Source: Candidatus Pyrohabitans sp. JdFR-17 (GTDB lineage: Archaea > Hydrothermarchaeota > Hydrothermarchaeia > Hydrothermarchaeales > BMS3B). Taken from it: a stretch of 39,160 nucleotides of DNA. Location of the stretch: positions 1 to 39,160 of the forward strand of contig MTME02000094.1 of the NCBI GenBank assembly GCA_002011115.2. Reading direction: 5' to 3'. The translations under genes were made by a program, and so were the position numbers. The notes below the pieces were generated by a model, which was not told the origin of the DNA, searched no databases, and saw only the letters and a list, made by a program, of their open reading frames with translations. This document shows, in pieces, positions 1 through 39,160 of the stretch (position 1 is its first letter; every line of letters begins with the position of its first letter).

Positions 1-499
1 TGAAATCGTTAAAGTAAGCGAGGCTGCCCTCAGGTGTGTGCACCACCAGGAAGACAGTATCCGGGATGCTGTGCGTGATTCGCACAAACTCTATACTCAG
101 CTTTGGCGCCACCTGTAGCACTTCCCCGGCCTCGAGCACATAAAGTGGATTTTTACGCTTGCCCCGAAGCTCCTGCTTCACAAGCTCTATGGTGTAGGGC
201 GTGCCTATAATAGGCGCCATGGGAAACTTCTCGGCGAGGATGGAAACCGCGCCTAAGTGGTCTAGGTGCCCATGGGTGAGCACTATCGCCTTAACCTCGC
301 CGTAATTGTCCTGAACAGAGGGGATTATTCCTCGTGAGGCAAGCTCCTCGGGAGAGAGCTTGGATATGTCCGTATCCTCATGGATGAGCACCCGATCAAG
401 GCGGATACCCATGTCTATTACAATTGCGTCGCTGCCATACTTGATGACGGTCATATTTCTGCCTACTTCCTCGTAGCCACCTACTGCAAAAATCTCCAT
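1..499 (-). CDS. Archaeal RNase J (beta-CASP metallo-ribonuclease), 3' end outside the window
   Basis: The N-terminal 166 residues of a metallo-beta-lactamase fold ribonuclease are present; the rest lies beyond base 1. The protein opens with MEIFAVGGYEEVGRN, and the zinc-binding motif THGHLDHLGAV (HxHxDH) follows at about residue 80. Both are typical of archaeal RNase J, a 5'-3' exonuclease and endonuclease that acts in mRNA decay. The ATG at 499 is chosen because AAGGTGA, formed by the tail of the preceding isomerase gene, is a good ribosome binding site. It is the last visible gene of the mvk-ipk-fni operon. In many euryarchaea the next gene in this order is geranylgeranyl diphosphate synthase, so that is what I would expect outside the window (inference). 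Confidence 0.9.
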   Translation of the reverse strand, partial: MEIFAVGGYEEVGRNMTVIKYGSDAIVIDMGIRLDRVLIHEDTDISKLSPEELASRGIIPSVQDNYGEVKAIVLTHGHLDHLGAVSILAEKFPMAPIIGTPYTIELVKQELRGKRKNPLYVLEAGEVLQVAPKLSIEFVRITHSIPDTVFLVVHTPEGSLAYFNDF

Positions 500-503
500 A
501 AAA

Positions 504-1550
504 TCACCTTAAAATGCCTCTCGCAGTGAGCCACTCCCGCGTTCTGCCTAGGATAACAACCCTCGCTTTAGAAAGCTCCTCAACGTTTTTTGAGCCGGTT
601 AAGAAAGTAGCGACGCGAAGTTCGCGCTCCACCCTGCGAAGTGCGCTTACCACAGCTTCACTACTCTTAACAGCTTCTTTAAGCAGAGGCAGAGCAATAC
701 CACACGCGCTTGCGCCAAGAGCCAGGGCTTTAGCCACGTCTATGCCGCTCCTAACTCCGCCTGTGGCGAACACAGGAATATCCACGGCTGAGACGCACTC
801 CACAACGCTCACCACAGTGGGGATGCCCCAGTCCCAGAAGGCTGAGCCCACGCTCGCGTTGTCTCTGTAATGCTCCACCGCTGCGAAGCTTGTGCCGCCG
901 AGCCCGCCCACGTCTATAGCCGAAGCGCCAGCCTCCTCGATAAGCTTCGCCTCATCTGCTGCTATTCCCGCGCCGGTTTCCTTAACTATTACAGGCACAT
1001 CGAGGGCGTCTGAAATCTCGGCAATCTTCTCAAGCGCGCCCTCAAAGTTGGTATCACCCTCCTTCTGGGCAACCTCCTGCACTGCATTGAGGTGAAGCGC
1101 TAACGCGTCTGCTTCAATCATCTCAACCGCTTTCTCCGCCTCGCGTACAGTGTAGTCCTTGCAGAACTGCACCACGCCAAGGTTGGCGATAAGAAAAACA
1201 TCCGGCGCTGCCTTTCTCGCGATGCTGAAGGTTTCCACGAGGTTAGCGTCCTCAAGAGCGGCGCGCTGGCTTCCCACGCCCAGGGGTATATTAAGCTCCT
1301 GAGCAGCAATGGCGAGGTTCTCATTTATCCTCTTCGCCTCCTCATGCCCGCCGGTCATGGCGGCAATAAACACGGGCATGTCCACCTCTCTGCCCAGAAA
1401 TTTTGTGTGCAGCCTAACCTTCTCCGCGTCCACCTCTGGCAATGCGTTATGAATTAGCACAACATCCTCAAAGCCGCTGCCTACCCTTGCCTCAACCTTC
1501 TCGCTAAGGCATATTTTAATGTGGTCGAGCTTTCTCCTGTCTGTTCTCAC
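504..1550 (-). CDS. fni: Isopentenyl-diphosphate delta-isomerase, type 2 (FMN-dependent)
   Basis: This enzyme interconverts IPP and DMAPP for archaeal lipid synthesis, using reduced FMN and Mg2+. The 348-residue length is normal for the family. Visible motifs in order are RRKLDH (5-10), MTGG (65-68), GVGSQR (91-96), HLNAVQE (153-159), QKEGDTNF (162-169), DVGGLGGT (about 215) and the phosphate-binding ATGGVRSG. The start is GTG, overlapping the upstream kinase stop as GTGA, which indicates translational coupling. Together with the next two genes it completes the archaeal mevalonate route from mevalonate phosphate products to DMAPP. Confidence 0.95.
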   Translation of the reverse strand: MRTDRRKLDHIKICLSEKVEARVGSGFEDVVLIHNALPEVDAEKVRLHTKFLGREVDMPVFIAAMTGGHEEAKRINENLAIAAQELNIPLGVGSQRAALEDANLVETFSIARKAAPDVFLIANLGVVQFCKDYTVREAEKAVEMIEADALALHLNAVQEVAQKEGDTNFEGALEKIAEISDALDVPVIVKETGAGIAADEAKLIEEAGASAIDVGGLGGTSFAAVEHYRDNASVGSAFWDWGIPTVVSVVECVSAVDIPVFATGGVRSGIDVAKALALGASACGIALPLLKEAVKSSEAVVSALRRVERELRVATFLTGSKNVEELSKARVVILGRTREWLTARGILR

Positions 1551-2329
1551 GGATAATTTCCCCCTTTAATAGCTGTGCATTTCACCGGCTCGCCTAATAA
1601 AGCTTTCTTGAGCCTTCCTTCGGCTAGGGCGTTGATTATTATAGAGTCGTAGCCAATGCGCGCGAGATTGATGAGCTCGCCTAGCTTCCCGCGCATTCCT
1701 CCTGTTGCATCGTCGCCGCGGGCTACCACTTTCAGCACATCCTCGTAATTTTCCGGGTTTATCTCAGGTATAAGCTTAGCCCCTGGCTCTTCCGGGTTCC
1801 TGTCGAATACGCCATCCACGTCTGCGGCTAACACTATTCGTTCGGGTTTAAACTCTTCCGCAAGCTTCGCCACAAGCTGATCCCCCGAGAGGATGCACAC
1901 TCCGCGTATGCTGTCGAGAACGACATCGCCGTAGAGCACCGGCGTAAGTCCAAGCTCAAAGAATCCTCTCACTGTGCTCAGGTTTATGCGCTTAACCCTT
2001 GCGTCTGAGCACTCCGCTATAGCTGAGGTTTGAACGCCTATGGCGTTGACTCCAGCTTCTATCAGCGCCTCGACCACCAGCAAGTTGAACCTCGTCATCG
2101 CTGCCCGGGTAAGCGCCACTCCACGGAGTTGCTCCTCGCTTACTATGCCTTCTGCAAGCTTGTACTCCACCGCCAGTGGATGCCCGAAACTTCCTCCACC
2201 ATGCACAACCACTAGCCTTGCCCCACTCTCTTTTATCTCCTGCGCCACACGCTTCATTACCTCAGAACGGAATGAGAACTTCCTTCGTTTGTCAGTGAGC
2301 AAGCTTCCTCCCAGTTTAAGTATATTCAT
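1547..2329 (-). CDS. Isopentenyl phosphate kinase (amino acid kinase fold)
   Basis: It phosphorylates isopentenyl phosphate to IPP, the last kinase step of the archaeal mevalonate pathway. The 260-residue protein begins with the nucleotide-binding NILKLGGSLLTDK. It has HGGGSFGH (43-50), whose final histidine corresponds to the catalytic His that separates this family from other amino acid kinases, then AADVDGVF and a GDDATGGMRGK segment. It overlaps mevalonate kinase by four bases (ATGA) and the isomerase by four bases, so the three are one translationally coupled unit. Confidence 0.93.
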   Translation of the reverse strand: MNILKLGGSLLTDKRRKFSFRSEVMKRVAQEIKESGARLVVVHGGGSFGHPLAVEYKLAEGIVSEEQLRGVALTRAAMTRFNLLVVEALIEAGVNAIGVQTSAIAECSDARVKRINLSTVRGFFELGLTPVLYGDVVLDSIRGVCILSGDQLVAKLAEEFKPERIVLAADVDGVFDRNPEEPGAKLIPEINPENYEDVLKVVARGDDATGGMRGKLGELINLARIGYDSIIINALAEGRLKKALLGEPVKCTAIKGGNYP

Positions 2330-3285
2330 CTTTCGCCACCCTCTACTCGCACACCCTCGAAAGTGATGCTAGCCTGTAACGCCTGGCTTTCTTTGCTAAG
2401 CGCTTCTAGCACGGAGTCGTATCTCTCCCTCGCAAAGGCGAGCATGCATCCTCCTCCTCCAGCTCCGGTAAGCTTGGCACCCTCTGCACCAGCGCTGCGG
2501 GCTATGTAAACCAGGCGGGAAAGCTCAGGCGTGCTTACGCCGAGAGCTTCAAGAAGACCATGGTTTATGTTCATGAGCTCGCCCAGATGAGTAAGCTCAC
2601 CCTTCTCTAAACACCGCCTCGCCTCTCTGGTAACCTTGCCTATGTTCCTTATAACCGGGTCAACCACCTCGGGCAAGCTTTCCTTCAGCCTGCGCACCTT
2701 GGCTACGAGAAGCTTGGTGGAGCGCTCTTTTTGTGTGTTTCCCACTATCAAGGGAAGCTCTTCCTCCACGTTCAGCCTCTCTATGCCCTTGCCGGGGAGC
2801 ACAAATAGCACACCTCCATACGTAGCCGCTGCGGTGTCTGTTGGCGAGGCAGAACCCTGCACCTCCAGCTCCACGCAATGGGCAAGCGCCGCAAGCCTTG
2901 AGTTGCTCACATCTTTGCCAAGCAGCGTAAGCACAGCCTTGAGCGTAGCAACACTCACCGCAGCGCTGGAACCAAGCCCAGAGGCAGGCGGAAGCTCGGA
3001 GCTTATCCTCAGCTCCAACCCTGTCTTTTCGCCTACCTCCTCAAAGGCTATGCTTACAGCGCGCTTCACATACCTGAAGGCACCATTTGTCTCATGCAGG
3101 TCTTCAAAGGTAAAGCTCTCCCAGGTACCAATGGCGTCGGAATAAACATTTATTACCTTCTCGTCCAGTCTCCTAACCCCTACTCTAACCCTTCTCTCAA
3201 TCGTACCCACGAGGGCTGGCTCGCCGTAGACAACGGCATGCTCGCCAAAGAGTATCACTTTTCCCGGCGCAGAAACGGTGAGCAT
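2326..3285 (-). CDS. mvk: Mevalonate kinase (GHMP kinase)
   Basis: This ATP-dependent enzyme converts mevalonate to 5-phosphomevalonate. The 319-residue protein carries SAPGKVILFGEHAVVYG at the N-terminus, the GHMP P-loop PPASGLGSSAAVSVA starting at residue 99, SASPTDTAAATYGG with the likely catalytic Asp150, and the C-terminal KLTGAGGGGC. The ATG at 3285 gives the family-typical N-terminus. It is the first gene of the operon. An AT-rich TTAAAAAA element at about 3307-3314 lies 20-30 bases upstream and is the probable TATA region, possibly shared with the divergent gene at 3341. Confidence 0.95.
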   Translation of the reverse strand: MLTVSAPGKVILFGEHAVVYGEPALVGTIERRVRVGVRRLDEKVINVYSDAIGTWESFTFEDLHETNGAFRYVKRAVSIAFEEVGEKTGLELRISSELPPASGLGSSAAVSVATLKAVLTLLGKDVSNSRLAALAHCVELEVQGSASPTDTAAATYGGVLFVLPGKGIERLNVEEELPLIVGNTQKERSTKLLVAKVRRLKESLPEVVDPVIRNIGKVTREARRCLEKGELTHLGELMNINHGLLEALGVSTPELSRLVYIARSAGAEGAKLTGAGGGGCMLAFARERYDSVLEALSKESQALQASITFEGVRVEGGER

Positions 3286-3340
3286 ATTCTTACAATTGCG
3301 GCGGAGTTAAAAAAGCTTGTTGCGATAATAATCTCCACCC

Positions 3341-3742
3341 ATGTTAAAGCTCCTGCTCAGGGGCATGTACTATGTGGGCAAGAGTGCAGTGCTGGGAAGC
3401 TTTGAGAAGCTGGAGAACCACGAAAAACACCTTCTAGAGGAGGCTTTTAAACGCGCTGAGTTCGTCTTTGTGGGCATTGTGGCGGACGACGAGGACAAGC
3501 GCCTGAAGGCAAAGATAAGGAAGCTTTCGAAACTTTTGGCAGCGCGCTATCCCGGGCGCTACGAGGTATTGGAGGTTCGAGGAGAGTTCGCACCAGCGGT
3601 GGAGGATGAAGAGGTCCACACCCTGGTTGTGCCATCGCAGGAGCTTGCTCGAAGCATCAACGACGCGAGAGAGAAGCGCGGACTAAAGCGCCTTGTTGTG
3701 GTGGAGGTGCTGCCGTCGGAGGTAGGGGAAACGGGAAGGTGA
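3341..3742 (+). CDS. Degenerate CoaD-like nucleotidyltransferase, C-terminally truncated
   Basis: The protein aligns without gaps, from memory, with archaeal phosphopantetheine adenylyltransferases. GSFEKLENHEKHLLEEAF sits where they have GTFDxLHxGHxxLLxxAF, followed by FVFVGIVADDE, a LVVPSQELARSIN block and EKRGLKRLVVVEVLP. The HxGH nucleotide-binding motif reads ENHE, so both catalytic histidines are gone. The protein stops about 20 residues early, before the ISSTRIR-type motif. The stop codon TGA (3740-3742) lies inside the terminal GTGAA of the tnpB remnant, so insertion probably cut off the C-terminus. Catalytic CoaD activity is unlikely. It is either a pseudogene in progress or a repurposed fold. 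ATG 3365 (MYYVGK) is an alternative start. It is divergent from mvk. Confidence 0.7.
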   Translation: MLKLLLRGMYYVGKSAVLGSFEKLENHEKHLLEEAFKRAEFVFVGIVADDEDKRLKAKIRKLSKLLAARYPGRYEVLEVRGEFAPAVEDEEVHTLVVPSQELARSINDAREKRGLKRLVVVEVLPSEVGETGR

Positions 3743-3889
3743 ACTGCCCCCAGCTAACGCAGGGAGCTTCCTGCTTCACAGAGGGAACTTACCATCATCG
3801 GCGGCTCTCTCAGCCGACCTAGGCAGAGGTTCGCCTCTCCACAGGCGTGACTTCGGGCCGTCCCAGCCCTAGGCCACCAGACGATGGCA
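3739..3889 (-). mobile_element. Right-end remnant of an IS200/IS605-family (IS1341-type) tnpB element
   Basis: On the minus strand an open frame from about 3889 to the TAG at 3754-3756 encodes RAGTARSHACGEANLCLG, then RLREPPMMVSSLCEAGSSLR. This is the low-complexity C-terminal tail typical of archaeal TnpB proteins. It runs into a right-end hairpin, GCTCCCTGC-GTTA-GCTGGGGGC (3767-3746), and ends with TTCAC (3743-3739), the usual IS605-group end layout. In active elements this stretch also forms the 3' part of the TnpB guide (omega) RNA. No zinc finger, RuvC-like domain or transposase is present upstream, so only about 150 bp of the element survive. Confidence 0.72.
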
Positions 3890-4080
3890 AAGATATATTT
3901 GCAGGAGATGGCATAAATAGCTAACGCAAGCAGGAGAAAAGTGAAAGATAAGCGGGCTCTTATCCCCCTTTTCGGAAGGGGGCTTCCGCCCGCATAAGTT
4001 AAAGTAAAGGTGAAATGTCTGTAGGTCCGATTTCACAGAACAGGGATTCTATAAAACTGGAAGGATGATCTGCCCATAAA
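3890..4080. other. Non-coding stretch with two hairpins
   Basis: No convincing gene is seen. A two-tier hairpin lies at 3952-3993: outer stem GCGGGC/GCCCGC (3952-3957 with 3988-3993) and inner stem CCCCCTT/AAGGGGG (3964-3970 with 3976-3982) around TTCGG. A second inverted repeat, GTGAAAT/ATTTCAC, is at 4010-4016 and 4030-4036. The first could terminate the truncated gene upstream, but there is no T-run. The second ends about 45 bases before the small membrane-protein gene and might affect its expression. Both roles are inference. Confidence 0.4.
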
Positions 4081-4272
4081 GTGGCTATAGCTTTACTCAT
4101 TATTGGAGTAATCTCTTTTCTTCTTTGGTATATTCAAAGAACATCATATACTCCGTTAATTCCCGCTCAGACTATGGGCTATCCCCCATGGTTCTATGCG
4201 GTTGTCATAAGCTGGCTTGTTATGATAGCATATCTTATCTTTTTGGCTTTAATAAAAAAGATGCAAGGGTAA
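4081..4272 (+). CDS. Small two-helix membrane protein, unknown function
   Basis: The 63-residue product has two hydrophobic segments, about 2-18 (AIALLIIGVISFLLWYI) and 38-58 (FYAVVISWLVMIAYLIFLAL), joined by a short polar loop with YTPLIPAQTMGYPPW. It ends in basic KKMQG. The GTG start has GGATGATC at 4063-4070 upstream, and an in-frame TGA at 4066-4068 excludes a longer start. I recognise no family. It stands alone between the tnpB remnant hairpins and a convergent radical SAM gene, so context gives no role. Confidence 0.45.
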   Translation: MAIALLIIGVISFLLWYIQRTSYTPLIPAQTMGYPPWFYAVVISWLVMIAYLIFLALIKKMQG

Positions 4273-4305
4273 TATTACAGGGTGCATACAATCTTAAAGC
4301 TTCTC

Positions 4306-6000
4306 TCAGAAAATACTCTTCAGAAACTTTGCAAAGAGGGCAAGCATCCTCTTTATCTTAAGCCCCTGAGACCAGTCCAGCTCCCGGCGGTCTATCATCA
4401 GCCTCTCCCTTAGCTCGTAGAGAGAAGCCTTCACATGCTCCTCCCCCAGGGTGCCCTGCCTTCTATGCGTATCTACAAAGCGGATCATCTCCTTGGATAT
4501 TGCTATTCTCTGCTCTATTTCCTTTAAGGTATCCAGGGGTATAAGCCCAGCGTTCGCCTTTATCTCGGCGAGCCTCAAAGCTGCGTCGTAGGAGATGTTG
4601 ATTATGTCGTCTTTGCTGAGATGACTTGTGCGGTAGCTGAGGAAGTCCTTCCAGGTAAGTCCGCGGTCAAGCAGTGAGTAGTGGTCCATGAGCGTGTGCG
4701 CATATTTAACAAAGCCGTACGCCTCTGGATTCTCGTAGGCGATTGAACCCGGGTCGAGGAAGGGTGCGTAGGGCGAGATGAAGGGTAGTAGTCTCCCACC
4801 GCGGTGCTCCTTCACTAAACTTTCAGCCAGCTTTAAAGTGGTGTCTATGCTCTCCTTAGTCTGCCCTCCCAGACCAATCATGAAATACAGGTCGAATTGC
4901 CTGCAACCAGCGTCGAAGGCTTGGGTGAGCATCTTCATCAGCGCGGCGTTAGAGTAATTCCTGCCTATGATTTCCCTAACCTTCTCGTCCCCAGACTCAG
5001 GGGACATCTCTATGGTGAAGTCGCTCACGCTCCTGCCCAGCTCTTTCATGAAGTTTCGGGATGGTGGTGCAAAGAACTCGAATATCAGGGGAATGTCCAC
5101 CTTCTCCTTTTTGAGAAGCTCAAGCACGCGCATGCCGTATCGCTCGCCGCCAATAGCCAAATCGCCAAGAATAAACGCCGGCGCCTTGAACTCCTGTATT
5201 TTGAGAATGTCCTCCACCACCATCTCGGGCTTGCGGAAGGCAACGCTATGGCGGTTGCAGACTCTCGCATAGGCATACTTAGAGCCCCCACAGGCTATGC
5301 AGTCGCTCTCACAGCCTTTGCGGGTGAGCACCGCCATTATCGGCCTTTCCAGGAACTCGTAGAAGGGCAGGATATCCAAACTTCGCGTCCTCAGCATGCT
5401 TTTGAAAACATAGTCATAGTCGAGGGAGAACTCGTCGAGGTTTTCTGGCACATAACGGATGGGGTTTACCCTAACCCGTGAACCCTCGCGGTAGCTCAAG
5501 TTTGGGACATCGCTGAGCTTCCCTTTGCCCGAGATGGCATCCATGAGTTGCACAAATGGCTTTTCTGTTGAGTCTCCACGGAGAACAAAATCCACCTCAG
5601 GCACATTAGTTAGAAGCTCTTCATGAAAGTAGCTCGAGGAGAGGCCACCCATTATCACGGGCACATCCTCGTGAACCTGTTTGCACACCCTTGCCAAGTT
5701 TATCGCACCATGAACATGTGGCATCCAGTGGAGGTCAATGCCAAAAGCCTTAGCTCGCATCTTTTTTATGTACGCCTCAAGGTCAAAGTTTGGGTCGCGG
5801 AGCATCCGCAGCGCCAGGTTAACTATCCTTACGCGGTATCCATACCTCTCCAGCGTCGAGGCTATAGACACGAAGCCTATAGGATACATTTCAAATACGG
5901 GTGTAGAAGGCACCAGGTCGTTTATCGGTCCCCAGAGGATGGGTCTCTCACGAAAGTCGAATATGCTCGGCGGGTGAAGCAGAATAAGGTCAGCCTTCAT
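4306..6000 (-). CDS. B12-binding domain / radical SAM protein (Ta0216-like)
   Basis: The 564-residue protein has an N-terminal cobalamin-binding Rossmann-like region (DLILLHPPSIFDFRER, MYPIGFVSIASTLERYGY, then VIMGGLSSSYFHEEL). A radical SAM core follows with the cluster motif CESDCIACGG (CxxxCxxC) near residue 235, and later DFTIEMSPESGDEKVRE and FDLYFMIGLGGQTKES. It lacks the DxHxxG signature of B12-binding methionine synthase domains in the part I can read, so cofactor use should be treated as likely, not shown. The substrate is unknown. ATG 6000 is preferred over GTG 6009 because GGTGCTGATC then serves as the ribosome binding site. It is divergent from trpC. Confidence 0.75.
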   Translation of the reverse strand: MKADLILLHPPSIFDFRERPILWGPINDLVPSTPVFEMYPIGFVSIASTLERYGYRVRIVNLALRMLRDPNFDLEAYIKKMRAKAFGIDLHWMPHVHGAINLARVCKQVHEDVPVIMGGLSSSYFHEELLTNVPEVDFVLRGDSTEKPFVQLMDAISGKGKLSDVPNLSYREGSRVRVNPIRYVPENLDEFSLDYDYVFKSMLRTRSLDILPFYEFLERPIMAVLTRKGCESDCIACGGSKYAYARVCNRHSVAFRKPEMVVEDILKIQEFKAPAFILGDLAIGGERYGMRVLELLKKEKVDIPLIFEFFAPPSRNFMKELGRSVSDFTIEMSPESGDEKVREIIGRNYSNAALMKMLTQAFDAGCRQFDLYFMIGLGGQTKESIDTTLKLAESLVKEHRGGRLLPFISPYAPFLDPGSIAYENPEAYGFVKYAHTLMDHYSLLDRGLTWKDFLSYRTSHLSKDDIINISYDAALRLAEIKANAGLIPLDTLKEIEQRIAISKEMIRFVDTHRRQGTLGEEHVKASLYELRERLMIDRRELDWSQGLKIKRMLALFAKFLKSIF

Positions 6001-6069
6001 GATCAGCACCGTTAAGTTTTGGGTTATACTCCAAAGCTATCGTTGAGAAATTGGAACACCGCCGCAACA

Positions 6070-6143
6070 TTTAAATACTACTTCACTATACTATAATAGC
6101 TCTTGTTGCTCATTGATGAATAAAAATATTCATTGGTGATTAA
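6070..6143 (+). promoter_or_regulatory. trp operon promoter and leader with palindrome
   Basis: TTTAAATA at 6070-6077 is a strong archaeal TATA box. Transcription would start near 6100, leaving a leader of about 44 bases. The leader contains a perfect palindrome ATGAATA-AAAA-TATTCAT (6116-6133), followed by GGTGATT as ribosome binding site before ATG 6144. The palindrome could be an operator or a small hairpin near the start codon. It does not match the TGTACA-type TRP box I know from TrpY. Confidence 0.5.
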
Positions 6144-6887
6144 ATGTTTGCAGAAATACTGGCTGATTGTAAGAGGAGGTATCGCAGGTTTAAACGAGAG
6201 GTGAAGCCTGAGCGAAAGCCGAGGAGCTTCGTGGAGGCGATTCTCGCAGCCAAAAAGCGGGGCGTAAATCCGGTTATCACCGAGGTGAAGTTTTCCTCTC
6301 CTCGCGGTGAGATACGCGAGCCGGGAAATGTGAAGGAAATCGCCATGGCGATGGAGCGGGGCGGGGCATGCGCCCTGTCGGTGTTAACTGAGGAGAAGTA
6401 CTTTAAGGGTAGCCTGGAGTACTTAAAACAGGCGGCACAGGTGAGTTCTCTGCCGGTGCTGCGCAAGGACTTCATCTTCGACGCTGCCCAGGTGGATGAG
6501 GCTTATTACTACGGCGCCGACAGCGTGCTTTTAATTTCCAGCTTTTTCTCAGAGGATGAGCTGAAAGCTCTTATTGCCAGGTGCAGGTACTTCGGGATGG
6601 AGCCACTGGTGGAGGTTCACTCTGAGCGCGACGTTCGCCTTGCGGAGCGGTGCGGAGCGCAAATTTATGTTATAAACAACCGGGACAAGGATACGCTGGA
6701 GATTGACCTATCGCGCAGCGAGAGGCTGGGGAAGCTTGTAAATGGCATAAAAATCTCAGCCTCAGGAATTTCAAGCACTGCAGAGCTAAAGCGGGTGCTT
6801 CGCCACTGCGACGCTGCACTGATTGGCACCAGCATAATGCGCAGCGACGATGTGGAGGCAGCAACGAGGAGGTTAGTATATGCGTGA
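6144..6887 (+). CDS. trpC: Indole-3-glycerol phosphate synthase
   Basis: This TIM-barrel enzyme closes the indole ring from carboxyphenylaminodeoxyribulose phosphate in tryptophan synthesis. The 247-residue protein shows the ordered family motifs VITEVKFSSPRG (active-site Lys), LSVLTEEKYFKGSLEYL, LRKDFIFDAAQVDEA, MEPLVEVHS, YVINNRDKDTLEID and ISASGISS, with the phosphate-binding ALIGTSIM near the end. It is first in the operon and overlaps trpE by eight bases. Operon mates trpD, trpF, trpA and trpB are absent here. Confidence 0.94.
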   Translation: MFAEILADCKRRYRRFKREVKPERKPRSFVEAILAAKKRGVNPVITEVKFSSPRGEIREPGNVKEIAMAMERGGACALSVLTEEKYFKGSLEYLKQAAQVSSLPVLRKDFIFDAAQVDEAYYYGADSVLLISSFFSEDELKALIARCRYFGMEPLVEVHSERDVRLAERCGAQIYVINNRDKDTLEIDLSRSERLGKLVNGIKISASGISSTAELKRVLRHCDAALIGTSIMRSDDVEAATRRLVYA

Positions 6888-8343
6888 ACTCAGCCTTGAA
6901 GAGGTGCGAAACTTAGTCGCAGGTAAAGAGCAGTGCGTCGTCCCGCTGATTCGCAGGCTCCCTATGGAAGAGCTCAAGCCCATTGACGTCTATGCTGCGC
7001 TTCGCAGGAGCGCAAGCCACGCCTTCCTGCTGGAGTCTGCGATATTTGGCGAAAAGATAGCACGCTACTCCTTCCTAGGCGCTGAACCTGCGATGGTTAT
7101 CTCGCTGAAAAATCGCGTGCTTCACGTCAATGGCAGAGAGGAGAGGATAGAGGAAAACCCATTGAAAGCGCTGCGCCGCTTTGTGAGCTATGAGGTTGTG
7201 TCCAAAGCGAAGCTTCCCAAGTTCTTCGGCGGGCTTATAGGCTTCTTTGCCTACGACGTGGTGCGCTACTTTGAGGATATTGGTAGCTCAACGAAGGACG
7301 ACCTTCGCCATGAGGATGCCCTCTTTCTCTTCGCCAGGGATGTTATAGCCTTCGACCACTGGCGGGAGGAGGTTCTGCTCATCTCTAATTTAATTTTAGA
7401 AAGTGAGGATGCGCTTGAGGCGGAGTACGCTCGAGCAGTGGAAGCGCTGGACCAACTCGAAGACGTAGTAAGGAGAGCTGAGCGGGTGATTTTCACCCCA
7501 GGCGAGAGAAAAAACCTGGATGTAAAGAGCAACTTTACAAAGGAAGCCTTCGAAGAGGCTGTGGCAAAGGCAAAGGGGTACATCTACGAAGGAGAGATAT
7601 TCCAGGTGGTGCTCAGCCAGCGCTTCGAGGTGCCCTTCAATGGCGACGCCTTTTCCGTTTACCTGGCGCTCAAGGAGATAAACCCCTCGCCGTACATGTA
7701 CTGCCTGGAGCTGGGTGACAAAGCGATCGTCGGGTCTTCGCCGGAGATACTGGTGCGCGTGGAGAATGGCAAAGTTGTGGTGCGCCCTATCGCGGGCACA
7801 AGACCGCGTGGTAAAGATGTGGTGGAGGATGAAGCTCTCGCGAGGGAGATGGTTAATGATGAGAAGGAGAGGGCGGAGCACGTTATGCTGGTAGACCTAG
7901 GGAGAAACGACGTGGGCAAGGTCTCGCGATTTGGAAGCGTCGTTGTTGACGAGTTTATGACCATAGAAAAGTACTCCCATGTGCAGCACATAGTTAGCAA
8001 TGTGGTGGGAGAGCTTAGAGAGGATAAGGACGCCTTCGACGCCCTAGAAGCGTGCTTTCCCGCGGGCACAGTGAGCGGCGCGCCAAAGGTTAGGGCGATG
8101 CAGATTATAGAGGAGCTTGAGCCCACGCGTAGAGGAGTATACGCAGGCGCTGTGGGCTACTTCTCCTTCTCCGGCGAAATGGATTTCGCCATAGCGATTC
8201 GCACCATAGTTATTCAGAACGGCAAAGCCTATGTGCAGGCAGGCGCAGGCATAGTCGCTGACTCTGTGCCTGAGAGGGAGTATGAGGAGACGAGGAATAA
8301 AGGCAAGGCGATGCTCCGTGCCATAGCTCTTGCAGGTGGTTAA
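6880..8343 (+). CDS. trpE: Anthranilate synthase component I
   Basis: It converts chorismate plus ammonia to anthranilate. The 487-residue length is typical. The N-terminal HAFLLES segment corresponds to the tryptophan feedback site region (LLES). The C-terminal chorismate-binding domain shows RPIAGTRPRG, ERAEHVMLVDLGRND, EKYSHVQHIVSNV, CFPAGTVSGAPKVRAMQII and YAGAVGYF. It overlaps trpC and is followed one base later by trpG, so the synthase subunits are translated together. Confidence 0.95.
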   Translation: MRELSLEEVRNLVAGKEQCVVPLIRRLPMEELKPIDVYAALRRSASHAFLLESAIFGEKIARYSFLGAEPAMVISLKNRVLHVNGREERIEENPLKALRRFVSYEVVSKAKLPKFFGGLIGFFAYDVVRYFEDIGSSTKDDLRHEDALFLFARDVIAFDHWREEVLLISNLILESEDALEAEYARAVEALDQLEDVVRRAERVIFTPGERKNLDVKSNFTKEAFEEAVAKAKGYIYEGEIFQVVLSQRFEVPFNGDAFSVYLALKEINPSPYMYCLELGDKAIVGSSPEILVRVENGKVVVRPIAGTRPRGKDVVEDEALAREMVNDEKERAEHVMLVDLGRNDVGKVSRFGSVVVDEFMTIEKYSHVQHIVSNVVGELREDKDAFDALEACFPAGTVSGAPKVRAMQIIEELEPTRRGVYAGAVGYFSFSGEMDFAIAIRTIVIQNGKAYVQAGAGIVADSVPEREYEETRNKGKAMLRAIALAGG

Positions 8344-8344
8344 A

Positions 8345-8908
8345 ATGAGGGTGCTCATTATAGACAACATAGACAGCTTTGTGTACAACCTTTACCAGTA
8401 CGTGGGGGAGCTTGGAGCAGAGGTAATGGTAAGAAGGAACCACGTGAGCATCGCTGAGATAGAGAGACTGGAGCCAGAGAAAATAATAATATCCCCTGGC
8501 CCTGGAGTGCCAGAGAAAGCTGGTGTCAGCGTTGAGGTTATAAGAAAGCTTGGAAAGCATATCCCCATCCTCGGCGTTTGCCTGGGGCACCAGGCGATAG
8601 GCGTCGCCTTCGGTGCAACCGTTGCAAGGGCAAAGACGCTGATGCACGGCAAGGTTAGCGAGATTACCCATGACGGCAGGGGAATTTACCGGGGCGTTGC
8701 CAACCCATTCATAGCCACGCGCTACCATTCGTTAGCGATAGTCGAGGAGACGCTCCCGCCTGAGCTGGCCGTGACCGCGCGGAGCGACGACGGCTTGGTG
8801 ATGGGAGTGCGCCATTGCCAATATCCCATTGAGGGGGTGCAGTTCCATCCGGAGAGCATTTTAACCAGCGAGGGCAAAAGAATTATCAAGAACTTCTTGG
8901 AGATGTAG
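8345..8908 (+). CDS. trpG: Anthranilate synthase component II (glutamine amidotransferase)
   Basis: This class I glutamine amidotransferase supplies ammonia to TrpE. The 187-residue protein has the oxyanion-hole PGPGVPEKAG (51-60), the nucleophile GVCLGHQ with Cys79, and the His-Glu pair in GVQFHPES (His168, Glu170). The start is ATG 8345, one base after the trpE stop, giving MRVLIIDNIDSF. A longer frame begins upstream inside trpE but would add five residues without a better binding site. TrpG versus PabA cannot be separated by sequence, but adjacency to trpE decides it. Confidence 0.93.
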   Translation: MRVLIIDNIDSFVYNLYQYVGELGAEVMVRRNHVSIAEIERLEPEKIIISPGPGVPEKAGVSVEVIRKLGKHIPILGVCLGHQAIGVAFGATVARAKTLMHGKVSEITHDGRGIYRGVANPFIATRYHSLAIVEETLPPELAVTARSDDGLVMGVRHCQYPIEGVQFHPESILTSEGKRIIKNFLEM

Positions 8909-8911
8909 AGC

Positions 8912-10375
8912 ATGGTTGTGCCTAGATGCATGTCAACGCAGCACCCGGATAATGTTACCACCCCCTTCTTTGCCCATAACCCTGTGCTCGCTGGCGAGGA
9001 CGAGATACAGGAAGCGTACTATGCCTTCTCCCACCTGGGGATAGAGGAGCAGATGTGGGACTGCGAGGGCAAGGAGGTGGATAACTTTGTGGTGGAGAAG
9101 CTGCTCTCACGCTACGAGCGCTTCTTCCGCAGCGAGAAACTTGGAAAAGAGGTGTTCCTCACCCTTCGTGTCCCAAACCCGGAGGTGGAGCGCACAGAGG
9201 CGAAGATACTTCTGGAAACCCTGGAGAGCATCCCTCGCAATTTCGACATAGCCAGAGCGTTCTACGACGAGGACATCGCTCCGATTTTCGAGGTCATTTT
9301 GCCCATGACGTCCTCTGCAGCCTCGCTGAACCGCGTGTATTACTACTACAAAAATTTCGTCTCTGGTAAGGCGGAGAGGCGCTTTTTCACAGGCGATATT
9401 AAAATCAAAGAGTGGATAGGCGACTTCAAACCTGAGGAGATAAATGTCATCCCGCTCATCGAAGACCGTGACAGCATGCTGCGCAGCCACGAGATACTCG
9501 AGGCTTACCTCGCGGACAAGCGAGTTGAAACTCAGCGCGTGTTTCTTGCGCGCTCTGACCCGGCGATGAACTACGGAGCGCTAAGCGCGGTGCTTCTAAA
9601 CAAAATCGCACTGCAGCGGATATGGAAGCTGGCAGAGAAGCTCAGCATGGAGCTTCTGCCCATAATCGGCGTGGGCTCTGCGCCCTTCAGGGGCAATTTT
9701 AAACCCACGAACGTGTACAACTGTCTGTGGGAGTACCCCAGCGTTCAGACTTACACTGTACAGAGCGCTTTCAAGTACGACTACCCCGAGGCAATAGTAC
9801 GGGAGGCGATTGAAGAGATAAAGTCTAAGCGAAGGAAGTCGCCGAGATTTGTTAGCGAGGACAAATGCATAGAGATTATAGATAGGGTGAGCCAGGAGTA
9901 TGCAAAGCTTGTGAAGCTCCTCTCGCCCCTGATAAACCTGATAGCGAAGCATGTGCCTGCGAGACGCAGAAGGAAGCTGCACATTGGGTTGTTCGGCTAC
10001 TCCCGTGAGGTGGGAGAGGTCTCCCTGCCGAGGGCGATTCCCTTCTGTGCAGCGCTTTACTCAATAGGCCTGCCTCCGGAGCTTCTCGGGTTAAGTGCTC
10101 TGAAGGAGCGCGACCTCGAGTTTCTGCCGGACATTTATGTCAACTTTGAGGAGGACCTGCGCGATGCGCTGCGCTACTTCAACCCAGAGGTGGAGAAGCT
10201 CCTCCCTAAAGAGGTGTGGAAGAGGCTCCCCTTTGAGCTGGTGGAGCAGCACGAGCGGGATGAGTCACATGCTGAGATCACCTCCCGGATAATCTCTTCC
10301 ATCAAGGCAGGTAGGCTTGAGAATCTTGAGAAGGACATCGTCGAAGCTGCGTGGGTTAGAAAGTTTCTGGGGTGA
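8912..10375 (+). CDS. ppcA: Phosphoenolpyruvate carboxylase, archaeal type
   Basis: It carboxylates PEP to oxaloacetate, an anaplerotic step. At 487 residues it belongs to the short archaeal family, about half the length of bacterial enzymes. The signature N-terminus [16 protein letters not shown] begins at residue 6, and [22 protein letters not shown] and [13 protein letters not shown] follow. It starts three bases after trpG, with the aromatic gene for ADH synthase immediately downstream. The co-transcription suggests co-ordinated carbon supply to amino acid synthesis (inference). Confidence 0.93.
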
Positions 10376-10379
10376 GTAC

Positions 10380-11177
10380 ATGAGCGAGATAGGCAAGCGG
10401 GTTAGACTCGAGAGGATATTCAATCGCGAGACTGGTAAAACAATAATCGTGCCCATGGACCACGGCGTTAGCTTGGGTCCTATCCCTGGCATTGTGGACA
10501 TCAAAAGCATTGCCAATGCCATTGCAGAAGGTGGAGCCGACGCAGCCATTGTGCACAAGGGTGCAGCGATATTTGGGCATCGTGGCTACGGTAGAGACCT
10601 AGGGTTAATAGTGCATCTTAGCGCGAGCACCTCTCTCTCGCCGGACCCTAACCACAAGGTGCTCGTGGCGAGCGTGGAAGAGGCTATAAAACTCGGAGCG
10701 GACGCGGTAAGCATCCATGTTAATATCGGCGCAGACAACGAGGCTGAGATGCTCACCCAGCTGGGCAGGGTATCTGCGAAGTGCCTTGAGTGGGGTATGC
10801 CTCTCTTAGCGATGATGTATCCACGGGGGAGGAAGATTGAGAGCGAGCATGACGTTGAGTTTGTTAAGCACGCCGCTCGCGTTGGGGCAGAGTTGGGCGC
10901 AGATATTATTAAGACGAATTACACCGGAGATGTGGACAGCTTCAGGGAGGTTATCAAAGGTTGCCCTGTGCCTGTGGTAATAGCAGGCGGACCAAAGATG
11001 GGCAATGACCGTGAAGTGCTGGAGATGGTCGCAGGGGCAATAGAGGCAGGCGCTGCGGGCACTAGCATAGGCAGAAACATATTCCAGCATCCCTCGCCCA
11101 CAAAAATTGTTCGCGCAATCGCGGCGATAGTGCATCACGGCGAAAGCGTGGAAGAGGCGATGAAGCTGCTGGAATAG
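10380..11177 (+). CDS. 2-amino-3,7-dideoxy-D-threo-hept-6-ulosonate synthase (ADH synthase)
   Basis: This DhnA-type class I aldolase homologue makes the first dedicated intermediate of the archaeal dehydroquinate route that bypasses DAHP. The 265-residue protein matches the Methanocaldococcus enzyme closely as I recall it: [76 protein letters not shown] (Schiff-base Lys) and [13 protein letters not shown] 10380 gives the family N-terminus; a longer in-frame start lies inside ppcA. It links the operon to shikimate and aromatic amino acid synthesis. Confidence 0.9.
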
Positions 11178-11219
11178 AAATTCCATATACATTTACGAGG
11201 ATAGAATATCACAGAAATT

Positions 11220-11279
11220 ATGTCGATGATGAGTGATGGGCGAACTGAGCTGTGATGAGCCCTATGAGCGCTGAGACAT
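11220..11279 (+). ncRNA. C/D box sRNA (2'-O-methylation guide)
   Basis: All four boxes sit in canonical archaeal spacing: C box ATGATGA (11226-11232), 12-nt guide GTGATGGGCGAA, D' box CTGA (11245-11248), 3-nt spacer, C' box GTGATGA (11252-11258), 12-nt guide GCCCTATGAGCG, D box CTGA (11271-11274). Flanks ATGTC (11220-11224) and GACAT (11275-11279) close a terminal stem, so a K-turn can form at both ends. It lies between ADH synthase and a convergent receiver gene, and directly abuts that gene's stop codon. It may be processed from operon read-through. Targets are discussed as a finding. Confidence 0.88.
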
Positions 11280-11648
11280 TTATGCTTTTGCTATGCTTTC
11301 AATGTACGACAGAAATTCACTCCTGATGAAGGGCTTTGGTATGTAGCCGTTGGCACCCGCCTTTTTTACAGCCTCTTCAAAACCATTCAGTGTGCCCATC
11401 TCAGTGAAAAGCAGCACGGGAATGTCCCTCGTCTTGGGGTTGTTCTTTATCTCCCGGGTTATCTGCAGTCCGTCCTTACCAGGCATAAACACATCCATCA
11501 AAATTAAATCAGGGTGGTAGCCGGAGTCGAGCAGAGTGAGACAATCTTCTCCTGTAAGCACGCGCTTCACACTGTGTCCGCGCTTCGTCAGAAGAAGCTG
11601 GGCAAGCTCTCCAACTTCTTCGTCGTTGTCTACAAGGAGTATTTCCAT
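11280..11648 (-). CDS. Stand-alone response regulator receiver domain
   Basis: The 122 residues are a single CheY-like receiver: acidic pair in VDNDEE (7-11), phospho-acceptor Asp52 in LILMDVFMPG, Thr82 in LLFTE and Lys105 in IPKPF. There is no output domain, so it must act through protein contacts, as in chemotaxis or phosphorelay shuttling. No histidine kinase lies nearby. Two more lone receivers in the window (14682 and 25144) share the layout, which suggests a distributed signalling network fed by kinases elsewhere. Confidence 0.9.
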   Translation of the reverse strand: MEILLVDNDEEVGELAQLLLTKRGHSVKRVLTGEDCLTLLDSGYHPDLILMDVFMPGKDGLQITREIKNNPKTRDIPVLLFTEMGTLNGFEEAVKKAGANGYIPKPFIRSEFLSYIESIAKA

Positions 11649-11707
11649 TAAGTTATTTTGATGTACCGAAGAATATAAAAAATTTTCTTTAAAGATATTT
11701 GAAATCG

Positions 11708-13063
11708 TTAATTATTTTTTTCTTTTTCTTCGGTAATTATTAATTTTTTAAAACGAATATCAGTATTAATAAAGCTCAACTTTACGCGACGTCTGGGGAG
11801 AGCATATACCACCTGCTGCTTCTGGGCTGGCTGAGCTTCTTCTGGCTCTGCAGTTGCGACCAGCTCCTCAACCTCACCCGAGGGCAGTGAATACCCCTTC
11901 GCCCGGAGAAATTTTGTCAGTGCCTCTAAGTCGCCGGCTTCCTCTTCTGTAGCAATCCTGTCGTAGATCTCCGGCGGGATGACATCGCGCAGGCTACTTT
12001 TTAAGTGGGATGGCATCCAGACAACGCGCTCCCAGCCGCCGTCGCCCTGCAGAAACTTGGGAGAACGCAGGTAGGCCAAGCCCACGCCAATAAATCCTGA
12101 GTGCTGGACACCATTGCCAACCTGCTTTATAAGTGTTGAAAATCCCATGCCGAAGGGTGTTTTTCCTTTAAAGCCCGAATCAACAACGCCAAAGCCGTCC
12201 ACCTCGGGTATGTAGAACACAATCGCTTGGGCGCATGAGCACTGGGTGTGAGGGTGATCAAAGAGGCTGTGCAGGTACACCCGCGTTGTAGCGCCTCTGC
12301 TTTTATCGGCGACGGCTCTATTAACTCCTTCAAATTCTCCCTTAGTCTCGTCTAAAACACTGTCCTTAGGAACCTCAAATATAGCGCCCTCTCCAATTTT
12401 CGCAGCCGCCCTAGCCTCGAGCCATGAGATAACTCCACATCCAGAGATGCGGGAGGGAGCGATAATACAAACATGATTGGCAGCATGGTTCTGACACATA
12501 GCACAGCCGTAGAAAACATCGACTTCCTCATCCTTAAGCTTAGCCGCCTTTTCGTCGCGCCTGCGGTATACCTCTTTGGCTTGCGCCAGCAGCTTATCCA
12601 CTTCTTCGCGCTGCGTAAAAATCTCAACCTCTGCCTTCTTAATCGCCTTATATTCCTTCTTAAGAAGCTGTATAAGCGCCGCACCAATGTGCTTCAGAGT
12701 AAGCCCCTTCTCCACGGCGTGCTTTCCAACCCTGACCATCACCTTATCTCTGGAGTTCTGGTGCATCACGCCCTGGATGTAGTTAATAAACTCGTGGATT
12801 CTGCGCTCCAGAACGCCCTCCACGTCCTCCTCAAGCTTATCACCGGTGATTTTCACCAGAAGACCAAAAGGGTAAGCTTTACCTTCCTCCATTTCTGAGA
12901 AGTCCACACCTGTGAGCTTGACAGCACCATCCTTGACATCCTCAGTAGGAGCAACACGCAGCAGCTCCACACCCTTCTCCTCACCACCAAGCTCCACAAA
13001 GGCTTCCTCGCGAGAGATGCGCTCGCCCTCGTATATAACGCCAACATCAACGGGAAGCTCCAT
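11708..13063 (-). CDS. cdhC: Acetyl-CoA decarbonylase/synthase complex, beta subunit
   Basis: It carries the Ni-Fe-S A-cluster that joins a methyl group, CO and CoA to acetyl-CoA. The 451-residue protein has the A-cluster ligand regions FYGCAMCQNHAANHVCIIAP (Cys187, Cys190, Cys199) and HTQCSC (Cys275, Cys277), plus SGCGVISWLEA (Cys209). FGMGFSTLIKQVGNGVQH and WMPSHLK also fit the family. ATG 13063 is chosen because GAGGTG lies five bases upstream; GTG 13069 would overlap it. The C-terminal tail after about 390 is a Glu/Ala/Gln linker plus a basic end. No other cdh gene is nearby. Confidence 0.93.
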   Translation of the reverse strand: MELPVDVGVIYEGERISREEAFVELGGEEKGVELLRVAPTEDVKDGAVKLTGVDFSEMEEGKAYPFGLLVKITGDKLEEDVEGVLERRIHEFINYIQGVMHQNSRDKVMVRVGKHAVEKGLTLKHIGAALIQLLKKEYKAIKKAEVEIFTQREEVDKLLAQAKEVYRRRDEKAAKLKDEEVDVFYGCAMCQNHAANHVCIIAPSRISGCGVISWLEARAAAKIGEGAIFEVPKDSVLDETKGEFEGVNRAVADKSRGATTRVYLHSLFDHPHTQCSCAQAIVFYIPEVDGFGVVDSGFKGKTPFGMGFSTLIKQVGNGVQHSGFIGVGLAYLRSPKFLQGDGGWERVVWMPSHLKSSLRDVIPPEIYDRIATEEEAGDLEALTKFLRAKGYSLPSGEVEELVATAEPEEAQPAQKQQVVYALPRRRVKLSFINTDIRFKKLIITEEKEKNN

Positions 13064-13106
13064 TGCCACACCTCATTCCACAGGCGAGATTTAACATTAA
13101 AAATCA

Positions 13107-13655
13107 TTAACAATCTGGGAGCTCCTCTTCGCTGAGACCGGCTCGCGCCAGCTCTTTCTCTGCCTCCTTCCTGCTCTTGGCTTTTTTGAGAATAAGCCTC
13201 ACAGTCTCCCTGACCTCCCACGGGAATATAACCCAGGCGTCCGTCTCCTGCACGTAAAGGTCAGGGTTTATCTCCGAATGAGGCTTTTTAATCAGGGTAA
13301 CCACGAATATATCCCCTGCACCCCTCTCCTCAAGGTGTTTCTTGGCTATGCTCAGGCTCTTGCCGGTATCCGCGATGTCATCTACAAGGAGCACCTTCTT
13401 TCCGGTAACATCTATCTGCGTTGGGTGGAGAATCACAGGCTTTGCCGCAACCTCGCCGATGCCTGTGTAGAACTTAACCCTCATTGTGTGAAGCTCGTCG
13501 CTGTCCAGCATATCGCTGAGCAGCCTTGCAGGCACCCAGCCTCCACGGGCTATGCCTACTATTAAATCAAAGGGCACCTTTTTCTCCTTAATCTCCCTGG
13601 CTAAGATCATGCATTGCCTCTCAATATCCTCCCAGGTTAACCGGAGGTATTTCAC
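13107..13655 (-). CDS. Purine-type phosphoribosyltransferase (Gpt/Hpt-like)
   Basis: The 182-residue protein has the PRPP-binding loop KVLLVDDIADTGKSL, an N-terminal DLIVGIARGGWVPARLL phosphate loop, and a conserved WVIFPWE motif near the C-terminus. This combination is typical of archaeal xanthine/guanine-like PRTs in purine salvage. The exact base cannot be read from sequence. The last ~25 residues are a charged helix (KKAKSRKEAEKELARA). Its ATG overlaps the stop of the upstream unknown gene by four bases, so both are one transcription unit. Confidence 0.8.
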   Translation of the reverse strand: MKYLRLTWEDIERQCMILAREIKEKKVPFDLIVGIARGGWVPARLLSDMLDSDELHTMRVKFYTGIGEVAAKPVILHPTQIDVTGKKVLLVDDIADTGKSLSIAKKHLEERGAGDIFVVTLIKKPHSEINPDLYVQETDAWVIFPWEVRETVRLILKKAKSRKEAEKELARAGLSEEELPDC

Positions 13656-14482
13656 ATTCTTCCCTCCAGCTGGCGCAGAATTTGTTCTTCTGGCAAGAGC
13701 TTTATCATCTTTGTAAGGGTGTTCTCTGGATAGGTCCTGATTTTGCCATTCTTGTACTCCTTGAGCGTTATCCTGAAAATCTCCATCTTAGCCTCTTCAC
13801 TCTGCAATGCTAGTTTTGCCTTCTCCGCCACCTGCACAAGGATCAGAACCTTTATTAAATCTTTATCGATGTTTATACCGAAATTCTCCGCCATGCTCAG
13901 AAGCTCCTCTGTTGTGGCCTTCTTTACAACCGGCTTTCCCAAGAGGGGATTGGCGATGGTAACCTCCCACTCCAACTTTTCAAAGTCCCCACGTAAAACA
14001 CTGAGTAGCTCACCTGTATCAACAACACTCTGTGCATAGAACAGGTCGTCCTTGCCACCAATCTCAATTTTCTGTGGTCCTGCGATGGAGAAGATTTCAG
14101 CTACTACTGTGTCGTCTATCAGAACCACCCTATCCACCTGGATACTTTTATCCTCTATCTTTCCGTTAGAGTAGATATAACCCCTGAGCACCCCACCTAC
14201 TATCTCACCAGCACCAGATTCCTCAGAATTCTTAAAAAGAGCCCTGAGAGGGACGTCGTTTACCTTCTGCTCAGCATCAATCAGCATGACACCGCCTTCA
14301 TCTCTATCTATGCCAAAGCCCAGATCGATCTCACCATTTTCAGGGTTTATCAAAAAAATAGCAGGGTTCTCATCTTGCATACTAGCCATGTCATTTTTAA
14401 TAGAAAGTACGACATTCAGAGCTGCTATTCCCATGACAACCAAAAAAATTGTGATTATGCCAACAATCTTCAGAAACTTCAT
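13652..14482 (-). CDS. Membrane-anchored protein of unknown function
   Basis: The 276 residues begin with one hydrophobic helix (MKFLKIVGIITIFLVVMGIA, continuing to about residue 27), a likely uncleaved anchor. About 250 polar residues follow. They include repeated beta-rich segments (IFLINPENGEIDLGFGIDRD, GGVMLIDAEQ) and a helical C-terminus with many Lys/Glu. I do not recognise a family. ATG 14482 is preferred to GTG 14491 because AGAGGTGA lies just upstream. It is translationally coupled to the phosphoribosyltransferase and is preceded by a tandem operator-like repeat. Confidence 0.65.
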   Translation of the reverse strand: MKFLKIVGIITIFLVVMGIAALNVVLSIKNDMASMQDENPAIFLINPENGEIDLGFGIDRDEGGVMLIDAEQKVNDVPLRALFKNSEESGAGEIVGGVLRGYIYSNGKIEDKSIQVDRVVLIDDTVVAEIFSIAGPQKIEIGGKDDLFYAQSVVDTGELLSVLRGDFEKLEWEVTIANPLLGKPVVKKATTEELLSMAENFGINIDKDLIKVLILVQVAEKAKLALQSEEAKMEIFRITLKEYKNGKIRTYPENTLTKMIKLLPEEQILRQLEGRM

Positions 14483-14497
14483 ATCCCTCACCTCTTG

Positions 14498-14537
14498 TTA
14501 AGTAACCTACATTAAGTAACCTTCAGATAAATATTTT
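14498..14537 (-). promoter_or_regulatory. TATA box plus tandem operator-like repeats
   Basis: TTAAGTAACCT occurs twice with a 14-base period (14498-14508 and 14512-14522). Reading on the minus strand, AAATATTTAT at about 14527-14536 is a TATA box, so transcription of the 13652-14482 gene would start near 14505, inside the repeats. A protein bound there would block initiation, so a repressor site is a reasonable inference. Confidence 0.5.
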
Positions 14538-14610
14538 CCTCACCCTGTCCCCCCAACTGTAAAAATTTCTCAACATAATTTGATGTTTTTTTAGAAAGTT
14601 AAACGTAAAA

Positions 14611-14625
14611 TATATATAAAACATT
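14611..14625 (+). promoter_or_regulatory. TATA box of receiver gene 14682
   Basis: AAAATATATATAAAA is a strong TATA element on the plus strand, about 60 bases before the ATG. AAAGGTGAAGAC directly before ATG 14682 is the ribosome binding site, so this gene has a leader, unlike several leaderless starts in the window. Confidence 0.55.
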
Positions 14626-14681
14626 CGGCTATAAATTAGACTATACATTTCATTTAGTTATACAAAGAAAAAGGTGAAGAC

Positions 14682-15083
14682 ATGTCACCGGAAACAAAAA
14701 AGCCGACAGTAACGGCTAAAGTCATGGTGGTTGATGATGACCCTGATGTTGTTCTCCTTTTAAATAAAGTTCTATCGAGGCGTGGTTATGAGGTTGTAAG
14801 CTCTTTGAGTGGTGAGGAAGCAATAGAAAAGGTGCTTGATGTAAAGCCGGACATAATCTTTATGGACATAATGATGCCCACAATGAACGGCTGGGAGGCG
14901 GCGAAAGCTATAAAGGAGAATGAAAAGACGCGGCACATCCCAATAGTCTTCCTCTCAGTACGAAAGGAGCCGGAGGATATTGAGAAGAGCCTGAAGTATG
15001 CCCATGCGGAAGCACACATAGGAAAGCCAATAAACTTCAATAAGCTGTATGAGATTATAGAGAAATATACGCAGGCGAGCTAG
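14682..15083 (+). CDS. Stand-alone response regulator receiver domain
   Basis: The 133-residue protein is a receiver with a 12-residue polar N-terminal extension (MSPETKKPTVTA). It has an acidic triad in VVDDDPD (17-22), phospho-acceptor Asp62 in IIFMDIMMP, and Lys115 in IGKPI. The usual Thr/Ser switch is Ser92 (FLSV). There is no output domain. The stop overlaps by four bases the convergent methylthiotransferase stop. Its strong TATA and leader suggest substantial expression (inference). Confidence 0.9.
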   Translation: MSPETKKPTVTAKVMVVDDDPDVVLLLNKVLSRRGYEVVSSLSGEEAIEKVLDVKPDIIFMDIMMPTMNGWEAAKAIKENEKTRHIPIVFLSVRKEPEDIEKSLKYAHAEAHIGKPINFNKLYEIIEKYTQAS

Positions 15084-16318
15084 GCTATTAGATAAGTAGG
15101 TCTTATTTCTCTGATTTTCACCTCTCTAAACTCGCCTATTTTTCCTTCCTTCAGAACCACCTGGCGGTAAGAATCGCTTCGCGCAAGCATGCTTGAGCCT
15201 TTCCCATGCTTTGTGACAAGTACGCTGAGTTTTTTGCCTTTATATGGGGAGTTCCTCTCCAGGCCAATACCCTCCATGAGCGCTGTCAGCCTGCGGGAGC
15301 GCTCCTTCTTAATCCAGTCGTGGATATCTCTAAGCTTCGCCGCCTCTGTACCTGGTCGGGGAGAGAATCGAGTGATGTTGAGTATCTCGGGCTTTATCTC
15401 CTCTATTAGTTTGTAAGTCTTTTCAAAAGCTTCGTCGCTCTCTGTGGGGTATCCAACTATCACGTCCGTAGAAAGCGTGCTCTCGGGGAATCGACGCCTG
15501 AAGTCAGAGACCAGCTCAACAAAGTCCTCGACGGTGTAGCCGCGGCGCATGTGGCGCAGCACGTCGTCGTCGCCACTCTGCACAGGCAGGTGGAGGAACT
15601 TGTACACTTTCCTGCTGGAGTAAGCGTTAAGAAGCTCGTCGAAGATTTCTCGAGCGTAGGTGGGGTTCATCATACCCACGCGTATGCGGAACTCATAGGG
15701 CAACTCGACAAGCTCACCCAGAAGCTCAGGTAGCGATGTAGAGATGTCGCGACCGTATATGGCAGTGTCCTGCGAAGTTAGTTGGATTTCGCGGTATCCC
15801 TGCTCCAGAGCACTCTCCACCTCCTTTACTATACTCTCTACCGGAAAGCTTTTAAGCCTCCCTCGAGCAAAACGTGTGGCGCAGTAGGAGCACGCTCCAA
15901 GGCAACCTTCACTTATTGCGACGATGGCAATCGCACTATTGCTATGCCGCAGCTTTGGCAACTCTGGCTTAATCACAGGCAATGCTTTTGCGCTGCCTTT
16001 GCCCTCTATAGCGCTGTTTATCTCAGCTATGTGCTTCAAAGGAAGCACAACATCCGCACCCGAAGCTTGAGCAGAAGCAGGGTTTGCTCCCGGTAAGCAG
16101 CCAGTGAGGATTACCCTCTTTCCTGCGAGTTTGTGCTTTTTTATTTCCTTGAGCACCTTTCGCTCAGTAAAGCCAACGACGGCGCAGGAGTTCACCACCA
16201 CAGCGTCGCTCTCTTCTGGCGTGGTGACTACCTCATGCCTCCTCGCCACTAGCGCTTTGAGGATCTCAGTATCCCCCTGATTCATTGTGCAGCCGTAGGT
16301 TGAGAAGTACACCTTCAC
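15080..16318 (-). CDS. tRNA N6-threonylcarbamoyladenosine 2-methylthiotransferase (CDKAL1/MtaB type)
   Basis: This radical SAM enzyme adds a methylthio group to t6A37 of tRNAs. It has three parts: the MTTase domain (VYFSTYGCTMNQGD, VNSCAVVGFTERK and ILTGCLPGA, with three cluster cysteines), the radical SAM core (ISEGCLGACSYCATRFARG, CxxxCxxC), and a C-terminal TRAM-like region (GKKLSVLVTKHGKGSSMLAR). Start GTG 16318 is chosen over TTG 16351: GGAG lies six bases upstream, and the TTG would fall in the promoter TATA. The protein is then 412 residues. Confidence 0.9.
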   Translation of the reverse strand: MKVYFSTYGCTMNQGDTEILKALVARRHEVVTTPEESDAVVVNSCAVVGFTERKVLKEIKKHKLAGKRVILTGCLPGANPASAQASGADVVLPLKHIAEINSAIEGKGSAKALPVIKPELPKLRHSNSAIAIVAISEGCLGACSYCATRFARGRLKSFPVESIVKEVESALEQGYREIQLTSQDTAIYGRDISTSLPELLGELVELPYEFRIRVGMMNPTYAREIFDELLNAYSSRKVYKFLHLPVQSGDDDVLRHMRRGYTVEDFVELVSDFRRRFPESTLSTDVIVGYPTESDEAFEKTYKLIEEIKPEILNITRFSPRPGTEAAKLRDIHDWIKKERSRRLTALMEGIGLERNSPYKGKKLSVLVTKHGKGSSMLARSDSYRQVVLKEGKIGEFREVKIREIRPTYLIA

Positions 16319-16351
16319 GTCCTGCTCCGAAAGGCATAACGTGGGCAACAA

Positions 16352-16363
16352 GATATAAAGCTG
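16352..16363. promoter_or_regulatory. Shared TATA element between methylthiotransferase and cofE
   Basis: AGATATAAAGC lies in the 62-base divergent gap. Read on the plus strand, it is 20-27 bases before ATG 16381 of cofE, which fits a leaderless start. Read on the minus strand as CTTTATATCT, it would start transcription near 16330, just before GTG 16318. No other good TATA is visible in the gap. Confidence 0.5.
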
Positions 16364-16380
16364 TATGGGGAGTTTAGAGC

Positions 16381-17133
16381 ATGAAAGTGGAAATATATGC
16401 GCTGAGGCATATGCCCTACGTGAAGAAGGGCGACGACGTTGCCGCGTTCATACTTAAAGCTTTGAGGGAGCAGAAACTGGAACTGCGCGACGGCGATGTG
16501 GTGGTAGTGACTGAGAAGATTGTTGCAAGGGCAGAGGGGCGAGAGGTGGAGCTCAGCAGTGTTACCCCCTCTCGGGAGGCGGAGAGGCTTGCCAAGGTGA
16601 CGGGGAAGGACCCAAGATTAGTGCAGCTAATCCTCGAGGAGGCTAAAGAGGTGCTCGCTGTGGGGGAGAATTTTATCATTGTCGAGACAAAGCATGGCTT
16701 TGTATGTGCCAATGCTGGGATTGACCAGAGCAACGTTGAGGAAGGCAAGGTTAAGCTTCTGCCCGCTGACCCGGATAAGAGCGCCCGGGAGATTAAAAGC
16801 AAGCTGGAGGCGGCGACTGGAAAAAAAGTGGGGGTGATTATCACCGATTCTTTCGGCAGGAGCTTTCGCCTCGGCAGCGTTGGCATAGCCATAGGCTGCG
16901 CTGGCGTTATTGCGCTATGGGACCGCAGGGGAGAGCGCGATCTGCTCGGAAGAGAGCTTCAGGTCACCCGCGTGGCTGTCGCAGATAACATCGCAAGCGC
17001 TGCAAACCTTGTGATGGGCGAAGGCAGCGAGGGCATTCCCGTCGCCATAGTGCGCGGCCTCAGTGTGCTGGGAGATGGCTCTGCAAGAGACCTGATACGC
17101 CCCAAGGAGAACGATGTGTTCAGGCGGAGATGA
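16381..17133 (+). CDS. cofE: Coenzyme F420-0:L-glutamate ligase
   Basis: It adds GTP-dependent gamma-linked glutamates to F420-0, so the cell makes F420. The 250-residue length matches the archaeal enzyme. Conserved segments include GDVVVVTEKIVARAEGR, NFIIVETKHGFVCANAGID, VIITDSFGRSFRLGSVGIAI and RGERDLLGRELQVTRVAVAD. The start is likely leaderless from the shared TATA element. The tRNA-Gly gene follows 50 bases later. Confidence 0.95.
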   Translation: MKVEIYALRHMPYVKKGDDVAAFILKALREQKLELRDGDVVVVTEKIVARAEGREVELSSVTPSREAERLAKVTGKDPRLVQLILEEAKEVLAVGENFIIVETKHGFVCANAGIDQSNVEEGKVKLLPADPDKSAREIKSKLEAATGKKVGVIITDSFGRSFRLGSVGIAIGCAGVIALWDRRGERDLLGRELQVTRVAVADNIASAANLVMGEGSEGIPVAIVRGLSVLGDGSARDLIRPKENDVFRRR

Positions 17134-17183
17134 AATTCTTACTCTTGTTACGCTAAATCAGGATTAAGGAAGATTACTTCTCA

Positions 17184-17256
17184 GCGGGCGTGGTCTAGCC
17201 TGGCAAGACCTTGGCCTTCCAAGCCAATGACCCGGGTTCAAATCCCGGCGCCCGCA
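17184..17256 (+). tRNA. tRNA-Gly (anticodon UCC)
   Basis: A full cloverleaf is present: acceptor GCGGGCG/CGCCCGC, anticodon stem TTGGC/GCCAA with loop CTTCCAA giving UCC, T arm CCGGG-TTCAAAT-CCCGG and discriminator A. CCA is not encoded and no intron is seen. Confidence 0.96.
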
Positions 17257-17261
17257 TATCC

Positions 17262-17297
17262 AGGGGAGGGGAATTCCCCTCCCCTTAGGTTAACCCC
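17262..17297 (+). terminator. Perfect 24-bp palindrome after tRNA-Gly
   Basis: A perfect GC-rich palindrome spans 17262-17285 (AGGGGAGGGG-AATT centre-CCCCTCCCCT), six bases after tRNA-Gly. It can form a long hairpin or cruciform and may act in termination or 3' processing. There is no T-run. The following TTAACCCC (17290-17297) is complementary to GGGGTTAA at 17417-17424, enclosing the hairpin element at 17339. Confidence 0.5.
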
Positions 17298-17337
17298 ACC
17301 CCGACAGGGATATTAAGGAAAAATAATAAAGAAACAT

Positions 17338-17395
17338 GGCGGTATTGAGCATTAGCGAAATACCGCAATCTGATGATCAAACCGTCTGCGGTTTG
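17338..17395 (+). ncRNA. tRNA-linked hairpin-linker-hairpin element, copy A
   Basis: Stem 1 is GCGGTATT (17339-17346) with AATACCGC (17359-17366) around a 12-nt loop. The linker AATCTGATGATC spans 17367-17378. Stem 2 is AAACCG-TCTG-CGGTTT (17379-17394), extendable by the C17378-G17395 pair. The same layout recurs on the minus strand at 38419-38467 with the linker identical and stem 2 changed on both sides (CG/CG to TT/AA). It lies 82 bases downstream of tRNA-Gly in the same sense. I know no named family that matches; the type is my inference. Confidence 0.6.
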
Positions 17396-17444
17396 CGGCG
17401 CAAGATTTTTAACGCAGGGGTTAAATAAAACAAGCGGGAGAGTT

Positions 17445-17780
17445 ATGAGAGAGGAGTGGCAGAGCAGGGTTGAGAGAGCACTCGAAACGCTTGGTTATGC
17501 GGTTGGCTTCACATTCTTCCAGCTGGTTGCCGTGTATATACTGGTCTCCCTTGGTCTGTTCCACAAGTACAACGTATTCCGCGCCTTCAGACACTTCTTT
17601 GAGACCTACCTCTTCTTCCTGGACAGGCTCTACTTTTTTGTGGTGGGGTTGCTCTACAAAATATTTGGACCTTCATATCCCCATGTTCCTGGATTCAACA
17701 ACGTTTTTAAACTGGTGTTCTTTATTCTCTTCATAATAAATCTGGCGCTTTTTGCGTATCTGAGAAGGCGAGAAAAATGA
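17445..17780 (+). CDS. Small membrane protein, unknown, first gene of glycan-like cluster
   Basis: The 111-residue product has hydrophobic segments at about 17-37 (VGFTFFQLVAVYILVSLGLF) and 86-105 (VFKLVFFILFIINLALFAYL), plus an aromatic stretch between (FFETYLFFLDRLYFFVVGLLY) that may be a third. It ends in RRREK. GGTTAAATAAAA at 17416-17427 is the likely TATA, so the leader is short; a longer reading frame upstream would start before the promoter. Its stop overlaps the next ATG (ATGA). I recognise no family. Confidence 0.6.
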   Translation: MREEWQSRVERALETLGYAVGFTFFQLVAVYILVSLGLFHKYNVFRAFRHFFETYLFFLDRLYFFVVGLLYKIFGPSYPHVPGFNNVFKLVFFILFIINLALFAYLRRREK

Positions 17781-18604
17781 AGCTTATTGATATAAAAGAG
17801 GGAAAAGTTCTGGGTGTGAATTTTGTAGACTTAATAGCTATAGCCCTTGTCCTCTTTCTCGCCTTCTCCTTTGCAAGGACTGTGCTGGGAGAACCTCTTA
17901 GCTTCAGCGGCGAGGAGGTGTACAAGGCGGTTAAAACCTATAACAAGCTAGAAAGCAAGGGTTTTCTGATTGAGGTGGAGGTCCAGGGCTCAGCAATAGG
18001 CGACCCTACCGGCAAGGAAAGGAAGTTTCAGGGCCTAGTGATCGCTGCGAGAGGGGGCACCCTGTATATTAAAAATGAGTATGGTGATGAGTTCAGCGTT
18101 GGGGGGAGCATGAGCTATCTGGAGGACGTCGCTGCAAAGCAGATAAAGCTGAAACCTCTCTACTCTTCATCCCTGAGTTTCTATTCAAATGTAACACGAT
18201 TTGATAGCTTCAGGGAATTTATTAGCCAGCTGGAACAGCTCAAGTTCAACGCCGGAGCTAGCAGGGTAATGCTGACAGGCGAGATCAGCATCAGCCAGCC
18301 GGAAATGAAGTATTTGGATGTTAAGAAGAGTGTTGAGGATTGCTTCTTTTGTTTAAATGCGAAGGCATACAAGATAGGCGACGACCTGTACATGCTCTCA
18401 TTAAAGGCCGTTGACCTGGGGGAGCTTGGGAAACTCGACCTCAAAAGCGGTGAGGTGGTTGCAAAAAATCTGCGGATATACTTGGGTTACAATGGGGAGC
18501 TGGAGGCAGAGAAGGTGATGCAGGCTGAGCTTACCTCTAAAAAGCTCGGATTCCTCAGAGAAGTGGGAGAAGCAACCTATGTCAGCATTGATGAGCTCCT
18601 GTAG
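17777..18604 (+). CDS. DUF4330-like membrane-anchored protein
   Basis: The 275-residue protein starts KLIDIKEGKVLGVNFVDLI followed by a hydrophobic helix (about 19-36). This resembles the DUF4330 N-terminus, which pairs a short cytosolic lead with one helix. The remaining ~235 residues are polar and probably outside the membrane, with beta-rich stretches and a CFFC motif (about residue 190) that might form a disulfide. Function is unknown. Four-base overlap with the gene before and 26-base overlap with the polymerase-like gene after show tight coupling. Confidence 0.55.
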   Translation: MKLIDIKEGKVLGVNFVDLIAIALVLFLAFSFARTVLGEPLSFSGEEVYKAVKTYNKLESKGFLIEVEVQGSAIGDPTGKERKFQGLVIAARGGTLYIKNEYGDEFSVGGSMSYLEDVAAKQIKLKPLYSSSLSFYSNVTRFDSFREFISQLEQLKFNAGASRVMLTGEISISQPEMKYLDVKKSVEDCFFCLNAKAYKIGDDLYMLSLKAVDLGELGKLDLKSGEVVAKNLRIYLGYNGELEAEKVMQAELTSKKLGFLREVGEATYVSIDELL

Positions 18605-19907
18605 ACTTGTGGGCGTTGTGGAAAAGGCGACTCTCTTTCTGGCAGCTTCCCTCGAGAGAAGCCTTGTGCTTCGCGCCATTGGCAGAGTCGCTGCCTTCAT
18701 TGAAAAGAGTTTTCAGCGCTCTTCCATACGCGCCTGGGCTAAGCATCTGCTACGGCTCTACCCCGCAAGGGTTTATGCTGTCGTGGACAGGGTTAATAAA
18801 ACTCTTCCCCGTGCTGAACTTTCGCCAGCGTTGCTTTTTCCCATCGCCTATCTGCTCTTCCTTTCTCTGGGAAAGATGAGCTTGCTTTCCTTTTCGCTGG
18901 TGGTTCTCTTTCTAATCAGCTTTGTTCTCGCCTTTTCCCTTGCTTCTAGAATTGAAGTTGAAAGGGTTGCCTTTGAGAAGAGCAGCCTGAAGCTAGGGTT
19001 CATGATGCTGCTCATCTCTCTTTTCGCACTGTGCATTGATCTCTACAGGGCGTACGACGTACCCCTTATCGAGCCGCAGGCAAGGGTAAAGCTGAGCGTC
19101 GCGTACACCTACCTTGCGACTTTCCTGGTGCCTGGAGCCGTGCTTCTCACCGCTCTGCTGGGGAAACAGTACATTAAAGGCAGGCTGAGCACGCGAGAGG
19201 CGAGGGTATACACCTTCACCATAGCCCTTGCAACTACCTTCCTGATAACCCTTCTCGGATACCGCACCCAGAGCGTCGTCTCGCTGCTCGCCTTCACCTT
19301 CATTATGCACCGGTACCGAATAATAGGCATGGCAGAGATTCTTGCCGCCCTAGCTGGTGTGCTATTTGCCGTGGCGGCGCTTGGCTACTACCGCGCCCTT
19401 GTAATGGGCAGCGATGTTAGTTTGGCAGAGGTGATAGGCAGGAGGGTCGAGCTAACTATAACGCTCTACGACTACACCGTCAATAACCTGTACAGCGCGG
19501 GTGTTACAACCCTCCTTTTCGGATATTACGGGGGCTACGTAGCCCTGGCGACGTTCTCCTCTTTTCTGGACTTTGTGCCCGGCTTCAGCCTGGGGCCGCG
19601 CACAATTGTGGCGAGGAACTTTGGGGTTACTGGAGTTTCGCTGACGTCCACGCTATTGGGCACTGTGAGCCTGGACCTGGGTATAACGGGTGTGATTACC
19701 TTTGCTCTCGCTCTGGGGAGCATCCTCGGCGCTGCCTATGCGCTTGCGAAACGCACCGGCTCAGCTCTAGCTACAGCGCTTTACAGCACGTGCCTTGCCT
19801 ACCTGCTTGTGGGGATAGAGACTGGCTTGGTGGACTTCAACGTCTTTGTGCTCTATTCCTTTACAGCCTTCGTGGCGCTCGCGTCGATTGCGAGGATGGA
19901 GAGATAG
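18579..19907 (+). CDS. Oligosaccharide repeat-unit polymerase-like membrane protein (Wzy-like), copy 1
   Basis: The 442 residues have a ~75-residue basic N-terminal region, then roughly ten hydrophobic segments. A central segment LITLLGYRTQSVVSLLAFTFI and a later FGVTGVSLTSTLLGTVSLDLG fit Wzy/O-antigen-polymerase-like proteins, which join lipid-linked glycan repeats outside the membrane. The same two segments recur in the protein at 20923, so the two are paralogues. The start is uncertain: ATG 18579 overlaps the gene before by 26 bases, while ATG 18591 and GTG 18609 are alternatives. Assignment rests on topology and context. Confidence 0.55.
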   Translation: MSALMSSCRLVGVVEKATLFLAASLERSLVLRAIGRVAAFIEKSFQRSSIRAWAKHLLRLYPARVYAVVDRVNKTLPRAELSPALLFPIAYLLFLSLGKMSLLSFSLVVLFLISFVLAFSLASRIEVERVAFEKSSLKLGFMMLLISLFALCIDLYRAYDVPLIEPQARVKLSVAYTYLATFLVPGAVLLTALLGKQYIKGRLSTREARVYTFTIALATTFLITLLGYRTQSVVSLLAFTFIMHRYRIIGMAEILAALAGVLFAVAALGYYRALVMGSDVSLAEVIGRRVELTITLYDYTVNNLYSAGVTTLLFGYYGGYVALATFSSFLDFVPGFSLGPRTIVARNFGVTGVSLTSTLLGTVSLDLGITGVITFALALGSILGAAYALAKRTGSALATALYSTCLAYLLVGIETGLVDFNVFVLYSFTAFVALASIARMER

Positions 19908-19909
19908 CG

Positions 19910-20926
19910 ATGCGGGTGCTTCTGCTGACCATCTGGAAGCCTGCCCGCGGGGGCGTTGTGACCCATGTGGAGAATGTAATTAAACGCCTCCCATACGAGT
20001 TTGAGATTGTCACCTATCCGAGGTTTGCGAAGCTACCGCTGTTGAGAGCCCTGGCGTTCATCCTCTTCGGGTTTATGGATGCACTGATAAAAAGCTGGAG
20101 AAAAAGGTTTGACATCATTCATGCCCACTACGCTGTGCCACAGGGCTTACTCGGTGTGGCGCTGAAGCGGGTGCTGCGCTTGCCCTTAGTGGTGACCCTA
20201 CATGGTACGGACATAAACTACCTTGCAAAGAGGCGGGGTACCAGGGCTCTAGTAAGGCTGGTTTTAAACAACGCCGACGCTGTGGTGGCGGTGAGCAGGT
20301 TTTTGAAGACTGAGGCTGAGAAGCTTGGGATAGAAGGGGAGAAGATCAGAGTCATCTACAACGGTGTGGAGCTGCCCGAATATGAGGAGACACAGAGGGA
20401 AATGAGCATCCTCTTCGTAGGCAGCCTTGTGAAGCAGAAGGGCGTTGATGTGCTGATTAAAGCGTTCCGCACAGTGAAGGAGCGTATACCAGAGGCGAAG
20501 CTGATTATTGTGGGCGAGGGCAGGGAGAGGGAGGCACTGGCTGAGCTCTGTACCCAGCTAAGGCTAAGAGATGTGTACTTCGCAGGAAGCAGGAGCGAGC
20601 TCAGCAGCTATTACTCCCGCTCCCGCGTGCTTGCTCTCCCGTCTCGCGCCGAGGGTTTTGGGCTTGTGGCTCTCGAGGCGATGGCTCACGGTTTACCAGT
20701 GGTGGCAACTAAAGTGGGAGGAATACCTGAGGTCGTTACCCATGGAGAAACAGGAATACTGGTGGAATGCGGCAATGCCAATGCCCTAGCCGAGGCGCTT
20801 ATAAGAGTGATGAGCGACGAAGCGCTATGGCAGAGGCTTGCAACGCGTGCGAAAGAGCGCGCTTCTGAATTTTCTTGGGAAAAAACTGCAAATGAGTACG
20901 CGAAGGTGTATGCGGAGCTGAAATGA
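19910..20926 (+). CDS. Glycosyltransferase family 4 (GT-B)
   Basis: The 338-residue retaining glycosyltransferase has an N-terminal acceptor domain (GGVVTHVENVIKRLP, then DIIHAHYAVPQGLLG and LVVTLHGTDINYL) and a C-terminal donor domain. The donor domain has ILFVGSLVKQKGVDVLIKAF, LIIVGEGRE, the EX7E block SRAEGFGLVALEAMAHGLP and VATKVGGIPEV. The donor sugar is unknown. The start follows GGAGAGATAGCG and comes two bases after the polymerase-like stop. It lies between two paralogous membrane proteins, consistent with surface-glycan assembly. Confidence 0.92.
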   Translation: MRVLLLTIWKPARGGVVTHVENVIKRLPYEFEIVTYPRFAKLPLLRALAFILFGFMDALIKSWRKRFDIIHAHYAVPQGLLGVALKRVLRLPLVVTLHGTDINYLAKRRGTRALVRLVLNNADAVVAVSRFLKTEAEKLGIEGEKIRVIYNGVELPEYEETQREMSILFVGSLVKQKGVDVLIKAFRTVKERIPEAKLIIVGEGREREALAELCTQLRLRDVYFAGSRSELSSYYSRSRVLALPSRAEGFGLVALEAMAHGLPVVATKVGGIPEVVTHGETGILVECGNANALAEALIRVMSDEALWQRLATRAKERASEFSWEKTANEYAKVYAELK

Positions 20927-22101
20927 TGAAGGTTACCAGGCTTCTTCATCCAGAGGTGGTTTTCCCTTCAGTGTACCTTATCTTCCTCGCATGCGCCTAC
21001 CTCGGGTACAGGATTGAGGTAACCAGCAGATACCTCACCCAGGCGTTCGGCGAACTTCATGGGCTAAGCTTTCTCCTGAGCCTCTTCGGCATAGCTTTGG
21101 TCACCGCCTCTGCGTGGCTCGGAAGGCGGGTCGAGGTAAAGCTGAATCCGGACTACCTACTCCCCGTGATGGCTGCTCTCGCCTTCTTCGCTTTGCAGTC
21201 CACCTTCCCGGAGCAGCTTTTTGTCAACCTCGTCATTGCATTGGGCAGCATCGGCTTCTGGCTGGTGTTCACCCGGTATGGCTCTCTCAATGCCCTTCTT
21301 GCAGGGGCCTACGCTCTGGCTGTAGCGGCCGCCGCACTAACGCTGTCGCAGGGCATACCTCTGCTTGAAGCAAGCTTTCGCGAAAGCGTGGCAGTGTCGC
21401 CAGCTCGAGCTGTGTTCCATGGCCTGGCGGTGCTCTCTGCTTCGCTGCTCATTGTCCTCACTTCGTGGCGCGTCGCTGCGCCGGGAATCGCTCTGCTTGT
21501 GCTTCTCGGCGTACTGTCGGGCTTTAAGAGCGATGCAATAGCGGTGATTCTAAGCAGCGTCATCGCTGGTTTGCTCGCGCAAAGGATTTCGTTGCGAGCA
21601 CTTCTTCCTGCCCTCGCCGGAGTGGGGATAATCCTTACCCTCGTGAGCACCCATATAGCGAGCGTCGCCTACTCGAGCTGGAAGATTCCCCCACACCTTT
21701 ACATATTCTACCGCACAGGCTTCACCTTCTCGGTGTTCGACAGGATAGTGGAGCTCTCCCTGCCCTGGGGGCTGCTTCATGGCTCTGCCTTAGCTGACGT
21801 GAGTCAGGTGATAACCAGTAAAGTGGTGCTGGGCTATCAGCAGGAGCATATAATAACGTCGACGCTATTCGGTCCTGCAACGCTCGACTTCGGCATCCCT
21901 GGTTTAATAATAATTGCCATGCTGGTGGGCGTATACCTGGGCATAATGCACCGCCTCGCAAAGAGCAGCCTGGGGATAGCGAGCTATGCAGTTGCCCTTA
22001 CCCATGTGCTCATCCTCATAGAGGTTGGGCTGCAGCCCACGAGTGTGCTCTTCCTGCTCACCCTTCTTTACCTCTCCCTGAGCGCAAATAGAGTGAGGTG
22101 A
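20923..22101 (+). CDS. Oligosaccharide polymerase-like membrane protein, copy 2
   Basis: The 392-residue protein is almost wholly hydrophobic, with about ten or eleven segments. LGVLSGFKSDAIAVILSSVI and HIITSTLFGPATLDFGIPG align with LLGYRTQSVVSLLAF and VSLTSTLLGTVSLDLGITG of copy 1, in the same order and at similar spacing. It lacks copy 1's basic N-terminal region. The ATG overlaps the glycosyltransferase stop (ATGATGA). A Wzy-like or flippase-like role is inferred from context, not from a diagnostic motif. Confidence 0.55.
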   Translation: MMKVTRLLHPEVVFPSVYLIFLACAYLGYRIEVTSRYLTQAFGELHGLSFLLSLFGIALVTASAWLGRRVEVKLNPDYLLPVMAALAFFALQSTFPEQLFVNLVIALGSIGFWLVFTRYGSLNALLAGAYALAVAAAALTLSQGIPLLEASFRESVAVSPARAVFHGLAVLSASLLIVLTSWRVAAPGIALLVLLGVLSGFKSDAIAVILSSVIAGLLAQRISLRALLPALAGVGIILTLVSTHIASVAYSSWKIPPHLYIFYRTGFTFSVFDRIVELSLPWGLLHGSALADVSQVITSKVVLGYQQEHIITSTLFGPATLDFGIPGLIIIAMLVGVYLGIMHRLAKSSLGIASYAVALTHVLILIEVGLQPTSVLFLLTLLYLSLSANRVR

Positions 22102-22102
22102 A

Positions 22103-23152
22103 ATGCGTAGCGTTGCACTGGTATTAATCATTCTTGCCTTCTCGGCTTGCATAGCCGGGGAAAGAGTGGCAGAGGAGTCACCCAAGCCAGAGGAGAAGGC
22201 TCCCCAGCCTGCTACTACGCCACCTGTACCGCCACCTCAGAATGAGGAAGGCTCCCCCCAGCCTTCCCATGAGAGCGCGCAAAAGATTAACCTCTCGCTA
22301 TTGTGGAGCTTCTCCACAAAAGAGCCGGTGTACGGCGTAGCCGTGGGAAGGCGCTACATTGCGGTGGCGAGCTATGAGAACAAGATCTATCTCCTCAACA
22401 TGAGCGGCGCACCTGTGTGGAGCTTTAAAACGCGGGGCAACGCCGAGGCGGTGGCGCTGAGCGAGGGGGAAAAATACCTGCTCGCGACCAGCTACCTGGT
22501 GCCCGAGGCTCGGGTTTACCTGTTCAGTCTCGCTGGCGGAAATATAAGCTTAATCTGGGAGAAGAGGCTTCATACCTTGGCTAAGGGCGTTGCGGTTTCG
22601 GAGCAGGCTAACCTTGTGATAATCGCCGCTCGTGATGGCAGGGCTTACGCATACACCCTCGAGGGCGAGCCCCGCTGGACTTTTGAGATTCAGGAAAGTG
22701 CCTGGGGTGTGTGGGACGTGGCTCTGCAAGGGGGGCGCGTGGCACTAGCTGGAGATGACAAATACCTGTACCTCTTGGACACCGGCGGTAGGCTGCTGTG
22801 GAAGAGGGGCGGCAAAAAGGGAAGCTACCTGTATGGGTGCGCTTTATCGCCGGAGCTTGTCGCTGGAGCAGCGCAGGACAGAATGCTTTACGTCTACACC
22901 ACAGATGGCAGGCTGCTCTGGAAGTTTAAAACAGGGTTCTCCAACCACGACGTGGCTATTGCTGAGAACCCTGAGTTAATAGCACTCTCCTCGTGGGATA
23001 AGAAGGTTTACATACTAAGTTACTCTGGCGAGGTGATGGCAGAGCTTGAGTTTGAGCAGGAGCCCACCAAAGTGGACTTTGCACCTGACGGGCGCAGCTT
23101 TGCGGTTGGCAACAGGGATGGAAAAGTTTACCTCTTTGGTATAGAAAATTAG
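22103..23152 (+). CDS. Lipoprotein with PQQ/WD-like beta-propeller
   Basis: The 349-residue protein has a signal peptide with a lipobox-like LAFSAC (Cys16), then a Pro/Glu/Ala-rich linker to about residue 58. Seven or so propeller repeats of the form YLYLLDTGGRLLWKRGG follow (others: KIYLLNMSGAPVWSFKTRG, RAYAYTLEGEPRWTFEI, MLYVYTTDGRLLWKFKTG, KVYILSYSGEVMAELEF). No catalytic residues are evident, so a scaffolding or binding role outside the cell is likely. It starts one base after the polymerase-like gene and ends the cluster. Confidence 0.75.
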   Translation: MRSVALVLIILAFSACIAGERVAEESPKPEEKAPQPATTPPVPPPQNEEGSPQPSHESAQKINLSLLWSFSTKEPVYGVAVGRRYIAVASYENKIYLLNMSGAPVWSFKTRGNAEAVALSEGEKYLLATSYLVPEARVYLFSLAGGNISLIWEKRLHTLAKGVAVSEQANLVIIAARDGRAYAYTLEGEPRWTFEIQESAWGVWDVALQGGRVALAGDDKYLYLLDTGGRLLWKRGGKKGSYLYGCALSPELVAGAAQDRMLYVYTTDGRLLWKFKTGFSNHDVAIAENPELIALSSWDKKVYILSYSGEVMAELEFEQEPTKVDFAPDGRSFAVGNRDGKVYLFGIEN

Positions 23153-23178
23153 AAAAGGCAGCAAGAGGTTTTACAACC

Positions 23179-24081
23179 ATGCTCGATGTAGAGATAGCAG
23201 GTTTAGAACTGAGAAACCCGACAGTGCTTGCCTCCGGCATTCTTGGAACTACCGCAGCGTCGCTGCTAAGGGTAGCTCGCAACGGCGCTGGTGCGGTTGT
23301 GGCAAAATCCTGCGGACTAATGCCGAGGGAGGGGCATCCAAACCCTACCGTTGTGGAGATAGAGCAGGGAATTCTCAACGCCGTTGGCTTAGCGAACCCG
23401 GGGGTGGAGGAGTTCACAGAAGAGCTAAGGCAGGCGCTTCGCGGTGGGGTGCCGGTAATAGCCAGTGTGTATGGCTTCAGAGTGGAGGAGTATGCCGCAG
23501 TTGCAAAAATTCTATCCCGTGCCGGCGTCTCAGCGATAGAGCTCAACCTTTCATGTCCAAATGTGGAGAAGGTGGGCTCACTTTTCGGTGCTGATGCAGA
23601 GCTTGCGCATGAGGTAGTGCGCGAGGTTAAACGCACTGTTTCTCTGCCTGTGTTTGCGAAGCTCACCGCCAACGTTGGCGATATCGTGGAGATTGCCAAG
23701 GCATGCGAAGAAGGCGGCGCCGACGGGATAACCGCGATAAATACACTCAAGGCGATGGCCATAGATATAAAAGCGAAGGCGCCGGTGCTGGGTAACAAAG
23801 TTGGCGGGCTCTCTGGGCAATGTCTTAAGCCTGTTGCTCTACGCTGCGTATATGAAATTGCTCAGGAAGTTGAGATACCTATAATGGGGTGTGGTGGCGT
23901 TACCTCTGGCAGAGACGCGGTGGAGTACCTCATGGCAGGCGCTAGAGCGGTGCAGATTGGCAGCGCAGTGCTCACCAGAGGGATTAGCGTTTTCAAGAAA
24001 GTGGCCTTAGAGATTCAGGAGTTCCTCGAGGAGAGGGGATATTCTCACGTTAGAGATATAGTGGGGCTTGCTCTGAAATGA
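23179..24081 (+). CDS. pyrD: Dihydroorotate dehydrogenase, class 1B catalytic subunit
   Basis: It oxidises dihydroorotate to orotate in pyrimidine synthesis using FMN. The 300-residue length and the active-site base Cys126 in NLSCPNVE mark class 1. VFAKLTANV, AINTLKAMAID, GLSGQCLKPVALR and IMGCGGVTSGRDAVEYLMAGA are the FMN and substrate regions. Class 1B normally pairs with the Fe-S flavoprotein PyrK, which is not adjacent here. The next gene overlaps by four bases. Confidence 0.93.
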   Translation: MLDVEIAGLELRNPTVLASGILGTTAASLLRVARNGAGAVVAKSCGLMPREGHPNPTVVEIEQGILNAVGLANPGVEEFTEELRQALRGGVPVIASVYGFRVEEYAAVAKILSRAGVSAIELNLSCPNVEKVGSLFGADAELAHEVVREVKRTVSLPVFAKLTANVGDIVEIAKACEEGGADGITAINTLKAMAIDIKAKAPVLGNKVGGLSGQCLKPVALRCVYEIAQEVEIPIMGCGGVTSGRDAVEYLMAGARAVQIGSAVLTRGISVFKKVALEIQEFLEERGYSHVRDIVGLALK

Positions 24082-24602
24082 TTGCTGAACTTGAGAAGCT
24101 GGCATCGCGGGTGAAGCTCAGCCCAGTGCATAGAATCCTTCTCACAACCGACGGTTCAATTACGAGGATTCTTGAAGCTCTCGATGGATGCGAGGTTCGA
24201 GTGGAGACGGTGCTTCAGGAGGTGGTCAAGGCAACGCCAGAAATCGCCGGCGTGCTGCAGATAGACGCACGCGAAGAGGTCAACTACCGCGTGGTTAACC
24301 TTAGCAGTTGCAGGCGAACTTTGGTGAGAGCCACGTCATATGCCCCGCTCAGCAGGCTTGAGCCCAGATTCAAGGAGGCAGTAATGCGTGCAGATAAACC
24401 CATAGGCAAGATAATGGCTGAGCTTGAGATAGAGTCGCGGAGAGAGATACTCGGCTTCTCCACCCTGAAGGCCAGCTCTCAGCTAGCCAGAATATTTGGC
24501 ATCGCGCAGGGCGAGCTTTTGCTGGAGAGGAGCTACGTTATTATCTATCGCCGCGCGCCCCTGCTCTACATAACAGAGGTATTCCCCCACAGCTTCTTCT
24601 AA
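24078..24602 (+). CDS. Chorismate lyase-like protein (DUF98)
   Basis: The 174 residues match the archaeal DUF98 group, which includes the Methanocaldococcus chorismate lyase producing 4-hydroxybenzoate for methanopterin. Visible pieces include LSPVHRILLTTDGSITRILEA, REEVNYRVVNL, MRADKPIGKIMAELEIESRR and LLERSYVIIYRRAPLLYITE, with the family's conserved Arg in LLERSY. This supports a tetrahydromethanopterin-type C1 carrier. Four-base overlap with pyrD suggests co-translation, though the pathways differ. Confidence 0.75.
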   Translation: MIAELEKLASRVKLSPVHRILLTTDGSITRILEALDGCEVRVETVLQEVVKATPEIAGVLQIDAREEVNYRVVNLSSCRRTLVRATSYAPLSRLEPRFKEAVMRADKPIGKIMAELEIESRREILGFSTLKASSQLARIFGIAQGELLLERSYVIIYRRAPLLYITEVFPHSFF

Positions 24603-24668
24603 TTTCGGAAAAGTTTACCTCGTGAGTAATCCTCATTAAGAGAGCCATAATCATTAAGGAGGAGTTTA

Positions 24669-24782
24669 ATGGCAGGTAAGCATTCGTCAAGAAAATGGAA
24701 GAAGCGTGGGAAATGTCGGTGGAAAACCAGAAAGAAAAAGTTGAAGGAGAGGAGAAGAAAGAGAAAGCTCCAGCAGAGATAA
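24669..24782 (+). CDS. rpl41e: Large-subunit ribosomal protein eL41
   Basis: The 37-residue product is extremely basic: MAGKHSSRKWKKRGKCRW followed by TRKKKLKERRRKRKLQQR. It resembles archaeal eL41 (for example the Pyrococcus form with RKWKKKGRMRWK), a single helix bridging the ribosomal subunits. AAGGAGGAG lies five to six bases before the ATG, an exact ribosome binding site. tRNA-Leu starts 20 bases after the stop, so the two translation genes may share a transcript. Confidence 0.85.
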   Translation: MAGKHSSRKWKKRGKCRWKTRKKKLKERRRKRKLQQR

Positions 24783-24802
24783 TCTCTTTCTTTTTAATAT
24801 TT

Positions 24803-24888
24803 GCGGGGGTGTCCGAGCCCGGTCAAAGGAGACAGGCTTAGGACCTGTTGGCGTAGAGCCTGCGAGGGTTCAAATCCCTTCCCCCGCA
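24803..24888 (+). tRNA. tRNA-Leu (anticodon UAG)
   Basis: This class II tRNA has acceptor GCGGGGG/CCCCCGC, anticodon stem ACAGG/CCTGT with loop CTTAGGA (UAG), a long variable arm, T arm GAGGG-TTCAAAT-CCCTT and discriminator A. CCA is not encoded and no intron is seen. Confidence 0.96.
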
Positions 24889-25143
24889 TTATTTTGTCAG
24901 CAAATTAAAGTTCGTTAGTCTATAGGAGACTGAAGGATATCTCACTTTCCCGTCTCTGGCACTCTGGGCACGGGATGAGTTTGCAATAAAAGTGGAGAGT
25001 GGGCTAGGGAAGGGTTACGCTTCTGCTTTACATTGCCCGTTTACTAATTTTCCAGTATTGTTTAATTTTCTGAAAAATTAAGTATAAAAATTTACGATAT
25101 GTGATTTTTTTAATTGCTTGTAATGCGGAAGGGGGAATGGTAT
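24889..25143. other. AT-rich intergenic region with a hairpin and the promoter of receiver gene 25144
   Basis: A possible hairpin TCCCGT/ACGGGA lies at about 24949-24976. AAGTATAAAAATT at about 25080-25092 is the probable TATA box for the receiver gene, with a leader of some 30 bases ending in GGAAGGGGGAATGGTAT. I see no gene here. Confidence 0.4.
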
Positions 25144-25527
25144 ATGGCAAAGATACTGGTAATAGACGATGAACCTGAAATAAGACGTATAACCAGAAAG
25201 CTGCTCGAGAGTGCAGGACATAAAGTCTTGGAGGCTGAGGACGGGGAAGCAGGTTTGGAAATGTTGGAAAAGGAAAAACCAGACGTAATACTCCTAGACA
25301 TTATGTTACCTGGGATAGACGGGTGGGAAGTGTGCAACAGGATTAAAGCAAATAATAACTTAAGGGATATACCAATAGCCATGTTCACCGTCAAAGATGG
25401 GGATGAAGATGTGCTCAAGAGCATTCAATGTAATGCAGATTTGCATATCACCAAACCTTTTGAGAATTACATTCTTCTGGATGCAGTTAATGCCCTTTTA
25501 GAAAATCGAGCCCATTTAATAAATTGA
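25144..25527 (+). CDS. Stand-alone response regulator receiver domain
   Basis: The 127-residue receiver has VIDDEPE (7-13), phospho-acceptor Asp52 in VILLDIMLPG, Thr in AMFTVKDG and the conserved Lys in HITKPF. There is no output domain. ATG 25144 gives the clean receiver N-terminus MAKILVIDDE; an upstream in-frame ATG at 25114 would add ten residues ahead of the G-rich binding site. It is flanked by AT-rich non-coding DNA on both sides, so it is a monocistronic unit. Confidence 0.88.
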   Translation: MAKILVIDDEPEIRRITRKLLESAGHKVLEAEDGEAGLEMLEKEKPDVILLDIMLPGIDGWEVCNRIKANNNLRDIPIAMFTVKDGDEDVLKSIQCNADLHITKPFENYILLDAVNALLENRAHLIN

Positions 25528-25826
25528 TAGGTAAACCTTTTGGCAAATTTTCATCATAAGAATCATAAACTTCTGTAATAGCCTTCTATTAGAAGTAATC
25601 TGCTACTTAAAAAGCAAGTATAATATAATTTATTTTAAAGATGAAAAGTCAAAGTGAAAGTGTAAACAGGTACGATTTGCCAGAATTACTACTTTCTACC
25701 ACCAGATGAGTTTCTCGCAAAGATGAAAGGTGAATAGCGCTGAGAAATATATGAACGAGTTAGAGACGATATACTCGCCAGGTCCAGGAGAGTGTGTAAA
25801 GGCAACATAAAAAAGAAGAAGCTGCT
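25528..25826 (+). pseudogene. AT-rich intergenic region holding a possible decayed reading frame
   Basis: From about 25666 a single frame reads CQNYYFLPPDEFLAKMKGE, then stops at 25735 and 25741, then EIYERVRDDILARSRRVCKG and NIKKKKLL to a TAA at 25828-25830. Two in-frame stops interrupt a protein-like composition, so this may be the tail of a dead gene. I cannot name it, and chance is possible. The rest of the gap is AT-rich with nothing I can support. Confidence 0.25.
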
Positions 25827-26783
25827 CTAAACGTAAGCGTGCACCCCTGGCAAGAGAAAGATCACCAGGTAGGCGAATATCACGCTCAGGTAACCCATTA
25901 TTCCGAGAATTGCCGTTGCGTGCCACATTTTTTCATCTTTAATGTAGAGCCTCGCGTGCAGGTAGGCAGAGTAAAAGAACCAGAGCATAAAGGAGGCGCT
26001 TATTATAGGAGACCACCACCAGCTCTGTCCACGCCATGCCTCAAGCGCCCAGGGGTAGCCTATGAGCATGCCTATGGTGAGCAGCAGGTATCCAAACTTT
26101 GCATATGCATAGGCGATGCTGTCATAGATTTCATCCCTCTTCAGAAGCATCGCTATGCAGGCAAAGAAGTTCACAGTAAAGGCGGCATAGGCGATGAATA
26201 TCATGGGCGGGTGGAGCCACATGTACCAGGTGGAATATAGGTAGTACTTGCCTATGAGAGAGCGGAAAAGCTCGACAGGCGCCGCGAAGGGGTGAAGCTC
26301 CCACAGCAAGTACTGCTCTGTGAGCTGGGCCATCTCTGGCAGAGGTTCTTCTCTGCCTGTGAAGAAAATCGCGATTAGGAAGGCGAGAGAGCCGAAGTTT
26401 AAAGCAGAGGCGAAGGTTTTTGCTTTGTATCTCCATGCATATAGCACCATAAATGCATAGACCCACAGCCAGAATAGAAGGCGCTCCTTTTCCACCCAGA
26501 AGGGGAGAAGTATATTGAAGCGACCGCCTTCGAAGGGATTAAGGTAGGAGATGCTTGCCAAGCCTAAGTGGTACTTCACCAGTAAAGCATAGAGTAGAGT
26601 AAGCTCTGCAGTAAGCGCGAGGGCTGCGTAGAAGGCGAGTTTCTCGTACCTCTCTTCCCTCCTCCAGATGTATAGAGCGGAGAAGGCGGAGGCAAGGATG
26701 CCTATCCCCAGGGCAATGTATACCAGTGGAGGGTAGTACTTCAGAGCCTCTTCCTTAAAGGACAGGAAGTCGTAATAGTTCAC
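25827..26783 (-). CDS. Cytochrome c maturation membrane protein (CcmF/CcsA-like, haem-handling part)
   Basis: The 318-residue polytopic protein matches the haem-handling family. YMWLHPPMIFIAYAAFTVNF corresponds to the conserved HPP haem-ligand loop and helix of CcmF, and EAWRGQSWWWSPIISASFM occupies the WWD-domain position. The Asp of the usual WxWDP motif is Ser here. Such proteins present haem to apocytochrome c outside the membrane. The GTG start is close to the palindromic TATA at 26802. It is divergent from a second CcmF-like fragment, and the window has a c-type cytochrome at 36730. Confidence 0.75.
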   Translation of the reverse strand: MNYYDFLSFKEEALKYYPPLVYIALGIGILASAFSALYIWRREERYEKLAFYAALALTAELTLLYALLVKYHLGLASISYLNPFEGGRFNILLPFWVEKERLLFWLWVYAFMVLYAWRYKAKTFASALNFGSLAFLIAIFFTGREEPLPEMAQLTEQYLLWELHPFAAPVELFRSLIGKYYLYSTWYMWLHPPMIFIAYAAFTVNFFACIAMLLKRDEIYDSIAYAYAKFGYLLLTIGMLIGYPWALEAWRGQSWWWSPIISASFMLWFFYSAYLHARLYIKDEKMWHATAILGIMGYLSVIFAYLVIFLLPGVHAYV

Positions 26784-26801
26784 CCTTTATGATAGTGCAG
26801 C

Positions 26802-26811
26802 TAAATATTTA
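26802..26811. promoter_or_regulatory. Palindromic TATA shared by two divergent cytochrome maturation genes
   Basis: TAAATATTTA reads as a TATA box in both directions. Its centre is about 29 bases before ATG 26836 and about 23 before GTG 26783. It is the only TATA candidate in the 52-base gap. Both transcripts would be nearly or fully leaderless. Confidence 0.5.
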
Positions 26812-26835
26812 AAGACTGCCCTCCTCTTACTTATC

Positions 26836-27887
<1,052 letters not shown>

Positions 27888-27907
27888 ATGAGTAGCTACT
27901 CAAAAAG

Positions 27908-27915
27908 TATATAAA
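27908..27915 (+). promoter_or_regulatory. TATA box of ribH
   Basis: TATATAAA lies 36-43 bases before ATG 27951. This places the in-frame ATG at 27915 upstream of transcription and decides the start at 27951, where GGAGATGAT serves as binding site. Confidence 0.55.
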
Positions 27916-27950
27916 TGAGAAGACACAGGAAAAGGAGAGGAGATGATAGG

Positions 27951-28364
27951 ATGAGGCTAGCGATAGTGGCAGCGGAGTTTAATTACGACATAACCTATGC
28001 GATGGTGGAGCTTGCTAAAGAGCATGCTCAGTTTTTAGGCGCTGAGGTTAAGAAGATTGTCCGTGTACCTGGCGTTTTTGACATGCCCCTGGCGGTCAAG
28101 AAGCTTTTGGAGCGCGAGGATATAGATGGTGTGGTAACCCTTGGTGCGGTTATAGAGGGGCAGACGGAGCACGATGAGATTGTGATACAGCACGCCTCAC
28201 GCAAAATAGCTGACCTCGCTCTTGAGTATGACAAACCAGTCGCCCTCGGCATCTCTGGTCCGGGTATGAGCCGCCTTGAGGCGCATCAGCGGGTGAAGTA
28301 TGCAAAGCGTGCAGTAGAAGCAGCAGTTAAGATGTACCGCAGGCTGAGGGAGATAGAAGAGTAG
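27951..28364 (+). CDS. ribH: 6,7-dimethyl-8-ribityllumazine synthase
   Basis: It condenses 5-amino-6-ribitylaminouracil with dihydroxybutanone phosphate. The 137-residue protein has LAIVAAEFNYDITYAM, the substrate-phosphate region VPGVFDMPLAVKKLL, LGAVIEGQTEHDEIV (catalytic His) and PVALGISGPGMS. Start ATG 27951 is set by the promoter and GGAGATGAT. It is convergent with the FAD synthetase gene, so three of the last four flavin steps lie together here. Confidence 0.94.
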   Translation: MRLAIVAAEFNYDITYAMVELAKEHAQFLGAEVKKIVRVPGVFDMPLAVKKLLEREDIDGVVTLGAVIEGQTEHDEIVIQHASRKIADLALEYDKPVALGISGPGMSRLEAHQRVKYAKRAVEAAVKMYRRLREIEE

Positions 28365-28371
28365 CTCCCTC

Positions 28372-29040
28372 TCACTTTTTCACCACCCTCTGGTCTGGGA
28401 AGTTTAGCTCTATTATGCGCTGGAGTATACTCCGCGTTGAAGGAAGCTTGCATTCCCTATACTCGCGAATCCTTACCACTTCGCAGCGAAGGTTGCGCCT
28501 TTTCAGCTCCTCCTTAATCTCCTCCTCGCGATGGGTCTGGTCTGGTCCCAGAGCTATGACGTCCGGCTTAATTTTCTCCACAGTGGTGTAGATGTCATCC
28601 ACCTCCCCAAGCAAGGCGATGTCAACCGGCTTTAGCGCGGCGACCATCTCAACGCGCTGCTCCTCAGGCACAATCGGGATGCGCTTTCGCCTCGTAACAG
28701 TCGTGTCCCTCGCCACTATCACCACGAGCACGTCGCCCTTCTCCTTTGCCTTTTCCAGAAAAAACACGTGCCCCGGGTGAAGAATATCAAAGACGCCGCC
28801 AGCCATAACAATGCGGAGCTTCTTCCTACCCTGGCTGGTGAGGGTATAGGCGTCGCCCTCTTTCTCCAGCAGTCCCTCCTCCACAAGCACCCCAAGCCTC
28901 TCTCTCAGGTCGCCCTCCCTGCACTTAATTTCCCTTATTATTCTCTCCGGGGTTGCCTTCTTTCCCAGAAAATTCAGCTTCCAGACTGCTGCGAGAAGCT
29001 TCGTTTTCATATCACTTCGTGAAACTTGAAACTCCTTCAC
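28372..29040 (-). CDS. Winged-helix domain fused to FAD synthetase (RibL-type)
   Basis: Residues 11-73 look like a winged helix: two helices, ERIIREIKCREGDLRERLGVL as recognition region, EEGLLEKEGDAYTLTSQGRKKL as wing. Residues 76-222 form a nucleotidyltransferase with MAGGVFDILHPGH (HPGH at 88-91), PEEQRVEMVAAL, IALGPDQTH and KLPSTRSIL, as in archaeal FAD synthetase, which is normally about 150 residues. The protein could make FAD and bind DNA. GTG 29040 starts eight bases after the thymidylate kinase stop; ATG 29010 is an alternative that keeps both domains. Confidence 0.82.
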   Translation of the reverse strand: MKEFQVSRSDMKTKLLAAVWKLNFLGKKATPERIIREIKCREGDLRERLGVLVEEGLLEKEGDAYTLTSQGRKKLRIVMAGGVFDILHPGHVFFLEKAKEKGDVLVVIVARDTTVTRRKRIPIVPEEQRVEMVAALKPVDIALLGEVDDIYTTVEKIKPDVIALGPDQTHREEEIKEELKRRNLRCEVVRIREYRECKLPSTRSILQRIIELNFPDQRVVKK

Positions 29041-29048
29041 GCTCTCAC

Positions 29049-29705
29049 CTATGTAAAATCTTCCAGGGCACGCTGCTCGCTGTGCTTCTTCTCCTCCTCA
29101 AAAGCTGCTAAGCGCCTGCCAACCCTGCGCCTTACTGAAGCTTGAACCTCATTAATAGTGCCTGAGGCATCGACCACCTCAAAATTTTCTGAATCCTTTG
29201 CCAAGGCTAAGTAGACCTCTCGAACCTTTTCAAGAAACTCTCTCCTCTCAAAGTGCTCCTTCTCGCGCACACTTGCGCGCAACGAATTGCGGGAAGATAT
29301 CCTTTCAAGCGCCACCTCCGGCTCAACGTCAAGGTAGACCACCAGATCGGCCTCGGGAGCAAAAGCATTGATCTCCCTTAACCAGGACATCTCCAGCCCC
29401 GAGACAGACTGATAAGCCAGGGAGGAGTACAGGTAGCGCTCTGTAATAACCACCTTGCCCTCGTGGAGCTTTTTCATTATCTCGCGCAGATGCTCACTTC
29501 TGTCAGCGGCGAAAAGCAGCGCCTCTGTGCGAGCGTCGAAGCAGGAGGTGCGTAAACTTTCGCGAAGAAGCTTTCCTATGGCACCGTCGGTAGGCTCCTT
29601 GGTGAGAAAAACATCATAGCCCTTCTCCCGTATCCACCGTGCGAGAAGCTTTGCCTGCGTCCCCTTGCCGGAGCCGTCTATGCCCTCGAAAGCTATAAGG
29701 AGCAT
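29049..29705 (-). CDS. tmk: Thymidylate kinase
   Basis: It phosphorylates dTMP to dTDP. The 218-residue protein has the P-loop FEGIDGSGKGTQAKLL, the dTMP-binding TKEPTDG and DRSEHL, ITERYLYSSLAYQ, and a LID region around ERISSRNSLRASVREKEHFE. A Glu/Lys/Arg-rich tail ends the protein. Its promoter TATA (ATTTAAAT at 29729-29736) is palindromic and also faces tRNA-His. FAD synthetase follows on the same transcript. Confidence 0.93.
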   Translation of the reverse strand: MLLIAFEGIDGSGKGTQAKLLARWIREKGYDVFLTKEPTDGAIGKLLRESLRTSCFDARTEALLFAADRSEHLREIMKKLHEGKVVITERYLYSSLAYQSVSGLEMSWLREINAFAPEADLVVYLDVEPEVALERISSRNSLRASVREKEHFERREFLEKVREVYLALAKDSENFEVVDASGTINEVQASVRRRVGRRLAAFEEEKKHSEQRALEDFT

Positions 29706-29777
29706 CGTATGTTACTTCCTTCTCTCCATTTAAATATGCTTCCCATTGTTACCAGAGTAATCTATCCTGAGCACCAT

Positions 29778-29852
29778 GGCCACGGTAGTGTAGCCTGGTT
29801 AGCACAAGGGACTGTGGATCCCTTAGCCCGAGTTCAAATCTCGGCCGTGGCC
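29778..29852 (+). tRNA. tRNA-His (anticodon GUG)
   Basis: The cloverleaf has acceptor GCCACGG/CCGTGGC, anticodon stem AGGGA/TCCCT with loop CTGTGGA (GUG), and T arm CCGAG-TTCAAAT-CTCGG. The extra G at 29778 opposite discriminator C at 29852 is the G-1:C73 identity pair of tRNA-His. CCA is not encoded and no intron is seen. Confidence 0.96.
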
Positions 29853-29923
29853 CTACTTCTTCTAAAAATTGGCTATTTGTTGCAAACATTTTATTTTTGA
29901 TTCCCACTATCAATCGTAGATGA

Positions 29924-29934
29924 AAGGTATAAAT
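29924..29934 (+). promoter_or_regulatory. TATA box of DUF2299 gene
   Basis: GGTATAAATAC is a strong TATA about 35-45 bases before ATG 29969, leaving a short leader that ends in the ribosome binding site AGAGGTGAT. Confidence 0.5.
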
Positions 29935-29968
29935 ACCCTCCCAGCCTATTCTACCAGAGGTGATAATC

Positions 29969-30454
29969 ATGGGAAAAAACAAGAATGAACTGGCAGAAAA
30001 GGTAAAGGGCTGGCTGGAGAAAGAGGGCATCCTTAAGGATGAGGTGGAAAATGAGAAAGCTGAGTTTCACTTTCTTGTCCAGTTTCCGAGGGGTTCGAAT
30101 TATATAAGTGAGGTAATAAAACCCAAAGATAGGGACTACATCATCATTGGGAGCAGCATCCAGCTGGCGGAGGAGCACTACAAGGCGCTTCACTCGCTGC
30201 CAAAAGCTGAGAAAGACGCCCTGCTGTGGCAGTGGAGGTTTGATCTCCTCTTCCGCGATGCAGAGTTCAGGATGGTGCCAAACGCTCAGGAGTTAAAGGG
30301 TCTGGAGTTTACAAGGTCCCTGTATGAGGAGGAGGTGACCAGAAGCACGCTGATAAGCGCCTTGAGGGAGATATTCAAGTGCAAGCTCTACATAATATGG
30401 AGAGTGGCGCAGCTAATGGGAAGAGGAGAATCGGAAGCACAGATTTACAGGTAA
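29969..30454 (+). CDS. DUF2299 family protein
   Basis: The 161-residue protein matches archaeal DUF2299: an N-terminal helix with ELAEKVKGWLEKEGIL, a central beta-rich FHFLVQFPRGSNYISEVIKP, DYIIIGSSIQLAEEHYKAL and FDLLFRDAEFRMVPN. The fold recalls small secretion-chaperone-like proteins, and the function is unknown. ATG 29969 is preferred over GTG 29960 because the latter is inside the ribosome binding site AGAGGTGAT. It is monocistronic and convergent with the sulfur module. Confidence 0.75.
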   Translation: MGKNKNELAEKVKGWLEKEGILKDEVENEKAEFHFLVQFPRGSNYISEVIKPKDRDYIIIGSSIQLAEEHYKALHSLPKAEKDALLWQWRFDLLFRDAEFRMVPNAQELKGLEFTRSLYEEEVTRSTLISALREIFKCKLYIIWRVAQLMGRGESEAQIYR

Positions 30455-30503
30455 AAAATCATAATCCCATTTTATATATTATATTAAGGGGTTTTTCAAA
30501 TTA

Positions 30504-30728
30504 TTATCCTCCATTCCGCTTGCGAATAATAATTTCCATCTCCTTTTCACCATCTTTGACCTCAACCTCATGCCCATCCTCGACCATGTGCTTCGGTACA
30601 TTTTCTCGGGCACAGGGCATATCGACGAGCACTCGGAGTTTCTCTCCCTCGTCCAGCTTCTCCAGCGCCTTAAGCGTCTTAATAAGAGGCACAGGGCAGG
30701 GTTCTCCGCGGAGGTCAAGCTCCTTCAT
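30504..30728 (-). CDS. TusA/SirA-like sulfur carrier
   Basis: The 74-residue protein has the family signature MKELDLRGEPCPVPLIKTLK, with the persulfide-forming Cys11 in CPVP, followed by LDEGEKLRVLVDMPCARENV and a C-terminal beta strand. TusA-like proteins hand sulfane sulfur to acceptors such as DsrE-type proteins. A second cysteine, in MPCARENV, is unusual for TusA. ATG 30728 follows GGTG. It is the last gene of the operon with thioredoxin and the DsrE-like protein, downstream of the long inverted repeat. Confidence 0.88.
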   Translation of the reverse strand: MKELDLRGEPCPVPLIKTLKALEKLDEGEKLRVLVDMPCARENVPKHMVEDGHEVEVKDGEKEMEIIIRKRNGG

Positions 30729-30786
30729 TCTTGTCACCTGCCTTTAAATTAACCCTCCGCATAGAAAATTCTTTCGTAGCTATGCC

Positions 30787-31119
30787 TCAGCCTTTCCCAT
30801 CAAGCAGGTTATCCAGCTTCTTCTTAAGTACCTCCTTCGGTATGACACCAACCATGCCGTCTACTAGCTCACCTTTATCGAAAAATGCGAGGGTGGGCAC
30901 CGAAAACACATCGTAGCGCTCAGCAAGCTCCTCGTTCTCATCGATGTCTACCTTGACAAACTTCACTCTGCCTTCATATTCTTCAGCCAGCTCTTTAAGT
31001 GTCTTGGAGATAACAAAGCAGGGGGGGCACCACTCGGCATAGAAGTCCACAAGTACAGGGAGCTCTGAAGCAAGCACCTCTTCTTCGAAATTCTCGCTGC
31101 TCACCTTTGCGATTGTCAT
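30787..31119 (-). CDS. trxA: Thioredoxin (CPPC active site)
   Basis: The 110-residue protein has the thioredoxin fold with VLVDFYAEWCPPCFVISKT (Cys31, Cys34), VKFVKVDIDENEELAERY and the cis-Pro segment SVPTLAFFDKG. CPPC in place of CGPC shifts redox properties in known thioredoxins. ATG 31119 is preferred since GGGAG lies five bases upstream; ATG 31131 directly after the DsrE-like stop is the alternative. It sits between TusA and DsrE-like genes, so it may reduce their persulfides (inference). Confidence 0.92.
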   Translation of the reverse strand: MTIAKVSSENFEEEVLASELPVLVDFYAEWCPPCFVISKTLKELAEEYEGRVKFVKVDIDENEELAERYDVFSVPTLAFFDKGELVDGMVGVIPKEVLKKKLDNLLDGKG

Positions 31120-31132
31120 CTCTTCTCCCATG

Positions 31133-31555
31133 TTAGAAGCTGAGTACAAAGTCGCTAACCATCACCACGTCGGTATAGAAGGTTTCAGGGTCGGCGATGC
31201 CCACCCCTTCAATGAAATCTTCGTCTTTAAACTCGAAGATGTCTTTATTCAGTGGGCAAGCGAGAAGCAGTGCACCCTCCATTTCCAGCATTGTAAGCAT
31301 GTCCTCAGGCGTGGGAAGCGCAAGCTCCTCCATCTTTGCCATTACCGCCTTCTGAATCTCCTCCGGCTGGTCGGGCAGGCACTTTAGCTCGCGAATCTTC
31401 TCTTTGTGCACCACATTTATCCCACGGGAACCAAAGAAAACAGTTACTTCAGCGCCGGAACGCAGCAGACTCAGCGCGGTCATAAGACCATTGAAAACCT
31501 GACACAACTCGTCGTGGAAAAGCAGTACAGTCACCTTCTTCTTCTCAGCCATCAT
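31133..31555 (-). CDS. DsrE/DsrF-like sulfur-relay protein
   Basis: The ~140-residue protein has a DsrE-type core: KVTVLLFHDELCQVFNGLMT, AEVTVFFGSRGINVV, MLTMLEMEGALLLACPLNKD and the C-terminal TDVVMVSDFVLSF. The Cys in LLACPLNKD is at the position where active DsrE/DsrF members carry the persulfide cysteine; others are in DELCQ and ELKCLP. It resembles peroxiredoxin-like DsrE proteins next to TusA and thioredoxin. ATG 31555 follows GGTGAGA (31552 is equally possible). It is the first gene under the inverted-repeat promoter. Confidence 0.78.
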   Translation of the reverse strand: MMAEKKKVTVLLFHDELCQVFNGLMTALSLLRSGAEVTVFFGSRGINVVHKEKIRELKCLPDQPEEIQKAVMAKMEELALPTPEDMLTMLEMEGALLLACPLNKDIFEFKDEDFIEGVGIADPETFYTDVVMVSDFVLSF

Positions 31556-31571
31556 TCTCACCGTATGGTAT

Positions 31572-31623
31572 ATTATGATATGATGATATATAAATTTTTC
31601 CTAATGCATCATCATATCATAAT
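31572..31623. promoter_or_regulatory. 16+16 bp perfect inverted repeat around the sulfur-module promoter
   Basis: ATTATGATATGATGAT (31572-31587) is repeated exactly as its reverse complement at 31608-31623, with a 20-base spacer. The minus-strand TATA (AAATTTATATATC, about 31584-31596) lies in and beside the left arm, so a protein bound there would block TBP/TFB for the DsrE-Trx-TusA operon. The plus-strand TATA for the ArsR gene (GTATTTATTTG, 31636-31646) is just outside. It is most likely the operator of the neighbouring ArsR protein. Confidence 0.75.
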
Positions 31624-31667
31624 CTGTCAGGAAAAGTATTTATTTGCTCTTCATTAATTTTCTCTTT

Positions 31668-31988
31668 ATGCAAACCAACGATACCTGGCTTGAGCTCAAG
31701 GCAAAGACCTTCAAGGTTTTCGCTGACCCTACAAGGCTGCGTATTTTAGAGGTGCTACGTGAAGGGGAATTCAATGTCACGGCTATAATGGAAAAGCTGG
31801 GGCTGAAACAGAGCACAGTATCCCAGCACCTACGAATGCTTAAGGAGTGTGGTGTCGTGGCTACGAGAAAGGAGGGCAGAGAGATATACTACAGCCTCAA
31901 GAGCGATAAGGTGATAACTATTCTTGACGAGGGCGACGAGCTCCTTGCACAGACAATAGAAGAGTTAACCTCCTGCGTCTGCCCCTAA
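31668..31988 (+). CDS. ArsR-family transcriptional regulator
   Basis: The 106-residue winged-helix protein has FKVFADPTRLRILEVL, the helix-turn-helix NVTAIMEKLGLKQSTVSQHL and the wing TRKEGREIYYSL. The classic alpha-3 metal motif (ELCVCDL) is absent. Cysteines are Cys61 (KECGV) and the C-terminal pair in TSCVCP (Cys103, Cys105), which could sense metal or sulfane sulfur. ATG 31668 is 27 bases after its TATA, so it is leaderless; upstream in-frame ATGs fall in the promoter. It faces the sulfur operon across the inverted repeat and ends overlapping nhaP by four bases. Confidence 0.9.
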   Translation: MQTNDTWLELKAKTFKVFADPTRLRILEVLREGEFNVTAIMEKLGLKQSTVSQHLRMLKECGVVATRKEGREIYYSLKSDKVITILDEGDELLAQTIEELTSCVCP

Positions 31989-33535
31989 CTGCGCTCCTGG
32001 TACAGTAGGTCAAGCTCCGCATCAATCTCCTCTATAACCTTTCTTCCAATCTCTTCGCTTACCAAACCGCGTACAATCGCTTCTCGAACTGCGCTCTTCT
32101 TTGCCTCAAGGCTTCTTCGCAAGGCTGCAAAGCGTTCCTCTTTTTGAATTCCTCCATCTTTTTCCACGAGCTGAGCGATCTCCCTCGAAAGCTTTTTCGC
32201 TTCATCTTCAAGTTCAGAAATAAGCTCCCGGGCGATTTTTTGCGAAATTTCACCCTTATCCACCATACTCTCAATCTCTCTTCGCGCTGCCTTGTTGGCA
32301 ATGGCAAAAGCAAGCTTTTCCTCATACTCAAGTCGCATCTCGTGCTTTTTCACCAGTGACGAGCGGCGCACCATAACTTCTATACTAAGCCCCTGGAACA
32401 CGAGGGAAAAGAGCACAACACCAAAAGTCATGCTCGCCAGAAGCTCCCGCATTGGAAAGTCCTTTTCGAGACCTAAGGCAAGGGCAACAGGTATGGTGCC
32501 GTGCAGCCCACCCCAGAAGATAACGTGCTGCCATAGCAGAGGAATTTTAGACCTGAGCTTAAGGTTTAACAGGTTGAGCAGAGGGTACACAGCAAGTGCT
32601 CTAGCAGCGAGCACGACAGCAATGGCTATAGCCACCTCTCTCGCGTAGCTAAGGAGCTTCTCTGGATGAATGTCGATGCCTATTATCAGGAAGATTAGCG
32701 AATTTACAATAAAAACTGCGAAGTCCCAGAAGGTAATGAGCGCCACCCTCGTGGAGGGCGACATGGAAAACAGCTTGCCATAGTTACCGATTATTAAGCC
32801 AGAGGCGACGACTGCTATTACGCCCGAGGTATGGAGGTGCTCCGCCAGTATGAAGCTGGAGAAAGCTAGAATAAGGGTTATTGTCACCTCAATCAGGTGG
32901 TCGTCGATGTAGGCGAGCACTTTGTAGGCTGCATACCCCAGGAGGAGCCCTACTGCCGCGCCGCCGGCGCACACGAATAGGAACTTCGCTACACCTTGGG
33001 CTACGTTAAGTTCTCCACTGCGAAACATTTCGAGGATAATGGCGAATATCACAACACCTGTGCCGTCGTTGAATATGCTCTCCCCCTCAACTATTGTAGC
33101 CAGCCTCTTGGGCACCCCTAGGGATTTAAATGTGGCCAGCACAGACACCGGGTCGGTGGGAGTTATCATCGCTCCAAATAGAAGGGCGAGGGGAAAAGGA
33201 ATGCTGAGCAAAAGGTGGAGAAAATAGCCCACGAGAGTTACGGATATAACCACTCCAGCGACTGCGAGCAGAGCGATAGGTTTGATGTTCCTGCGCAGGT
33301 GCGAGAGGTCCATGTTTACAGCGCCTTCAAACAGCAGAGGTGGGAGCACCAGGTAAAAGATAATCTCCTCACTTAGCGGAATCTCCGGGAGTATTCTAAG
33401 GCTGCCAACCAGCAAACCTACAAGCACGAGGGCGATGGTATATGGAAGACGAATATACTTCACAGCCACGGCGACAACGCTGGCGATAAGGAGCAGAGAA
33501 ATTAGCTCCGAGAGTTCAAAGGCGACCTCCTGCAT
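31985..33535 (-). CDS. Na+/H+ antiporter, CPA1 (NhaP) family
   Basis: The 516-residue protein has about twelve hydrophobic segments. LVLPPLLFEGAVNMDL, MITPTDPVSVLATF (TDP at 127-129) and EGESIFNDGTGVVIF (Asn156, Asp157 ion-binding pair) identify CPA1 exchangers that expel Na+ for protons. Residues from about 400 form a charged cytosolic tail rich in Glu/Lys with predicted helices, as in regulated NhaP proteins. Its stop overlaps the arsR stop. A TATA-like TTAAATATTTTT region (33560-33571) lies upstream. Confidence 0.9.
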   Translation of the reverse strand: MQEVAFELSELISLLLIASVVAVAVKYIRLPYTIALVLVGLLVGSLRILPEIPLSEEIIFYLVLPPLLFEGAVNMDLSHLRRNIKPIALLAVAGVVISVTLVGYFLHLLLSIPFPLALLFGAMITPTDPVSVLATFKSLGVPKRLATIVEGESIFNDGTGVVIFAIILEMFRSGELNVAQGVAKFLFVCAGGAAVGLLLGYAAYKVLAYIDDHLIEVTITLILAFSSFILAEHLHTSGVIAVVASGLIIGNYGKLFSMSPSTRVALITFWDFAVFIVNSLIFLIIGIDIHPEKLLSYAREVAIAIAVVLAARALAVYPLLNLLNLKLRSKIPLLWQHVIFWGGLHGTIPVALALGLEKDFPMRELLASMTFGVVLFSLVFQGLSIEVMVRRSSLVKKHEMRLEYEEKLAFAIANKAARREIESMVDKGEISQKIARELISELEDEAKKLSREIAQLVEKDGGIQKEERFAALRRSLEAKKSAVREAIVRGLVSEEIGRKVIEEIDAELDLLYQERS

Positions 33536-33682
33536 GGTTATGCATCTCTGGCTTGGCTTAAATATTTTTCATCCTACCAATATGAAAAGATCGCTTTAAA
33601 GAATATTAACGATGACGAAAAGATAATATATATGCACACATAATAATACCATTTTTATAGTTAGTATTACTGAGGTTGAATA

Positions 33683-34444
33683 ATGAACAACGACATGCTG
33701 CTCCCCTTTATCGCCCTTTCGGTTGGAATCAAACACGGCGTGGACTGGGATCACGTTGCTGCGATTATGGATATAACCGCAACGCAGCAGAGCCGGCGAA
33801 AGGGGGTTCTTCTCAGCTTTCTCTACGCCATTGGGCATGCAAGCGTTGTGGCTGCTCTCACTCTGGGAGCGCTTATTATCGGACTCTCTCTGCCTGAGGG
33901 CATAGATGGCATCATGGAGAAGGTTGTTGGCATAACTCTCTTCCTTCTTGGGCTTTACGTTCTGTATTCCCTCCATACGTATAGGGAGGGAGAATTCAGG
34001 ATTATGCCGCGGTGGGCTATTGTTGCCAACGCGATACTCAGGGCTTATGACTGGAGCATTGCGAAGCTTAACAATGCACCCATGAAGCAGCGCAGCGTGT
34101 GGAAAGGTGGATACGGAGGTACCTCTGCATATGTTATAGGCATGATCCATGGCATAGGGGCGGAGACGCCCACGCAGGTAATGCTTTTCGCTCTAACCCT
34201 TGGCACTGGTGCAGCCGCAGGTAAAGAGACCGCCATCCTTTTAATACTCTCCTTTGTTTCCGGGCTGATAATCACCAATACGGTGATGGGCATTCTTGGA
34301 GCTTACGGAATAGCCACCTCTGCGAACAGAGATAAGCTTTACAGGGGTGTAGCACTGGTAATAGGTATCTTCAGCCTCACCCTTGGAGCAGTCTTCCTCT
34401 TTGGTGGTGCCGACTTTCTGCCAGACCTTCAGGCACTGATTTAA
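33683..34444 (+). CDS. Nickel/cobalt transporter (NiCoT-like permease)
   Basis: The 253-residue membrane protein has the HX4DH signature in GIKHGVDWDHVAAIMDITAT, which binds Ni/Co in helix II of NiCoT permeases, and a second conserved loop IGMIHGIGAETPTQVMLF. Around seven hydrophobic segments follow, shorter than bacterial NixA (about 330). Nickel versus cobalt cannot be read from sequence, but nickel would serve the cdhC A-cluster and cobalt the B12 enzymes. Binding site GAGGTTGA precedes the ATG. It is monocistronic. Confidence 0.82.
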   Translation: MNNDMLLPFIALSVGIKHGVDWDHVAAIMDITATQQSRRKGVLLSFLYAIGHASVVAALTLGALIIGLSLPEGIDGIMEKVVGITLFLLGLYVLYSLHTYREGEFRIMPRWAIVANAILRAYDWSIAKLNNAPMKQRSVWKGGYGGTSAYVIGMIHGIGAETPTQVMLFALTLGTGAAAGKETAILLILSFVSGLIITNTVMGILGAYGIATSANRDKLYRGVALVIGIFSLTLGAVFLFGGADFLPDLQALI

Positions 34445-34498
34445 GGAGAAGGGGCAAGTTTATATTTTGCGCTGTTAAATACGCAGCAAGGTGTGGCC

Positions 34499-35752
34499 AT
34501 GGTAGTGGTAAAGCCGTTTAGAGGTGTGCGTTATAATACAGAGAAGGTGGACATCTCCCGCGTTGTTACCCCGCCGTACGACGTTATAAGCGACGAGGAG
34601 CGAGAGCGCTATTATGCCATGGATGATTACAACATCATCCGCCTTGATTACAATAAGGGCGAAGGCGAGGAGAAGTACCTCGAGGCAGCGAGGTTCTACA
34701 TGCGATGGAAGGATGAGCAGGTGCTCATTCAGGACGATGCCCCAGCCCTGTACTACTGCCGCCAGGACTATGAGGTGAGGGGGGAGAAAAAGGCTCTTCG
34801 CGGCGTTATCGCTCTGGTAAAGCTGAGCGAGTACGGCGCTGGCGAAGTTCTCCCGCATGAGGAGACGCTGAGCTCGCCCAAGAAGGATCGACTAGCCCTG
34901 CTCCGCCACACAAAGGCGAGCTTCAGCCAGATTTACGGTCTCTATGAGGATCGCGAGGCGAAGGTGACAGAGACAGTTGAAGAAGCGCTCGAGGAGCCCC
35001 TTGTGGACTTTTTTGATTCCACTGGCAAGAGGCACCGACTGTGGCGAATAAGCGATGAGAAGGTGATAGAAGCAGTTGCTCGCGCCTTTGCTGAAAAGAG
35101 GATTTTCATAGCCGACGGGCACCACCGCTACGAAACCGCTCTCGCTTACCGCGATGAGATGCGCCGGCTTACCGGCAAGACCTCAGGCAATGAGCCCTTT
35201 GATTACGTAGCCATGTTCCTCGCCAATATGTACGACGATGGTGTTACCATATTACCAGCGCACCGCTCGATTAAGCACGAGTTTTCCACAGGAGAGTTTC
35301 TGGATAAGGCGAGTAAGTATTTCGACATCCAGAGCTTTGGTAAAGATAAAGAGGCGTTCTTCCGCTTTTTATATGGTGATGGCAGGAACTTTGGATTTTA
35401 CCGTAGCGATTTTTACGGTCTTGTTCTGAAGGATTATAAGGTTATAGACAGGCTGCTCCCTCAAAAATCTCGGGTGCTCAGAAGGCTGAGCGTGAGCGTG
35501 CTTCACTCTCTTATTTTTGAAAAAATCCTGGGATTTACCTGCAGAGAGGATAATATAGCCTACATAATCGACGAGGAGGAGGCAATTGCAGGTGTGGCTC
35601 AGGGAGAGTTTACAGCTGCCTTCTTTTTAAATCCTACCCGTGTTGAGGAAATCCGCGACGTGGCTTTGGCAGGAGAAAAGATGCCAGGCAAAGCGACGTA
35701 CTTCTACCCGAAGCTCCTCACAGGGCTGGTTATTTACGACATGAGGGGTTAG
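34499..35752 (+). CDS. DUF1015 family protein
   Basis: The 417-residue protein has DUF1015 marks: VKPFRGVRYNTEKV, SRVVTPPYDVISDEERERYY, IIRLDYNKGEGEEKYLEAA, VLPHEETLSSPKKDRLALL, and IFIADGHHRYETALAYRDEM. The last is a His-rich motif suggesting a metal or nucleotide site. The family is widespread and its enzymatic role is not firmly known. ATG 34499 is preferred because GTG 34493 overlaps AAGGTG. DUF89 follows two bases after the stop. Confidence 0.88.
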   Translation: MVVVKPFRGVRYNTEKVDISRVVTPPYDVISDEERERYYAMDDYNIIRLDYNKGEGEEKYLEAARFYMRWKDEQVLIQDDAPALYYCRQDYEVRGEKKALRGVIALVKLSEYGAGEVLPHEETLSSPKKDRLALLRHTKASFSQIYGLYEDREAKVTETVEEALEEPLVDFFDSTGKRHRLWRISDEKVIEAVARAFAEKRIFIADGHHRYETALAYRDEMRRLTGKTSGNEPFDYVAMFLANMYDDGVTILPAHRSIKHEFSTGEFLDKASKYFDIQSFGKDKEAFFRFLYGDGRNFGFYRSDFYGLVLKDYKVIDRLLPQKSRVLRRLSVSVLHSLIFEKILGFTCREDNIAYIIDEEEAIAGVAQGEFTAAFFLNPTRVEEIRDVALAGEKMPGKATYFYPKLLTGLVIYDMRG

Positions 35753-35753
35753 G

Positions 35754-36614
35754 ATGCACGTGGGTGAGGCGTGCCACTCTTGCTTGATAGAGCAGAGCAG
35801 GCGTGTTTTGAGTCAGTGCAGGCTAAGCGGTGAAAAAGAGAAAGAAATTATGCAAGCGGTGGAGGAGTTTCTGGCTGAGAACTACACCACCAAGGCGATA
35901 CCTGCGCTTCTGGGTACTGAGCTTCACCGCATGCTTAAAGAGCTAACTGGATGCGGAGACCCCTTCCGCGGGGCGAAGCACCAAGCTAACACCCTCGCGT
36001 TAACGATGATTTCCAAGGCAAGGGAGATTATAGACAGCGCACAGGACAGGCTTGAAGCAGCAGTTAAGATTGCACTGGCTGGGAATTTATTGGACTACGG
36101 AGTTTACGGCGCAGATACTGGGGAGGAAAGGCTGGGGAAGGCACTGGAGGAGGAGCCAGCAGTTAACCACATCCCCAAGCTAAGACGGCTTATTGGAAGG
36201 AGCAGACAGGTACTCTACCTTCTGGACAACGCGGGTGAGGTCGCCTTTGATAAGCTTCTCATAGAGGAGCTTAAAAGGCTCAATCTTGAGGTTACGGCGG
36301 CGGTGAAGTCTATACCTATAATCAACGATGCCACCCTTGAGGATGCGCAGCAGGTTGGACTTACGCACACATGCAGGGTTATAACCTCTGGCAGTGATGT
36401 GGTGGGTGTGAATTTTAAAGAAGCTTCTGAAGAATTCCTGCGAGAGTTTGAGAGGGCTGATTTTATAATCGCAAAGGGGCAGGGTCACTTTGAAACCCTT
36501 GATGGCTATGCAGCTAAACCAATTACGTTCCTTCTCAAAGCCAAGTGCACCACCGTTGCAGATGAGCTTCGCGTGCCCCTCGGGAGCAGTGTGGTGCTGG
36601 TGAGGAATTTTTGA
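35754..36614 (+). CDS. DUF89 family metal-dependent phosphatase
   Basis: The 286-residue protein matches archaeal DUF89 proteins. It begins HVGEACHSCLIEQSRRVL with a conserved CxxC, and LYLLDNAGEVAFDKLLIEEL and IIAKGQGHFETLDG give the Asp/Asn residues of the active site. DUF89 members hydrolyse damaged or over-reactive phosphometabolites (damage-control role) using a divalent metal. The substrate is unknown. The gene is nearly fused to DUF1015 in the same transcript, so the two may act together (inference). Confidence 0.85.
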   Translation: MHVGEACHSCLIEQSRRVLSQCRLSGEKEKEIMQAVEEFLAENYTTKAIPALLGTELHRMLKELTGCGDPFRGAKHQANTLALTMISKAREIIDSAQDRLEAAVKIALAGNLLDYGVYGADTGEERLGKALEEEPAVNHIPKLRRLIGRSRQVLYLLDNAGEVAFDKLLIEELKRLNLEVTAAVKSIPIINDATLEDAQQVGLTHTCRVITSGSDVVGVNFKEASEEFLREFERADFIIAKGQGHFETLDGYAAKPITFLLKAKCTTVADELRVPLGSSVVLVRNF

Positions 36615-36674
36615 GATGCTGTATATATCCAATGTGAAATTTTGTACCTGTATGATATGTGATTTGCACGAAAC

Positions 36675-36688
36675 TTATTTATATATAG
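36675..36688 (+). promoter_or_regulatory. TATA box of triheme cytochrome gene
   Basis: TTATTTATATATAG is a strong TATA about 45-55 bases before ATG 36730. The leader ends in AATGGAGGAGAAAAC, one of the better ribosome binding sites in the window, which suggests high expression (inference). Confidence 0.55.
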
Positions 36689-36729
36689 AGTTCTCATGAA
36701 ATGGAACGAAATTCAATGGAGGAGAAAAC

Positions 36730-37098
36730 ATGAGAAGGTTTGTGATTGCTGCCGGTGTCCTGTTGCTGGTGCTTGCCTTTGCTGGCTGCACCGGTGGTGG
36801 AGGCGAGACCAAGACTACTGCGCCAGCTACAGAGGTGCCTGCCACTACACAGCCCCCTGCGACAGAGGCACCTAAAGAGACTGCAGAAGCTGCTGCTCCA
36901 GGTTATGAGGAGACAGCGCTTCACGGCGAGGGTAAGTGCGACATGTGTCACGACGCTCCTACCCTAGCAGATATGCGCAGTGGCTTGCACAGGGTGGCGT
37001 TTGAGAAGTTCGATGGGCACAAGAACTTCTGCAGTGAGTGCCACGATATCCAGACGACCTGTACGAAGTGCCACGAGCTTCCTGCTATAATGCAGTAA
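36730..37098 (+). CDS. Triheme c-type cytochrome lipoprotein
   Basis: The 122-residue protein has a signal peptide with lipobox LAFAGC (Cys20), then a Thr/Ala/Pro/Glu linker (about 27-57) that could be glycosylated. Three CxxCH haem sites follow: CDMCH (70-74), CSECH (101-105) and CTKCH (111-115). His65, His87 and His97 could supply the sixth ligands, giving bis-His hemes. It is anchored outside the membrane and likely exchanges electrons with the cytochrome b encoded next. Haem attachment could rely on the CcmF-like proteins at 25827 and 26836. Confidence 0.93.
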   Translation: MRRFVIAAGVLLLVLAFAGCTGGGGETKTTAPATEVPATTQPPATEAPKETAEAAAPGYEETALHGEGKCDMCHDAPTLADMRSGLHRVAFEKFDGHKNFCSECHDIQTTCTKCHELPAIMQ

Positions 37099-37132
37099 AA
37101 TTTAAAACCTCTACCACCTTTTTTTATTATTT

Positions 37133-37324
37133 ATGAAAAATACGCTGTCGCTGCTGACTTTTGTTTTCTCACTCCCTTTAGTATTCGCAATGGAAAATGA
37201 AGCGGGGGTTAAGGTTTACACCTGGGAGGATTATTTCACCTTCTTTCTGGGTATTGCACTGGTTGGGATTGGCATTGCCATAATCAGAGAGTACCTTCAG
37301 GGTGAAGGTGGCTCCCAGAGGTAG
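37133..37324 (+). CDS. Small secreted/membrane protein next to cytochromes
   Basis: The 63-residue product has a likely signal peptide (MKNTLSLLTFVFSLPLVFA) and a transmembrane segment at about 37-52 (FFLGIALVGIGIAIIR). The short loop between contains VKVYTWEDY. It is placed between the triheme lipoprotein and cytochrome b and overlaps the latter's 3' end by 28 bases on the opposite strand. It could be a small subunit of that complex, as in other cytochrome bc-type complexes (inference). No family is recognised. Confidence 0.55.
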   Translation: MKNTLSLLTFVFSLPLVFAMENEAGVKVYTWEDYFTFFLGIALVGIGIAIIREYLQGEGGSQR

Positions 37325-38316
37325 CCGATGATGGAGAGTAGTATGAAAAATGTCAAGCTAGCTATGCCTACAATTGTTCGTTTCCTTTTAGTCTGAGGGT
37401 TTTCTTCACCCGAGTCTATGTATGGCACCAGGAATAGGAGGGCAAGTATGCTCAGAAGGAGTAGAATGTTCACAAAGTTGAGGTGGGGCGAGATATAGCC
37501 AACTCCGCGCTCTATCACGTAGAGCCATAAAAATAGCCACGGTGGCTTTAGGCTCACAGTAAGCTCTGCTGATGGCTTAGCAGCGAGTTCAAAGGGGCTG
37601 AGAACACTCACAAGCAGCAGAAAGCCCAGGGTAATACTGCCCACTCCAACCTCAAGCCAGTAGAAACGTGCTTTTTTTATGTAATAGTAATGAAGCCCGA
37701 GGAATAGAAGGTAGAGGAGGGGGAGAAGTACCGCATGGGCGATATAAAACCTAGCCAGGCTGCGCGATGTTATCTCAGTACCGCCGAGAATCAGGCTGCG
37801 AATGGTATCGCCGATGAATGGAGTATAAGCGACTATTGAGGTGGTTATCTGGATACTGTAGTAACCTATCTCATCCCAGCGTAGAAGGTAGCCGGAGAAG
37901 AGGAATAGCACGGTTATCAGAAGGAGCACCACGCCACTTATCCAGGCATTACCGAGTTTTAGCTCTGTTACCTCTGCATGGTTGCGCTGAAGTCTGGAGA
38001 TTAGATAGCTCCCATCTGCCCAGGTGTAAAGCTTCCCCTTGTATGTACCCATGAAGAAAACCCTTATGAGATGGAGTAGTGTAGAAGCGATAAGCACATC
38101 GGTGGCATAGTGATGTATACTCAGCATTAGCTGACCAAAGGCGACATAATCGCCTATGTATTTTATACTCTCATAGGCAACGCTGGGGTGAGGTTCATAC
38201 CAGAAGCCCAGTGCTATTCCAGATATTATAAGCACTATAAAGCTCGCAAGTGACGCAGCGCTGGGCCAGTATATGGGATTCAGAATCAATCGCTTTCCCC
38301 AGCTTAACACCTGCAC
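37297..38316 (-). CDS. Cytochrome b of the bc/b6f family
   Basis: The 339-residue protein has the four haem-ligating histidines in bc-type order: His68 and His82 in helix B (H-x13-H) and His194 and His209 in helix D (H-x14-H, the b6-like spacing). LFSGYLLRWDEIGYYSIQI corresponds to the conserved TGYLLPWDQ segment, and LKPPWLFLWLYVIERG resembles the subunit IV PEW region, so both halves are in one chain. It would move electrons between a membrane quinol-like carrier and a c-type cytochrome. GTG 38316 follows GGTGAT. There is no Rieske gene here. Confidence 0.9.
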   Translation of the reverse strand: MQVLSWGKRLILNPIYWPSAASLASFIVLIISGIALGFWYEPHPSVAYESIKYIGDYVAFGQLMLSIHHYATDVLIASTLLHLIRVFFMGTYKGKLYTWADGSYLISRLQRNHAEVTELKLGNAWISGVVLLLITVLFLFSGYLLRWDEIGYYSIQITTSIVAYTPFIGDTIRSLILGGTEITSRSLARFYIAHAVLLPLLYLLFLGLHYYYIKKARFYWLEVGVGSITLGFLLLVSVLSPFELAAKPSAELTVSLKPPWLFLWLYVIERGVGYISPHLNFVNILLLLSILALLFLVPYIDSGEENPQTKRKRTIVGIASLTFFILLSIIGYLWEPPSP

Positions 38317-38394
38317 ACAATCACCGCTACTTATTGAGGCGAGGGGATATAAAAAATTGGTGCATACTGCAATGGATTAATGCAAAGATTATTA

Positions 38395-38412
38395 TACGCC
38401 GGGGAAGGGATT
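38395..38412. repeat. Duplicated 3' end of tRNA-Ser
   Basis: TACGCCGGGGAAGGGATT is identical to 38492-38509, which covers the tRNA-Ser acceptor 3' strand, part of the T arm and two downstream bases. Similarity continues for GAACC after a one-base difference. The copies are direct repeats 97 bases apart, on the 3' side of the tRNA, as expected when an element inserts into a tRNA 3' end. Confidence 0.8.
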
Positions 38413-38418
38413 CAGAAC

Positions 38419-38467
38419 CAAACTTCAGAAAGTTTGATCATCAGATTGCGGTATCTTACGATACCGC
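38419..38467 (-). ncRNA. tRNA-linked hairpin-linker-hairpin element, copy B
   Basis: Read on the minus strand: stem 1 GCGGTATC-GTAA-GATACCGC (38467-38448, closed by a GNRA-type tetraloop), linker AATCTGATGATC (38447-38436), and stem 2 AAACTT-TCTG-AAGTTT (38435-38420, extendable by one C-G pair to 38419). The linker and the TCTG loop are identical to copy A at 17338, and stem 2 differs by two compensated pairs. It lies 26 bases downstream of tRNA-Ser in the same sense, between the tRNA and the duplicated tRNA end. Confidence 0.6.
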
Positions 38468-38493
38468 TATTATCAGCTGGTTATCAAGGTTTA

Positions 38494-38577
38494 CGCCGGG
38501 GAAGGGATTTGAACCCCTGAGCTCTTGCGAGCACCAGATCTCGAGTCTGGCGCCTTTCCGGGCTAGGCTACCCCGGC
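38494..38577 (-). tRNA. tRNA-Ser (anticodon CGA)
   Basis: This class II tRNA has acceptor GCCGGGG/CCCCGGC, anticodon stem CCAGA/TCTGG with loop CTCGAGA (CGA), a long variable arm (TGCTCGCAAGAGCT), a T arm with TTCAAAT and discriminator G, the serine identity base. CCA is not encoded and no intron is seen. The 3' end is duplicated downstream. Confidence 0.95.
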
Positions 38578-38648
38578 AGAGTTTCTAAAACACCAATCTT
38601 TACCGAGGCAATAGTTTTTTGTTACCTCTTCCCTGTATATTCATTTTT

Positions 38649-38778
38649 TTGTAAACATTATTGTAAAACATTTCATCGTTCTTAGCTTAAAAATATATTG
38701 TAAAAAATATATTATATAACATATAATTAGGTAGAACACTTTTACAAAAATTGTTTCACTTTACAAACATTATTGTAA
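38649..38778. promoter_or_regulatory. Cluster of TTGTAA/TTACAA motifs
   Basis: Six exact hexamers occur in 130 bases: TTGTAA at 38649, 38661, 38698 and 38773, and TTACAA at 38742 and 38761. The last two of the series form a perfect inverted repeat TTACAA-ACATTA-TTGTAA (38761-38778), and 38651-38664 and 38765-38778 share GTAAACATTATTGTAA/ACAAACATTATTGTAA. The DNA is AT-rich, but repeated spacing around AACATTATTGTAA argues for a regulator site or replication-related iterons. Confidence 0.45.
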
Positions 38779-38981
38779 TGAAAGCTGGTGTAAGGCGTAT
38801 GACGTTGGAGATAGGCTGCGGAAGAGCGCTTACATTTTGGTTTGTCTCTCTCCTCACCGCTGTTCTTCTCAACCCACCTCCATACTTCATGGGTATATCT
38901 CTGTGGATTCTACTTGCTCATTGTTGGCATCTCAGATCTGGCTTCGTTATACTGTCTTTTTATGCTTTTAAAGGCAAATAG
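38778..38981 (+). CDS. Possible small membrane protein
   Basis: The open frame from ATG 38778 gives 67 residues, with hydrophobic stretches at about 19-29 (ALTFWFVSLLTAVLL) and 35-48 (FMGISLWILLAHCW), then LRSGFVILSFYAF. There is no clear ribosome binding site, and the ATG overlaps a TTGTAA motif; ATG 38799 is an alternative. I recognise no family. It may not be a gene. Confidence 0.3.
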   Translation: MKAGVRRMTLEIGCGRALTFWFVSLLTAVLLNPPPYFMGISLWILLAHCWHLRSGFVILSFYAFKGK

Positions 38982-39160
38982 CGATGGTGATGTTCATTGC
39001 ATATGCTCTTCTTCCATGCAGGTGTTTGGTTCATTGAATCTAGCAACCCTTCTTTAACAACAAGCTAGTACGCCCTCAATAAGCTCTTTAAATGCATGCT
39101 ATATCAGGTGCTGTCAAGTTTAGCATATTCTCACCCCCAGGAGGTTGCAGAATCTCTCAA
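38982..39160. other. Window edge, no supported gene
   Basis: A plus-strand frame from the ATG at about 39090 stays open to the edge (MHAISGAVKFSIFSPPGG), and a minus-strand frame ends with ERFCNLLGVRIC and TAA at about 39121-39123. Either could be the border of a gene outside the window. I cannot choose between them. Confidence 0.2.

Follow-up and report, generated by a model that had tools for sequence, protein, structure and literature searches.

The hairpin–linker–hairpin sequence which occurs twice in the window (the whole stretch of 39,160 nucleotides analysed here from Candidatus Pyrohabitans sp. JdFR-17) is probably a miniature, gene-less and non-autonomous mobile element of the Hydrothermarchaeota, about 55–170 bp in length. 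It belongs to a repeat family with covarying stems, copies of which are bounded by direct repeats of their target, are missing from the corresponding sites in sister species, and have in places entered several times at one tRNA gene. The copies are short, dispersed, multiple and without genes, and filled and empty sites with target duplication are found, which are properties of miniature elements in the broad sense; no autonomous partner with the same ends was met in the loci read.

Copy 1 lies behind tRNA-Gly(TCC) (17184–17256, + strand; ARAGORN and Rfam), which is its insertion target. It consists of hairpin 1 (17339–17366, +) in which GCGGTATT (17339–17346) pairs with AATACCGC (17359–17366) to form an 8-bp stem, the conserved linker AATCTGATGAT (17367–17377, +; from the sequence and family alignment), and hairpin 2 (17378–17395, +) in which CAAACCG (17378–17384) pairs with CGGTTTG (17389–17395) to form a 7-bp stem with the loop TCTG at the right end of the element (both hairpins are from the sequence, fold and covariation). 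The preliminary description had given both stems and the TCTG loop as we find them, and the linker it reported as 12 nt is present with a length of 11–12 nt, the last C being paired. Copy 2 is on the minus strand behind its target tRNA-Ser(CGA) (38493–38578, –; ARAGORN), where the model match covers hairpin 1, linker and hairpin 2 (38417–38469, –; 70.4 bits, E 3.6e-13). As had been noted, it has the same linker and TCTG loop, two pairs of stem 2 are changed on both strands (CCG/CGG to CTT/AAG), and both copies are 3' of a tRNA and in the tRNA's sense. The hairpin-1 loop is 12 nt in copy 1 versus 4 nt in copy 2, and the minimum-free-energy fold contains both hairpins in each case (relative to shuffled sequence, copy 1 has z = –2.8 and copy 2 has z = –3.5).

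Three features were missing from the preliminary description. The first is a left module belonging to copy 1 (17260–17336, +) consisting of a GC-rich hairpin, CCAGGGGAGGGG-AATT-CCCCTCCCC, and then a stretch to a GGAAACA-like end; this upstream hairpin module is present in many copies and recurs before hairpin 1 in L004/L011, L013, L014, L042, L047, L049 and others (we rejected the idea that it is a separate element, as it occurs only with element copies or relics). The second is a repeat of the tRNA-Ser 3' end, so that copy 2 sits between the intact end, which includes the left direct repeat GGTTCAAATCCCTTCCCCGGCGTA (38492–38515, –; from the sequence), and a second tRNA-Ser 3' end, the right direct repeat GGTTCTGAATCCCTTCCCCGGCGTA (38395–38419, –; alignment score 19 versus at most 10.5 in 100 shuffles). 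The third is the existence of many further copies, some of them away from tRNA genes. Copy 1 has no direct repeat left and neither have some other copies, which counts against the mobile-element reading.

A covariance model built from six copies of the window's own genome identified 11–12 copies in that genome, 12 and 14 in the sister species G001 and G004, and 3 in G002, 12 in G011, 5 in G010, 3 in G015 and 2 in G017, while G006 and G009 have a single copy each. This gives 65 matches over ten Hydrothermarchaeota genomes, including Ca. Pyrohabitans jungbluthii JdFR-16, and three species of a single genus carry 11–14 copies each. The search returned no match outside one order, a wider model run over 23 genomes of the class gave no further host, and viral contigs held no exact match to the core pattern. 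Rfam at the gathering score returned only tRNAs and one C/D sRNA elsewhere, plus one chance match under relaxed conditions, and has no family for the element, in agreement with the earlier statement that no described family of this form was known; our literature search, in which subscription journals were thinly covered, likewise found no paper on such elements.

The family is enriched behind tRNA genes without being strictly tied to them. No genome of the genus is more complete than G001, and here six of about nine element loci (a count which includes tRNA-Glu at a contig end) lie no more than 160 nt downstream of tRNA genes (n = 47), and chance is excluded as an explanation because less than 0.5% of the genome falls within stretches of this kind; a decayed copy was also found behind tRNA-Pro in this genome. 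The copy was in the tRNA's sense in all 25 of the tRNA-linked cases tested. Behind hairpin 2, most tRNA sites show the 3' end of their own tRNA a second time, from the T-loop onward, and a tRNA-end repeat, usually of 15–29 nt, was found for 19 of 25 tRNA-linked copies. Such repeats were seen at 8 of 36 tRNAs having no model match, but for at least six of these eight another tRNA behind the gene or a divergent element accounts for the repeat: the Asp genes have a tRNA-Lys behind them whose end is similar, and L060 and L052 carry divergent elements. Different elements are found in tandem at one tRNA in L043 and L024. We note that L056 and L060 (G011), both behind tRNA genes, are variants without hairpin 1 and the linker, in which a stem resembling hairpin 2 is retained together with the junction GTTCT(T)GAATCC and the repeat of the tRNA end.

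Within the genus, roughly one quarter to one third of the element loci are located at ORF ends or between genes. The duplications at protein-gene ends are 16–52 nt long. L056 and L058 have 16–17 nt repeats, apparently at ORF ends, and G015 has copies where histidine kinase genes end, at the stop codon, with 45–52 nt repeated. In G011 and G017, copies lie 5' of tRNA-Val and tRNA-Leu with 16–22 nt of the tRNA 5' end repeated. It should also be noted that L031 and L038 (G015:C173 and C98) carry different histidine kinase genes and agree in element type and in the right flank as far as a contig end, which could reflect variation between strains, recombination at the element or a branch in the assembly. 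Two divergent copies in G010, L041 and L035, are close before ATG starts, one of them directly after a TATA-like stretch, and may be located in 5' leaders. In L010, L036, L046 and L016, another small palindromic repeat, GGAAGCTCCGCTTCCGG..GTGACGAAGTTACCCTGAGCAG, was seen within or beside some element copies.

Comparison with sister species provides empty sites, which have a single tRNA end. The tRNA-Val(CAC) of G001 is joined directly to a flank which, in G004, comes only after element and repeat. The tRNA-Lys site is filled in G000, G001 and G004, G002 and G003 are empty both there and at Gln(CTG), Gln(TTG) and Leu(TAA) are both empty in G001 and G003, and the Gly(TCC) site of the window's copy 1 is empty in G002, G003 and G004. 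Precise loss could mimic an empty site once, but hardly across six sites. Together with the tRNA-end direct repeats and tandem accretion, these sites support the earlier guess of a mini-element targeting tRNA genes. In L037 (G004:C5:1015–4067), the element that the window has behind tRNA-Ser instead follows the end of a catalase-peroxidase-like gene and CCGGCGTA, which is a short remnant of the tRNA end. Here a larger mobile element seems to have been inserted after tRNA-Ser, separating it from the element.

The element is structured with true covariation. In the 65 aligned copies 95.6% of cells are paired and both sides change at 12 of 15 pairs, with 161 compensated cells versus 61 in shuffles (the alignment was fitted to the structure), while controls with slid positions were only 32–48% paired. 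Whole-stem replacements can be read directly, as in GCACTACACC/GGTGTAGTGC in L056 and GTGCTATC/GATAGCAC in L024, and the hairpin-1 loop is freely variable across the family. The selection for pairing claimed from the two copies in the window is thus borne out by the covariation of the whole family beyond shuffles, although two copies alone are no proof of it. Among orthologous tRNA-Lys copies, a G-C pair of G000 is replaced by A-T in G001 within flanks that are about 92% identical, and hairpin 2 is exchanged as a whole type between L009 and L020 within flanks that are 95% identical. The latter suggests gene conversion, and resident copies seem to be kept paired either by this or by selection.

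Covariation of this kind might also be expected of a cis-acting or small regulatory RNA on the tRNA transcript, involved in 3' processing or termination or released as an sRNA by tRNA 3' cleavage, in which the hairpins are kept for function and the copies were spread by duplication. Judged from the sequences, this is unlikely as the primary explanation, even though pairing is retained in orthologous copies, including the tRNA-Lys change between G000 and G001, and the copies share the sense of the tRNA. The element is absent at the same tRNAs in sister species and has no conserved T-run, contrary to the role in tRNA 3' processing or termination first suggested for it and to an intrinsic terminator, and copies are also located in inverted clusters, in intergenic positions and at the ends of ORFs. 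Furthermore, the tRNA-end duplications require insertion anyway. Wobble pairs (13) are also not more frequent than A-C mismatches (14), which counts against an RNA; the balance leans towards wobble once damaged copies are left out, and the numbers would fit selection on either RNA or DNA. A resident RNA function of the element is nonetheless possible because orthologous copies keep their pairing, and a small RNA cleaved from the tRNA transcript may also occur.

Returning to the mobile element, we propose that a constant part made up of hairpin 1, an 11–12 nt linker and hairpin 2, with a third hairpin module upstream in many copies, would insert in one orientation at tRNA gene 3' ends and less frequently at tRNA 5' ends, the ends of protein genes or between genes. 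Insertion would leave the target whole on one side and duplicate its last 15–29 nt on the other (45–52 nt at kinase genes). The joining would be carried out by a site-specific enzyme provided in trans, for which a tyrosine recombinase of the kind used by tRNA-borne archaeal elements is the most likely candidate, and this enzyme or a partner would recognise the hairpins and linker. Att-like direct repeats at tRNA or gene ends are present, as in tyrosine-recombinase elements, and there is no integrase in cis. A normal integrase requires a matching core in its element, and the finding of one element type at many tRNAs, each with its own end duplicated, stands against a plain integrase. Many tRNA types share GTTCTGAATCC at the right junction, which looks element-borne and mimics the T-loop, and which is compatible with a recombinase core as well as with T-loop priming.

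None of the enzymes we searched for in 20 genomes (Cas1, reverse transcriptase, Y1 transposase, TnpB and two families of tyrosine recombinase) was found in every host, a result limited by incomplete genomes and by enzymes since lost. The tyrosine recombinase PF00589 had no match in G006, G011 and G017, the last of which is only 62% complete, and G011 has 12 copies with no tyrosine recombinase match. We observed integrase-type islands directly behind tRNA-Thr in L096 (G000:C38), tRNA-Glu in L033 (G002:C52) and tRNA-His in L086 (G001:C6), and L096 and L033 have a common left end, CCTT(A/G)GCCA(C/T)C, with a long hairpin after it. The element was considered as the right end of the tRNA-Thr and tRNA-His islands and this was rejected, as there is no element match on those contigs. 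TnpB is abundant in G005 and G007, both without copies, and had no match in G001, G002, G004 and G011, all with copies; this distribution gives no support for an IS200/IS605 or TnpB-linked element, in which TnpB or TnpA would accompany the copies.

The constant right end and variable left end of the element, the varying duplication lengths and the occurrence of the element-borne GTTCTGAATCC at many tRNA types in two families could also be accounted for by retroposition, in which an RNA 3' end, GUUCUGAAUCC, matching the T-loop would prime reverse transcription at nicked tRNA genes, staggered nicks producing the duplication and 5' truncation the variable left end. We regard this as improbable, as 19 of 20 genomes, including all members of the genus, have no reverse transcriptase match, and left ends also vary by later deletion or conversion (seen in the Leu-GAG and Lys orthologues). 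There is similarly only a small chance of a more novel outcome, either a SINE-like archaeal retroposon with an RNA 3' end mimicking the T-loop and self-priming at tRNA genes, or some other undescribed mechanism acting on a two-hairpin substrate with long tRNA-end duplications.

If the mobile-element interpretation is right, then a very small element makes use of tRNA ends, and the same core has served at many different tRNAs, unlike in classical integrase islands. The set of filled and empty sites could be used to test the joining enzyme and the role of the hairpins. The case would also show that hairpins which covary and lie behind tRNA genes need not be tRNA-processing RNA and can instead be mobile DNA.

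Amongst known systems, archaeal C/D box sRNAs are brought to mind by TGATGA in the linker and CTGA in the loop, which resemble boxes C and D. This identity was rejected, as the box letters are not conserved in the family (TGTTGATG, TGTGGACG and CTGC loops) and there is no Rfam match; an unrelated match to the sR3 archaeal C/D box sRNA family lies elsewhere in the window (11222–11276, +; 46.2 bits). A K-turn in hairpin 1 was also rejected, with the symmetric TGA/GAA loop not conserved between copies, as was a hammerhead, for which only CTGATGA is found and the GAAA partner is not in place. REP/BIME sequences and REPINs moved by RAYT (Y1) transposases (PMC3116915, PMC2817692) are likewise short, non-coding, hairpin-forming and dispersed between genes, at times in alternating-orientation clusters like those of L009, L020, L022, L048 and L051. 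In contrast to their hundreds of copies, the element has about ten, with two unlike hairpins and a conserved linker, and it targets tRNA ends and duplicates the target; a Y1 transposase is missing in 18 of 20 genomes, PF01797 being found only in G007 and G016, which both lack copies.

Casposons have duplications of 1–27 nt with a median of 15 and target the 3' ends of tRNA and aEF-2 genes (PMC4046053), and share part of their targets and the duplication length with the element. Mobilisation by a casposase or other Cas1-type integrase would fit these published values well, and repeated insertion at one target recalls spacer uptake. We consider this very improbable, as the element, unlike casposons, has no terminal inverted repeats (the ends were read by eye), cas1 or polB, the genomes G001, G002, G004 and G006 have no Cas1 match, and the kinase-gene repeats of 45–52 nt exceed any casposon duplication reported in that work. 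A further likeness is to the archaeal integrative elements and islands of tRNA genes (PMC6563490, PMC8371274, PMC4383910), which target tRNA 3' ends, in rare cases tRNA 5' ends, and also the 3' ends of protein genes (PMC6563490), and which resemble the element in targets, insertion sense, the regenerated tRNA with a displaced 3' fragment, and tandem accretion. They differ in being kilobases long, whereas the element described here is 55–170 bp, carries no genes and uses one core at many tRNA types.
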